From assembly GCF_910592395.1 (NCBI RefSeq), contig NC_088323.1, forward strand, positions 1,054,001 through 1,118,000: DNA of 64,000 nucleotides, written 5' to 3'. The stretch is from Lineus longissimus (Eukaryota > Nemertea > Pilidiophora > Heteronemertea > Lineidae). Of this stretch, positions 1 to 64,000 are shown in pieces. Position 1 is the first letter of the stretch, and the number at the start of each line of letters is the position of its first letter. The notes under the pieces are model-generated. The model saw only the letters and a list, made by a program, of their open reading frames with translations. It was not told the origin of the DNA and did not search any database. The position numbers were made by a program, and so were the translations under genes.

Positions 1-3000
1 CTTACGCTGGGTGTGTTACTTTAATAACAAGCAATTTCAAAATCGTAGGCTGAATAGGATCACGATGTCACTTTTGACCCTCAAGTCATTTCATGTCATG
101 TTTTCAAGCCTAAGTCAATTGACGAACATCCTGGTGAAAAGGACAACACTTTCACACAGCGGGAATCTTTTCATCCTCGTTCGGCTGCAAAGCATCACTC
201 TTAACGGATAGCGATGAGTATATAGTTAATTGATTTTCTGATCTGGATGGCGTTGTTTTATCATCTATTCATTCAAATGCCTTATTGAAGCCAGTGGCTC
301 TGTGGATGGACTCGTCGTTGGTCCTAATAGAAGTTAATTAAGATGAACGGAGCCATTTAAGTAGCGTGTTCACTGAGAGTACGGGAATCGCAATGGGACA
401 TTTCAATTGACGTTTACTTTCAGTCTAGGGGGATTCTGTACTACAATGGCTCTTCATACCTATTATCCCAAGGTATGTTCACTGCGTCTGCGTTAACGGT
501 ACGAATGTATTGACGACTGTTGCCTGCTCTTTTCATGTGTGTTTTTTGCATATTTAATCGTTTTCTATCAAGAGTAGTCGTTGAATGTGTTTATGTTGAA
601 TGTGTTAGAACTCAGTCCTACCCTTCTTTAAAGCTCTCGTCCTTTCAATTCAGAAAAATCAATACTGATTTCATTATCAGTTCAACTAGAAATAATATTT
701 ATCAACGGGATTTCATATTTACTTGTACCGTCTGTAAACACGACGAGTATAAACTTGTCAGGTTGACAGTCAATATGGATTCGATTTCAATCAAATGGAT
801 CTTCGATAAATATAGGATTTAATGTTTAATTACACTTAGATTTAGTTTTAATTTGATCTAAAATTTGCCCAGGATTTGTGACACATTGTTATGTTACACC
901 CGTTTCAACTGCTGCGCGCATAGACGTACTTGAATATATTGGTTTTACACTATTAAAGTACTGGGTGCTCACCATCTACACTATGGTTCAACTAATTCGA
1001 TCCAGGCTCCATGTTATGCACATAATCTTAAAGCACTAGTGGTAGGCGGCAAGAGTGTGTTGTGAGTACATGATACGGGATAAACGCCCTGACATTGCAC
1101 CATTCGATACAAACTCGACATACAAGAAGCATCTTCAAAACTCCAATCAACGGAAGTTGAAGCATTCCCGGTGAGAAAAACCTGACTGGCTTCCCATCCA
1201 TCGATCACGCGCCCTGACAGCCACATCGGGAAGCTGAAGAGCCAAGTCGCAAACTCCGGTCCCATCAAATGATAGAGATATGCAACATTAATCACCAATC
1301 TCTCGGGTTGTGCGCTCCCATTAGTTTTCTTGACATTCTTGATGTAATTTGTCTGTTTCTTGTGAAATGCCACTGTGTTCATTGATATACTGGTGCTGTA
1401 TGTATTCATTATGATCATGATGTTGTATGTACGTCTTTATTGAAATTATGTGTGTTCTTGATTGCACCGAATTCCGTGGCTTTTACCTTTTTTTAATTGT
1501 TTATAATTTAGCAAATTATCCTAACATGTACGTTTGGGATTACTGTACTATGTTACAAAGGTGTAACACAGTGGCTATTTCTGTGACTATCGTATTTAAC
1601 CGATGATCTCTACTATTTACCTCTTACACGTGTTTCCCCCGCTACAAATTAAACAGTTTTCGATATGCCTATAGGAATAATTCCATTGATTCCACGGTAT
1701 GTTTCCCCAAATCACCGAAGGCTATGTTCAAAGTACCACAATTCTCTAGATAGTTGTCGCAATTGCAACCGGATGTTTTCATCCGTGAACCAAGGTCTTG
1801 TAAAGGGTATTCCAGCTTCGGGCTACTATAGGAGATTGATAACCACCTCAGGCCATCAACCTCGAATAAAAGCATATACCAGAGAGACACAAATCACAGT
1901 CGAGGGAAGCCACTGATGGCTATGAATAACACATTGCATCAATATTTAACCAAATTCTGCATCTCACTCCCATTTCCCAGGTCAGGGATAAGCCCAGGAG
2001 TATTTTATTTCTCGGAGTCGGGTGTTAGTCACCAACAGAAGCTCACTAGGGCCCGCGGTCAACAACCCGTTCGTTATTTCTCGCAACAGAATTCTTTAAA
2101 ACTTTGGACACTGCAATCAACATCACACACAAATCACCTCGAAAACTGTGGCGAAAGTTCTGCATTTGATATATCTACATCAACATAGGTTTTTGACTGC
2201 TAATTTGGCCGTTAAAAGTGGTCGAACTGACTGCGACAATCAGCAAGGTCAAACGGTCTGCTTACCCTGTTATTGCGAGCAACAAGCCAAGTGCAAGATC
2301 ACGCCCAATCGCCATCGAACGTGACTGCCGGCTCTGAGACAAATGGCCGCAGGGCTACCCCGTTAATCTAACTGGCATTAAGCGTACGGTCTTACCCATG
2401 CGTTAAACTAACGGAGGCTCCTTACTCATAAATCGTGACAGTCATATGAATGGTAGAAGCAGCAGTAATGATGCCTTTGGGAAAGGTTGGGTAAAAACGA
2501 TAGCAATGAATCCATCCTAGAGTTTGAATCATTGCCATGAAAGGAGTATGAAAATTGAGGTTCCATATCATGAACCGGGCATCGATGTCCAGTAACGGTG
2601 TTTCCATATGTAGGAGGGCCACAGATGTTTGAACTTCTAATGATCAACACTATAGTACATGACAGAGCCGGGTTGACACTCCACCTGTATTGTATAAGTG
2701 AGGCATTTAGCTCCTTCCCAAATGAGTTGGCACGTTATTGATGACAGAGCGCGCATAACGACTTTACTGCTGAACCATCTGTTAAGTCTGATGAGCAGGA
2801 TACTGTGACTGTCTTGTATTTAATTACGGAAAATGTTCTGCGTCTGTCGTCAGACTGAATAAACTATCATCTGCTGCAAAAAGTATGGATGTTTCCGTAC
2901 TTCTGTGTTACTCTTCACTACATGGCATGGAGGAATAAGGTCAGCGTTGGTAGTCAGCGTTATAGACGCTGGTATTTTGCGGCGTTCCAACATTGTCGAG

Positions 3001-6000
3001 TCATGGTATGATTCTTATCCCAATGAGTGTTTAATATAACGGACCTGCTAGTACTACTGGTGTAAAATATAGAACTTTAACATGAATTTTGATATTGAAG
3101 TAACCAAGAATAAAAATAGTCGATGTGTGTAACATCAGCTGGAGAATAAACTGCTGTTACTTCGACGTAACAGTGCAGGCGCTTTGACAAGACTAGCTGA
3201 ACAGTAGGAGTCTAAGGAGAGACTTTGGCCTACAAGCATCATATTTTTGCATGTCGCTTTTCTCGCAGTTGACTTCGAGAAAAGCTCATTTTACAGTCAT
3301 TAAGCACCGCGCATATCCCTACCGTTCTAGACTCATAATCACCAATTTCAATTCGCATCACTCTAACCCTCCGCTTCCACCCCAAATGAAATACCTTAAA
3401 ACGATAAACAGCTAACAGTTGTAAAATTATCCCTGAATTGACAATCGTGATTGATTTCTAATGCTGGGCCAAATCACCAGGAAATTTAATTGCAGTGCGC
3501 AGGAACTTATACCCTAATCTCTCGGACGGTGTTGAATTTAATTGGAAATTTGCTCGCACTCAAGATTAGTTTTATGAGCTTTATTTGGGGAATTATTTTG
3601 TTGACGAAGCTATTTAGGTGCAATACTTCAGTTTAACGGTTCTTCTCACTGATAATGAAATGTGTCTATATGTTTTGTGGCGGGGTTTTTTCGCAGTTCT
3701 TGTCCTTATGGGCAATTTCGACACGTAAACTGTTAGAAAATAAAAACGTTTCTACAATGCCTCAGCGGTATCAACGGCGCACTTCATCCTCTTATCACCC
3801 GAGCGTGACTCCATCAAACACCGCGACAGTTTCATAGACCACGTGTTGTCTTTATCGCAAATGCGCCTTTAACACAGCTGTAGCTACAGTTCAAATGAAT
3901 AAGCTCCTATTCAAAGTGATTAGTCATCAATAATATCAACAGTTGCGTAGTCCGGTTATCATTGGAAGATAAAAACTCGTGTAACATATGTAGAGCCGGA
4001 TGGAACGCGTAAGTGAAATACAAATGGATGTATATCAACTCAATAGTCAAAATCATAGCCCCGGAAAGAAAGGTACGGCCCGTCTCATTAGACATCATTT
4101 ATGTACGGTTGTCTATATGATTCATTCGCGTAATATAAAGCAGTTACGTGTGTAAAAGCAATGCAATTCGCAAAGGTAGAAAATTTACTATGATTTTTAA
4201 TGTTTTACGCAATGCTCTACTCTGAAACTTTTCAGGTTTGGAGTAACCAATCATGGTATTGATTCCAGTAAACGTTCCGATCGGTCTGCATCCTGACTCA
4301 TGACTGGCATACGTAACCTGGTTTAGCACACCAATTCCATAGCTTTGCCCCTAATCGCCCCAAGAGTCCGATACAATTAACCGTGACGTTACATACTCTG
4401 CTGATAAACTTCTTTTACAGAGTTTTACGATGTCATCAGTTCGTTGATCATGCTGAGATGCGGCTAGTGCCCATGAGGTTGAAGTACGGTCACTTGATGA
4501 ATCAAATTATTAGGAGGAAGGCTGAGATGTGCAAGAGTACAGGAAGAAAAAGCATGAAATTAGTGATTTCCGCTTGGCTTAGATTCATGGCCCTCTATGA
4601 GCCAGTTTCTCACTTTTACAAGCGACAGTTGTTAGAAATGAGGAAGTCAAATCTTTGTTGTCACCAGCTCATCGACTCAGTATTCTGTGAACAAAATACC
4701 ATCCACTCAGAACAGCAATACGCTTTGAGTTTTCATCCTTCATGTGTCACCAAATCACTTCAGCCTACAACGCCTAAACGCAGCATTTTCGACAATTTAA
4801 CTGCATTCTCTAGATTCTGAATGAAACCGTTTAATACTCCAAGCAGAACCATCAAGCAACTCTGTAAAATACCGAAATCACCAGACCACTTGTTGACTCT
4901 ACTGGACCACTGCATGTAGTCCCATCTAAATGTCACCGGATCAACCATTCTACACATCTTCTCACCTTAACAAACACATTTGTCAAAATTATTGATTACT
5001 TGAATCAGAGTGAGTATAGAACTCTGAAGAAGCAAATAAAACCAATCATGCGATACTTGTTGACTTGCGAGCATCGACACTGGATGCACTTCCAAACCTG
5101 CCTCACTACGCATCTCTTCCATACGCCTTCGCGAACCGATCTTTCACCAAGATAATTTGATCAAATGCCGACACACGTTTCCTGACCTAATCCTAACCGA
5201 TGAAGAGTCAGTTTAGCAAACAGCGGACCAAACGCCCTACCAATCTCACTATTTCCGCCTTCGCTGCATTTTTCAATTATCTTCCTCGGTTGTTTGTTGA
5301 ACAAATATTAGTGTGACTTTAAAATGGCCGGGGAGTCATTCCGACGTGATATTGGTGATGGTCGTGACTTTGTGATAAGATAGGATCATGGCCCATGGTA
5401 TTGTCGTCGGTCATTGATTCGAAGCGGCAAGGTAACATCGATGGCCCTTTATAGGTAACAGTGATTTTGTCCAATCAACTGTATTTGCTCCTCAAGCCGA
5501 AGTCCATTGCACAAGAAGAAAGTGATCTCAGGAGAAAACAGCAAATCTGAACTGTTAACACACGGATATGTTTGTTGTGCCTTCTATTTCATCGAGGAGA
5601 TTGCTGTATTTGCCATTTACGTTAAAACAACACGTTTATACTCTTGACCTATTTGGTACATCTGGTCAAAGCCTGCCAAGCGTGCCTGTGCATTTCGATC
5701 GGTCTTTAAACAAGAAAACTGCACATCGGTTGTAGCATACTGGTCATAAAAGAGGAGTATACTATGGCGAGAAGCCAATGTCGACCGACCTCTGAGATAA
5801 GTGGGCAACAAGATCTATCCTTTCCGTGGTTGTGTCTCAACAAGTATCCTCAACCGTGCTCAGATGAAACCTGTTTTACCTACTCATCTTCCATCGTCGC
5901 TTGTAGGCGCTAATCTATGTCATTACCTCAATAAATATCGAGTGTTAAATCAGTGCATTAACTGGACCATTTATTGTGTGGATAGATAGTGATTGTGTCG

Positions 6001-9000
6001 AGGCATCGTCACATTAATGTTTTAACCAGATGCTTGAGAAACCGAATTGATTGAAAATTCGTTTGGGTACTTTACATGTTTAAAGTACAGCTGCACGAAA
6101 ATGTGGAGTCTGGCATCAAAAGAAACGAACGATTACTTGAATAATCGCGGTGGTTCCAACGCGTTCGCAAACTCTTCACCACTATCTGTGTGTGGGATGG
6201 GTGAAGCTACCAGTAGCTCAGGTTGTGGTAGCTATGTTGAATTTCCTGTCCATCCGCTTTGTGCTAAAAAACTCTCCAGTGAATCGATAGCAAGTAAGAT
6301 TTTCTTGACTTTAATCGAAGTTAACAATCCAGCATAACAACTGCAAAAAATCAAACACTACCTTTAAAACTACTATCCTTTCAACACGGAATGAGTTACT
6401 AACTTTATTTGCCTCGTATCACATTAGCAAATCTGAGTATCTCGGTAATCGACGCGCCTGGGGCACTTCTTACAAATCTCACCCTCTCGTACCTACCATA
6501 TTTGTGTATACTCTCAAAACGATGTTTACACACGCTTGAGTGTAATTGACCACAGGGAAATGCACTCGAAAACAAATGAGGCAACTTAACATGATTGCCG
6601 CAAAGAATGACGACGTTGGGTCATCAGTTCGTAAGTCCCAAGTGCATTGGAGAAGCTGGTCGTTTAAGTCGTTCCATGCATCCCAGTGCTTCGTCCTATG
6701 CATAACGATCATTTGTGCGCGATTGCACAGCGCAGTGCATGTCACGATGCCCGTGGTGAAGCTGCCCTATGTCGTTCCTCATTGTATTGGTAGCAGTTGT
6801 TAGGGGAAGAGATTCACCCAAATCTTCCTTTTGCTATTGAGCCATATTTTCAAGGCAATTTGTATTGCCGGCGGTAGTAGTAACATCAATGGTGGATGAT
6901 TGTTGGCACTTTGCATACCCTCATGAAGTAAGTGGATCAAAGTGCGCAGCGGCCATCACTATTCTTTTTATCGCCTGGCTTCTTAGGCAGGAACACATGT
7001 AGATGTGAAATTGTCTCCACTCTTATTCTCCGGCGCCAATGGTCCGATGATTCCATCCTCCGTGCGGGAGCTCTTTGTTTCTTTGTATCGCTTCAAATGC
7101 AAAGCCACTTGGGGAGCCATTCGATTTCGTATATCTATCAGAATGGCTTGGCAACATGGTCTCCATTTATCCCAATTTGTGGCAGTCATTACAACTAATG
7201 ACTGTTTCTACCTTGCCTTAGTACAACTCTTGTGAAAATAAGCAAACCACAAAAAGCTAGACTGTCATTATATCCATTCCATTTTCGTCGGGCTTACTAC
7301 GATTGATCTTGAAAGTTTACATTCAAATACCAGTCCCCGCGTAGGTTGCTAGAAAGGTGTTTCGGTACTGTCCACTATTCTCTCTTCGTCTGGTGGAGAT
7401 GGTTCCTTTGGCTTGCCCTTCATCTTCCACAAGGATTGGACAGTCGAAGCAAAGCCTCTTGCTCAAGGTTGGCTAGAGTCTGCAAGTTCAGACCCATGCA
7501 TCGAAAAACTCGTAACCCTCAAATGAATACAACAAGTCGGCATCTGAATCATTCTGCACATCCTCCGGCTTTAGTGCACAAAAGCATCTTATCTTTGGCT
7601 CGGTTGGATCTTTACCACTGAGAACCACTGAGATAGTCTTTATACTAAGATAAGCACCCTCGTCCTATGGGATGCGAATGAGTTGAGATAACATGCCAGG
7701 CACGGCCAGATGTCAGCAATAAAGACCCAAAGATAGACGAGGAAAACAAATAAGAGACTTCTTCAATTCTCCTAGGGTCAGTAAGAAACTTGGGCAAGAT
7801 GACCATCCTGAAGTTTGAATTATAACTGCTAGTCGATCATTTATCATGCATTGTTTGAGGTTGAATACTAGTATCCATGGCACTCGAGGCATGGATACTG
7901 GGTACCTGGATTTTAAAGCATTTGATGAGGTAGACAGAGAAGATATTGTATAAAAGAAGGCGTGGTTGATATCCCCTCTGACTCAGCTGTCTCCGAATCG
8001 GCAACAATGTCAACACCTAGAGATTTTAAAGGATCTAGACAGTTTCAGCCAATAGACGATGCTTTGTTTCAAGGCAATGTTTTTCTCAGTGGTTTTGCCA
8101 ATCAAAAACTACCACACTTTTTTCAATTAGCTGTTACGTTGTCATATACAGTTTAATTTGGTACTCGACAAGTATCCAGCCAACACGCAGAAGCTGCCCC
8201 ATAAATGGTTAAGAAGCAAGGCGGCCTCAGTGTCTAATGGAGTGGCCAATATGATTTAGTGCACCATCTGGTCTGTTATTTGACCTGCGACCAATACGAC
8301 CCTCGCTCAAAACGCACCAAGGTTACTTGATATTGGCGTAGCGATCCACCCTGAGCATTATCGAGGTTTCCGTCTGCCCTAATGTGAGACAAGAATGCTT
8401 GGAACTCGTCATTGGAAGATAATAGGCAAGAATTGCTAGGATCTTTGACTTGTTGATTCGATCCTGCCTCGGGCTGATCATCTGACCTTACCGCTTGTGG
8501 TATGTGGTTGGAGGAAAAGCAAAAACTGGTTCTGGTGTGGCTGGTGTGGCTATTATGGCTGTGGTGCTAGTGTGTTTTTTTGTGTAGATACTGATTTACC
8601 ATTTGGTAACCTTGCTCCTGGTATAGTATTGAAAGGAGAACGAAAGCAGGGTGTTACCTCGTGTGAACTGTATTCTGCCTCAATAAGATATAACATTTCA
8701 ATACGGCTTACTACCAACATCGCGAGCATGCATTGGTTGTCCACAGTTTTACAGAAGCCTGAGTCCAACGGGAGATGATTAAATTACTAAGCTGATGAAT
8801 GACGTTTAGAGGAAATTATCCGACTTCGTCTTCATTTCTATAAAGTTGATGTTTTGTTACCAAATATTATGACCGGGGTTGAGCAAGGAGGAGGCCGGTA
8901 AGCAAAGCAATGATTGTTTTGACTGCGTTGCGGATGAAGCCAGGCATGCGAGGTTGGGCTGGGAACGAACATGGGGAATGTTATCGTCATTCTGTTAGTG

Positions 9001-12000
9001 GACGGTGATGGCATCGCATCAAGAAGTGGTAAAATCCTAGTCCATCGAGTTGGCCTCCGAACGAAAGTTTGGTAGCTTAAATATTATTATCCTCTCTGAC
9101 ATGAGGTATAATGGAAATCGTTTGCTGACATTAGCCAATTTCACGATGAGATTCCATGAGATGAAATAGAAATGCTGTAGAATAAACAGTACAATTATCA
9201 AAATACATTAGATGTTTTTTACTGCTGTCGACGTATTCAATCACATCAATAAGATGGCAAGTTCAGCCGTGTCTCATTCTAATAGGTCAATTGGCATAAA
9301 AGTACAAGTAAACTAAAAGACTGCATGTGGTCCTACAAGAATATTAAAACAGCTGCTGAATTGATATAATACACTATGATAGTTCTCTCGTTACTGAGTC
9401 ATTTATCGTCCTTCAAATGAAATTGCTCAAATGACATTCTTTAATTCATTTCGTATCCTATAATTTGATAGTTTCACATCTCAATTTCTATGACTGGCTC
9501 CTAAATAAATATAATATATTTGGTGTCGTGTAGTCAAGTGTTTGTACCAGATGGTGGCTTATTGTCCCGATAGGCCTACTAAGCCAGACATCCCATAAGA
9601 TCAATATCATCAGATGGACGCGATTGAATGCATATATCATAATACTTGATATGCCGGCTGCAGTAAACATCATTTACACGTCACCTCAATTTTTCTTCTG
9701 AGTCGCTATGAGGTCATGTCCGTTTTTCTCTAATTCTCTTTAGTAATGTTGTGACATTCCTCCGGGATCGTTGGGAATATTTTGATATTCTTTGGTGCTT
9801 TATTCCGAGTTATTCTTATCGCGTTTTCTTCACAGCTGTTCTGGTATTCCATCTTAGTTTCTTTCGACATTCACTGGAGAGTTATAACTGCGGTGAGTTA
9901 TATCCAGCCCATATTTAATGTGAGGTATTTGGATAACTTTGATAGAAATAAAGGATAAATTATAATGACCACGTGCATGATATAAAGATTATGTTCTCAT
10001 GGAATTCTTATCTCTTCTTTCTGCAACAAATCGTTTAGAGGTCATCTCCTCGCGCTGTTAGTTGTGGTAAAACATCTCTTCACAAATCAGTACACAGACT
10101 TCTATATCACAGGGTCAAAAAAAATGCTGATTCGTTCACCGTGATCGACCAGTTAACCAATAAATGTTTCAAAAAAGGATGGACATTTATCAGTTGACAG
10201 AAATACCGAATTCTTTCTCACGATCGGCCTAGGGCAAGGTATGCAGGAAAGGACACTATGCATAACGAGGAAAGAACAACTGGGAATGTATCGTTTCTGG
10301 ATCCTTGAGCGAGATCCTTTCGTTTGCCCCCGACTTAATGACTGAAAATGGTCGTGTGGGGCAGGTTTCTTGCCTAAAAAGTTCAGGGTTCACCATATCA
10401 TGTCTATTGACTTTTCACCAGGCAAAATACCTCGATCTGTTCCTTGCAGTTTCATACACCCCAAATCTCTCTCTTTCGCCACACATACCTCGTCTTCAAT
10501 TTTTGACTTAACAACCCATTTTGATACGAACATGGAACCCACAGTCTCCTGTCCTCTCTCTGACTCCCCACCATCTCACCACCCCAATTCTGCTCCTCAC
10601 ATGCTCACCTGATCTGCAACTTATGAGTAAGCTGTCATCTCTGATCGCTGAACTGACAGCAGAAAATTGTCGCCGAAATTCACCTGTGCTTGATCAGTCG
10701 CTATACGAACCTGCAATCCAAGCTACTGCTCAACCGCTAGACAGCATCCTACTCTTCGCTCACTCCACGCAGACTTGATCTCTTATTTTTGATTAAACCC
10801 TCCCTCTCTGATCGCCAATTTGACAACCCAATCACATCCAATAAGTAAATAATCACTCTCGCGCCTGAGTCGACCAAACATTGATCTATTTTCTTTCTAA
10901 CCATTTGATTGACCTGGCCCACCTGCTTAACCAAGCCTGCTGCTCAGCCAGACATGTGGCTAACCGCAGAGATTAACTTAGCGGACCTTAGGATGTCAGC
11001 TTGATTTGTCTTCTTGGCCTCACTTTATGTTGACGATATCAAGAGAGATGTGTAGTTGCGATCGAGCATTGCCATTGACTCTCACCTCTCACCTCTCAAA
11101 TTCACATGACGTCGTTTGGAATCCAGGTGCGTCCAACTTCAAAGGTTCTATGAGCCTATCCGTTCTTAAACCGCACTTGGCATGACACAAGATGTTAGTT
11201 ATGCCCTGCCAATTGATGATGAACATTCGGGGTCGCTGAAATACCAAACTGTTTCTCAGTTGTTCATGAGGCTGCAATCCTAGTATCAGCGTTGGCGGAT
11301 TTACATCCTTACTGAGACTTATATTATAAGTCTGGGTGGCGTCGTTTACGTCGATATCACTAGTGATAGTATAAATTCACATACTGACACTCCGACCTCC
11401 TTACTGTGACACGTCTCCGTCGCATACCCTCTAATCATTTGAGGAGAGTACGGTTAGTTAAGCTGATTCACGAGCAAATAATGGGCCGAAGCCCTCAATC
11501 ACGACCCGATTATCCTCGCATCGATTCGGACACAAAGCAAGCATCAATTACTTTAAGCTGGATACATAGCAGGATGACAAGTTCGACGCTGCCCTTCAAT
11601 CAACGTGCAATTTGGCTGTCTTTGGTTCGCATTGCTTTATATCACCTCTCTTTGCTACAGTGACAAGTTTTGTGTCTCGCTTATGAATATCATCATTTAT
11701 CTTCATTGTCCGCATCGCTGAAAACAGTACTGTGTATGGGTCTTCTGTATAGCGCTTTACTATACCTCTCAAACGGGATTTGTTAAGGTCTTTAAGGTAA
11801 TGCGCGATGGACCATCCAAAATCGGCATACATATGTTTTATGTCAATAGAAACGTCATGTATGTGGTTCATGAGCGCTAGATCGATGGGGATGGCGTCAA
11901 TCTGTTAAAGATGTCGCAATATTTGCTGAGTGCTGGTTCCTTTAGAGTACTGATCGATAATAAATACTCTACTACAAGCTAGTAATATATATATCGGAGA

Positions 12001-14884
12001 TTTGAATTTTTTCCAAGATTCACCACCCTTTTGCACTTCAGGCTAGTTGAGTCAATATTGTAGTTGAGGTTAATGTAGGTCATGCCGTTTATATTAACCA
12101 CCGTCATGATATCTGTCTGCATGTCCTCGGTAAATCAGTAATACAGCTTCTACACTATTCAATTACAGGTTAACACTAATGTACACTATTTATATAATTC
12201 CATTACCTTCTCGAACGGAAATACACATATGATATAGTAATGTGCTATGATCACTACCATGACTACTCACACACAGAACAGGGATGCACCGCTCTTAATC
12301 CTGACCACGGCACTTTTTTCGCCCCACTCAGCCGCCTCAGGAAATAAGCTAAGGGGCCACAAGAAAAACCAGTGTGGAGACCGGATGGCGGATTATTAGC
12401 TGTGCTTTACCTCTTCCTTGACACCTGCGGTCTATCTGGTGCATCTATATCTGGCGCATCATAAATAACAGAAGATGCATGATGGCCGTGAGTGTTTTGT
12501 AGTTTGCATTTGGAAAACAGGATCTTCATTGTAAAGGAGGAAATATACATATGTGTATACCTGTTTATATAGAAATATATAAACAGAAGAGTTCGCCATG
12601 TTTTAAATCATCATTTAGCTGTTCAGTTACTTTGAGATCCCTGCACACCTTAATCTGCGGCAACACACAGCTATCTCGAAACATTATGGTCTACTTTGAT
12701 GGGAAATTGTTTATTTGTGTGTACGTTATTCACGTTTATCTCGGATGAAAGCTTGCTCGGGATGGGTTGCGATTAGCCACCTTATTAGCATACCAATTAC
12801 AACATTTGCAAGCAGGTATATCTCACGAAATAAAGGAGAAACCATGAGATAGATTGAAGGTGAGAAAATTATTGCGTATACATGTATACTTTGTCTGATA
12901 GGGTGTCTATAGCGTAATAGGCCTACATGATTGTATACTTGTTGAGCAGTCTAATGGTGTGATGGATTTACTTGTGTTGGGATTTTGATTAAGTAAACAA
13001 ATCTAGACTCTAAAGCTTTTTGCGCACCTTCAAAAAATTATCTTGCAACTTAACAGTAATGTCGTAATCTACGACCTGCAGTCTCCAAGGTACTAGACAA
13101 GGTGATGCTTAATCCTTGCTTATAGGGTGATTAGTAATTTTACCTTTACAAAATGCATGAGGTCGTGACACTTTAAGTCCCGCGTGACCAATATCTTCTT
13201 ATAGAAGGAAACCTTTATATCAGCTACCATAATATCAACGTGACACGTTTTAGCGTAGAATCAGCCAAAGAATGTGTTTATGACCGTCTTTATCACTGTG
13301 TATGTTTTAACATAACCCTGTTTAAAATGCAGCTGATGTTCATATAAATGTCGTTTTTCCAGTAGGTCTATATGGTATTGGTGAGATTTTTCTTAACCAG
13401 AGAGATTGCTACAACGCCGATATATTGAAGTTATTCTCCTGAGCGTCAAATGAAATCAATGCAAATCTATACCCTCTGTAACCAGTTTCCAATAGTCCAT
13501 TCTGGTCATCAATTGGAAGCAGAATTGAGGACATTTGGGGGGGAAAACTACCAAAGGGAAGTCTTATACTGCCAGAGGAATCCTTAGATCCCAAATGGGT
13601 GGAATGATAAATACTGGATGCTGTCATTCCTATTGTGTCCTTTCTCTTGTGGAAAGGATCCTGGATTGAAAGTTTTCTTCATTTATCTTTTTAGTTGACC
13701 CACTGACGTCACTTCCTACACCAGAACGTCGAAACCATACAAAACACGTGACCAAATAGAATACACTCACAACAACGTCGAAAACTCTGCTTAATTTTAT
13801 TTGGAGAAACTCTCAAGATTCAACATTTTCAGAACGGAGAAGACTCCTCATTTGCCTATGGACGCCTGCTGCCGGGAAAGCCTGGCACTATTGGCGCACT
13901 GACATGGAGTGGATGAAATTATATGGCCACTTTCGGCTGCTGCAAAATGGATAAAATAAGCGGAGGTGGTGATTACTGTGAGGACGAGTCATCGTGAAAA
14001 GGAAATATTGTCTCTGGTCAACATTGCCATTTAGTCTAAGTTGGTTGATTCCGGTGTTGTGCCATTTGGGCTAACTTCGTTGATTCCGATTCAGACCATG
14101 TGTTGTGTAAGTTCGGGATGATATCGGGAATATATGGGATGCAGGTTATGCATACGTTCAGCGGGATTAGAAGCTAAAAGGTTTGCAGTGAGTTCTGGAC
14201 TGGTTGTAAGTGAATAATATTCCTTAGGAATTTAGTTGTGATATCATTCATATTGGGATTTTGTGACTTTTGGTGTCGTCTGTGTCAATTTGATACTTTT
14301 GATTTATCGAACGCGTTGGATAACAAATTAATCTGTTAATTTATCCTACCAAAGGGAATTTACGTCAGTTGTACTGAAGCAGAAGATATTTGGATAAGTT
14401 GAATTGTTGTATTCTTGACTTAGTGGAATATATTTCAGATCCAACTGCTGGATGTTTACGCTGGAACTTCGCATCTGCTGCTTGGAGTAAATAACCTTAA
14501 CCCCGCGGACTAAGACGGTGCGGCAAAATATTACAGTAAGGAATATATACTGGTGTTTAAGGACGTAATACTGCTGAGGGCGAAAATCAGCATCTGGCTT
14601 GAGAATAGAGTAAAAATCATTTGAACACAAAGTGTTGTGCAGGATTGTTAAAAAGTTATAAAATCGATGTGTCAGGTCTATGCAACTTGAAAAATACGGG
14701 TGAAAACGCGAACGTCTGTTGCATAACATAAGGGTGATCGAGTGGTGATCTAATACTTAATGATCAGTTTCTCATGAATTCTCCAGTTGACTTTCAGTTT
14801 GCTTGGATACTTCTAAATGCATCGCACGAGGCAGACGAATTGTGAGACATCATCGGTGAAAGTGTGCGGATTCGTCATCGAGGG
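1..14884. other. Intergenic region without recognisable gene
   Basis: About 14.9 kb upstream of the acetylcholine receptor start codon. Open frames here are short (the longest about 145 codons at 4383-4820). None shows a motif, signal peptide or splice-flanked exon that I can assign. Small patches around 2420-2650, 6480-7620 and 10300-11870 carry overlapping open frames on both strands and could be decayed transposon coding DNA, but I recognise no family. A short inverted repeat lies at 7870-7899. Any distal promoter or 5' UTR exon of the receptor gene would lie here but cannot be seen. Confidence 0.5.
7870..7899. repeat. Perfect 10-bp inverted repeat
   Basis: AGTATCCATG at 7870-7879 is followed after a 10-base spacer by its exact reverse complement CATGGATACT at 7890-7899. 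The spacer contains CTCGAG. It can form a short hairpin. No gene or element is evident around it, so chance remains likely. Confidence 0.6.
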
Positions 14885-14951
14885 ATGCCGACACTAAAGA
14901 TGGAATACTACCACGGGATATTACTCGCAATCATAGGAATATCAATGTGCG
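14885..14951 (+). CDS. CHRNA-like: nAChR exon 1 (start codon and signal peptide core)
   Basis: The ATG at 14885 opens 22 codons plus one base, with a hydrophobic run (ILLAIIGISMC), then the donor G|GTGAGT. The split codon joins exactly to the CT at 33001, making Ala. This yields a signal peptide that continues into exon 2 (ACLTFA) before the mature DDNEYRLI start. The phase match and the resulting signal peptide are the evidence. The 18-kb distance makes transcript confirmation worthwhile, because a different, nearer exon 1 cannot be excluded. Confidence 0.72.
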
Positions 14952-17900
14952 GTGAGTATAAGTTATTAATTCTCTTTTCCACCAGATAAATCTATGTGCC
15001 AATATGTTTGCACGAGACTCGCAAGTCACCATTTCTGCTTAGTTGTAAGAGGGATCAGGGAAATTTTCGTCGTCGTGGTCCTTCAAGCTAAAATACATCC
15101 TTGACACTCTCTGTCCATCGCCATCTGACTGCGGCTTTGCAAAGGCCCTGGGAACTGTTTTGATATGACGTTGGTTTTGGGCCTGAATCAATCCTATCCA
15201 TATAGAAGAGGCATCCTTTTTCAGAAAGCTTGAAAATGTTCAAATACCAGAAAATGCCATCGATATTTTTGACAGCTTTTAGAACTTTTAGGGCCATACC
15301 TTGATTAGGTTCACGACCGAAGACTACAGGAGCCAGAAATGATCCAATTCTTGGCATCTCAAAAAGAAGAATAAAGTTCGTCCTGACATTCGCCTGATTG
15401 TTCAAACTGGCAAGTTACGCTCAGGAAGCGTCCCAAACTAGCCTTATTGATTTCTCGGTACAAGCTGAGTTATGGATGGTGACTGAGAAGGAGTGGGCGG
15501 AGAGCTGGGGATAACACGGATCTGACAGTTGATCAGCGGCAATCAATACACTCTTCATCATCATCTGCCCGCTACGTGGAGCGATTTAGCAAAGTTTCGA
15601 GTGACAAGGAGATGATAGCACACGAAAGGCGTTTGCGTAACATACCAATCTGTCTGATATAGTTAACATTGTAAAAACCTTATCATTATCGAAAAATAAC
15701 CGAATTGTCGGTTTCGGACTCGTTTACAACACCGGGGTGGTTGATGCTCAGCATCGTAAAGGTGTTGACGGGAAGCCTGCATGAACAAGAGGAAGCATTT
15801 CCTCGGCAAATGAGGTTATTGTCGTCGGTGGGAAGTCGTGGTTTCAGATCCTTCTCATCAAACAATGTATGCGGCCTACTTCAAAGAATACTAACGAATT
15901 ATTCATTTGAACAGCCGGGTGATAAGTATTCACCAACTATTTGCCTAACACTTCGTGTCCAATCACTTGAATCTGTTTCTATCTGTCCGTCACTGTTTGC
16001 CAACCCAACAGTTTATCAATTTGTCAATTGTCAACTGCGTGATCAAGTTTCATCAATTAATCTCGGGGAATCAACATAGCTCACCAGGTTCAATTGCTGA
16101 CAGATTGAGTGAGAAAAACGCTCTTAATCCTAACGTATGTTCGCTTGTACATAGATTGATTGAGCAATGAATCAATGAAGTGTTGCAGCATCACTCGCTA
16201 CGCCTGATGGATCTACATCACTGGTTGGAGTTATAATACACAGTGACGACGGGTTGGGTCCGGTGGAGAGGTGACCTAATTTTATGCATGTTATACCAGA
16301 GTTATACAGGGTTCACTGTGTCATTTGTCTTGAATCACTTTTCCCGAGTTAGCTGACTTAGGCTTGAAAACACGACGTGAGGGTGATAGGTAACATCGTG
16401 AATCAGATGTACCCAGCTCTTTGGAAATGACTTGTTCGTTCTTCATGTCACGCATGAACAGCGAACCGTAACACGTTACTGACACATTATACATTACGTT
16501 ATTGACCCATTCATTAAATTGCTCGTGACCTAATCTATACGCGTGTTAGTATATATACTAGGTGGTAAGAATACAACGAGGCCTCTATTGTTAATGCGAT
16601 CAAGGGGTCTTTTGAGAAATACAATCGTTTGCCAGATTACGACGTAACATTTGTTATTATCTAAATGAGGATCTGGTGAATACAATGGATGGATTGAAAC
16701 CCTCCAGCTCATGAATGGACAATTTCTATCATGGTTTCTCTTGTTGAATGTTTTTAGTTACCGGTACGCTGATGTATAAGCCTACTGCATTAGACCAATA
16801 ATCTCACCAGGCCTTTCATAATAGCTCAATTGATGTTACGAATACATGTATGTGCATTTCATGTGCCTTTCATTTGTATTTGACGCAGATGTCCAGCTTT
16901 TTTTAATATGGGTCTACCAATGCAGCCATGCAGCTGGTGCAATGGCTAGCCAGTATACCATGTCTGGAAGTAGGTTTGTCACAGGGCAAGCTTAATTTGA
17001 AGGGCGTTTTAGTTACTTCCACATTGTTAACCGACAACACACATGGGACATGTTGGTTTTGGCAATAACTTCCTAAAGTATCTATCTTTTGCGTGAATTA
17101 TAACCTCTCAGTCAGTTCATTGTTTCCAAGTGTGAGTATATTCTGGTAAAGTGTCGCTGACGTGATGTGGGTCATAAAGAGGATAAGCGATGCCTGGTAC
17201 ATAGTTTGGCAGTGTCAGTGACCCAATCGCTCGTTTTCGTCATGTTAACCTCATGGACAGAAAAACAGCTACAGAAGTGTTGGATATAGTAGTTTACCAT
17301 AAATGCAGCGCTTGAGCAACACCCAGTCGTATATAAGCCAATATGAATGAAAGTTCTAACATATGAATGGTGCTCCTACTGATATTTCACTGTTTTGTCA
17401 TTATAAAGATGAGCATGCAGTTTTAACGTTAGCATCTTGTTATATTCCATTGTTATTGTCATAAGTCATTTGAACCATATCGAAATATAAGACCAGCTGT
17501 TGTATTACCCTGAGGTATAAAAACTGATCTTAAGCAGTGTCCCACGAGTCTCCTTCATTAGTTTTCTACTAAGCTAACAGAAAATTATTTTTGTTATACG
17601 TATTGTTGGAAATATTCATCAGGTTACTGTTTTCCTAAATGTACACTTAGACACCCGAGTGTGTTGGTTGTGATATGGCATTGTTGTGTTACACTCCCCG
17701 CTGGATAACCGATATTCCACAGAATGTTAGGGATGCCTCATCGTCATATGATGCACAGTCAGGAAGTACAGGTCTACTGTGATAATGAGTATAACAAGTG
17801 AAATTAACCTCCACTTTATATCATATTGACGATAAGGAAGTTCTTGTTCTTTCGCTTTTTTTGTTTAGGCTTTGTTAGTACCGCATTCCTGTTGAATGAC

Positions 17901-20900
17901 GCTGGAAACTGACTAATACAATTATAGCACTTCCAAAGCTTAGTTATCGACCTTCGTCTTTCGTTATACTTTTCAATCTCTACCTCTACCAAGTAATCAA
18001 TACTTGCTACTTCCCACTGCACGAAGATAACGAAGATAACAATGCAGCACTCTAAGTTAATCACATCATTGTGAGTCATATCAAAGAGAACCTTTGTAGA
18101 AAGTAAAGTCTATTTCAGCGATATCTGGTCAAAGGTACTTGGCTGACCTGTAACAGTGTGATCACATATTGTTACACAGCCCCAGTCAGCCAGTCTCACA
18201 GTTGACCGGCGGCTTTAGTTGACACCATGACAGAGCATCGATTAGGCCTACCAAGTCACACCACTACCATTTGGTAAATGTGATCTGGTCATATTCTTGA
18301 GTTCAACTAGGTACCTAGTCAAAACGATATGAAGAACACTTTTTCAAAGTAAATACAAGAGATAATTCGCACCTTAACTTCCTTAGGAAAACGAAGCTGA
18401 TCGTAACTTTCACAGCAGCAACGTAAAAATTCTCGGGGAAGTCATGTGGCCAATCTGTTCGCGGTGAGAGGTCTGTAAATAAGGTGAAAAAGGTGAAGTA
18501 AAAACTATCGTTTCTTGTTATTCGTGTAAATACGAAAACCTGGGAACCTTGCTTGGCAAAGCAGATAATACAACAAGAACTCAACTGCAATTTGGTTCTA
18601 ATTTTCAATTTTTTGGAAAATTAGCTATTGATGTTCTTTCCGGGCAATATTATCCTTTCATTTCACAGCAGTTAATTCTCGCTCCCACGCTGTAAGGCAC
18701 ACAATATATTATCTACAAACCTGCTGGATCGGGAGATTCGAACCCGCGACCTCTCTAACTATGGCATCACAAATTATTAGTTTCTGAACTTATAGCGCCC
18801 ATGTAATCTTCCAACGTCACGTATTTATATCCATGTGGTATTCATGCCACCAACAGTTGCTCAGAGAATGTACATTCCTCAGACCAACAGGTTCTGATCT
18901 ACCAGCTTAACGTATCAATAGTTTACCATCTGTTTCAAAGGGGTTACATCCTATTGCTAAATATTTTACTACTGGTCGCTACATTTGCACTATGCTTCCA
19001 GAAGCAGTTGATGTACAACTAATATCATGTTAAGGTAATTTGCTCTGAATTCAAATAAACGTAAGTATTGAAGAATCTTTGAAACAGTTACTACGGTTTT
19101 CGTTACACAATAAATAATGAATGTTTACTCTCTCAATGACCATCCTGCTACTGCTACTAGCCTATCTACTCAGCCGTGCATTTGCTCTATGAAGCATGTT
19201 GAGGTATGCTATGACAGCATGATAACGTTTACTGTTATAAACTTCAATGAACCAAAGTACGGAGAAATCCTCCGAAGCACATGCTCATCGTTGCATGACT
19301 GAGAGAAAGTAAACGTGAGATTTTCAAGCCTGTTACACCAAGGACGCTTTGTTTATTTTTACTCAGACTTCTACCAGCCCTGTCATTTTCTCGAACGTCG
19401 CCTTATAGAGCCTTGTACACTAAGGAGTCCTTTCTACTCGTCCTAACCGTCATCTTCTCTAAAATGGCCTGGTAGAGTCCCATACACTCGGGTATCGTTC
19501 CTACTTGCTCTGATATTTCCAATCGACTTTTCCTTCTACTTATAGTATTTGTCAGCTATCGCTCAAAGTCGGTAAATATTTGATTAGTATAATTAGTGAA
19601 CTGATTGGCGATCTGTAAAATCGAAATGTGGCATCGTATGACCCGATTTCCGCCGAGTTATCAACGGAGGCAATCAAAGAACTTTCTGTTAATATCATCG
19701 AGTATGCAGGGAGGATAGATCCTTCGCTAGTGTCGTTGCCGAAATGGAGTGAACAATTGTTCGTATTTTTCAACGATTTTTGTAGGTTGAATTGAAGCAT
19801 TCATCAAAGCACTTTCAAAATAGACCGTCATTCTAATAGTCTGGAAGGCAAATATAAACAGATGCTACCGACTGACTGACATGGCGCCAAAGACCTCAAG
19901 GATTATTGGTTGTGTATGACACTGGTTTGATTCTCGTATCGATGCTGTGCATCAGCTGATACATGGCCACGCGCACAATACAACCACTACACGTACGAAG
20001 CACATGATGTACTGCACTCACAGCCGGCAGCTAAACGTTTAGTTTATCGGCTCATTTCCTGGTTTATATTTCGCAAAATGGACAAAAGAAACAGGCGAAT
20101 AATCGTTACGATTCATAACTGATAAACCATTGTTTAATGAGCAAACAGTGTTAATAAGCGTCCAACAATTAACGGTATTACAACGATATGGCAAGGTGAT
20201 TTACAATACAGCATATTGACACCAGCTACTCTGTGTCGTGCAGTAGTGTAACAATGGACGGATTATGGCCTCCCTGCACATGTTACGTGGCCCGCTTGAA
20301 TGTCTTGAATCAGTGTGTACTTCAGTTCACACTGATCATTCATTGTTCGAGGTCATTTAGACCATGTCCATCAAACTCGGCCCTAAGTAGACCCTCTGAC
20401 GTCTAGATTGCCCCACTGATGTTTATTTTACTCCAGGAGCGAGTTGATTCTCGTACGGTTGGAGTATGTCGTGCTCAGTGGAAGGTTGGAACAACCAGGC
20501 TCTTTACTCCAATGTAGAACCAGTTTACCAACCAATCCAAAGAATGAGACTGGACGTTATCCAGCTGCACTTCATTTTCAACGTACCGACAGAGATATTC
20601 TAACATTTTGCCAAATGCGGGTATATTGTATCTACGACAGGTTATCCGCATCATCACTCGTGCAAGCAACTTGCACGCACGGAACGAAAGTGACCTATCG
20701 TGCGGGAAAGATTGATCTTTATTTTTGTTATCATGACTGGCAATACCTGAAATCAACCACTTCGATGTGTGATGGATGATCATGGTAAATAAGTGTGTTA
20801 AGCGATGGGTCAACATTGTCATTGCTTTCAAATGTATATGATAAAAGGATGGCACGTTTATCTTCCAATCACATTTCAAAAGTAGCCCGTCCTAATAAAG

Positions 20901-23900
20901 CAATTCATGGACATGGCTAAATGCTTGTCTCTCAGCCATATCAGGAGCATCAATTCCTCACTTAAGAAGCTTAGCTACCATAGAAAAGTAGTCCTCATAA
21001 CTATAGTCAATTACTCAATGGCGAATTAAGCTAATTACTAACATGGAGAATGAGAACCGTAGGAAAGGAATCATGACGAGACGGACCTGTGACTTATCGT
21101 AATTACCTACATCGCAGAAATGGCACATTGCTATTACTAATGAATGAGGATCTCTGCCAATAGTCGACGCACATAACACGCGTTAATTGGGTGCGGTGCA
21201 GCGTCGCGCTAATGAAAAGTCGAGCTCTTTTGGATTTCGATGCCTATCATCGGCAACATTCAAACTACGACTGCACCGCCCTAGTGTCAGTGCGAATCTG
21301 TGATTACAACTCAGAAACCACTGATAACACCATTCTATTTTGGTGCAAGTAGGCCTAATACTATGAGGCTGTGGTTTGTAATGAAATATTATGATGAATG
21401 ATTTGACATTCCTCACAGAGTCCGATCAAGCAGGGTTAGTTGTAATTGTAACATTGCTAGATCGACCATCAGCAATGCAAACAAATCATCTCCCCCTTAA
21501 GAGAGTGCCAGTATGCTGGATATAGACCTGGAGTCCAGAGGAACACGGCAAACATCTTCCCTTGCAGCATGAGCACAGTGTTATCTGCCTTTTCTATACT
21601 TGGTCTAAGGTAGGTAGTCGAGTCCAACATCCGTCCGTGGGTGCAGTTGGTCCGTTCCGTTGGTGTATTAACCGTTTTGGCCACAGTGTCCGCCCTGCTG
21701 CTGGCGTTATCTCCTTCAGACTGATCAAGATAACTCCAGCATCATGACAGAACACCATAATCTAAAGCTGTAGTCAAGTAAGTCTAGATTTTCAATGTTG
21801 GCAGCAGTGAACACCACACTGACTACTTGAAATGCAACGCTGTCGTTTAATACAGAACACGTAGCCAAACAAAAACGATTAAGTTAATCATACTCTGTTG
21901 CGACAATATTTTGGAATTTCCGGCTCTTTGCGAGGTTTTTCGCTTTTTCACGCTATATTTGGCGATAGTGAAATTCCGATAATTCCTCGAAAAGACCGTT
22001 TGTAAAGTAAAGTAAAGTAAATAGCAGTCAGAAGTGGCAGCTTGCGTGATTAACTGAATCGTGTACCATTCTCAAAGTGCTGGGATGATGGAGTAGCAGC
22101 TGAGGACCGATGATCTGAACCGTGTATACGCGTGACAGATATTGAAGTAGTTGTCAAAAACAATCGTTTTTATCAGGATCGCAGAACAATTATAGCACGT
22201 CGTACAAAAATATTGATAACTTGACACCCCGTACAGATGTGTGTATGTGTGAGATTATACATGTACACGACAATTATCGTTACTTAAACCGTCTTGAAAT
22301 ATTTTTCATCTGTTACTCGCGGCTTTGCCTACAACAAATGCACGCGCTGGGCATGCCTGAATCCAACATGATAAAAAATATGTTTTCTTTGCACTAATGG
22401 ATAGTTTGAGCCGAGGTAAGCTTGAGTCAGACTTACATGGGTTATCCATTCCTGGCCCAGCATTGCATGCTGCTTTGGAATGACAGATTGCTGCAGCAAC
22501 GGGCACTGCGTGTGTTTGTGAATGAGAATCGTAGTTAGAAGATCATGAAGAGACGGACCTATGGCGTTGGGTATTTGGTTTATAGTTCGTGATGATACAA
22601 GTTGAATGATTTGAGATTGCTTCTCGAGTCCGATCAAGCAGGGTGAGTTTCTGACCATAACCATGCTCGAACGACCATAAGCAATGCAAATGCTTTTCTC
22701 TGACCAAAATGTCTCATTTCACAACAACGGCTTGCCGTCTAGGTCTCGTGGGCAGTCTCGCCTAAATCCTGCCAGAAATAGTTGACTGTGTAGTCGTCCT
22801 GATTGTCGTTGTATTATATTCCATACAGCGAAGTAGTAAACGACCGTTCACTAAATCAGAAAGGTCGGCCACTACATCTATGTTCGACCACTTCCCTGAA
22901 ACGTACCCTTGAACGTAGTAGGAATCAAAAGTCCCTCACTTCCGAGCGGGAACTTTGATATTTCGGGCGATATCTACCGGCCGTCGAAGTACCTTCATCA
23001 GAGTGCGTCTAAAGCGTGTCCCGGTGAGACAGTAAATGTAAAAATTTACAAAACTGTTGACTGCGCCGAAAAAATAAGTAGTGGCCAGGAAATATGCATA
23101 TGTATTGTAGTCAATTTTGTTCACGAAATAACCGTATTTACGCATGATGCCGACTATTTGTATCAACGAGCTGGGTACCTCTAGTATAATGAAAATATGC
23201 ACTACAGCTAGGACCCTGACGGTGGTCGCTCTTAAATTTTCGGTAGTTCTACCTCCCTCCGTGACTTGGCTGACGGAGGCAGATTTGTGCAGTGCTTCTA
23301 GTAAGCGTCGGGTGAAAAATACCAAGGTGGTTATTGGGATCCAACACATGAGAAAATTGTGTAAAATGACTGTATAAATGAGTATGTAGTAAATGTTAAA
23401 ATACATCGGTTGATAGGCTCGTAACGGTAAGAAAGTATCTGTACAGGGGTCATAATTCCATTTCGTCGTGTATGGGAAAAGATACGGTAAGCGGTAGACG
23501 AAAGCGAAGATCACAACACACAGACTCGCAATGCGGGCGTTCCTGATCGTGCAATACGACGCAGCATGGAGTGGCCTGCAAACGGCGACGAATCGCTCCG
23601 CCGCGACACACACTGTGGCGTAAACGGACAATGTTTTTGCAAACCAGAGAAATGTCCACAGGTAAGGAAAGTTAATCATCCAGAATTTCCAAAAAACAGA
23701 AAAGACACCAAAAAACTTGTTCAGTTGTAATAAAGTATAGTGAATAAAGCGCGATATTAATACCAAGGTGTCTGCGACAGCTAAAGACCGCAACAACACA
23801 GACGTCGATGTGAATGGCTTCTCCATACCTAACACTACGTATGATAGAGAGTTCCCAATGATACCAAAGACGATAATGAACAGATAAAGCGGCATATACA

Positions 23901-26900
23901 TTATAAAGTCAAAATAATTCTTCGTCGTCCAGTTTGTGAATCCGTACACCGGATAGAGACAATTTGTTGGTTCATGGTCAGCTACGGACGTTTCTGTTGT
24001 GAACGAAGAGTTTTCCATTGTAGCTGTGCGTGTGTTCCGGCTGCAAACTAACGGTTATTCAGTGTACTATATCGCAGTTCTGGTGTTGACCTGAGTTGAA
24101 AGGATATCACCTTCGACATAACATCATTAGAAATAGTAATTGCACAACAAAACGTATCGGTATATCGGGCAAGTGACGGAATAACACCCACGACACGATA
24201 CTAGCATGTCCATTGTGTAACCAGTGATATTTGGGCAGTTCATCGCACTAGTCTTGTGCAATTCTCTCAATATTCTTATTCTCAATATTCTTATTCTCAA
24301 TATTGCTGGCATTGCCTCATTTACTGATGAGTAACTCCAGTGACATGACTAGACATCAACTTTATCACCAACGATGTTTAAAAATGGAGGTCCTCTCACG
24401 TGGAGATTTCGTCCGTCGTTCGATGCCATCCAACAGGTACGGTTTAGATACCAGTGAGTAGTCAATACACTGGCGACCACATATATTGTCCGATTATCAT
24501 GACTTCATGTGCCAGCTTGGCCCTTGTCTTGTTTTCATAGTATTTATTCAACCAGTACTCGTTACATCGATAAAGCTATTCTCCTGTTAAATATTTTACG
24601 AGATAATTGGCGACGAAAGGCAGTCTCCCTGAACGTCCATTTGAAAGAGTGATAAGGCTCTTGGCAACGTGACGGTGTCACTTCACATTAACTTGACTTT
24701 ATCATACTAAAATGTCCGGTTGGATTTAGTATCCGAGTAGCACATCCTCCTGTCCGATTATTATCTGGTGTACATAATTGAATTTGCTGTCGAAACCAAC
24801 CGCTTTGATGATGACCGTAAAGAACGAAAAAAATCATTCCAATATCGATAATTTGACACCTTGTATGATTTATGCAGTTTTCAAAAAAATGACAATTGTA
24901 ATTAAGTTGATCATGTTAACATGTTTTTTATCCATTGCTAGTGGCTTTGCCTTTAACTATTGCGTTAGCTCGTGTGTATGTGCTGTAAAGCTAAATACGA
25001 CATGAGTTTGATTAGAACATGTGCACACCGTGCATTGTGGGTAATGCACCTCATGTTGTGGTGGTGCGTATTGCATATTGCACATTGCTTCGAATAATTG
25101 CATACTGCTTCTTCAGCGGCCATTTTGTAGCTTTCGTTATATGTACTGTTATTGCTGCATGTACAACTCGTGTTGTGCTTCAAAAAAGGACGATAGTTTG
25201 CACTGCTTAGGCCCTTTAGGCCAAAAATGAAACCACTTAACTGCCGAATCTGATTTGTTGGCGATTTGGGTAGATCACTTGATCAAACCACCGATAGACC
25301 CTGGAGTTTTTAAAACTTCGTAGCGGCAACCTTCAAAGCATGGTGTGCAATCAAACCGGTACCGCGAAATGGCCTGATGGAATAGAGGCCGGTGATCATT
25401 GAGAGTACATCTATATCTGATTAACAAGGATGACCATTGGGGAAAATGCTGGAAATCAATTACTGGTAAATAACAGCAAGTCCTCCATCATCTAATTCTA
25501 TTTGCTCTCCCTAACCGTGGTTTGCAGGGCGAACACAGGATTTATAGGTTTTTATAGAACGTAGGAGTCATATATGCGTCGCGATGATCCCGCAGTTTTT
25601 TTGCCCCTGTGCTTCTACTAGCCCAGGTCGAAATCCATATAAGATCATATACATTCGTTACACGATTCTTGTAAAGATTCTTAGTGAAGATATTTTCTGA
25701 GAAGCTTACAAGAATATTAAGACATGCCTGTATAAGATAGAATGGGGTATTTGCAGCCCCGGTTTAACTGTAGCCCTTCCCTATGACAATGATTGATATC
25801 CCCATGCATCAAACAATGCAGGGGCTACACATACTGCATTCTACCCTACATGTAATTTCTTGAAGATGTCAGTAGCTTTACAATAATCCTTGGTAAAAAC
25901 TCCAAATTACAAAATTGAATTGAAAATGATTGACGATAACATTTCATAGACCACCTGAAGAGTGGTACAACTGATATGGTTAGTCAAACGTAACGTAGTT
26001 TGTGGAAGTCGTGTTGTTGGTTACTTGCATTAACTTCCCTGCGATATTCCCTGATCTTGTTCAAAATGTTGGCTCGATCTGTTTCGATCGGAATCACACC
26101 TGCTCACCTGCGTGATGTGATTGAGCCGCGACTGGTTTCCAACCACGCATTTCGCCAGAGAAAGTGGCCAAACATCAGATATTTGTCGCAAGGTTACAAT
26201 GCTTTGGCGACCGATCACCTACGGAAATTGACTAGGTTAGCCGATTCCATAGAAAATTTGAAAGCACATGTCAGGCCTTTTTCAGACTCCATACACAACT
26301 TGAATGGATTTAAAGAATAACTGGTTGATGCCTAGCCATTTCAATGCCTCTACATTTCAATAATTCTTTCTCCTATTGCCAGCCCCAGCAGGCTATAACC
26401 AATTTGTGCATGTAAGATGTCATTTTGAACATTTGAATGCTGAGAAAATATGATTATTCGGCCGTATAAAAATGTCGACTCATGCAGCAATCTAAAAGTG
26501 CATTCACAGGTACCGGCTGCATGTAAATAATCAAATGCATAATTTCATTTATGTGAAGTAATGAAAACCAAATTGTTATTGGATATACAACAAAAGTGTG
26601 CATGATTATGCTTTAATTATCCGGTTTTCAACCATTTTTTGGATTTTCTTTCATGAATGGCGTTACTGCAGCTTTCATCCTTTCATTTCCTTAGTTGTAT
26701 GAGCGTGATTGACAGCGACTGTTATTTTCTATCGGGTTCGCTGTCATGTAAATGTGGTTCGATCGCCGACATTGTTGTGTGAAAGAAGTGCGAGAGAGAC
26801 TGACCTAACAGACGAAAAAGGGCTTGATATAGTACGAAATGTTCATTTCATGAAGTCGATAAAAGGATGGCTTTGATCTCAAAAGGTTTCAAGTCTTCAC

Positions 26901-29900
26901 GCAACCATGGGGAACCCATAATCTGGCATGGGCAAAGTAAACTACAGCAGTTAAACCACGAAGTTCCTCTTGTACTAGATCGTGTTCCGTTGCTGATGCA
27001 TCTTAAGACATTTGCCGGAGGAAACTGGGTTTAGAAAGCTGGAGATAGTACTGATGTTTGTGTATAGAAATGTACATAACATCACTGTTAACATCAACTT
27101 TATCCAAGTCAACCCGAGTTCTGTTTCCTACACTGAATAAGAATAACAAAGGCTTAAAACCGAAATAATGTAACGATTATGCTTTATTTTTTTCTACACG
27201 TTATAGCTCTGATTATAATTATAGTCAAAACACCATTTTGCTAGTAAAGGCCAATGTTGTACATGTAGCAATTTTTAACAGCTTTTTATTATCGTTGATA
27301 CGAGATTTGCATCTTTTGGAACATAGAGCAATAGTGTGATGGCATCTTGACTGTGCCTCCTATTGGGCGCCAACATAATGATCGGCTGACCCAGGTGTTG
27401 GGGCTTTGCACTTTCTTCCTATAACCTTCGGCAGATGAAGTACTTTTCTCAGGGTCCGCCTGAATCGAGATCCAGTGAGACAATATATGTAGAAGTTGAT
27501 GAAGCAGTTCACCACGCTCAGAAAATAAAAGAAGGTCAGAAGATAATGATACTTCCAATAGTCGATTTTGTCCGAGAAATAACCATATTTACGCATGACA
27601 GCCACGATTTGTATTAAGGAACCTGGTAGCTCCAGTATAATGAAAATGTATACTACGGCCAGGACTCTGATGGTGGTTGCTCTAACATTGTCAGCAACTC
27701 TACCGCCACTTGTGCTGAGGGTATTGGAGGCGGATTTCTTCAGTGCAGAGATTAGACGGTGTGTGAAGAACCCCATACTGAATATCGGGAACCAAGACAT
27801 CAGAAAATTGTGTAGGAACAATTGGTAAATGAATACGTAAAACGGATTAGAGTTCATTGGTCTATAGGAAAGTTTTGGCAAGTAGGTTTTTGAGCAGCGA
27901 TCGTATTTCAATTGAGATGTGTAAGGGAAAAGATACGGGATGCGATAGACTATGGAGAAAATCATAGCAGAGAGACATACAATGCGGGCGTTCCGTATTG
28001 TGCAGATGGACGCAGCGCGCAGTGGCTTGCAGACGGCAATGTATCTTTCCGCCGCCACGAATATCGTAATGTAAACAGACCACGTCTTTGCAAACCAGAA
28101 AAATGCCCATAAATAGGCGTACCCCATCTCGTAGAGTTTTCTGTAAACTGGAAGGACCCCCAAGAACTGGTATAGCTGGACCATCGTCGAAAAGAAGAAA
28201 CGGCCTAGCAAAACCAACGTGTCTGAGATGGCCAGGCACCTTAGTAGTACAGAGGTTGATGTGAACGGCCTCTCCAATCCCAAGACGACGAATGAGAGGC
28301 CGTTACCGATCACGCCGAAGAATTCAACAAACAGATGCATCGGGACGTAGGTTACAAAGTAATACATCAACCGCGAATCGAGGTCGGTGACTCCGTAAAT
28401 AGGATAGAGACATAATCGCCTGTTTAGGATCACTCCGTCGTCCGCCAGGGTTGTTTCAGTCATGTTGTCCATCGTTGCGAATCCACCTATTCCAGCAGGT
28501 CGTGGGATGCCCGTTTCAAATGTCTTTTGCTCCCAGAATATCTCCGAGAAACCAGTTTTCAGCAGGATCAGTTGTCTGAAGCTGAAATAACACGAGTCTT
28601 TCACTGAGTTCCTTACTGGCTTAGTCGCTAGCGTCGGTGTTATCTCGTTGCTGGCGTTATCTTTTTCGTATTGACAGATACATACAGCTTAAGATCTAAC
28701 ACCAGCGTTAGCGCTAGGACTCTTTGAAACTGGTGGTCATTTGGGGTGTTTAAACACAGGGCAACATGCTCTTCCACGAGCTGCTCGCAGTTTTCCTACG
28801 GTCATCTGGCATTTGTCCTATCAGGGTGATTTAATACTGATGGATTTCCGTCTAAATACTTACGAGAGAACAATCGCCTGTTGTCGGCGTGCAGCAGAGA
28901 GAGAACTTCCCGCCTGATTTATTATTAATATGACCATTGCAGTGTTTGTGGAGTCTATCTGCTATAAAAAGTGAGCAATTTGTCGAAAATTATCAGTCCC
29001 ATAATTATGGCGAAACATAACACTATATCTACCAATGGCCTGGGGCTAAGCGTTGCCTTCAAAATACAGATATGCTTTGAAACATAAAAAAACAGTAGCA
29101 CACGTGTTATTTGTGTCTGGCTCGTGTCTCTTCCCCGATATAAATCAACCACAATATCTCTTTAGCTTTGATATAATGCACTGAGTGAGCTGGTAGGAAA
29201 AAGTTGGTAGCTTTATGAGTCTGAACATACTTCTTCACGCCTCCACAATTCCCTGGCTTCGTGTCCACGGCTTCATTCAAAGCAGATTTCGTTTGAGCCG
29301 CAGTTATCTGTATAATCTCGATTCAGAATACCTTGCGTCAGATAGGGTAGCCAAATAGAAAGACTTGCAAGAGCTAGTGCGCACGTCTTGTCTGTTGTAC
29401 CCTTAGTTCCTATGCAAATATGGCGGACACATCAGTCAAAGATACAAATCAAATGAACCAAAATGTGCGGTGTTTACTGAAGTAATACCACTAAATGGGT
29501 AGCAGAGACTGGTCAATGGTGGAATTTAGGCTAGGGAAATTTGATTTGCGGTTAGAGTGACCCATCACATTATCAGTCTGACCGTTTAAGCACCAGAGCA
29601 CTTTGTAGAGTGACCAATAAATCTGTGTGTTGAAGAAAGGGCTGGTCTATTTTTACTGAGTGACAGAGGTGTAAATATGCCTATTGCCCAGTTGATAATG
29701 GAAAGCAAGGTGTAGTGCAAGAAGGAAGAAATCTTTTATATTTTGATCAATGTAGCTTCCCGATTTTATGGTGACGGATTGAGGTATTTGTCAGTAAATA
29801 CCCTTGAACTTCATGTTACCATGTATTAAGGGGTTAAAGGGTCTAGGCCTAGTTATTCTAATATAGTTATTCCTTCTAGGCCTATGGGGCTTTGTTATGT

Positions 29901-32900
29901 TAATCTTTCAGGGAATGTAGGCCTTTGGCACTACAGATCTGTGCCATTTACTCCCTGTCTGTCCCTGCATTTATAGTAATATCATGGTTTTCATTTACAA
30001 CAGGTTAGTGCAGTGTTGTATTATTTTGTACATTTTCATCTTTCCCCATTTTGTATCATCTAAGCCATTTACTCCCTGTCTGTCCCTGCATTTATAGTAA
30101 TATCATGGTTTTCATTTACAACAGGTGTTTGCGTGAGTAATTGATATAATACGTGCTGTGAAAGGTCATTCCTATCGGCTACATTCAATAGAGAGATTAG
30201 CAGCGAATAACGAGAGACCTCGGGACACTCGTCACTAGGACACAGCCTTCGCCGAAACGTATCTCTTTTGCCCTAGCCTTTGACGAGTGTTGTGATAGCA
30301 TCGATAAAGAATCTGGCCGAATTGCTACCTATTTCCTTGGCAAACATGTCTAATCAAGCCATGTGATAACCTATAATGGTTTCCTCTCTAATTACCATTA
30401 CAAGGCCCCCGGTAACATGACGACCACCCCGTTACCCAGACCACAACCACTGGATTGGGCGGTCCCAATGACCGAATTCACCCCTCTAACCCGACCAAAG
30501 GGCCTAATTGCCGTGAAAAGATGATTGCTGCCATGATTTCTGTTGCGAATTTATCATGCTACAGATGAAAAAAAATTTCAAGTCCAAATATTTTTTCACT
30601 TGTTTTTCTTCCGCTCAAAATGAAGAAACATCATCAGCCCCAAACAATTTTGGCATTGAAATTTTTCAGAATTTTGAACTTAAAACAACTTGCAAAAGTA
30701 GTTTGTATCAACAATTCATAGCGCAAATTGACTAATAGAATATGTTATAAACTGATTGCGGAAGGTACCTTTCATCAGAGTGATGTGATACCGACCTATC
30801 AATCAGGTGCACATACTCGCGCTGATTCGTATCTTGACTGGATACAGGCGATCAAATAACTTGTTTATTTACCGACTGATGTTATCACTTTGAAGTTTAT
30901 AAAACACACTGTGAGATCTTGATGAGAAATAATCGACACCAGGGAAGTATGTGTGTCCGTGCATGATTAACTTGGTTGTCTTCATCAATTTGCTGGTGCC
31001 ATTCTGGCCAGAAATGAGTAACTCTTTTCGAAGTTTAGTTCATGAACGTAAAATGCCCACAAGAAACTCATATAATCAATGAAGCGTTCGATTCATCAAA
31101 TGGAATACATCCCAGTCTCCCACGTGCATGTGTACCAATTTCCTGCACTACTGCCTCTATCCGCTGCACACAATACATGCTAGGCGAACCGTACATTTCC
31201 GCCGAGAAATAAAACAATTCCGCCACCAACCGATCGTCTATCATTTGACCTCAATTATAGCAATAGACGGGAAAACATCGATATCCTTTTTTGCCTATCT
31301 AATATCTGTTAATCCTTGGCTGATTATTGGAGATGGAGAGGTGATCTGCGTTTATTATATGACAGATAGATAAGTATCACGATTGTGTTTGATCGTCGGT
31401 CGACTCTGAAGGCCATTGATGAAAATGTAGTAAAATTTCGATTGAATGGTGTTTTTGATATGCGTAACGCTGATGCTGGTAAGCTCGTGACGAAACACAC
31501 AGGCCTACGCTTGGCCTTAAAGTTCTCGATGTGGGCTCGGGGCAGAGAGAAATTCGTATTTAAAGCTGACATGCATGCATCAAAACCCTAACGGCCAAAG
31601 TAGAAAATACTAAGACCGCCGTGTTTTGAACGACCGGTCAGCCGGCCATGTTTCAAATGCCCTCAGATAATGATAGACTACCAGCAGGCCGTCGTGGCGC
31701 TACCGTATTCACCAACAGAGCACTGCGTGTAGAGCACAGATATGAGTTTTAGTTCATCTGTCATTGCGTGTTTGAAATCGAATGCCACCTCATCAGACAG
31801 TTCCTCAATACACGCATGGTTTTAGTACTAGCAAAGCGGGAAATTGTTTTGCATCTTTAAACTCGAAAAAAAAATGTGTGCTCATATGATCATCACAGGG
31901 TATCATGTTCATCTCCTGATTATGTATCTTATGAATTCACTTTGCCAATTTTGTAAAAGGGCAAATTTTAAAGGCCACTTTCAAATAGAATATGGTACAG
32001 ATGGCACAAAAGACGTCATTCTGTCAAGCTTGTACGTGAAATGAACAATGAAAAATATGTTTGTTTACAATAACTGCTTCATGGCATAGTGGTTAAGACG
32101 GCAAGGATCAAGTGTAGAGGGTCCCGTGTTCGAATCCGCGCGAGGAATATATTTTTTCATTTGTTTTCTTTTCACGAGAGCGTCTCTGTGACCTGTCTCG
32201 TCAATGAACTTGTTATTTGTGCAGTCAAGTGAGACAAGTCGCTGGGTGTCATTTTTCAAAAGCAGTTGGTCGTTTGGTGGTCGGGCGTTTGTGTTTTCTA
32301 ACTTGGCCATCAGGGTGTTTATGGATTCATGTCAGCTTTCAGATCTTTATTAGTTTTCGTGCACGAAATGCCAAGAGAACGCACCACACAACAGCACCTC
32401 ATCATAATATACAAGTGGTTATTCCAGGGAAAAAAATTCCAAAATTCAGAGTATTACTAGACTACATGATTGTTCTGCCGAAATATAGCAAAAAGACACT
32501 TCAGAATGACATACCAGTATCTATACAGTATTGAAAACATGAATATTTTACATGTTAAATGAACTGAAGAGGTCAGGTGATTGTTCATAATGTAATTAGT
32601 TTTCAAAATGTCATTGCATACATGTACATGTACATGATGTTTAATATTGCATGTCAACAGGACCGATACGAGTTGCATCAAGTACCTTAAACACCTCGAA
32701 ATCAATACAAAATGCCATCATTCTGCTGTTGGCTTGACGTACGATGTGCAGGTTAGTCTTGATAACATGTTGTAGCCGGTTTATTTTAAATTGCACTGTT
32801 ATCACTTTCGATTGGTTGGATAGTTGTGCAATGCATCCATTTAACCCTTTAAGTCTCTGAGTCTATTCCAGCCATCGATACCTCCACGTTTTTTTTCGCT

Positions 32901-35900
32901 CGAACCCTAACTTATGGTGGCAGCAAAACCACCAGTCACTGAGTAATTATAGACTATCCAAAAGCTGTCTTGACCTGCTTTATTTTCTCTTTCTTTGTAG
33001 CTTGCCTAACCTTTGCTGACGACAACGAATACCGGCTAATCCACGATCTTCTTCGCAACTACGACAAACGAATCCGTCCATCGAGGAATGCTACTGAACC
33101 AATGAATGTCACATTCGGCCTCGCTCTCAGTCAAATCATTGACGTGGTAAGGCGATCGACCAATGAGGGTGTAAACTACCATTCATTCCGCCTTATGTAG
33201 ACACGTTTTGGCCAATGGGAGACCTGGCGATCATTCACTCCGTATCACACAGTAATCTAATCAGTGCTTTTGTATTGCAAGGGGGCGTATAAGCTTCGTC
33301 CCTATTGTTTGTGAAGGATGGCAATGGTTTCGCTTTCATCTTTAACTTTAGTCAGAGGTAGGCCTAACTAGCTGGAGTCTGTTGATCAGTGAAGTGGTAC
33401 CAAATATATTTTTTGTTCATTTTCTAGGATGAGAAAAACCAAATCATCACAACAAACTGCTGGCTCAATCAGGTGAGTGTGGTCATACATTTTGTGGATA
33501 TTAAACACAGCCAGCATGGTATTCGATGATCTCGTCCCTGCAATCCAACAAGAGCTACACGTCAAAGTTTTGCAACTCGACCTCTAAATTTTCTGTAGCC
33601 TCTTCACAAATTCAACTAGCCTTCAAAAGTTCATAGCCTTCATCAATGTGAACAGTGCTAATTCAATCGTATTCTTGAATCGCTATCATTTCCTCCTACG
33701 TACATGTATATGACTGTGATCCTTTCAAAGTGCTGCCGTTTCGAATTACGCCGATATCTTCATCGAATTATTTTCAGTGTACCAGCTGAGTGTTTACAAT
33801 GTCAACTCCCTGCATTCGTATTATAACTAATCCATGCTTTGTATGGTTTCTGGTGTATATAGTACGATGTATATCCAAATTAATCATTGCTCTTCTTTTT
33901 GTTCCATTGGTATTGAATAATATCTAGCGTGATAATCAGTGCATATAAACATACGTCTGTCGAAGGCGTTTTGTATTTTGGACCATGGCAATAGCCTCGG
34001 ACACTATCAAATTCTCATCCAATCTTTGACTAAAAATCATGGGACAGACGGAAGATCTAAAGAGGCTAAAGTGCTGAATCAGCACTTCCAGATAATTGGA
34101 TAAAAAAATTGATAGTGCGCTGTTGGCGTAGTTGTTCAGTCTGTTTGCAGGCTAACTTCTGCTGATCAAATACTTTTTTCCATTTTCATGATAACCCGGT
34201 TTTCTCCACGCTAGGTTTCCTTCCCTTTGATGAAGTTTTGATTTCAGATGATAACTGCATATCACTATCTTCGAGTTCAATGAGAGAGACATTTGTGACG
34301 GAGGTTTTGCAAATGATCATGATATGTTCCTAACACAATCCCTTTCTTGGTTTAGTTTAGGTGGTAGTATGGTGGTATTGTAATCAACAGATTAGACTAA
34401 TATCTCCCCAGTTTCAGTAGACGAAGAAAGTAGGGAGATACTAGTAAACTACTTAGCTGCACACTCTAGGTCCTATCCAACCTAGATTCACATCACTGTA
34501 GAAAAAGCACCATATTTACCAGAAAGGCAATGTGAGCATTAATGCAGATGTGTCAACCAAAATATGACCTACTTGCTGGTTTTAATATAATGAAATGGAA
34601 GAGTCGCTAGTTGAGTCAGTTGATGTATCAGTGTAACTATCAGTAAAAGATCTATTAATGCCTGGTTGCAAGAATGGCCACCTAGTTTTAAATGGTAGAA
34701 CTACCTAGTATGTCGAACCTGAAGTGTGCGACGAAGGTCAACCGAATTTCTTTGCTTGGTTTGGAGACCTAAACATCATAACTGTCTAAACATTCTCCGA
34801 TGCAGATTGAAGTAGGTATAGTATATGTTCATCATTTCGCACTGTCATACAAGGTTACGATTAGTACGTGTAGCTACAAAATATAACAACCTGTAAAGTT
34901 TTCTTTCAACTTTGAATAAGACCGTCACATTGTCTTTTAGTGTCCTGCAATAGTTAGTGTAGATGTTAGTTTTACTTTCAGGGTTGGCTAGATCCTAACC
35001 TTTCTTGGAATAGGACGGAATATAATGGCATTGCTGAGATAGTATTGCCGTTTGATACGGTTTGGAGACCCGACACTCTCATTTACAACAAGTAAGTCAG
35101 GTGGCAAGGTCAGGGGTCACCAAGCATGCGTACAAGGATAACATATTGGGGTAGCACTTGGATATTTGCATGAGTTGAAACGTGTTAAAATGTATATCTT
35201 AACTATCTGGTGGTTCTTAAAAGTCATATTGTTTGGCAGCGATTGGATACGACCATGAAGGTATAGACTTGTATTACATCACTAATGGTCCACCCACTCC
35301 CTTGTCAAGTTATGACTATGAAAGATGAATATTTCGGCAGCTACTTTCGGTTTAGTGCGTACGTAGACTTCATTTGGCGATCGTGTGTAAGTGGTTTGTT
35401 ATCAAAACGATAACAACGAACTATCAATCCAAATAGCAAAGGATAAAATTGAAAATTTACCTATGAAAGTATCTCAGTGCTATCCCTTATGATCTGTAGT
35501 TAGTCCCTGAGTGAGAGTGCGAAGTTAACATGCATGCCACCATGTCATGATTTAACCACTTATTTTTGCAGAATTGGTATGACGATAAGTTTGTGTGGAA
35601 TTCGTCAGATTATGGCGGCATCAAAGAGGTCATGTTACCTTATGATGTCGCCTGGAGGCCTGATATACTCCTGTATAATAAGTAAGTACAGGAAGTTCAT
35701 CTCAGGACGAGTTTATGGGACGAGTTGTGCATTCTATATACAACACACTGTCAGATCGTGGCCGGTAAATAGAACTGAAATCACCATATTGATAATAAAT
35801 TATTTTGGTGTTACACTGGCATTCATCAATCTTCAATCATGGAATGTTCTGGAACAGTAATTTCTACTTCAAAATATTTTGTTATTAGCTTCACAGCGCA

Positions 35901-38900
35901 TCGTTGTGGAAAATGTGGATACATGTAAAGGTACAAAATGGCCTTTAAAGAAAGGTTACCGAGCCGATAATCTCTATGTAAGGTTATAATGAAATGGCAA
36001 GTATGGTATAGAATGTATAACTTTCTCTACAAACTCCATTTGAAATGAGCTCTTCCAAGGGATAACAATACTACAGTCCAACGATGTTAACCTCTCTACA
36101 ATCCATGCATTTTCAGAACTGGCAGGATGTAAAATTAAAATGGAACTCCACTGACTATAATGGTATAAAAGAGATAGTTTTGCCTTACGATGTGGCATGG
36201 AAACCTGATACGATTTTATACAACAAGTATGTATGTAAATCAGTTGTCGGCACGGCCATGGAAGACATTTTGTCTTTTTTTTATTTGATGGTTTTATTCG
36301 CATTTTCTGTTCGCCTTCTCACATGTTTGACCCTTGTACGAAAAGATAAACAACGTGTTGCAGATTAAAACATTCACATAACGTACCACCTTATCCACAA
36401 AAGTACACAATAAAAACAAATCATCTTCTTTATAAACTTGTTTTAACGTACTGAAGACTGTTCGACGTCATGCATATTGATTTCTTAGATACATTGCAAA
36501 GTAATCAAAACCAAATTATGTGTGCCAATACAAAATCACACCCCAAAATTATTTGGCCAAATTGAAAAACGTAAAAAACCTCGCATTATTCAAGCAGAAT
36601 ATCTCCATACCAAAAAAAAATAAAAGGTACAGACATGTATTTGTTAGCAACTTTGTTCAAACACGGGTCTTTTTTTTAATGAGTGGGGCTAATGATTAAA
36701 AGGGGTTTCCCAGGTAAGGAGTTTTGCTGCCTCGTCATATCATTACATCCATCTGACTCTGAAGCTTGCTGTATTTGCTTATTTTGAGTGCAGTGCAAAC
36801 CTAGCGAACTTAAAACGCCTTCAAAGAATGGCATGAATGCACATTTAACGATGGAGTACTTGCTTTGTGATGCTTCAAATCTGTAGCACTGCTTTGGGCT
36901 GTAAATTTAGTATGTTTTGAAAAGGGAGTTGGGCCGTCTCGTTCTGGATCCCGTCCTGTTGCCTAGCGTAGACGAATGTATTATCAACCGTAATCTACGT
37001 CCAAAGAACGCTCATGTCATGAAAAGTGGAGGTCAATTTGCGACCAATCAGTATGAGAATGTTTTTCTTTCAGTGGATCATTCGATCAGGTCAGAGCCAA
37101 TCCACGTTCTGTAAGCGATCTCATAAAAAGCTAACGTCAATTGGGAAAATCAGTTTCAATTTGTCCTGGTCTAGTCACGAATTGATTACTTTTGGAACTA
37201 AGTATGTTCTGTTGTCGTCCACTGTAGCCGCAGAATCTCACTGATTCAGAGAATAAAATGCTTCGTAACTATCACACATGTACTCGGCATGTGTCCTTTT
37301 TCATGCTTATTCAGATTTTGGCCAATATATTTATAATCAAGCAATGTTCTTCCACAGACATACATGATATATTCAACTCGTGACAGGTGATAAGGTTTAG
37401 TTAGATTTGCACGCCATCCATAAAAATGCATTTAAAAGCAAATCACAGCGCTCAACCTGCTTATTAAAGTTGGCGTTGTCATGTGTGAATATATGACAGA
37501 TAAATCAATTTACACAATATACAGTCAATAGTAGTTTCTTGTGCTAACCTAGAACTGTGATATTACCTTTATAACGATCAAATGCTGTTCAACTCTGCAA
37601 CAACTACCGTTTGGCTAAACATCTTGAAATGATATGTCGATATATTTAAAATACAGACATTTAAGATATTGTTAAGGCTGAATAAAGCAAGAAAGTATTA
37701 CAACTATCTGATTATCAATAACCCTAAGCTAAACTTGCTTATCTTTCATGGATATGAAAGAAACCCAGATGTGTTTTGGAGATTTGGATATAAAGGCATT
37801 GACTTGTAACTGTATAATTTAATCACACAATCACTTTAAGCATGTTCAAACTTTCATTACATTTTGTCTCTTAACCTTTCTGTCGCATTTACTTTCTTTG
37901 CTTCAAAATCTACATAAATTTACATTACATATATATGTCGATCGAAAAACGCAATCGCTTTTTCTGAATGCTATTTTCCTAACTTAAATCAAAGTTTGAT
38001 TGTAAGAAAGCATGATTTAAAAATTCTTTCTATTTAAACTTTTCGGAATGATAAATGTTGTGGTGAAAACACAGTAGACTAGATAAATAAATGTTCTTCT
38101 AAATTTGTCTTCAATATAACTTCTTTCCTCTTCATTCACTATGATTAACGGATGAAAACGAATGTTGCCTTTAATTTTATATGCCATTTCACACAAATGC
38201 AAATGTCTTAAAATCATCTTTAAATTATGTGAAATGTACTTCGTAATATTACAAAAACATACTGACATCAACAATCAAACCTACTATACCGAAATCCAGT
38301 TCATGTAAAATCGCATTGGATCACATAACTGTACAATGTACAGTTTTGTGTATTGATTTGTGTCAAACATTTCATCCGAGGTAAGTTGTAAGTAGTGTAA
38401 AAAAAGGTAACAAAGTTACGTGTTATATTCAATGATACCATTTTTGTCTTGATACATCTTCAGTGTGTATTGGATTGAATCCTTGATCTCCGCTCTATAC
38501 CATTAACCATGCCCCATCCTGTGATTGTTCACCCTGGATAATTCGTACCGATTGCAAAACTCTTGCAGTAAATCAAGACGCAGGAGAGTCATGCCTTAGT
38601 TTCAGGTTGACAAGAAGGTCACCATTGGATTACACAGGCGAGGCACGTACGGGCACCTATCATTCTTGGCCACCTTTACATTACACAAGTCTGTGATGTC
38701 GTAGTGCCATTCGTATGCTCCCAGTTGGGAATATTCCGTGCACTGGGTCAGCCCGCTGGCCGGATGATGATAACCATCTTGACAAAAGGCGGGCATGTCA
38801 TATTCCAACTCATTGGCTTTGATCAACCAACCCTCTATTCACGATAAGGGACAAGGTTTTTCGTCCTTTCATTTGACATTCATTAAACTATTTGTTTTTC

Positions 38901-41900
38901 TTTTTACAGCGCCGACTCGGCCTCCCACTGGTCGTCAATGAGCACAAACATTATGGTGACCAGCGACGGCAACGTCACGTGGCTTTCAATGGTCATATTC
39001 AAAAGCAGCTGCTCCGTCGATGTAAAATACTTTCCGTTTGACGAACAAAACTGTAGCATGTGGTTCGGATCATGGAGCTACGACTCGAAATACATTCTTT
39101 TAAAAACAACATCAGACGAAGGAGACAAGACGAACTATATACCAAACACAGAATGGCAATTAGTAGAATTGCACGTGGAGGAGAAAAATATAACATTTTC
39201 TTGTTGCATTACCCCGTGGCCAATGGTGGTGTACACTGTTCAGATGCGACGGAAACCGCTGTTCTATATTTTCAACATGGTATTGCCGTGTAATTTGATA
39301 ACTTTAGTGGCACTCTTGGGTTTTTACGTGCCGTCTGACTCGGGTGAAAAAATAACCATGGGGATCACGACGCTGTTGTCCATGACTGTGTTCCTAATGA
39401 TAGTGGCGGATAGTATGCCAGCTACGTCGGATGTATTACCACTTATAGGTAGGTACACTGTTGTTGTATTTGATATCATTTACTCCGGACATGTGAAGAA
39501 TTAGGCTTCAGGCAAATATACCACACGGAGCAAAGCACTTTAATGAAGCATATACTCGTCGTTACTAATATCACCCAACATTTGAGCGCTTTCTCCTTTG
39601 CAGGCCTCTACTATGGTATTACTATAGCAATTGTCTCGTTCGCCACTGCCATGACCGTCTTTACTTTAAACATCCACCACAAGGGCTTCCGGGGTAAAGA
39701 GGTACCAGACTACATCAAGAAGATCTGCTTTGGATTCCTAGCCAAGATTCTGTGTCTGAGATTAGACCTGCCAGAAACCGCTCCTGGTGATATGCAGGGT
39801 GGAACAACGGTGAGTTTACGACATTGGGAAATAGTTCTACTATTACACCAAACGTGGTAGCTTTAACAAAGGTGTACAGCAGTCATGTGGGTAATATTGA
39901 TCTTCCCACTGTCCTGCTGTTAATGACTGAGTAAGAGGAAGGGCACCTGTATGGAAAAGACGACCTATTGAAGTGCAAAATATTAACTATGATTATTATT
40001 ATCAGCGATTGTTTGGCTGTAACGCCAACACGACCCTTTATGATTATGAAACGATAGCATTTCTTTTTGAAAAACTTGTTCAAATAAATTTCATAAGGGT
40101 CAATTAACCTAAAAGAGAGTAGCCGCAAGAGAGTGTGTTTTTTTAGTAAAAACGGTGTATAGATTTCAAATTATTTGCCTCAGAACGATCAGACGACGTC
40201 TACTTCGCCAACCACTGTTTCGTATATACCAACACCGATGGACAACCCCCTGATCAACAGTCCAGACTCAGGAGTCATAGACCTCCATGAATTTGTATGT
40301 TATAAGTCTTACATCAACCCCAACCCTATTGCAATGGTCCTAAGTTTGAATTAGCCTTAAAAAGTAGGATACACGGTCACTCAAACTTTTTTTTTCTCCT
40401 CGGCAGTTGATTATACTCCTGGTTTAAATACGCTCACAAGCAATTTTTTTTTCGAGCACATAGTTTTTCTTTCAGCAGAAAATAAATTATATGTTGATAC
40501 CAAGTGATACTGAAGTGCCCCTTCCCCATAAAATCATCTTAAAGCACTATTTCTATGTTATAGCGTAATAACAGATACCAACAAGATATGAACTTTCGCG
40601 AGACAGAGCCGTTATACAACACGGTAAACTTAATGAATAAAAATGCTTGAACACGCTGATGCGACGAGATTGTGCTTCGTTTCGAGAATATCTGTTGGTA
40701 CATTGAAATATTGTCTTCTTCTTCTTGTACAAATTGTTCTTATGAAAACTTCTGTTTCATATTGGTTGACCTAATTGACTGTTGCATGTATTTACATGTG
40801 CTGTCCGTATTTCATAACAGAGTTTTCCTTCTCCTTGATTGATTTCTGACCAAGGTTGGCGATATTGACCCTGATTTCACAGCCAAAACACTGACATCAA
40901 CCAATCGGTATTCTCCAAATGTAGACAATCGATTGAATGCTGTATTCCTAACCGCTTGGTTACGGTTCAATAACTCTAATAATGCATTTATTCACACTTA
41001 TTCGGGTAAACTGTATGGTGTAAGGATCCTTCCCACCTTCATTCATTGTGTACTTGTACTATGCGTTGCCGTCTTAACCCCGAAGCTGCATCTATGCCCA
41101 GACCTTTCCCCCAGTGTACACCACGATAAGATAACATTCATGTATAGTAATTAGTAAACCCCAAACTTTCTACAGCTCTAGTCTATAGGTAGACCCTCTA
41201 TCATTACGTTGCTTCTTACAGAATATGCAATGCATATTCGAAAAGTTAACAACCTATGCGATCATACACAGGCGTATGCGCCTGCCATTGATTTCGGTCA
41301 ATTTTAAGTAGATCTTCTACAACATCTATTAAATTTTAAGTTTAGAAGTTTTTCTTGTAAATTATGTATGCCGTATATTCTTTCATCTTTTGGAGAGTAT
41401 GCACTTCTGAAAACCTCATCAGGTATTGACATAAATCTATCAAAGATACAGAACGTGAAGATAGGTTCTAGCAAGAAGTTGGGTGAACGAAATAACATCG
41501 TCTCTAGTATCCATAAGACTCGGGTTGTCCACGATGCGACTATACATTAATCCGTAGCCTTTAGATGTATGCCATCGACTCACCAATTTACATCTTGCAG
41601 CGTTGGTTGATATTATGAATGAATATATGGTATAGGGAAAGACTCGTTTCAAGTGCTTTAACTTGAAACCTCGTGTATATACATTCAAACTTCCCATTTT
41701 TGAACAAAACTAAAGTAAAAGCATCAACTGATTATTCATATCATCACGTGTCTCTCTTTGCTGGACAGCATCATAATCTATCATGTCTATGGCTGATATT
41801 ATCACACTTAAGCACGTTTTCTTTGGGGGGGGGGCGCCGGGGGGTAACATCACTGAGTTTACAGAACCAACAAGACACTAGTGTTGGTCTCTATCCATCG

Positions 41901-42812
41901 CATGACCATTTCCCTCTAACGGCTTGTCTCTGTCTTGCATGTAGTTTACCTCCGGAGAAGGCGGGGAGACCGGCAACAGTTCATATATGAGGTTACGGCA
42001 GGCAAACAAATGGTTACGGCCGGAGACTGGGAAGACGCATATGACGCAACTTGTAGGTTCTTTAGAGTCCTATCCTTGCTTTAGTTAGATTTTGTTTGTC
42101 CGTTGCTTTGGTGCATGGTACCACAGAACTACGAATACTAGCATCCACTTTCTGGCATATGTGACGCAGTCTCAATCGAGAAAAGCTGTGCGTTGTGGCC
42201 GTGTTGAATTAGTCGTCTGGTATTTCTTTCTGAAATGGACCTGGTTGACATAATAGCAATAAGAAATTTGGTTAGTTGGTGTCGTAATAATGTTCTGTTT
42301 TTCTCATCATCATCTCTTCATATTTCTCGTAATGTCTTCCGCAACCATGATCAGCAATTTCGAACGATTTTCCCTTGTTTCAGGACTTCGTTCCGCAGGG
42401 AGAATTTAAACGTCGATACGACTCGGAGCCGGGGACGATTCCAGAAAATGGCGGCCTTTCGCCTCGCATGACAAGTAGATTACGTAATCCAGGAACTGGT
42501 GGCACGAGTCGTAGTACTAGTAATACAAACTCTACAAATACGGACGATTTCGAGAGACAGTTTCTCCGAGTTTTGCAAAAGGTGTATCAGACGATAGAGA
42601 AGAATGAAATGCGCCTGGCAGATCAGGATCGTCGGGATGCTATTAAGTTAGAATGGCAACAGGTGGCGCTGGTGGTTGATCGTCTGCTTTTAACTTTGTT
42701 CGTCGGTGCAACTCTGGGGGTGACTTTAGCCATTTTATTCCAGGCGCCTTATTCAACCTCGTCCTTGTTCGGAAGTCAACAGGAGGAACGAGGAGGATTT
42801 TTTGTGCAATGA
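14885..42812 (+). CDS. CHRNA-like: Nicotinic acetylcholine receptor, alpha-type subunit (8 coding exons plus 2 alternative exon-4 copies)
   Basis: Ligand-gated cation channel subunit acting as a pentamer in the plasma membrane. Exons: 14885-14951, 33001-33146, 33428-33472, one of three exon 4 copies (34982-35091, 35572-35681 or 36117-36226), 38910-39448, 39604-39809, 40184-40294, 42384-42812. All joins have AG acceptors and GT donors and keep frame, giving 550 aa. Visible features: signal peptide with cleavage near ACLTFA; the EYRLIHDLL start of the ligand domain; the 13-residue Cys loop (C157-C171); loop B SW at 177-178; vicinal CC at 221-222, marking an alpha-type subunit; TM1 about 239-262; TM2 about 270-290, starting at GEK with Leu at 9' and Asp at 20' (cation selective); TM3 in exon 6; an amphipathic MA helix and TM4 in the last exon. 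Exon lengths of 45 and 110 bp match the conserved vertebrate CHRNA7-type layout. The intracellular loop is short. Exon 1 is the least certain part. Confidence 0.95.
18733..18745 (-). repeat. tRNA-like B box (3' half of a tRNA-derived relic)
   Basis: On the minus strand the sequence GGGTTCGAATCTC is a good RNA polymerase III B box. It is preceded by AGAGGTCGC and followed by CCCGATCCAGCA, resembling the 3' half of a tRNA. No A box lies at the right distance and no acceptor stem forms, so this is a decayed tRNA copy or SINE fragment rather than a tRNA gene. Confidence 0.5.
21047..21482. repeat. Diverged dispersed repeat, copy 1 (interrupted)
   Basis: Three blocks match copy 2 at 22519-22690 in the same order: GAATGAGAA(C/T)CGTAG...CATGA.GAGACGGACCT, a block ending GAATGATTTGA, and AGTCCGATCAAGCAGGGT...GACCAT.AGCAATGCAAA. 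In this copy the first two blocks are separated by roughly 270 extra bases (about 21094-21365), suggesting an insertion here or a deletion in the other copy. The family is unknown. Confidence 0.65.
22519..22690. repeat. Diverged dispersed repeat, copy 2 (uninterrupted)
   Basis: The compact counterpart of 21047-21482. The best-preserved stretch, AGTCCGATCAAGCAGGGT, begins at 22627 here and at 21419 in copy 1. The two copies sit about 1.2 kb apart, just downstream (3') of the first GPCR gene on the minus strand. Confidence 0.65.
22936..24018 (-). CDS. Class A GPCR, peptide-receptor type (nested copy 1)
   Basis: Intronless 360-aa seven-transmembrane receptor of the rhodopsin family. Visible landmarks: N-terminal sequon NSS; GN in TM1 (N56); LAVADTLVL in TM2 (D83); an AERF motif at residues 140-143 in place of DRY, followed by VAVCRPLHA; ILEVP with Pro282 in TM6, lacking the usual CWxP; and NFYIY at 325-329 in place of NPxxY, then CLTGTRFRRTL as helix 8. 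The position of the usual TM3 disulfide Cys is Phe. The VNFYIYCLTG...FRR ending and CRPL segment resemble invertebrate FMRFamide-type receptor sequences, so a neuropeptide ligand is likely but unproven. It lies antisense inside intron 1 of the acetylcholine receptor gene and is a clear paralogue of the gene at 27360-28472. Confidence 0.95.
   Translation of the reverse strand: MENSSFTTETSVADHEPTNCLYPVYGFTNWTTKNYFDFIMYMPLYLFIIVFGIIGNSLSYVVLGMEKPFTSTSVLLRSLAVADTLVLISRFIHYTLLQLNKFFGVFSVFWKFWMINFPYLWTFLWFAKTLSVYATVCVAAERFVAVCRPLHAASYCTIRNARIASLCVVIFAFVYRLPYLFPYTTKWNYDPCTDTFLPLRAYQPMYFNIYYILIYTVILHNFLMCWIPITTLVFFTRRLLEALHKSASVSQVTEGGRTTENLRATTVRVLAVVHIFIILEVPSSLIQIVGIMRKYGYFVNKIDYNTYAYFLATTYFFGAVNSFVNFYIYCLTGTRFRRTLMKVLRRPVDIARNIKVPARK
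24257..24305. repeat. 15-bp tandem repeat, about 2.5 copies
   Basis: The unit TTCTCAATATTCTTA recurs head to tail in the putative 5' flank of the first GPCR gene. It is short and shows no sign of coding. Confidence 0.7.
27285..27290 (-). terminator. Candidate polyadenylation signal for GPCR copy 2
   Basis: TTTATT on the plus strand reads AATAAA on the minus strand, 70 bases past the stop codon of the receptor gene at 27360. A second hexamer lies at 27183-27188. Confidence 0.5.
27360..28472 (-). CDS. Class A GPCR, peptide-receptor type (nested copy 2)
   Basis: Intronless receptor of 370 aa when started at the ATG at 28472 (MDNMTETTLADD). The open frame extends 44 codons upstream to an ATG ending at 28604. 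I prefer the inner start because its N-terminus aligns with copy 1 (both have a LYP.YG segment before TM1) and supplies a sequon (NMT). Motifs: GN in TM1, LAISDTLVL in TM2, AAERYIAVCKPLRA after TM3, ILELP in TM6, NFYIYCLTGSRFRRTL at the end of TM7. Like copy 1 it lacks the usual TM3 Cys and has ER(Y) instead of DRY. The C-terminal tail is longer than in copy 1. Its ligand is probably a peptide by family resemblance. Confidence 0.95.
   Translation of the reverse strand: MDNMTETTLADDGVILNRRLCLYPIYGVTDLDSRLMYYFVTYVPMHLFVEFFGVIGNGLSFVVLGLERPFTSTSVLLRCLAISDTLVLLGRFFFSTMVQLYQFLGVLPVYRKLYEMGYAYLWAFFWFAKTWSVYITIFVAAERYIAVCKPLRAASICTIRNARIVCLSAMIFSIVYRIPYLFPYTSQLKYDRCSKTYLPKLSYRPMNSNPFYVFIYQLFLHNFLMSWFPIFSMGFFTHRLISALKKSASNTLSTSGGRVADNVRATTIRVLAVVYIFIILELPGSLIQIVAVMRKYGYFSDKIDYWKYHYLLTFFYFLSVVNCFINFYIYCLTGSRFRRTLRKVLHLPKVIGRKCKAPTPGSADHYVGAQ
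29943..30126. repeat. 63-bp perfect direct repeat pair
   Basis: GCCATTTACTCCCTGTCTGT... at 29943-30005 recurs without a mismatch at 30064-30126, an offset of 121 bases. Each copy ends in TTTACAACAGGT, which resembles a splice acceptor. Complete identity implies a recent duplication. Confidence 0.9.
32075..32160 (+). repeat. tRNA-derived SINE head with pol III A and B boxes
   Basis: TGGCATAGTGG at 32082-32092 matches the A box and GTTCGAATCC at 32128-32137 matches the B box. Their 46-base spacing is that of a tRNA gene. The 5' TGCTTCA has no complementary 3' partner and the T arm pairs poorly, so a working tRNA is unlikely. A T-rich tail (TATATTTTTTCATTTG) follows. It is best read as a SINE head or tRNA pseudogene. 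Confidence 0.65.
33001..33146 (+). CDS. CHRNA-like: nAChR exon 2 (N-terminal helix of ligand domain)
   Basis: This 146-bp exon is bounded by CTTTGTAG and GTAAGG. It encodes the end of the signal peptide and the classic DDNEYRLIHDLL...YDKRIRP start of a nicotinic subunit, then NVTFGLALSQIIDV. It ends in phase 0 and joins exon 3 (33428-33472, 45 bp, DEKNQIITTNCWLNQ), which supplies the WLNQ motif just before loop D. Confidence 0.93.
34982..35091 (+). CDS. CHRNA-like: nAChR alternative exon 4a
   Basis: First of three 110-bp exons with the same start phase (0) and end phase (2). It is flanked by TTTCAG and GTAAGT and reads GWLDPNLSWNRTEYNG...VWRPDTLIYN. It carries the loop D Trp at its second residue, an N-glycosylation sequon (NRT), and loop A WRPD with the downstream Tyr. 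It is the most divergent copy, with 18 of 36 residues identical to copy 4b and 22 of 36 to copy 4c by my count. It begins with Gly where the other two have Asn. Confidence 0.9.
35572..35681 (+). CDS. CHRNA-like: nAChR alternative exon 4b
   Basis: Second copy, 110 bp, acceptor TTTTTGCAG and donor GTAAGT. It reads NWYDDKFVWNSSDYGG...AWRPDILLYN. It has the same phase and the same landmark residues (loop D Trp, sequon NSS, WRPD, Tyr-Asn) as 4a and 4c. It matches 4c at 25 of 36 residues, so these two look like the more recent duplication. Joining two of the three exons in one transcript would shift the frame, because 110 is not a multiple of 3. Confidence 0.92.
36117..36226 (+). CDS. CHRNA-like: nAChR alternative exon 4c
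   Basis: Third copy, 110 bp, acceptor TTTTCAG and donor GTATGT. It reads NWQDVKLKWNSTDYNG...AWKPDTILYN. Loop A is WKPD rather than WRPD and the sequon is NST. The first residues after the loop D Trp differ among copies (LD, YD, QD), as does the segment following them (PNLS, DKFV, VKLK). Variation is therefore concentrated next to the complementary face of the ligand site. A further 2.7 kb of intron separates it from exon 5. Confidence 0.92.
38910..39448 (+). CDS. CHRNA-like: nAChR exon 5 (Cys loop, loops B and C, TM1, TM2)
   Basis: This 539-bp exon is bounded by TTTTACAG and G|GTAGGT. Its first base completes the Asn codon left by any exon 4 copy, giving the family motif YNNAD. It holds the Cys loop CSVDVKYFPFDEQNC, loop B GSWSYD, loop C FSCCITPWP, TM1 and the whole TM2. 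In loop C the residue two before the CC pair is Phe where Tyr is usual, and Trp stands in the following Tyr position. The exon is longer than the separate exons of vertebrate alpha7 genes, compatible with intron loss. Confidence 0.95.
39604..39809 (+). CDS. CHRNA-like: nAChR exon 6 (TM3 and start of intracellular loop)
   Basis: This 206-bp exon starts after TTTGCAG and completes the split Gly codon (PLIG|LYYGI). TM3 is LYYGITIAIVSFATAMTVFT, followed by LNIHHKGF and a KEVPDYIKKI segment typical of the post-TM3 region. It ends in phase 0 before GTGAGT. Exon 7 (40184-40294, 111 bp) continues with a Thr/Pro/Ser-rich loop ending DLHEF. Confidence 0.93.
42384..42812 (+). CDS. CHRNA-like: nAChR last exon (MA helix and TM4)
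   Basis: After TTGTTTCAG the frame reads DFVPQGEFKRRYD, a Gly/Ser/Asn/Thr-rich linker, an amphipathic helix FERQFLRVLQKVYQTIEK, the conserved EWQQVALVVDRLLLTLF entry to TM4, and ILFQAP, then a short tail to a TGA at 42810-42812. This is the standard C-terminus of nicotinic subunits. Confidence 0.93.
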   Translation, partial: DFVPQGEFKRRYDSEPGTIPENGGLSPRMTSRLRNPGTGGTSRSTSNTNSTNTDDFERQFLRVLQKVYQTIEKNEMRLADQDRRDAIKLEWQQVALVVDRLLLTLFVGATLGVTLAILFQAPYSTSSLFGSQQEERGGFFVQ

Positions 42813-45084
42813 TGACGTCACATCCTCCACCTGGTTTCTAATTCATTAAACAATCGCCAGGGGCTCTCCCCTTCTCTCGTCGAATTTAGGCAGGAGACCC
42901 TTCGCGACGAGAATTCATAGCCACACCCATTCCCGATGCATTCACACAGCTTTGGCATAGTCCATAAGCTCATTATTTGGCGATGTTTTCAGGGCTGGGT
43001 GGTGAAGGCTACATGTAATTACCCGTCAGGTGGCGTCTGTATCGCAGCCGTCAATTCCTTCCAACATATCAATCGTCAGCTGCTTTATAGAGGCTACTTG
43101 ATGGGAAGTATAACAATTAACATTCACCGTTAACTATAGACTCGATGACAAGATAATGGGGCAAGAGTGTAGGTTTAAAATTGACAAATCATGAATATGC
43201 AATGAATAGAACTGGGCGAACTCAATCAATTGGGCATACTGCATGTGACTAAAATCTCCCTTTGTTTATCAGATGATAAGAGGGTGATGGCAGCCACGCT
43301 GTCTCTTATGGTCATTTCTGGGGCAATATCATCTTGGCATGCCTGTTTCTAGTGTCCCAGTAGGAATAAGTTTCTTGAGAGCATGGAATTTATTGAAGGG
43401 AATGGGGTCACGTTTTTGCGGATTATGGGGATTCCAAGCAGTTTTAGTCAAATCACAACAGACATTTTTCGTCATTAGGTGACGTCTTGAAGCACCCTTG
43501 ATATGAACCTTTCGTTGGAGTCAGGAACTGGGCACGAGGTTGGTCTTGTTCTCTTCACTGGCACTAGAGGGCTAAACATTTTACTGCCTTCTAGTGGCGG
43601 CTGGGAGAACTAACTGAGCGCTGGAATATAATGTATTGTCGAGGATCCAAGAAGACCAGGCTGAAGTTGTGTAAAATTAGTAGCCAACGTTAACTTGGTA
43701 TCGTCGGCTGAAGTTAGGCATCGACCCGTTTCATCCTTAACCTATAGATGACGTTATCGTCAACGTGATAGATTACATTTCGGCTTCGTGATTTTCAGCC
43801 TGCCGCCACCTGGTGGATTGAATCACAACTCATTCTTTATCACTTTTCATTGACATTTTTGCAAATGATGTAATATAGTAGGTACATGTATATTATCATT
43901 GAATCACAGAACTGTGGTATATATTTGTATTTGATACCTTGCTAGCATGTGTATATAGCCCAAGATATAAAATTTTGCCTACCGCACATATCTACATGTA
44001 TTTATTCTTGAATTGAGCAATGCACCATGTTCGTATCAATCTTACACTAGGTCTGTGAAACTGGTTGTAAAGGGACACACCGTTTAATTTGCGCTAGATA
44101 TGTCCCTATCGTCTCAATGGGAAAGCATGGGAATCTCTTTGGGTAGTAACAGGGTAGCCCTTACCAATAAGGGGGATGAACAATGGGTTCCCATCTAGTT
44201 TGGACGTGACTTTGCTTGTGGTTTGATGACAAAACTTTCAAGTGAATACTTCCTAGAATTGTTGATAGATGGCACTGAAGGAATAATGGTAGTACACGTA
44301 ATTACGCACTGCACCTCTACAACAACGCCGATTGTCGAGTCGACTATGGGTGTGCTTTATCGCAAGGAATTGCAGATTCCTTCTCACAAAACGCCACGGT
44401 GTCTGCTGATGTTGCTTTCTTTTATTAACTGCTAAATATCATCACTTGGACAGAACGATTGCCTGGTGATTTTATGTGCTCTTGAATCGTATGGTTGCTT
44501 ACTTTGCCGGGCCGACACCCATCGATGCGAAGAGCTCAGAAGGCCTATCGCCACTAAGTGCTTCACGCGGCCTATCTAGCACGGAGACTCTTTTATTTCA
44601 TGTCGCGTTAAGTCTATGGACTACAACCTTGTGCTATATACGCCGCGTAAAGTACTGTTCAGGGATTAGATTTATCTACTTGAAGTGTAAAGCAAAGAAA
44701 ATATTGTAAACTGTTTCAGTTGGGGCAGTGGAGTGAGCTACTTTTAGCTTCCCATTAACCCCCCCCCCCCCCTCATGGATGATAGCACCTCCTTTTTACA
44801 GGGCTTTGACGAAGATAACTCCTCACCGTCTCTGGGTATCGTGTTTGGCAAAACCATGCTATTCTTGATTGCATTATCCCGTTCGTACGACACACTATTA
44901 TCATTGTTAGAGTAGTCATATTTTTAGATGTTGTCCACACTGAATTATCATTTTTCAAAACTACATTGTCATTTGGGGTTAAAACTGTAAGATACTGTTA
45001 TCAAACTAAAACGGGGGCATAATTTTTATGATGACCAGGGAAAGTGATCACGTGTTTAGCGGGAGTTGCTGACGTAATGAGTAT
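42813..45084. other. Putative nAChR 3' UTR and intergenic DNA
   Basis: No further coding sequence is recognised. Within it are a run of 12 C at 44761-44772 and short unassigned frames. I see no convincing AATAAA close to the receptor stop codon, so the length of the 3' UTR is undetermined. Confidence 0.5.
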
Positions 45085-45159
45085 TTGTCCGAAGGTCAAG
45101 GGCAAAGGAGCGATATTGTAGTATCCTATTGCAGCAGGTTGTTCAATGTACTACCATTC

Positions 45160-45410
45160 TTTGCTTTTCATATCATCACCATCAACAATATTGTCAATCA
45201 TGTCAATATCGTCATCATTGTCATCGTCATCATCATTATCAACCTAATTATAATCTTCATCATCGTATCATCATCAGCAGCAGCAGCATCATCTACCTTC
45301 CTCAGTTGAAATTGCGGTTGATATGTCCTCATCATCGTCATCATCATCCTCTTCTTCTTCATCATCATTATCACCATTGGTCTTTTCCCAGCTTTTGTCA
45401 TTTTCACGGT
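45160..45410. repeat. Imperfect ATC/CAT microsatellite, block 1
   Basis: Dense imperfect repeats of ATC/CAT/TCA with interspersed GTC and TTC triplets. They create spurious Ser/His/Ile-rich frames on the plus strand and Met/Lys/Asp-rich frames on the minus strand. Confidence 0.9.
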
Positions 45411-46029
45411 TAATTTATCTTATCGATTGTGCAAATTGCGAAGCTCATCGCCAACTTATTTTCACCCAAACATCAATACAGGTTATTTTTGGTGTTGTCA
45501 ATCTGTTTTTAACCTCCCGTTTCCGATATAACACTGCAAAGCCGGTCAGGAACACCTTGAATGGAAAGAGTCGTGATGTATTTTGTATCCTTACCGATTT
45601 TACAGCTACTGCATAATCTGCTGACTCGTCATCGTCATTGTCAACATCATCATAAGCATTCATCCATTGATCACTTCATAGTCATAGTTGATCATATCTT
45701 TACTCGCCTCCGACTGGCATGACTGGTGTGAAGCTCACCTTAAACTCAGCACAGGTAGCAATGGGTTCACAATGCAGCCTCTGACATTTCATAAGCCATT
45801 CTACAAAGACGTTACCACAAGTCTAAGCGGCGTCCTTCATCTGTTTATTTGACATTCCTGAAACTATGCATCTCCAGGTATAATTTCCATTCCCATTGTC
45901 ATTATGACCTCTCCCTCTTCATCGTTTCCATTCTATTCCCAACTCTGTCATGTGCATTATATCATCAAAGAGGCCTATACCTTAGGCAACAGAGAGGCCT
46001 ATAGGCCTAATCATCAATCCATCTTTCAA

Positions 46030-46260
46030 AATACTCTCTTATTGACATCATCATAATAAACGTCGTCGTCATAAATGTCATCGTTATTCATCGTCATTAT
46101 TGTTACACAGCATCATCTGCGTCTGCGTTACTATCATGCTGACACCATCATCATCATCACCATCATCATCATCATTATCATCATCGTCATCATCCTATTC
46201 ATCATCATCGTCGTCATCGTCGTCATCATCATCATCATCATCATCGTCATCGTCATCGTT
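46030..46260. repeat. ATC/CAT microsatellite, block 2
   Basis: A second block of the same triplet repeat, purest at about 46143-46260 where CATCATCAT alternates with CGTCATCGT. It probably shares an origin with block 1, about 600 bases upstream. No gene is implied. Confidence 0.92.
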
Positions 46261-47722
46261 AAAAAACATCGGAAAAGACGGATTTATAACAGTTTTCTTC
46301 GATAGTTTCTTTACTTTATCTTTGCATTAGCTGTTAAAGTCTATGTACACTAGTGTAAGTTTGTCATTTAATCTTCACATGTTCCTTTATTCTCATTGCC
46401 TCTTGCTTGTATCTTCAGTTGTTACTTGAACAACCTGCGTGGTAGAAAACGAACTGGTAAAGTCGTCACGTGAATATTAAGTTCTAAGACTTCATATTTG
46501 TATAAATATATATAACAAGAAGAATACACTTTTATACGATGAACATCCTCGAGTTGCCTTTTTTTATTGATGATGACGTCTTGGCCAATACTAGATCGTA
46601 CTACCAAGTCACCGTCAGGGCATATCGCGATGCGTGCTGGGACAATGCAGACGTGTTATCACATGGCGTGATATCGTCACTAGGCTACCCTTTGACCCAA
46701 TTGTAACAATAATAGGGTCATTGTTCTATAAACTGATGATATGTCAATCAAAAATCTGATTGGTTTGACTACCGATTTCCCATTTTTGGATGTCTGATTA
46801 TATGCCTGTTGCGTACATCTATATCCTAGTGTCCTATACATATGTTCATATTACTGCAGGGGTTAAGGGTAATCTGCGGTTTTTTATCAATGTTTGTGTA
46901 CCCCATATACCTATGCCAAAAGCCTGGCCAAAATGTGGTCACACGTGTGAGAAGTTAAGGCTTCTACCATAGCAAAGGACAATAGCCTGACAAGCGTAAA
47001 TCTTCGATCGTCGACTTTAAGTAAATAGGAATACCCTTACACTTCTACCGAATTGAGCTCTTCTACTCCTTCGCAAAACGTCTCCGCTTACTCGGTAAGT
47101 TCGTTATTGTAAATTTGTTATTCGTCCCACCCAATGAGGGGAGGTGGATTCTTTACGTCGCGGTCCAGATCTTGATCGCGTGTCTGAGTATTGACTAGGC
47201 TTTACGACAGTGTCAAGATAGGCGATCCTACTTGACCTTTCGATGACAAAGTATTGACCAGTCTTGAGAGAATGGAATGCGGGTGACCCATCGGCTTCCG
47301 TCGCGTTCCCCCAACTTTCCTGGCAAAGCCCCAAACAGGTTTTCATGCACCGTCATGTCACGTCGTATATTCCTACTGCATTCGGTGGATCATCCATATC
47401 GAAACAGCATCCGCAATAGAGTCTTTGCGCTATTGAATGTCTAAACATTCGGCCGCCATATGAAATATCCTGGTTCCTTGCCCTCGGGGCACACAACTGT
47501 GAGAGTGTGGGCAAGCCATTCCAAACAAGGCGCCATTTGTTTACCGCCCATCACCTGAGTGCCATCACCTGGATGGGTGATAGGCACATGCCCATAATAA
47601 TGGACAGTCTTCTCTATGATTGCTATTTGAGCTAGTATAGATTAACTTCCTGACCATTTGTCGCCTTCACGATCTAGATAACCGTGCAGGCTACGATACG
47701 TCATTTCTTCTCTTTTCTAAAG
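46261..47722. other. Upstream region of the nucleoside transporter gene
   Basis: About 1.5 kb without a recognised gene. The minus-strand frame at 47104-47346 has no family resemblance I can name. The promoter or any 5' UTR exon of the transporter presumably lies here, but no core element is distinctive enough to call. Confidence 0.45.
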
Positions 47723-50700
47723 ATGGCCGATGTATGGCTGCCCGGGTCCTCCATAGCAGACGAAGGAGCCCCTCTCCTACCTGCGGTTCTTGCGAGACTT
47801 AACGAGGTGGAAGATGAACTACGTGCAGTTCGAAAGCAGCTGGAAACTCGCGATGGCACAATCGGTTTCAAAGTCGAACATGTCACTCAGGTAGTTGTTT
47901 ATGTATAAAAGGGGCACGTCGTTCGTAATTACTGGTGGTTCGGGAAATACAAATGCCGTAGTGCAGTTATTATACGAATGTGCTGAAACTTAAAATCTAT
48001 CTGCTTCCGCAACGGCAACATTTGAAAGAACAATCCGCCATTTTGTCTCTTTCAAAATATTCTTTCAGAACCACGTGACGCCAGAGATAAATGCAAGGAG
48101 CGAATTTGAAATCGACGATGCCGCATCGAAACCGGAGGTTGCGCAGGGTCGTTTCAATAAGCTGATATCTAAGGTGACAGGTGGCTGCAAAGAGTTCTGG
48201 TTTCACCACAGCCGTCACGTGGCTTTAGCAACAAAAGTGGCAGTTCTGCTTCTGTATGGAGCATACTTCTGTTATGCAATGTATTACAGGTATGAACACC
48301 TCTAGGCAATTTTGGCAATCACCAGTTCATTATTCACACGATTTTTGCACTATTCTTAGTCATCATCTAAAACTGACAGTAAACATTTTCGTTGATTGTG
48401 TCAAGATAAAGTTTAGGCACCCGTTGCTGTTAGCCTCGCAATTTTCATATTTTTCAGTTTTGGAGACGAGGCTTCAATCCGTTTGCTCGGAGTAACAACC
48501 CTAGCGTTTGTGTTAACCCTCTATGTGCTATTCAGAGATCGAGTCGGGCTTAAACTCTATAAATCACACATCAGTCCATTCTGGAAAAAGGTGAAACGGA
48601 AGCGAAGATTGATGATTGTTCTAAAATGGTGAGTTGGGATTTAAATGAAGGACGTAAGCTATATTGCAAATTTGAGGGTCCGATGCAGTAGCTTCGGGAA
48701 TGTGTTTTTGTCAAAGTTAGATTTTAATACTGGTTTAAACCATTAGTGCCTTTGATTTTCATAAAATTTCAACATTAGCACAATTTTGGAGAATCGTCGG
48801 TAGGGACCTTTTACTTTATCCTTGTATCATATGGAAGAGTCCAAGCAGATAATGACGAGATGAATTTTACCTACACATTGTCACTCTAACTGATGTGTTT
48901 TTAACTCTTTCAAATTACAGTACATTTGGTTTGATCTGCCTAAGTCTATTACTGGCAGCGTTGGTCTTAGAAATCGCAATGAAAGACTCGAAAAACCTAG
49001 CGTCTCTCGGCGGAATGTGCTTCCTGCTGTTGATTACATTCATAACTTCAAAACATCCTGGAAAGGTACTGTTACTGCATCTACTAAACGATGTAATCTC
49101 TTCCAAACAATCTCAAATACGGAGTTTGATTCTAGTGCTTTTCCCCAAAGATACCAACAGTAGGCTATAAAACCGCAAACAGTATTTCCCCGATCCTGCT
49201 GTGACATTACAAGCAAGTGACATTACAGGCGACCTCCAAAGCCAATGATTGTAACGGTTTAGAGGCCATCATGATTGATAAGCAGCAACGAGAGAATTGT
49301 ATGTCCAACCTTGACAAGCAAATTTTATCGAATCAGTTAAAGTGATTTTCGCAAATAAATGATACTTCCATGAACTTTTCTAGGTAAAATGGCGGCCTGT
49401 CGTGTGCGGCATGGTTCTACAGTTTGTGTTTGCCCTGATGATTCTACGGACTACGTGGGGACACGGCATGTTTAATTGGCTTGGAGAAAGAGTCAAAGAG
49501 TTCTTGGCGCATGCGGATAAGGGGGCAGGGTTCGTGTTTGGGCCAGAAGAAGCTGCACATATGATAGCGTTTCAGGTACTTTACATTCTTTTTTCGAATA
49601 TAGGCATGGTGAATAGACAAAGGGATATCACTACAAAGGATGGCCATGGGGGAACACTCCTTACAGCCTTTACTGACTTTCTAATGGCAAAAACCGTGCT
49701 CCCTTAATGCCAGCTTCATAACCCCAAGTCAACCGGCGTGGTTTTACCTTACCTTGCTTCAAATAAAACGATCTACACTAAATACAGGTACCTATATATG
49801 AATATCCATCCTGTCCTGATTAAACTTTCAACTTGGAGACGTAAAAAAAGATTTGAAAATATTTGTCATGATCATTTTCAGCTGCTTCCTGTGTTGGTGT
49901 TCTTCAGCTCCATTATATCAGTCCTGTACTACCTTGGCTGGATGCAAGTGGTCATTCGAAAGATTGCTTGGATCCTGCAGAAGGTCCTGGCAACTACCGC
50001 TGCGGAGAGTGTCAACGCTTCATCTAATATCTTCCTTGGGTTTGTAAGTGTTTGCTCTCAAACAGGGTATTACCTTCAATAAAACAACTCGTGTCAATGC
50101 TTGTGGTTGGGTCTCGTGAACGTCACCTCGGTCCTTAAGTGTTTCTAGTGGCAGATCAACTGTATCGTTACCACAATGCCATCACGACAAAAGCGCTAAA
50201 AACCTTGCATCTCGGCAGGCCTTCGTTGATACTTAAATGTAACGTACAATGATTGTATGACAAATAATGCGTCTCTTTACTTCAGGGACATTCTTTTACG
50301 AAATCGGAAGCTTATAAATCAAGGATCCAGTTCAGTTTCTTATTATCTTTGTACCTTGTTGCTACAGGCAGAATCTCCTCTTGTCATTCTGCCGCTACTC
50401 AAGTTCGTCACAGTCTCCGAGCTGCATGCCATAATGGTTGGAGGGTTCGCCACAATAGGAGGAGGCATTCTAGCTACATATATCCTTTTCGGAGTAAGTG
50501 TCGCACGGCTTCGGCGCTTCGAGAGTATTGGGACAGGTTTCTTTAACTGTTTAACTGTACGGCGCCCATGCAGACATGCGCTGATATCGGAGAAACCCTC
50601 TCTTGTGGATGATGCATGCGTATATTTCGTTTTATGTCATTGAAAAGACAAATCGTTTAAACTGCAATTCATATCCACATGGGCCCGAGCCCGGAACAGG

Positions 50701-52882
50701 CGACACAATCGCCATCTCAAGGAATTTTAAAAACTGAACGTCAGGTTTGCAAGTGGTCCTCCGGTCGCTGATATACTGATAGTGACTCCTATTTCGGTTC
50801 GACTTTCTCTCAAAAAAGGGACAACTGTTGGCGCTCAACAACAAACATAATCATTGCATCTTCAGATCCCTGCTGCTCATCTGCTGACGGCCTGTATTAT
50901 ATCGGCGCCGGCAGCTCTGGCTGTTGCCAAGCTTTCCTACCCAGAGATAGAGGCGACAAAGCTGAGCTCAAAGGATGTTGGCGACATGGGGAAGAGGTCA
51001 GTCCATGGACGTTTCTAGATAGATTAGGTGACGAGGCAGGAAAGTACCCGATGTGGTCATATTAGTAGGCCTCCCCGCCAGTGCGACTAAGTCTAGTAGT
51101 TGAATCTGCGCTTGCTGCCTTAGAGCTTTGATACTGCAAAACACTTATGGCCTGGGTAGGTCCATCTCAATACAGCCACGACCTTAATCCACCACAGAGC
51201 TATTTAGCAGGACTACTGCTACACTTTTATTCCTTTCTAGCACCGATGCGAATTTAGTTGAGGCGATATCGAGCGGTGCAGTGACTTCCATTAAGCTGTG
51301 TGCGTACGTCATCGTCAATCTCATCGCCTTCGTCAGTTTCCTGGATCTGGTGGACGGAACACTGAACTGGATTGGCCAGCGTGTCGGGATAGGGCCTCCC
51401 AACAACCTCCCCTTGTCCTTTCAAGTACGTCGGAGTTTTTCTGTAGAGTGTCAGCAAGCTTCTCTTTTCAGAGTCGTCCTTGGATGCTGAAATATTCAGG
51501 TTTTAGTAACGTGAAGCAGTCGAATATTTTAGAAAGCAAGCATGCTTGTATCCCTTCATCTCGCTCAAAGTCGCGAATGAAAATCTGTGAAATTATCTCA
51601 AGCCAAACTTGTCAATTCTTACCTCTCACATTGTGTTGCCACCTGTCGATTTGACAAACGGAGCACCGGGATTCAAGCCAGCACGGTTGTTTCTCGCATG
51701 CCATTTTCTTCATGATCAATTATAGTACGGTTGGCTCACTTTCATTTCAGTTGATATTGTCCTACCTGCTATGGCCAGTAGCATTTGTAATGGGCATTGA
51801 CACCGCCGACTGTCGTCAAGCTGCGGAACTGCTTGGTATGAAGGCCTTCCTGACTGAGTTCATCGCCTATTTGCAGCTCGGGGAGATGATACGAAACAGG
51901 GAATTTCTGGAGGACTTAAACTTTAATGGCACGATCATAGAAAAGACAGATGGGTTATATCTCCCTGCTTTGAATAAGACGTTGAAATATGGAGTAATGT
52001 CGGTATGTATCATGGTCATCGCAGGTGTCTTGGGGCGAACAAAGACCATCCTCGCATAGCAGGCTTTTGGATCATTTTTGAAGTACACTCACTCTTTGAT
52101 TCAGATGAAGTCTATTGCAAGAACGATACAGAAGTCTGCTGTTGAGGCAGCCAAAGACCATCGCCTATTGAAAGGGCACTGTGGATTAAGGAACCCTCTC
52201 AGCATGCATACAATGGTAGAAGTATTGACAACACGTACGCAGAATTTTGGCCACACGGGCGTTTATTCAAAGAGTTTTAGCTTGTTCTCCCAGCAGAGAC
52301 TACTATCACCATACACTAAAACATCTCTTCACACACCAACTGTGTGGGTAATGGCTGAAGCTGTGTCTGTTCTTATACCGTTACCGTATCTTATTTCAGG
52401 AGCGTTCGGAAGTGATCACAACCTACGCTCTATGTGGTTTCTGCAGTGTACAAGGAATCGGCATCATGATAGGTGTGATGGGCTCCATAATGCCAGACAG
52501 GAAGGCCGAGATCAGCGCAACAGTCGTCCGGGCGTTCATGTGCGGGACAGTGGCGTGTTACCTCACGGCGTGTGTGGCAGGTCAGTGTTGATGAACATAA
52601 GAGTTACCTAAAATCATTTACTAAGTGCTTATTGATCTACTGACAAACTGTAGACTCGAAAATCTAGCGAGTCAGTTTTGGTGGAAACAAGCCATGGTAC
52701 TTCTAATAACGATTCAAATCATAGATATATCGATAACAGGCAAAGGATTACGGCGAGCCTTTTCATTGTGAGCGTAACCGATATATTAGTTAGAATCACC
52801 ACCGCAGTTACTGGCGATTAAAATGGTAAAATTATAATATTTCTCTATTCATCCAGGTCTCCTATATGAACCATCCCCATGA
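47723..52882 (+). CDS. SLC28A-like: Concentrative nucleoside transporter (SLC28/CNT family), 12 exons
   Basis: Sodium-coupled nucleoside importer family of the plasma membrane. Exons: 47723-47890, 48069-48289, 48458-48628, 48921-49065, 49384-49575, 49882-50043, 50368-50493, 50866-50996, 51241-51424, 51751-52002, 52400-52580, 52857-52882. All joins are GT-AG and in frame, giving 652 aa, close to human CNT1-3. The start is the ATG at 47723; an upstream in-frame extension has only a GTG. The N-terminus is cytosolic with a coiled-coil-like Leu/Glu/Arg stretch (about 18-42). Family signatures: GFVFG...HMIAFQ, VFFSSIISVLYYLGWMQ, ATTAAESVNASSNIFLG, AESPLVI, TVSELHAIM, FATI, HLLTA, SAPAALAVAKLSYPE, LGMKAFLTEFIAYLQL, TYALCGF, VRAFMCGTVACYLTACVAG. 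The usual GQTE motif is GFAE (352-355) and the TM7 motif CGFANFSSIG is CGFCSVQGIG (596-605), so substrate choice may be altered. The C-terminal tail is very short. Confidence 0.96.
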
Positions 52883-53363
52883 TAGAACAGAGACCGACCC
52901 TTCTGTTGTTGAGGTGAAAAGACACTCAGCCTGCAGTATTGTACGATGAGCCATAGCGGTACTCACGCGATCAACACAGTGCAGTTGCGGGAACAGGATA
53001 CCCAGTCAGCCCTTCCTCTCTACCTGGTTAGCAATGTCAACTCAAAGGAACGCCATATTATCCATTCTGTTGGACCGTTGGAAACGAGCTTTCGTAATAT
53101 AGCTCCCCATTCACTTGAAAGCTTAGATCTTTATTTGTAGTACACATCAGCATATCATCATCAAATTTGGTCGCAGAAGTGGTTTATCGATTTTGAAATA
53201 GAAATCTCTATTTCAATCGGATATGCCTCCATACTACAATGCCTTGCCGAATTGTTTTTGCATACTTAATCGCCGCTCCAAGTCGTTTGCTGGTGTTTGC
53301 TATTGTAGAGCAAATACAAACAAGGCCTAAACAAACTGCTTAATGTATATTGCTTTAGGTATG

Positions 53364-53369
53364 AATAAA
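53364..53369 (+). terminator. Candidate polyadenylation signal of the transporter gene
   Basis: AATAAA within ATGAATAAAGAAG, about 480 bases after the stop codon at 52880-52882. Another hexamer follows at about 53396. Confidence 0.45.
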
Positions 53370-53724
53370 GAAGTTTTAGTAAACACTAGCTCCTTTAATA
53401 AATAGTACATTGGTATAGAGAGATTAGTATGATTCTCACGGTAAACCAGTTGAGATCCGACAAGTTGAAGTTGAAAACGGTATCAAGTGCACGCAAGAGG
53501 AAGGGGTTGGATCAGCAGTTCGCAGCAGGGAAACCGTTCATGCAGTTCGTCATTCGGATTATTCTGGCAGTGTCCTGATCACTGCCACAAACAAGTATCG
53601 CTTTTAATCAGCAACTGTTTCATGTTTTAGGTAATCAATGGTTGCACGTTGCAAATACCAATAACATTGATAACGCACTTTGAGAAATACTTTTGGAGTT
53701 ATTTAGGTTTGTTTTATACTCAAC

Positions 53725-54738
53725 ATGACAACGTGGTCCACACGACAGAAGCGGCAGTGTTTGCTGAAGGTATTCACCCTCCTTTCCGTGGCCGTGTCCA
53801 CCTACATGGCCCTGGCGGTCTACCATTCCTTCTCAACAAACAAACAGCTCAACACCAAGGACATCATGGACTTCGAATTCATGTCAAAGGATGAGTACAC
53901 TATCCCTGATATCATTCATTTATATTGGCCTATGGAGGAGATACCCGCAGATGTGGTTCCGTGGATTAGAAAATGGCGGAAGACGAACCAGGATTATGAG
54001 GTATGGTTTTGGACGGATGACGCAGTACGGCAGGTATTGGCACGAAGTAATCCAAAATTTTTACAAACATTTGATCATTTCTCACAAAAGACTCAACAGC
54101 GCTCGTTGACGTTGCGATATTTTTTGCTGTACACTTTCGGAGGTGTTTTCGCGGATTTAGACATCGAACCCCTGGCGTCATTGGAACCGGTTCTACTTTC
54201 AAAACAGTGTATTTTCGCGGAGGAACACCCGGTGCATAAGATCGCCAAATGGCAGCATCTAAAAACGCCAGTGATAGACAGCATCATGGCGTGTAAACCA
54301 AAACATCAATTTTTCAAATTTGCTGTCGATAAAATCTCAACGTCACGTAAGCAGGATTACACTGGGACAGAACTCCTTACGGATCTACTGAAGGCATATC
54401 GGGATTCTAATGGTACGGAGTCCAGTACGATTGTCTACCAGCCGTATTCTGTGTTTTTGCCAAGTTATGATAAACTTCAACCAAACGTAAACGAGTTTTT
54501 TCGGACATGTTTCAAATATGGTCGCAAGTCTGTGGCGGCGGAATGGTGTCGGCGTACGCATGACAAGAAGTTCTGTAACTGTCCAATGAAAGACTCCGTT
54601 ACAACGCACCATTGGCAGCACCCGTTCGCGCGTAGAAATACAAATACTATATCAGTGAGGAAGGTAATGACAGATGCAAAGATTATGAAGGATGTGTTTA
54701 AAGTGCACAAAACATCAACCACACATAAAAAGCTCTAG
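53725..54738 (+). CDS. GT32-type glycosyltransferase (DXD, Gly_transf_sug), type II membrane protein
   Basis: Intronless 337-aa enzyme, probably Golgi resident, transferring a sugar from a nucleotide-sugar donor. A short basic cytosolic N-terminus (STRQKRQ) precedes one signal anchor at about residues 13-32. The catalytic region shows IPDIIHLYWP (60-69), the YEVWFWTDD segment (91-99), and LRYFLLYTFGGVFADLDIEPL (130-150), whose DLD at 144-146 is the metal- and donor-binding DXD motif of the OCH1/GT32 fold. A late HHW motif also fits GT32 proteins. Acceptor and linkage cannot be inferred; relatives act on glycolipids or N-glycans. The ATG at 53725 is chosen because it precedes the basic-hydrophobic anchor. 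It sits 0.84 kb downstream of the transporter gene. Confidence 0.9.
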   Translation: MTTWSTRQKRQCLLKVFTLLSVAVSTYMALAVYHSFSTNKQLNTKDIMDFEFMSKDEYTIPDIIHLYWPMEEIPADVVPWIRKWRKTNQDYEVWFWTDDAVRQVLARSNPKFLQTFDHFSQKTQQRSLTLRYFLLYTFGGVFADLDIEPLASLEPVLLSKQCIFAEEHPVHKIAKWQHLKTPVIDSIMACKPKHQFFKFAVDKISTSRKQDYTGTELLTDLLKAYRDSNGTESSTIVYQPYSVFLPSYDKLQPNVNEFFRTCFKYGRKSVAAEWCRRTHDKKFCNCPMKDSVTTHHWQHPFARRNTNTISVRKVMTDAKIMKDVFKVHKTSTTHKKL

Positions 54739-55123
54739 TTTTCATCTTCAACAGTCAGTTTCGGCAACTGGGTTGAAGAAATGTAATTGTAACTTTAACC
54801 ATCCAATCGAACATATCAACACAGCCTCAGCGCAGCTGACAACGTACCAATAGATTCAACTGGTTGAAATTAGTTACGGTCGGTAGCAAAATAATCCGCA
54901 ATTGATGGGCTCTGCAGTATTCAACATAACAGAATTTTGAAATCCGTTAACACATCTGCAAATAAAGGGACGGTCAATTTCCTGTGAAATTGTCAAGTCA
55001 TTTTGGGGTTAGGTGAGGACAACCAAACAACTAATAGACTGTATATTATAAGAAGGGCTTAACGCTGTTTTTTCTCAACTTTTGAGTGGTATACAATGTA
55101 ATAATATCAGATCTCAATAATGC

Positions 55124-55129
55124 AATAAA
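55124..55129 (+). terminator. Candidate polyadenylation signal of the GT32 gene
   Basis: AATAAA in TGCAATAAAGTCGG, about 390 bases after the stop codon, followed by a TG-rich stretch (GGTGTCAGTGGTGAC), as expected downstream of a cleavage site. Confidence 0.55.
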
Positions 55130-56200
55130 GTCGGTGTCAGTGGTGACATTTTGTTGTAAATGATCCATTGTTTGTCAATGTTTTCTCCAATGGAAAAGTT
55201 ATTCCACTGGTGTAAGTAGTTCCGAAAATAAAGCTCAGAAAAACACACGAAAAGTTCGTCTCTGTACTGTGTTGCAAGTAAACAATGAGTATGTGCAATG
55301 CATACATGGAATCAAAATGATTGGCTGAGGAAATAAAAATGTCGGATAGTTCACGTGAATTACAGTCATCGCCTTTCTTGCTGCAGTAACTGGTACAGCA
55401 TCATTCATTGGAGTTTGACAGAGGACAATTAGTCCAAGTAACGAAGTAACCATTCCCTCAATCATGTCAAAACAACGATAATACGTCACAGGAAATATAC
55501 ATAGTAAAGAATCAAAACATTTTCTGATCCAAATTTTAATTGGTCTCGGGTTGATACCTTAAACAGCAGGTACGTGCGATGAGTGGCTGTTGATACATCA
55601 ACTACCTATCCATAATCGATCCAACGCAACATCTATATGCCTACATGAAACACAGAATGTTGTCCATAGGCACATCATACCTGGTATATCCCACAGATAC
55701 TGGTTTGTATTAGCTTCTAGTATTGGGCCAACAATTGCGGATACACTACTCTTGTAATTGTGAAAAAGGATAGATATCTTTGAAAGAGTTTTCTTACATA
55801 AAAAGATGATAACCATACGTATCTATTGAAGCGAAGATGTGACTGAATAGAGCCCTGGATAATCTGCCAATGATTCCTGAAGAACCAAGGCGCAACGATG
55901 CAACACGGATTGTATGGAAAGAGGACAAATGCCACAAAACTAAGGTAATTAACAGATACAGTCACGTTCTTGACAAGATCGTTTTCTTAAACCACCATTT
56001 CCCGTAGAATTTGCCGGCAGTTTAAACGGCTTACCGCTGCTGGCGACAACATCGGATTACGTATTAAAACCTTTTGGCTGTCACAACTATCATGCCCCCC
56101 GCAATCACCACCACCACCAACCCAATATCTCTCATTAAAGAAGACAGTTTGGCAATGAAAAATTCAACTCTTTCAGAAAACCATTTCGACATCTTTTAAA
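55130..56200. other. Intergenic spacer upstream of secreted-protein gene
   Basis: Roughly 1.1 kb, AT-rich, with only short frames. I see no exon, repeat or distinctive promoter element. A CCACCACCACCAACC stretch near 56108 is the only compositional oddity. Confidence 0.5.
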
Positions 56201-57555
56201 ATGTGGCCAGGAGGCGGACTGATGAGACATGCTCTTGTGTTCCTCCTGCTTCTGGACATAACGTATGCCAAGCCTATCCTCGGAGCAGTTGGCAGGAAAA
56301 GTAGGTTCCGGAATCTCAAAATATCTAATTTCACCAAATAGCTTATAGATGTAGTCACAACTGAAACTTAAACTGCTAAAGTTTCCAAGACCACCATATG
56401 TTAATCAGCCTGGATTTTCATCTTTACATCCAATTTATACATGTTACAGAGTGAAATCGACCAAAAACCTATTCATTCATGATCATGCGAACCGATGCAA
56501 TATAATAATATAACCATGCCGGTGTGCAAGGGATAGTAGTCCTAGGGCTGATAGTCCGTGTAACAATAGCCTGCATTGCTAAATGTTTTGGTTAGGGTTA
56601 GCGGTACAATAGATCATGCTGCTTAATTGGTCAAATACAATGCTACCGGACTATGACTCCAGGGGGACTATATCCGCTGTCACACCGGCATAAACGGCAC
56701 GAACGGCAACAACAATTTACATTCTTCACATCGGCAGAAATAATCAAAAGTTGAGATTCGTTGTATAATGATGGTAACACTATCCTTGAACTCTGGGTGG
56801 TACAACTACTACCAGAGAAGACAGCTTTTTCCAGTACTCTTTCTGTCCTCAATTGTAGAGCCCAGTCCAGCTAACCTGCTTCCACCGACCCCTGATATGC
56901 AGATCGTTGATATCATGGATAGGATAGACCGCATTATTAATCTGATCTGGGAGGATGCTGGAGAGACTATCAAGAATGAAAAGCTCAGGACAGTGTTCTG
57001 GGGCAAGATGAAATATCTGCCATCAAGATGTGAGTGGTTGAATTTGATCACAATAGTTCATCTGGATCTTGTAGACGGGACGTGTCATCGTACACTGTAC
57101 ATTTTAAACTGTAAATCCCGCATCTGCGCGGCGGTTGAAAGGATTCAGGACTGCGCTGTTGGCCTACTTATGTTTTCTCAATCTTACACGGTAGGTCGAA
57201 GCATCGCCTTCCTATAACCGTGTCATTGTCATGTTAAGAAGCATGGTAACTAAGAATATAACTAAGTAAAGTCTTCTGTTTTTCAGTGCACATCGCCTTC
57301 CTCAGCGGCCCGCGGTTTACTCTCGTCCAACTTTTTCGTGATCTCAACAATTGCCCGAGACAAAACTTTCAAAAATCCTTTCCCTGCGTTGCGACAGCCG
57401 TACGTAACGCACAAGCTCTCGGTAGAAAATTCTACGAGAAATTCTCAAAGTTTAATGTTAACCTCCTCAGTAAAATCGACAAAGAAGAGGAGTTGGCCAA
57501 GATCAAGAAGTCGTATGTTTACAGCGGGATACATAGTCATCATAAAGGACGTTAG
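56201..57555 (+). CDS. Small secreted helix-rich protein of unknown family (3 exons)
   Basis: Exons 56201-56300, 56859-57029 and 57287-57555 join in frame (phases 1 and 1) with donors GTAGGT and GTGAGT and acceptors TTGTAG and TTTTCAG. They encode 179 aa. Residues 1-23 form a classic signal peptide: a short N-terminus, the hydrophobic run ALVFLLLLDITYA, then KPILGAVGRKK. Next comes a Pro-rich linker (PSPANLLPPTPD). The rest is predicted by eye to be mostly amphipathic helix: IVDIMDRIDRIINLIWEDAG, FTLVQLFRDLNNC, ATAVRNAQALGRKFYEKF, VNLLSKIDKEEELAKIKKSY. The mature chain has only two Cys, about 15 residues apart (NNC and FPC), and a basic tail rich in His. I recognise no family. The layout resembles that of helical cytokines or lipid-binding secreted proteins, but this is inference. 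It converges with the TNF receptor gene downstream. Confidence 0.72.
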
Positions 57556-57757
57556 ATGAATGGGAACTCTTGGGAGCCGTTAGTTTAGTACGTTCGCAAT
57601 AAGGGGAGGGCATTTGAGAATTGTTGGCCCCCGTCGTACGCATGTGCTTTCGGGGGTGGAGGAATAGGGAGTCGAGAAAAAAAGAAATTTTGCGTACGTA
57701 CTAAACGAACGGCACAATAGCATTCGTTCGTTGTGTGTGTAGTCGCCGACAGTTTCT

Positions 57758-57763
57758 AATAAA
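57758..57763 (+). terminator. Candidate polyadenylation signal of the secreted-protein gene
   Basis: AATAAA in TCTAATAAATGG, about 200 bases after the stop codon and roughly 130 bases before the opposing signal of the TNF receptor gene, so the two transcripts converge closely. Confidence 0.5.
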
Positions 57764-57890
57764 TGGTGCAGGGTAATCAGCCACGTCGGCTGTCACGCGG
57801 CTTTGATGTTACCGTATGTTTTGAATGCACTTTCTCTTATCAAAAAGACACCAAGGCCGTCATTAAAAATTGAATATGGAGAAAATGAAT

Positions 57891-57896
57891 TTTATT
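57891..57896 (-). terminator. Candidate polyadenylation signal of the TNF receptor gene
   Basis: TTTATT on the plus strand (AATAAA on the minus strand), about 150 bases past the TAG stop at 58045-58047. Confidence 0.5.
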
Positions 57897-58044
57897 GGTT
57901 ATTATATTACAACATGATACTACAAAATGGGCAAAACTAAAGCTTAACATGACGCCAAAATACTTGTCTCTTATTCAAGCACAAGCAACAGGGCTAGCGT
58001 ATGGCAGTGCATGTATGTTCACAATTGGAAAGGATTGCAGATGG

Positions 58045-61000
58045 CTATGTGAAGTTGTTTAAGAATTCCTCTCTCATCTCACACGAAAAAACATCTTTCC
58101 TTGCATCTAAAGTGTTGAAAATTTCTCTAAATAAGTCATCTTCTTCTTTTTCTAATGCATTCTTGTCCTTCCATATAAGGAAAACCTGAAAAGAGCAGAG
58201 TGTTGTATTGTTGGCCCGGATTGTGGATGCCAGCACTGGCCGATATCAAAATTCAACAGAATACTACCTTGTGGCCCAAAGAATATAGTAACCATTGAGG
58301 GGAGGGCATTTAAGAGATGAAAATGAACCTTCTCGGCAATGTATACTACGCAGGGTGGGTTACCACGAGCTAAGAAGAACAACACAAGCGGTATGTGAAA
58401 GTTGCAAGGCTGGCTTACCTCTGCAATGACATCAGGAAGATGTGAAGTATCCCTAAACTTGTGTTTAGCCTGTTCGATGTCTGCTGTAACGATTCGTTTC
58501 CCAGGTAAGGATTTACATATGTTCTGATAAGCATAGCCTAACTTGCGACCTAGCCAAGGGAACACATCGTTCTCTAGAGTGATACCTGTAAACAATCATT
58601 TCATAAATTATTGCTGGGTATTTGAGAAAAATCTCCAACATCGGCATTCAACCCCTTCGAGAGCCTATGGGGTTTTAAGCACACCGCAGCTCGTTATAAA
58701 GTTTAATGATAACAAAACCGCTATAACTGTGCTTGCAAACTGCCATTGTCATATTACCAGATGGACACAACTTTTGATCGAGGAAGCCACTCTTCCAGGG
58801 CTCAAGTAGCACTATCCAGGATAGGCTGACCGGTAAGTTGGATAAGATTCTCGGCAATCTGGGGAATTGATTCTCCAGGGTGAAGGTTCTACTTGAAAGC
58901 AAATCAGCTTGGCAGGCGTTAGCTGAGGATCGTCTCAGCTCATGCAACTCACCGCTTCGGAGACTAATATTACTGATTCTCCGCCTGACGTTTTCCGATC
59001 TGGGTGATGTGGCACTACCTCCTGTGCTCTCTTCGTCTAGACTACCATTGACACCTCATTGAAAAATATAAATTGAAAAATTGTAATGAATGTTGGAACG
59101 TGTTTGCGATTGCCGATGAAAATGAACCTTGTAGTGTTGGCCCTGTGGTAAATGACATAATGTTTCAATAGCTTTCATGCAACTTCAGCCCTGTCCCGTT
59201 TCACCACTCATCAACCTAAATCCAAAACCTGGTCCTCTCATAACATGTTAAGCCACTGAAGTTCTTTGTGTTAATTATCTTCTTTAGCCTAGCCCAGGGA
59301 ACTAAATCATGTTAACGCCGAGTATAGTGAGTGACTGGTTATAGACAATTATTATTTGGCCTGTTGTGATTATTTTGAAGGATTTATTGTCAGACATGTT
59401 ATTAGTGTGAACGTTCTTCAGGTGCCTCCCAACCGGTGGCAGCATGGTAACAGGAATTTAACTTACGAAATATCACGTTGTCGTGTGAGATGTTCCTGAA
59501 ATAATCAATGAAATGAATATGACCTGAAAGGCACTGGTGAACAAAAGCAAGGCATAGTGCAGGCGATGAAGAACTCCAAAACCCAAGCCCGGGCAGATTG
59601 CCGCTCGATTAACAATAGCCGATGGGGACGCTCCAACCAGACTCCACAACAGAGGTCGATAGCCTCCAGTTTCCACGGGGCGCCAAATCGGGAGTTTGCG
59701 CATTATATGAGACTTGGCAGCACAAACAACTTTGGATCGTTTTGGTGTCTCCACTTCACAGGGTCGGGAGGACACCAGGCCCAGAGCATTAAACGGGTCA
59801 AAGACATACCACTGGCATTGCTGGAGTCTCCAGGACAGATCAGAGTAATGCAGTTGGATACAACCAGCAGTAAACGACCTGGTCTGATCGGAATGTCAAG
59901 AAGAGTTTTCGAGGAACGGAGACTTAGTTACCTAAAGGCCACAGCCCGATTCACTGAACTAACAATTTGGTGCTGTCGCCGAACGCTAAGAAGAAGACAC
60001 AAAATCTTTGACTCAAATTGATCGTTACGGAAACTGAATGCAGACATGCTCAACATTGTACAAAGACTTTGACTGTGGCCACTTCGTCGGAAGTCTTGTC
60101 CTACACAGAATGACTTCCATTACAATGTTTGTACGAAGTCCTGCAAATAAGTGACAGTTAAGCAGAGTTTGACCTACCTTGCATGCCTAGTTTTAACGGA
60201 TTTTTTTCGACTCTTCAAACATTTACAACCGACATAAATTACTATACCGACAATAATCACAACCACACATACACTGGCGATTATACTTGATATGTTCAGA
60301 CTATCTGTAAAATAGAAAAAGACAGAAAGGTACCGGTAGAACACTAGTACTGTACTGAAATCGACACTGGTGCTCTCAACTGGCCAGAAGAGCATACCAA
60401 TGAAGGTCGATTCACTCATCTTTGTTTTACATAAGGGGGGTAAAAACCTTTTTGAATTGAGGTAACATGCACAGAGATGAACTGATAGGAATCTAACTTA
60501 ACCATCCCCATGATAACATATTGATCACAACGTCTTATAGCTTGGTTTGAGTGCTTGAAGGAACAATAAGCATGTTAGCTTCCGTCGTAAAGGAAAGCAA
60601 ACCCCCTCGAGTTCTGTATTTTTACTCCTAAAACCTACCTACCTGTGGTAGGAGGTGTATCTTGAGTGCTGCTTTTTGAGTATTTGCTGCTTGTGGATGA
60701 AGCTGGGTCGCTTGCTGAAATTTTGATTGCTTAATAAGAGATATAGACGATCTATTTTTACATAGGACTTCTTCTGATGAAGACCCTACCTTTCCCAGAG
60801 TCTTAAGGAAGCACAGAGCCAATGCAGGATTAGGTCAGATTAGTGTTTGCTAAGTTACAATTAGGTGTTTCCACGACCTCGCAGTTTATCAACATACTCT
60901 TGCTACACTTTTATGGTAATCCTCCTTATCAATCGATCCGTTAAAAATGTGTTCCCTTACAGCACATATCATTCGTTAGCTGGAGATCAAACTAAATCAT

Positions 61001-63153
61001 ACCTAAGTCAGCCTAAAAGTCCACTGAATTGGCTCCTGCCCAATGAAGAGCAACCACATGTAAAACTCTGAATCTTTTACATGACAACATCGATTCCTCT
61101 TTTGGAAATTGCTTGCAATTGATTTCTAAAACCACCAACTCCTGGACAAGAGCCTAACGTGGCCCAGATTTGCATTAAGACGTGTATTCATTGTGAAGAG
61201 AGACACGCAAACAGACATACTTGTTTTGACGTCACACTTCGCATTCGCAATCACTGTACAGGACTGGGTCTGATTCCAACCCTCCTTCTGGCAGTCTCTA
61301 CATGGTTGACAGGTTTCCGAGTTAGAGACGATTGAAGAGAAGTTGATACTCTTTATGCAGGGTATACATGTTACATCACTTATGTTGGTCCCTTGAAAAC
61401 AAGAAAGGAATACTGTATTATGATATATCACAGGACTTTCCCCATCATTTCAAAAAGGACACGATACCAAACAACACTTTACCTAAATAATTCATATTAG
61501 AGTCAATTTCACATTATTTGATGGGCCTCAACTTCGTTATATATCTTCATACTGACTCCAGTAGAACGTTTTGAGAATCGTTCATCGGGATATGTCTGAC
61601 TATGACCTACCGGATTTATCCACACCATATCCCTTGCCACACTTAAGAAACGGCAAACACTTTGCATTTGGCGTCCTATGCTTTTCTCGCCAAAACCCTG
61701 GAGGACATCCACAGACGATATCATGGTCGGGCTTACACTCCGCGGTCATAATCTCATTAGCCCCATTGCAATGTGTCCTGCAGTGTTTACAGCCGTGGTA
61801 GGCGTTCCATGCCTGTGTGTAATCGCCTGTCGGACAGGCCCCACAGACCGTTGAATTCGTGTCATCTTGATGACAATCCTTCACCACGTAGGAGCCTGGT
61901 GGACATTTCACACATTGTTTATGGCTATCGCCAGATGTGACTGTGTATGTGTTACCCTGAAATGGTGAACATGGTATTTGGAAGGAGTGCACGCACTAGC
62001 GCCGGGCTGGTACAGGGAATGGTCGGTCCAATTTCAAATCATTTCAATTCAAGTTACTGCATGTTTGTAGTCCCGGGTACGTTAGGCTAGACCGATGGTG
62101 GGAGACACCCCACTGGAGTCGCTAGTCACTAAACACAATATGAGTGACTATTAGTAGGCCTACGTAAATGGAAGACGCTGAATTAACTCTGGACTAAATT
62201 AGCCTAGGCCTAATAACATTGCTGAAACGTGTTTGCCTCTGAGACACGCGCCCTTACAAGACTTACGTCTGCCATAATGCACTGGGGTCAATTATGATAT
62301 GTATTGATTGGCAATGCTTTTCCTGCAATGGTTGCAATGTCTGGGTGTGAGACCCTAGTCCAAATAATAGACCAGTCATGATAGGCAAGTAAAAGATTTT
62401 GAAATTCTGTGTTTGACTGAATCAGAATTAATAATCCCCAGTAAAATCCCCCTAATAGGCTACGCATAATTGATAAAGATTTTGTGAAATATTTGGCCTG
62501 AAACCAAAGTCAATGTTTTTTGTCTACATGTATGTATGGTTGACCTTATAAGTGCGTCGCAGTTACCTACATGATATGACTGTAGTTTATCTATACGCGC
62601 TACGTGCTTCATGAAAGAAATTAGGCCATTGTGCACTGTTATGCTCTATAATTCTACGCAGTAGAATTATCTGCTACGAGTGTCCTGTAGTCTTCAATCC
62701 TTAATTACACTTGAAATCATTACCTCAGCCACCAGATTGCCGTTGTACCCAATGCAGGACCCATTGCGTGCTCTTGTCAGACCAGAGAACGAACCCAAGA
62801 TTTTCATTGACTGGTCACAAAGCAGCTTCGCCCAGATATCAATAGTACTCACTGCAACATTAGAGTAACCAGACTAAAGTCTTTAGCCTGGTTACTCTAA
62901 GCTGCAACCATGGTAGAAAACCACTACCATGACTACCGTATTGTTAGTAGCCTAGGGGACAATACAATCTATGTGTTGAATGATACATTCGTTATCCTGA
63001 AATATCATGTTCGAGACATTGTCCGGGTTAGAATCCTAGAACTACACATGTGGCAGTGGAGCCTAGAGTAGGCCGAAGTTAGAAAAAAATCAAAAATCTT
63101 ACCGCAAAAGTCGTTTGAAGAACAAATGGAATGATCAACATCAAGACAGACAT
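58045..63153 (-). CDS. TNFRSF-like: TNF receptor superfamily member with death domain (9 exons), NGFR/p75-like architecture
   Basis: Type I membrane receptor. Minus-strand exons in transcript order: 63153-63103, 61956-61611, 61391-61221, 60714-60643, 60304-60178, 59041-58953, 58872-58831, 58585-58419, 58185-58045. All joins are in frame, giving 401 aa. Signal peptide MSVLMLIIPFVLQTTFA fills exon 1 and joins in phase 0 to GNTYTVTSGDSHKQC. Cysteine-rich domains span about residues 31-188 with repeated CPPG.Y/CP.G.Y starts; the last reads IKSINFSSIVSNSETC and resembles the p75 neurotrophin receptor repeat. A Ser/Thr-rich stalk is exon 4. A single TM segment (SSIIASVCVVVIIVGIVIYV) is followed by a CKC Cys pair and basic residues. 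A juxtamembrane segment carries RRRISNISLRS. The C-terminus fits a divergent death domain: IAENLIQLTG, VFPWLGRKLGY, VFLIWKDKN, LFREIFNTLDARKDVF. The 42-bp exon 58872-58831 has a weak acceptor and is the least certain piece. Confidence 0.86.
62860..62900. repeat. Near-perfect 41-base hairpin
   Basis: TTAGAGTAACCAG at 62860-62872 and its exact complement CTGGTTACTCTAA at 62888-62900 flank a second nested palindrome, CTAAAG-T-CTTTAG. The two are separated only by one A/C mismatch. It lies in the first intron of the TNF receptor gene. It is too short for a canonical animal microRNA precursor and could be the end of a foldback or MITE-like element. Confidence 0.85.
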
Positions 63154-64000
63154 GAGATGGCTTGTTGTTCCAGACAGTGAAGGGCACCTTCTGAAGTTTT
63201 GCGTTCGTTACCTACCCCAGAGATGGCGTGGCGGTGATGTGTCTCCTGGAATGTTCTTTACTTAGAATTTGGGTCGATGTTGGTGACGTCACAATACATG
63301 GTACATTACATTATTCTGAAGCCGCCGTGTCGTACCAGCTCGGGGTGAAAATTCCATTTGACTGCTTCGTTCGGCGAAAGGTTCCAAGCACGCGGCAGTA
63401 TTGTGTGGTAGACATATTTTAAGTGTCAAATGGCCCAATCTATAGGCCATGGGGGCCAATTCAGGCAGAGGCGGATTGTGTCATAAAAGTTTCAAAGCTC
63501 TCTCTGAAGATGGCGCAGCTATCGAATCTTGTTCTGTAGGGCCACCGTCTCTATAGTCACCTTTCCCCGAGCAATCTTTGACTCAACGTGCAAGGATAAT
63601 TTTCCATAGGTGTGACTAAATATTTTAATACCAGTCTTGTCGGTGTGAAATGAATCTAATTTTGTCCATGATGCTTTTATTCTTAGGTGTGGTCTTTTGT
63701 CCATCGAAACCATCAATGAGATAATTGTTACATTACTGTCGCGCAACCAGCATAAAATTGAACAACAAACTCTTTACTCAGAAATATCTCTTTAATTTTG
63801 CTATGTACAAAAATACATCCTATCCAATGTACATCAACATGATCGAAGGTCAACATGACATCCATGTCTCTAATATACAGCTATAATAAATCTGGAGAAA
63901 GTTACTGAAATGCTTCCAAATGATAGGTTCCCAAAGGAATGTCACCCTCTCCTCTACTTTTGCAACAACTTGGATCCGTGCCTGAAAAAGTGTTTTTCAT
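63154..64000. other. Upstream flank of the TNF receptor gene
   Basis: This contains the rest of the putative first exon (5' UTR side of 63153) and presumably the promoter. A minus-strand frame at 63519-63746 encodes an alternating hydrophobic/polar, beta-strand-like segment (KLSLHVESKIARGKVTIETV) ending at a TAG. I cannot place it in a gene and no clear splice acceptor precedes it. Confidence 0.4.

What the first reader, a model, noticed from the sequence alone, without database searches (positions are those of the whole stretch)
34982..36226. Three tandem, phase-locked copies of nAChR exon 4: likely mutually exclusive splicing of the ligand-site loop D/loop A segment
Three exons of exactly 110 bp each sit in one intron interval. 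Each starts in phase 0 after an AG, ends in phase 2 before GTAAGT or GTATGT, and encodes the same 36-residue block. Skipping the choice or using two copies shifts the frame, so only one can be used. All keep the loop D Trp, an N-glycosylation sequon, W(R/K)PD and the Tyr-Asn that joins exon 5. They differ next to the loop D Trp (LDPN, YDDK, QDVK), which lines the complementary face of the agonist pocket. Insect alpha6-type subunits are known to have alternative exons; a three-way cassette here would give one gene three pharmacologies. Copies b and c are the closest pair, so duplication was stepwise.
Basis: partly seen in the sequence, partly recalled or inferred. Interest (0 to 1): 0.88.

Follow-up and report, generated by a model that had tools for sequence, protein, structure and literature searches.

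The report
Three-way swappable exon in worm receptor
A nicotinic acetylcholine receptor gene of the bootlace worm carries three interchangeable versions of one exon that shapes part of its acetylcholine-binding domain, so one gene can probably make receptors of two or three kinds, much as some insect receptor genes do with other exons.

Summary
Three 110-bp exons (34982-35091, 35572-35681, 36117-36226) lie between exons 3 and 5 of a nicotinic receptor alpha-subunit gene, AG/GT-flanked, phase 0 to phase 2. Skipping them or joining two or three gives an early stop. A profile scan of the window finds only these three. Three public Lineus longissimus (Nemertea) isoforms (X2, X5, X7) rebuild letter for letter from window exons: X2 uses copy 4c, X5 and X7 use 4b, one copy each. 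This supports alternative, one-at-a-time use of 4b and 4c. Copy 4a is intact and keeps 10 of 11 family-invariant residues, but none of the three isoforms uses it and its own changes show no codon-position constraint. The pharmacology is misplaced: loop D's tryptophan lies in exon 3 (45 bp, single in the window); exon 4 carries loop A (Tyr93). The insect alpha6 pair 3a/3b is that neighbouring 45-bp exon, so an analogue, not the same exon. The b-c-closest order is unresolved. A crude test found no docking/selector RNA pairing. Verdict: a real, probably functional three-way cassette, on which my searches found no paper; a new variant of a known kind.

The parts
14885..14951 (+). exon 1, signal peptide (18-kb intron follows)
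   Evidence: P0001 rebuilt exactly with this exon
33001..33146 (+). exon 2
   Evidence: AG/GT borders; P0001-P0003 rebuilt
33428..33472 (+). exon 3, 45 bp, DEKNQIITTNCWLNQ, present in the three isoforms; holds the loop D Trp (alpha7 W55); single in the window
34982..35091 (+). exon 4a, 110 bp, GWLDPNLSWNRTEYNGIAEIVLPFDTVWRPDTLIYN; not seen in the three isoforms available
   Evidence: conservation; absence
35572..35681 (+). exon 4b, 110 bp, NWYDDKFVWNSSDYGGIKEVMLPYDVAWRPDILLYN; used in isoforms X5 and X7
36117..36226 (+). exon 4c, 110 bp, NWQDVKLKWNSTDYNGIKEIVLPYDVAWKPDTILYN; used in isoform X2
38910..39448 (+). exon 5, rest of the ligand-binding domain with the vicinal Cys pair, and first transmembrane segments; starts in phase 2, so needs exactly one exon 4
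39604..39809 (+). exon 6
40184..40294 (+). exon 7, intracellular-loop cassette (in X2, absent in X5, X7)
40564..40623 (+). exon 7b, intracellular-loop cassette (in X2, absent in X5, X7)
41945..42052 (+). exon 8, intracellular-loop cassette (in X2, X5, absent in X7)
42384..42812 (+). exon 9 coding part, last transmembrane segment, ends FFVQ-stop

Best explanation
The region is a three-member cluster of mutually exclusive alternative exons in a nemertean alpha-10-like nicotinic acetylcholine receptor subunit gene, made by duplication of the 110-bp exon 4. Each mature coding transcript takes one copy. Shown: copies 4b and 4c each occur alone between the same exons 3 and 5 in annotated isoforms, and the five other combinations tested break the frame. 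Inferred: splicing is enforced at least by loss of frameshifted products, probably also by regulated choice; 4a is a third, less constrained option; the choice alters the segment from the end of strand beta2 to loop A, and so tunes assembly, glycosylation surroundings or agonist response. The duplication probably arose within the nemertean lineage.
For: Exact rebuild of P0001, P0002, P0003 from window exons; identical flanks with exon 4 only 69% identical between P0001 and P0002. Frame test, five combinations. Only three profile hits in 64 kb. Third codon positions near saturation (14, 14, 10 of 36 alike) against 24-32 of 37 at positions 1 and 2; 0 of 5000 neutral runs match in each of six tests. 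Family-invariant residues kept: 10, 10 and 11 of 11 for 4a, 4b, 4c. A tree of 107 other unique segments, human alpha7 and the three copies groups the three, support 0.841.
Against: No 4a isoform seen: 0 of 3 Lineus records, and no database representative shares three 5-residue words with the 4a stretch. The database is clustered at 90% and P0001, P0002 and P0003 stand for 6, 1 and 2 sequences, of which I saw only the representatives. 4a's own changes are not concentrated at third positions (6 of 28, 7 of 31, 4 of 10 comparable sites; binomial p 0.87, against 0.088 for 4b and 0.0034 for 4c). The three copies score at the bottom of the family profile (4a, 4b, 4c exceed 0, 1 and 1 of 107 relatives; human alpha7 scores as low). 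Isoforms named X are computed models; their read support was not visible. No competing RNA pairing signal. Introns between copies (480 and 435 nt) are too long for steric exclusion as I recall that mechanism.
Confidence: 0.87

Rival explanations
1. A two-way choice (4b or 4c) with 4a a decaying or rarely used relic.
For: 4a absent from the three isoforms and from a region search; lowest profile score of the three, and Ile at alpha7 92 where 107 of 107 relatives have Leu; no third-position bias in its unique changes; shortest AG-free stretch before an acceptor, 10 nt, among the seven exons checked.
Against: 4a has an intact frame, both splice sites, a glycosylation sequon and 10 of 11 invariant residues; if neutral since the split, simulations with 17-25 substitutions keep frame, splice dinucleotides and 10 invariants in 0.07-1.6% of runs, although with only 12 substitutions in 2-6%. 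Hidden 90%-cluster members may hold it.
Confidence: 0.25
2. Ordinary cassette or sloppy splicing in which two copies are often joined or all are skipped, giving mainly non-productive RNA as a means of lowering expression.
For: Each such product tested is frameshifted, which would suit regulation by decay; exon skipping is known for insect nAChR exons (passages of PMC5111602 and PMC2045683).
Against: Conserved coding differences between copies are not needed for that; the three annotated proteins have exactly one copy each.
Confidence: 0.06
3. Dead duplicates or an assembly artefact.
For: None found; duplicated tracts can arise in assembly from haplotypes.
Against: Copies differ at 35-42% of bases, their flanking introns share nothing beyond one 17-base match, E 0.02, and two of the three are in annotated isoforms.
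Confidence: 0.02

Closest known systems
Insect nAChR alpha6 exons 3a/3b
   Same: Tandem duplicate exons of a nicotinic alpha subunit's ligand-binding domain, used one at a time (passages of PMC1919356, PMC5111602, PMC8505678).
   Different: That exon is 45 bp, in frame, and carries loop D; double inclusion in silkworm keeps the frame. Its counterpart here (exon 3) is single in the window. Here the next exon, 110 bp and frame-shifting, carrying loop A, is triplicated.
Insect nAChR alpha4 exons 4/4'
   Same: Alternative exon 4 in an nAChR alpha gene, thought to be from tandem duplication (passages of PMC2064938).
   Different: Two versions, changing loop E and the neighbourhood of the Cys loop (further 3'), with less efficient assembly of the 4' form in Drosophila (passage of PMC2045683); not the same segment.
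Tribolium RDL and GluCl exon 3a/3b/3c
   Same: Three alternative versions of one ligand-binding-domain exon in Cys-loop channels (passages of PMC2064938): the closest precedent for a three-way choice.
   Different: Anion channels, arthropod, residues near loop D.
Lineus longissimus NCBI records, alpha-10-like isoforms X2, X5 and ligand-gated ion channel 4-like isoform X7
   Same: This very gene; exons 4b and 4c already appear as isoforms.
   Different: Computed models by their X names (my knowledge), with no paper found on them; 4a not seen in the three records.

Membership tests
Nicotinic acetylcholine receptor alpha subunit | Neur_chan_LBD and Neur_chan_memb domains | tested here: met
   P0001: E 2.4e-65 and 1.2e-38; P0002: 8.6e-65 and 1.3e-39
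Nicotinic acetylcholine receptor alpha subunit | Vicinal Cys pair of loop C | tested here: met
   FSCCITPWP in exon 5; the residue at alpha7 195 is Trp, not Tyr
Tandem mutually exclusive exons | Homologous adjacent exons with same length and phases | tested here: met
Tandem mutually exclusive exons | Inclusion of other than one copy disrupts the frame | tested here: met
   five combinations, five premature stops
Tandem mutually exclusive exons | Transcripts contain exactly one copy | tested here: inconclusive
   3 of 3 isoform proteins seen carry one copy (4c, 4b, 4b), but these are models, reads were not seen and 4a is missing
Insect alpha6 exon 3a/3b type | Duplicated exon is the 45-bp loop D exon | tested here: not met
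   an exon 3 profile finds one copy in the window, 57.0 bits, next best 3.9; the duplicated exon is 110 bp and begins four residues after W55; insect exon from passages of PMC5111602
Dscam-type docking/selector control | One site pairing with a selector next to each copy beyond chance | tested here: not met
   21 of 30 and 14 of 30 shuffles did as well in the two layouts; a crude single-genome test with 30-base windows
Conservation in related genomes | Same triplication in other nemerteans | not testable with these tools
   among the 120 listed homologues one other protein is named as nemertean, Tubulanus polymorphus P0004; the offered genome collections are of prokaryotes and viruses; own-genome search not answered

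The most novel reading that the evidence does not exclude
A regulated three-way switch in a nemertean receptor whose agonist site is already unusual (Trp at loop C 195, acidic residue at 77, aliphatic residue at 79) swaps the loop A-bearing segment, giving receptors from one gene with different agonist response or subunit partners. It would be the first such switch in this exon that I know of, reached independently of the insect cases.
Probability: 0.3. Interest if true: 0.65.

Novelty: new variant of a known kind. Interest (0 to 1): 0.45.

Why it matters
Cys-loop receptor genes of insects duplicate different ligand-binding-domain exons to diversify receptors. A nemertean doing so with yet another exon, three-way, suggests that this gene family is repeatedly open to this solution. 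It also gives a compact natural experiment on what the beta2 to loop A segment does, since isoforms can differ in that segment with identical neighbours.

Tried and rejected
Loop D reading: rejected after alignment to alpha7. Insect alpha6 homology of the exon: rejected by that exon's 45-bp length and in-frame nature, with one exon 3 here. Insect alpha4 exon 4: considered as the homologous exon by its number, rejected because it covers loop E and the Cys-loop neighbourhood. Stepwise b-c duplication: unresolved. RNA docking/selector pairing: nothing beyond shuffles. Further or decayed copies in the window: none found. Other species with a swapped exon 4 among the best 120 of 591 homologues: of 75 pairs with over 90% downstream identity among 117 usable proteins, two (P0001 with P0002 and with P0003) fall under 75% in exon 4; the 90% clustering makes this a weak negative. 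Short-fragment search for 4a transcripts with an alignment of the three forms: 10 hits; the three best cover 98-100% of the query at 55-63% identity to the 4a form, and the most similar (87-88%) cover 25-29% (sequences not opened). Region search with 4a: nothing. Rfam: no match at gathering scores. The first script for conservation and tree hit its time limit and printed nothing; it held an IQ-TREE step, and it was rerun with FastTree. A positive-selection reading of 4a was not pursued: synonymous sites are saturated and no dS could be computed. Structure prediction was not run.
Full report
What is there. Each is 110 bp, follows an AG, is followed by GTAAGT (4a, 4b) or GTATGT (4c), starts in phase 0 and ends in phase 2. 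The introns are 1509, 480, 435 and 2683 nt (33473-34981, 35092-35571, 35682-36116, 36227-38909; from the coordinates). A profile made from 107 unique relatives' segments, human alpha7 and the three copies themselves, run without gaps over both strands of the window, gives 89.1, 87.4 and 79.6 bits for 4b, 4c and 4a and -39.9 for the next best place. So there are three and no recognisable fourth. Exon 3, tested the same way with 42 unique segments, occurs once (57.0 bits, next best 3.9).

Where it comes from. A search of about 5.8 billion clustered proteins with the spliced 4c form found 591 homologues, of which the best 120 were listed; the first three are of Lineus longissimus, named neuronal acetylcholine receptor subunit alpha-10-like isoform X2 (P0001) and X5 (P0002) and ligand-gated ion channel 4-like isoform X7 (P0003). 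All three rebuild letter for letter from window exons, whose borders are AG and GT. L. longissimus is a heteronemertean with a published 391-Mb assembly (PMC8593623; start of the abstract in the listing, one passage of its reference list). The window is therefore this species or something identical over this gene.

One copy per transcript. P0001 holds copy 4c; P0002 and P0003 hold 4b; none of the three holds two or none. The flanks of P0001 and P0002 are identical (30 residues before, 150 after) while exon 4 is 69% identical. Joining exon 3 to exon 5 directly, or using 4a+4b, 4b+4c, 4a+4c or all three, gives a stop at position 106, 146, 104, 104 and 148 (counted from zero) of the partial protein. 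Isoforms with X names are computed models that usually rest on RNA reads; that is my knowledge of the source, and no read was seen. Copy 4a is in none of the three. The collection is clustered at 90% identity and the three records stand for 6, 1 and 2 sequences, so a 4a form could be hidden there. A region search with the 4a stretch found no representative sharing three words.

Are the copies under selection? Pairwise, 24-32 of 37 sites agree at codon positions 1 and 2 but only 14, 14 and 10 of 36 at position 3. Synonymous sites are saturated (proportion differing 0.82, 0.84 and 1.17 for ab, ac, bc), so dS cannot be given; non-synonymous distances are 0.43, 0.33 and 0.20. In six neutral simulations (each ordered pair, 5000 runs) no run kept as many identical residues. 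Taken copy by copy the picture is uneven. Changes unique to 4c fall on 1 of 23, 1 of 25 and 8 of 14 comparable sites of positions 1, 2, 3; for 4b 5 of 27, 2 of 26, 8 of 14; for 4a 6 of 28, 7 of 31, 4 of 10 (raw counts and binomial p of 0.0034, 0.088 and 0.87 for 4c, 4b, 4a). Thus 4c is clearly constrained, 4b fairly so, and 4a not demonstrably by this test, which saturation at third positions weakens. Eleven positions are at least 92% conserved in 107 unique relatives' segments; 4a keeps 10 (L92 is Ile), 4b 10 (L65 is Phe), 4c 11. If 4a had been neutral since its split, an open frame with both splice dinucleotides and 10 invariants would survive in 0.07-1.6% of runs at 17-25 substitutions, and in 2-6% at 12. 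I read this as probable but unproven function for 4a. Against all three: they score below nearly every relative on the family profile (exceeding 0, 1 and 1 of 107), as does human alpha7. Rows left out: P0070, P0094 and P0109 of 120 did not give a 36-residue segment.

What the exon encodes. In the alignment to human alpha7 exon 3 ends at alpha7 residue 58 and exon 4 spans residues 59-94 (hand count). The loop D Trp (alpha7 Trp55; named as loop D in a passage of PMC7723979) is the W of TTNCWLNQ in exon 3, which the three isoforms share. The Trp near the start of exon 4 is alpha7 W60, present in 107 of 107 relatives. Exon 4 ends with Tyr93 and Asn94; that Tyr93 is the loop A tyrosine is recalled, and passages of PMC7723979 and PMC5908294 list Tyr93 among ligand-contacting residues. 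It also includes residues 77 and 79; Arg79 of an ACh-binding protein stands among complementary-side contacts in the review's table as I read its columns, and Arg79 of alpha7 is listed among ligand contacts in docking. These are E/E/E and V/M/V in the three copies, so the copies barely differ there. They differ at residues 59, 61, 63-66, 69-71, 73, 76, 78, 79, 82, 84, 85, 87 and 90-92. The sequon at residue 68 is in all three, and in 37 of 107 relatives. The claim that the copies differ beside the loop D Trp is therefore not right as stated; an effect on agonist response through the loop A strand, assembly or glycosylation remains possible.

How the choice is made. The frame ensures that only single-copy transcripts are productive among the combinations tested. 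I looked for a Dscam-like docking site pairing with one selector per copy, in two layouts. The observed best weakest-of-three energies (-19.8 and -21.5 kcal/mol) were matched by 21 of 30 and 14 of 30 shuffles. This is a crude test on one genome. The AG-free stretches before the acceptors are 10 (4a), 45 (4b) and 38 nt (4c). The mechanism of exclusivity is thus open.

Comparison with the known. Insect alpha6 has mutually exclusive exons 3a/3b of 45 bp, encoding 15 residues with loop D; skipping keeps the frame, and silkworm transcripts can hold both (passages of PMC5111602 and PMC1919356). Insect alpha4 has exons 4/4' changing loop E and the Cys-loop neighbourhood (passages of PMC2064938 and PMC2045683). 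Tribolium RDL and GluCl each have three versions of an exon near loop D (passages of PMC2064938). So three-way exon choice in Cys-loop receptors is known; this segment, this gene and this phylum are not described in anything that I found. Searches behind that statement: in an open-access library without most subscription journals; most papers listed there were not opened. A paper on lophotrochozoan nAChR expansion (PMC6896357; passages) had no occurrence of 'alternative splicing' or 'nemertea' in its main text.

Origin. A FastTree of the segments rooted on human alpha7 groups the three Lineus copies (support 0.841), so Tubulanus lies outside them. With 36 residues this is modest evidence. Branching order within is unresolved (a with c, 0.33), although raw identities favour b-c (71 of 110 bases against 69 and 64). 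The shared E77 and V/M79, against V in 94 and R in 98 of 116 usable homologues, fit duplication of an already modified exon. Tubulanus, a palaeonemertean, has the similar D77 and L79. Whether Tubulanus has further exon 4 copies could not be tested.

Verdict. New variant of a known kind.

Noticed in passing
38910-39448 (exon 5) and exon 4 copies: The agonist site is unusual: Trp instead of Tyr at alpha7 position 195 of loop C (taken by fixed offset from the Cys pair) occurs in 4 of 116 usable homologues, all nemertean (three Lineus isoforms of one gene and one Tubulanus protein); an acidic residue at 77, seen in those four only, and V, M or L at 79 (five of 116, the fifth not one of these four) go with it (P0062, P0070, P0094, P0109 dropped). 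Worth a look given that some nemerteans make nicotinic agonists such as anabaseine, though the entries for Lineus that I saw are mixed, several below detection or none found (passages of PMC6410017).
   Followed up: partly
34968-34981: A second AG lies 12 nt upstream of the 4a acceptor and would add four in-frame residues (FYFQ).
   Followed up: no
40184-40294, 40564-40623, 41945-42052: Three cassette exons of the intracellular loop vary between isoforms X2, X5 and X7.
   Followed up: partly
27408-28484 (minus strand): A rhodopsin-family GPCR-like reading frame lies inside the 18-kb first intron of the receptor gene, on the other strand (7tm_1 E 3.9e-17).
   Followed up: partly
47723-51000: A next gene on the plus strand looks by eye like a multi-pass membrane transporter; a 56-residue N-terminal piece had no Pfam match.
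   Followed up: no
45186-45368 and 46146-46257: CAT/ATC-type microsatellite tracts downstream of the gene.
   Followed up: no
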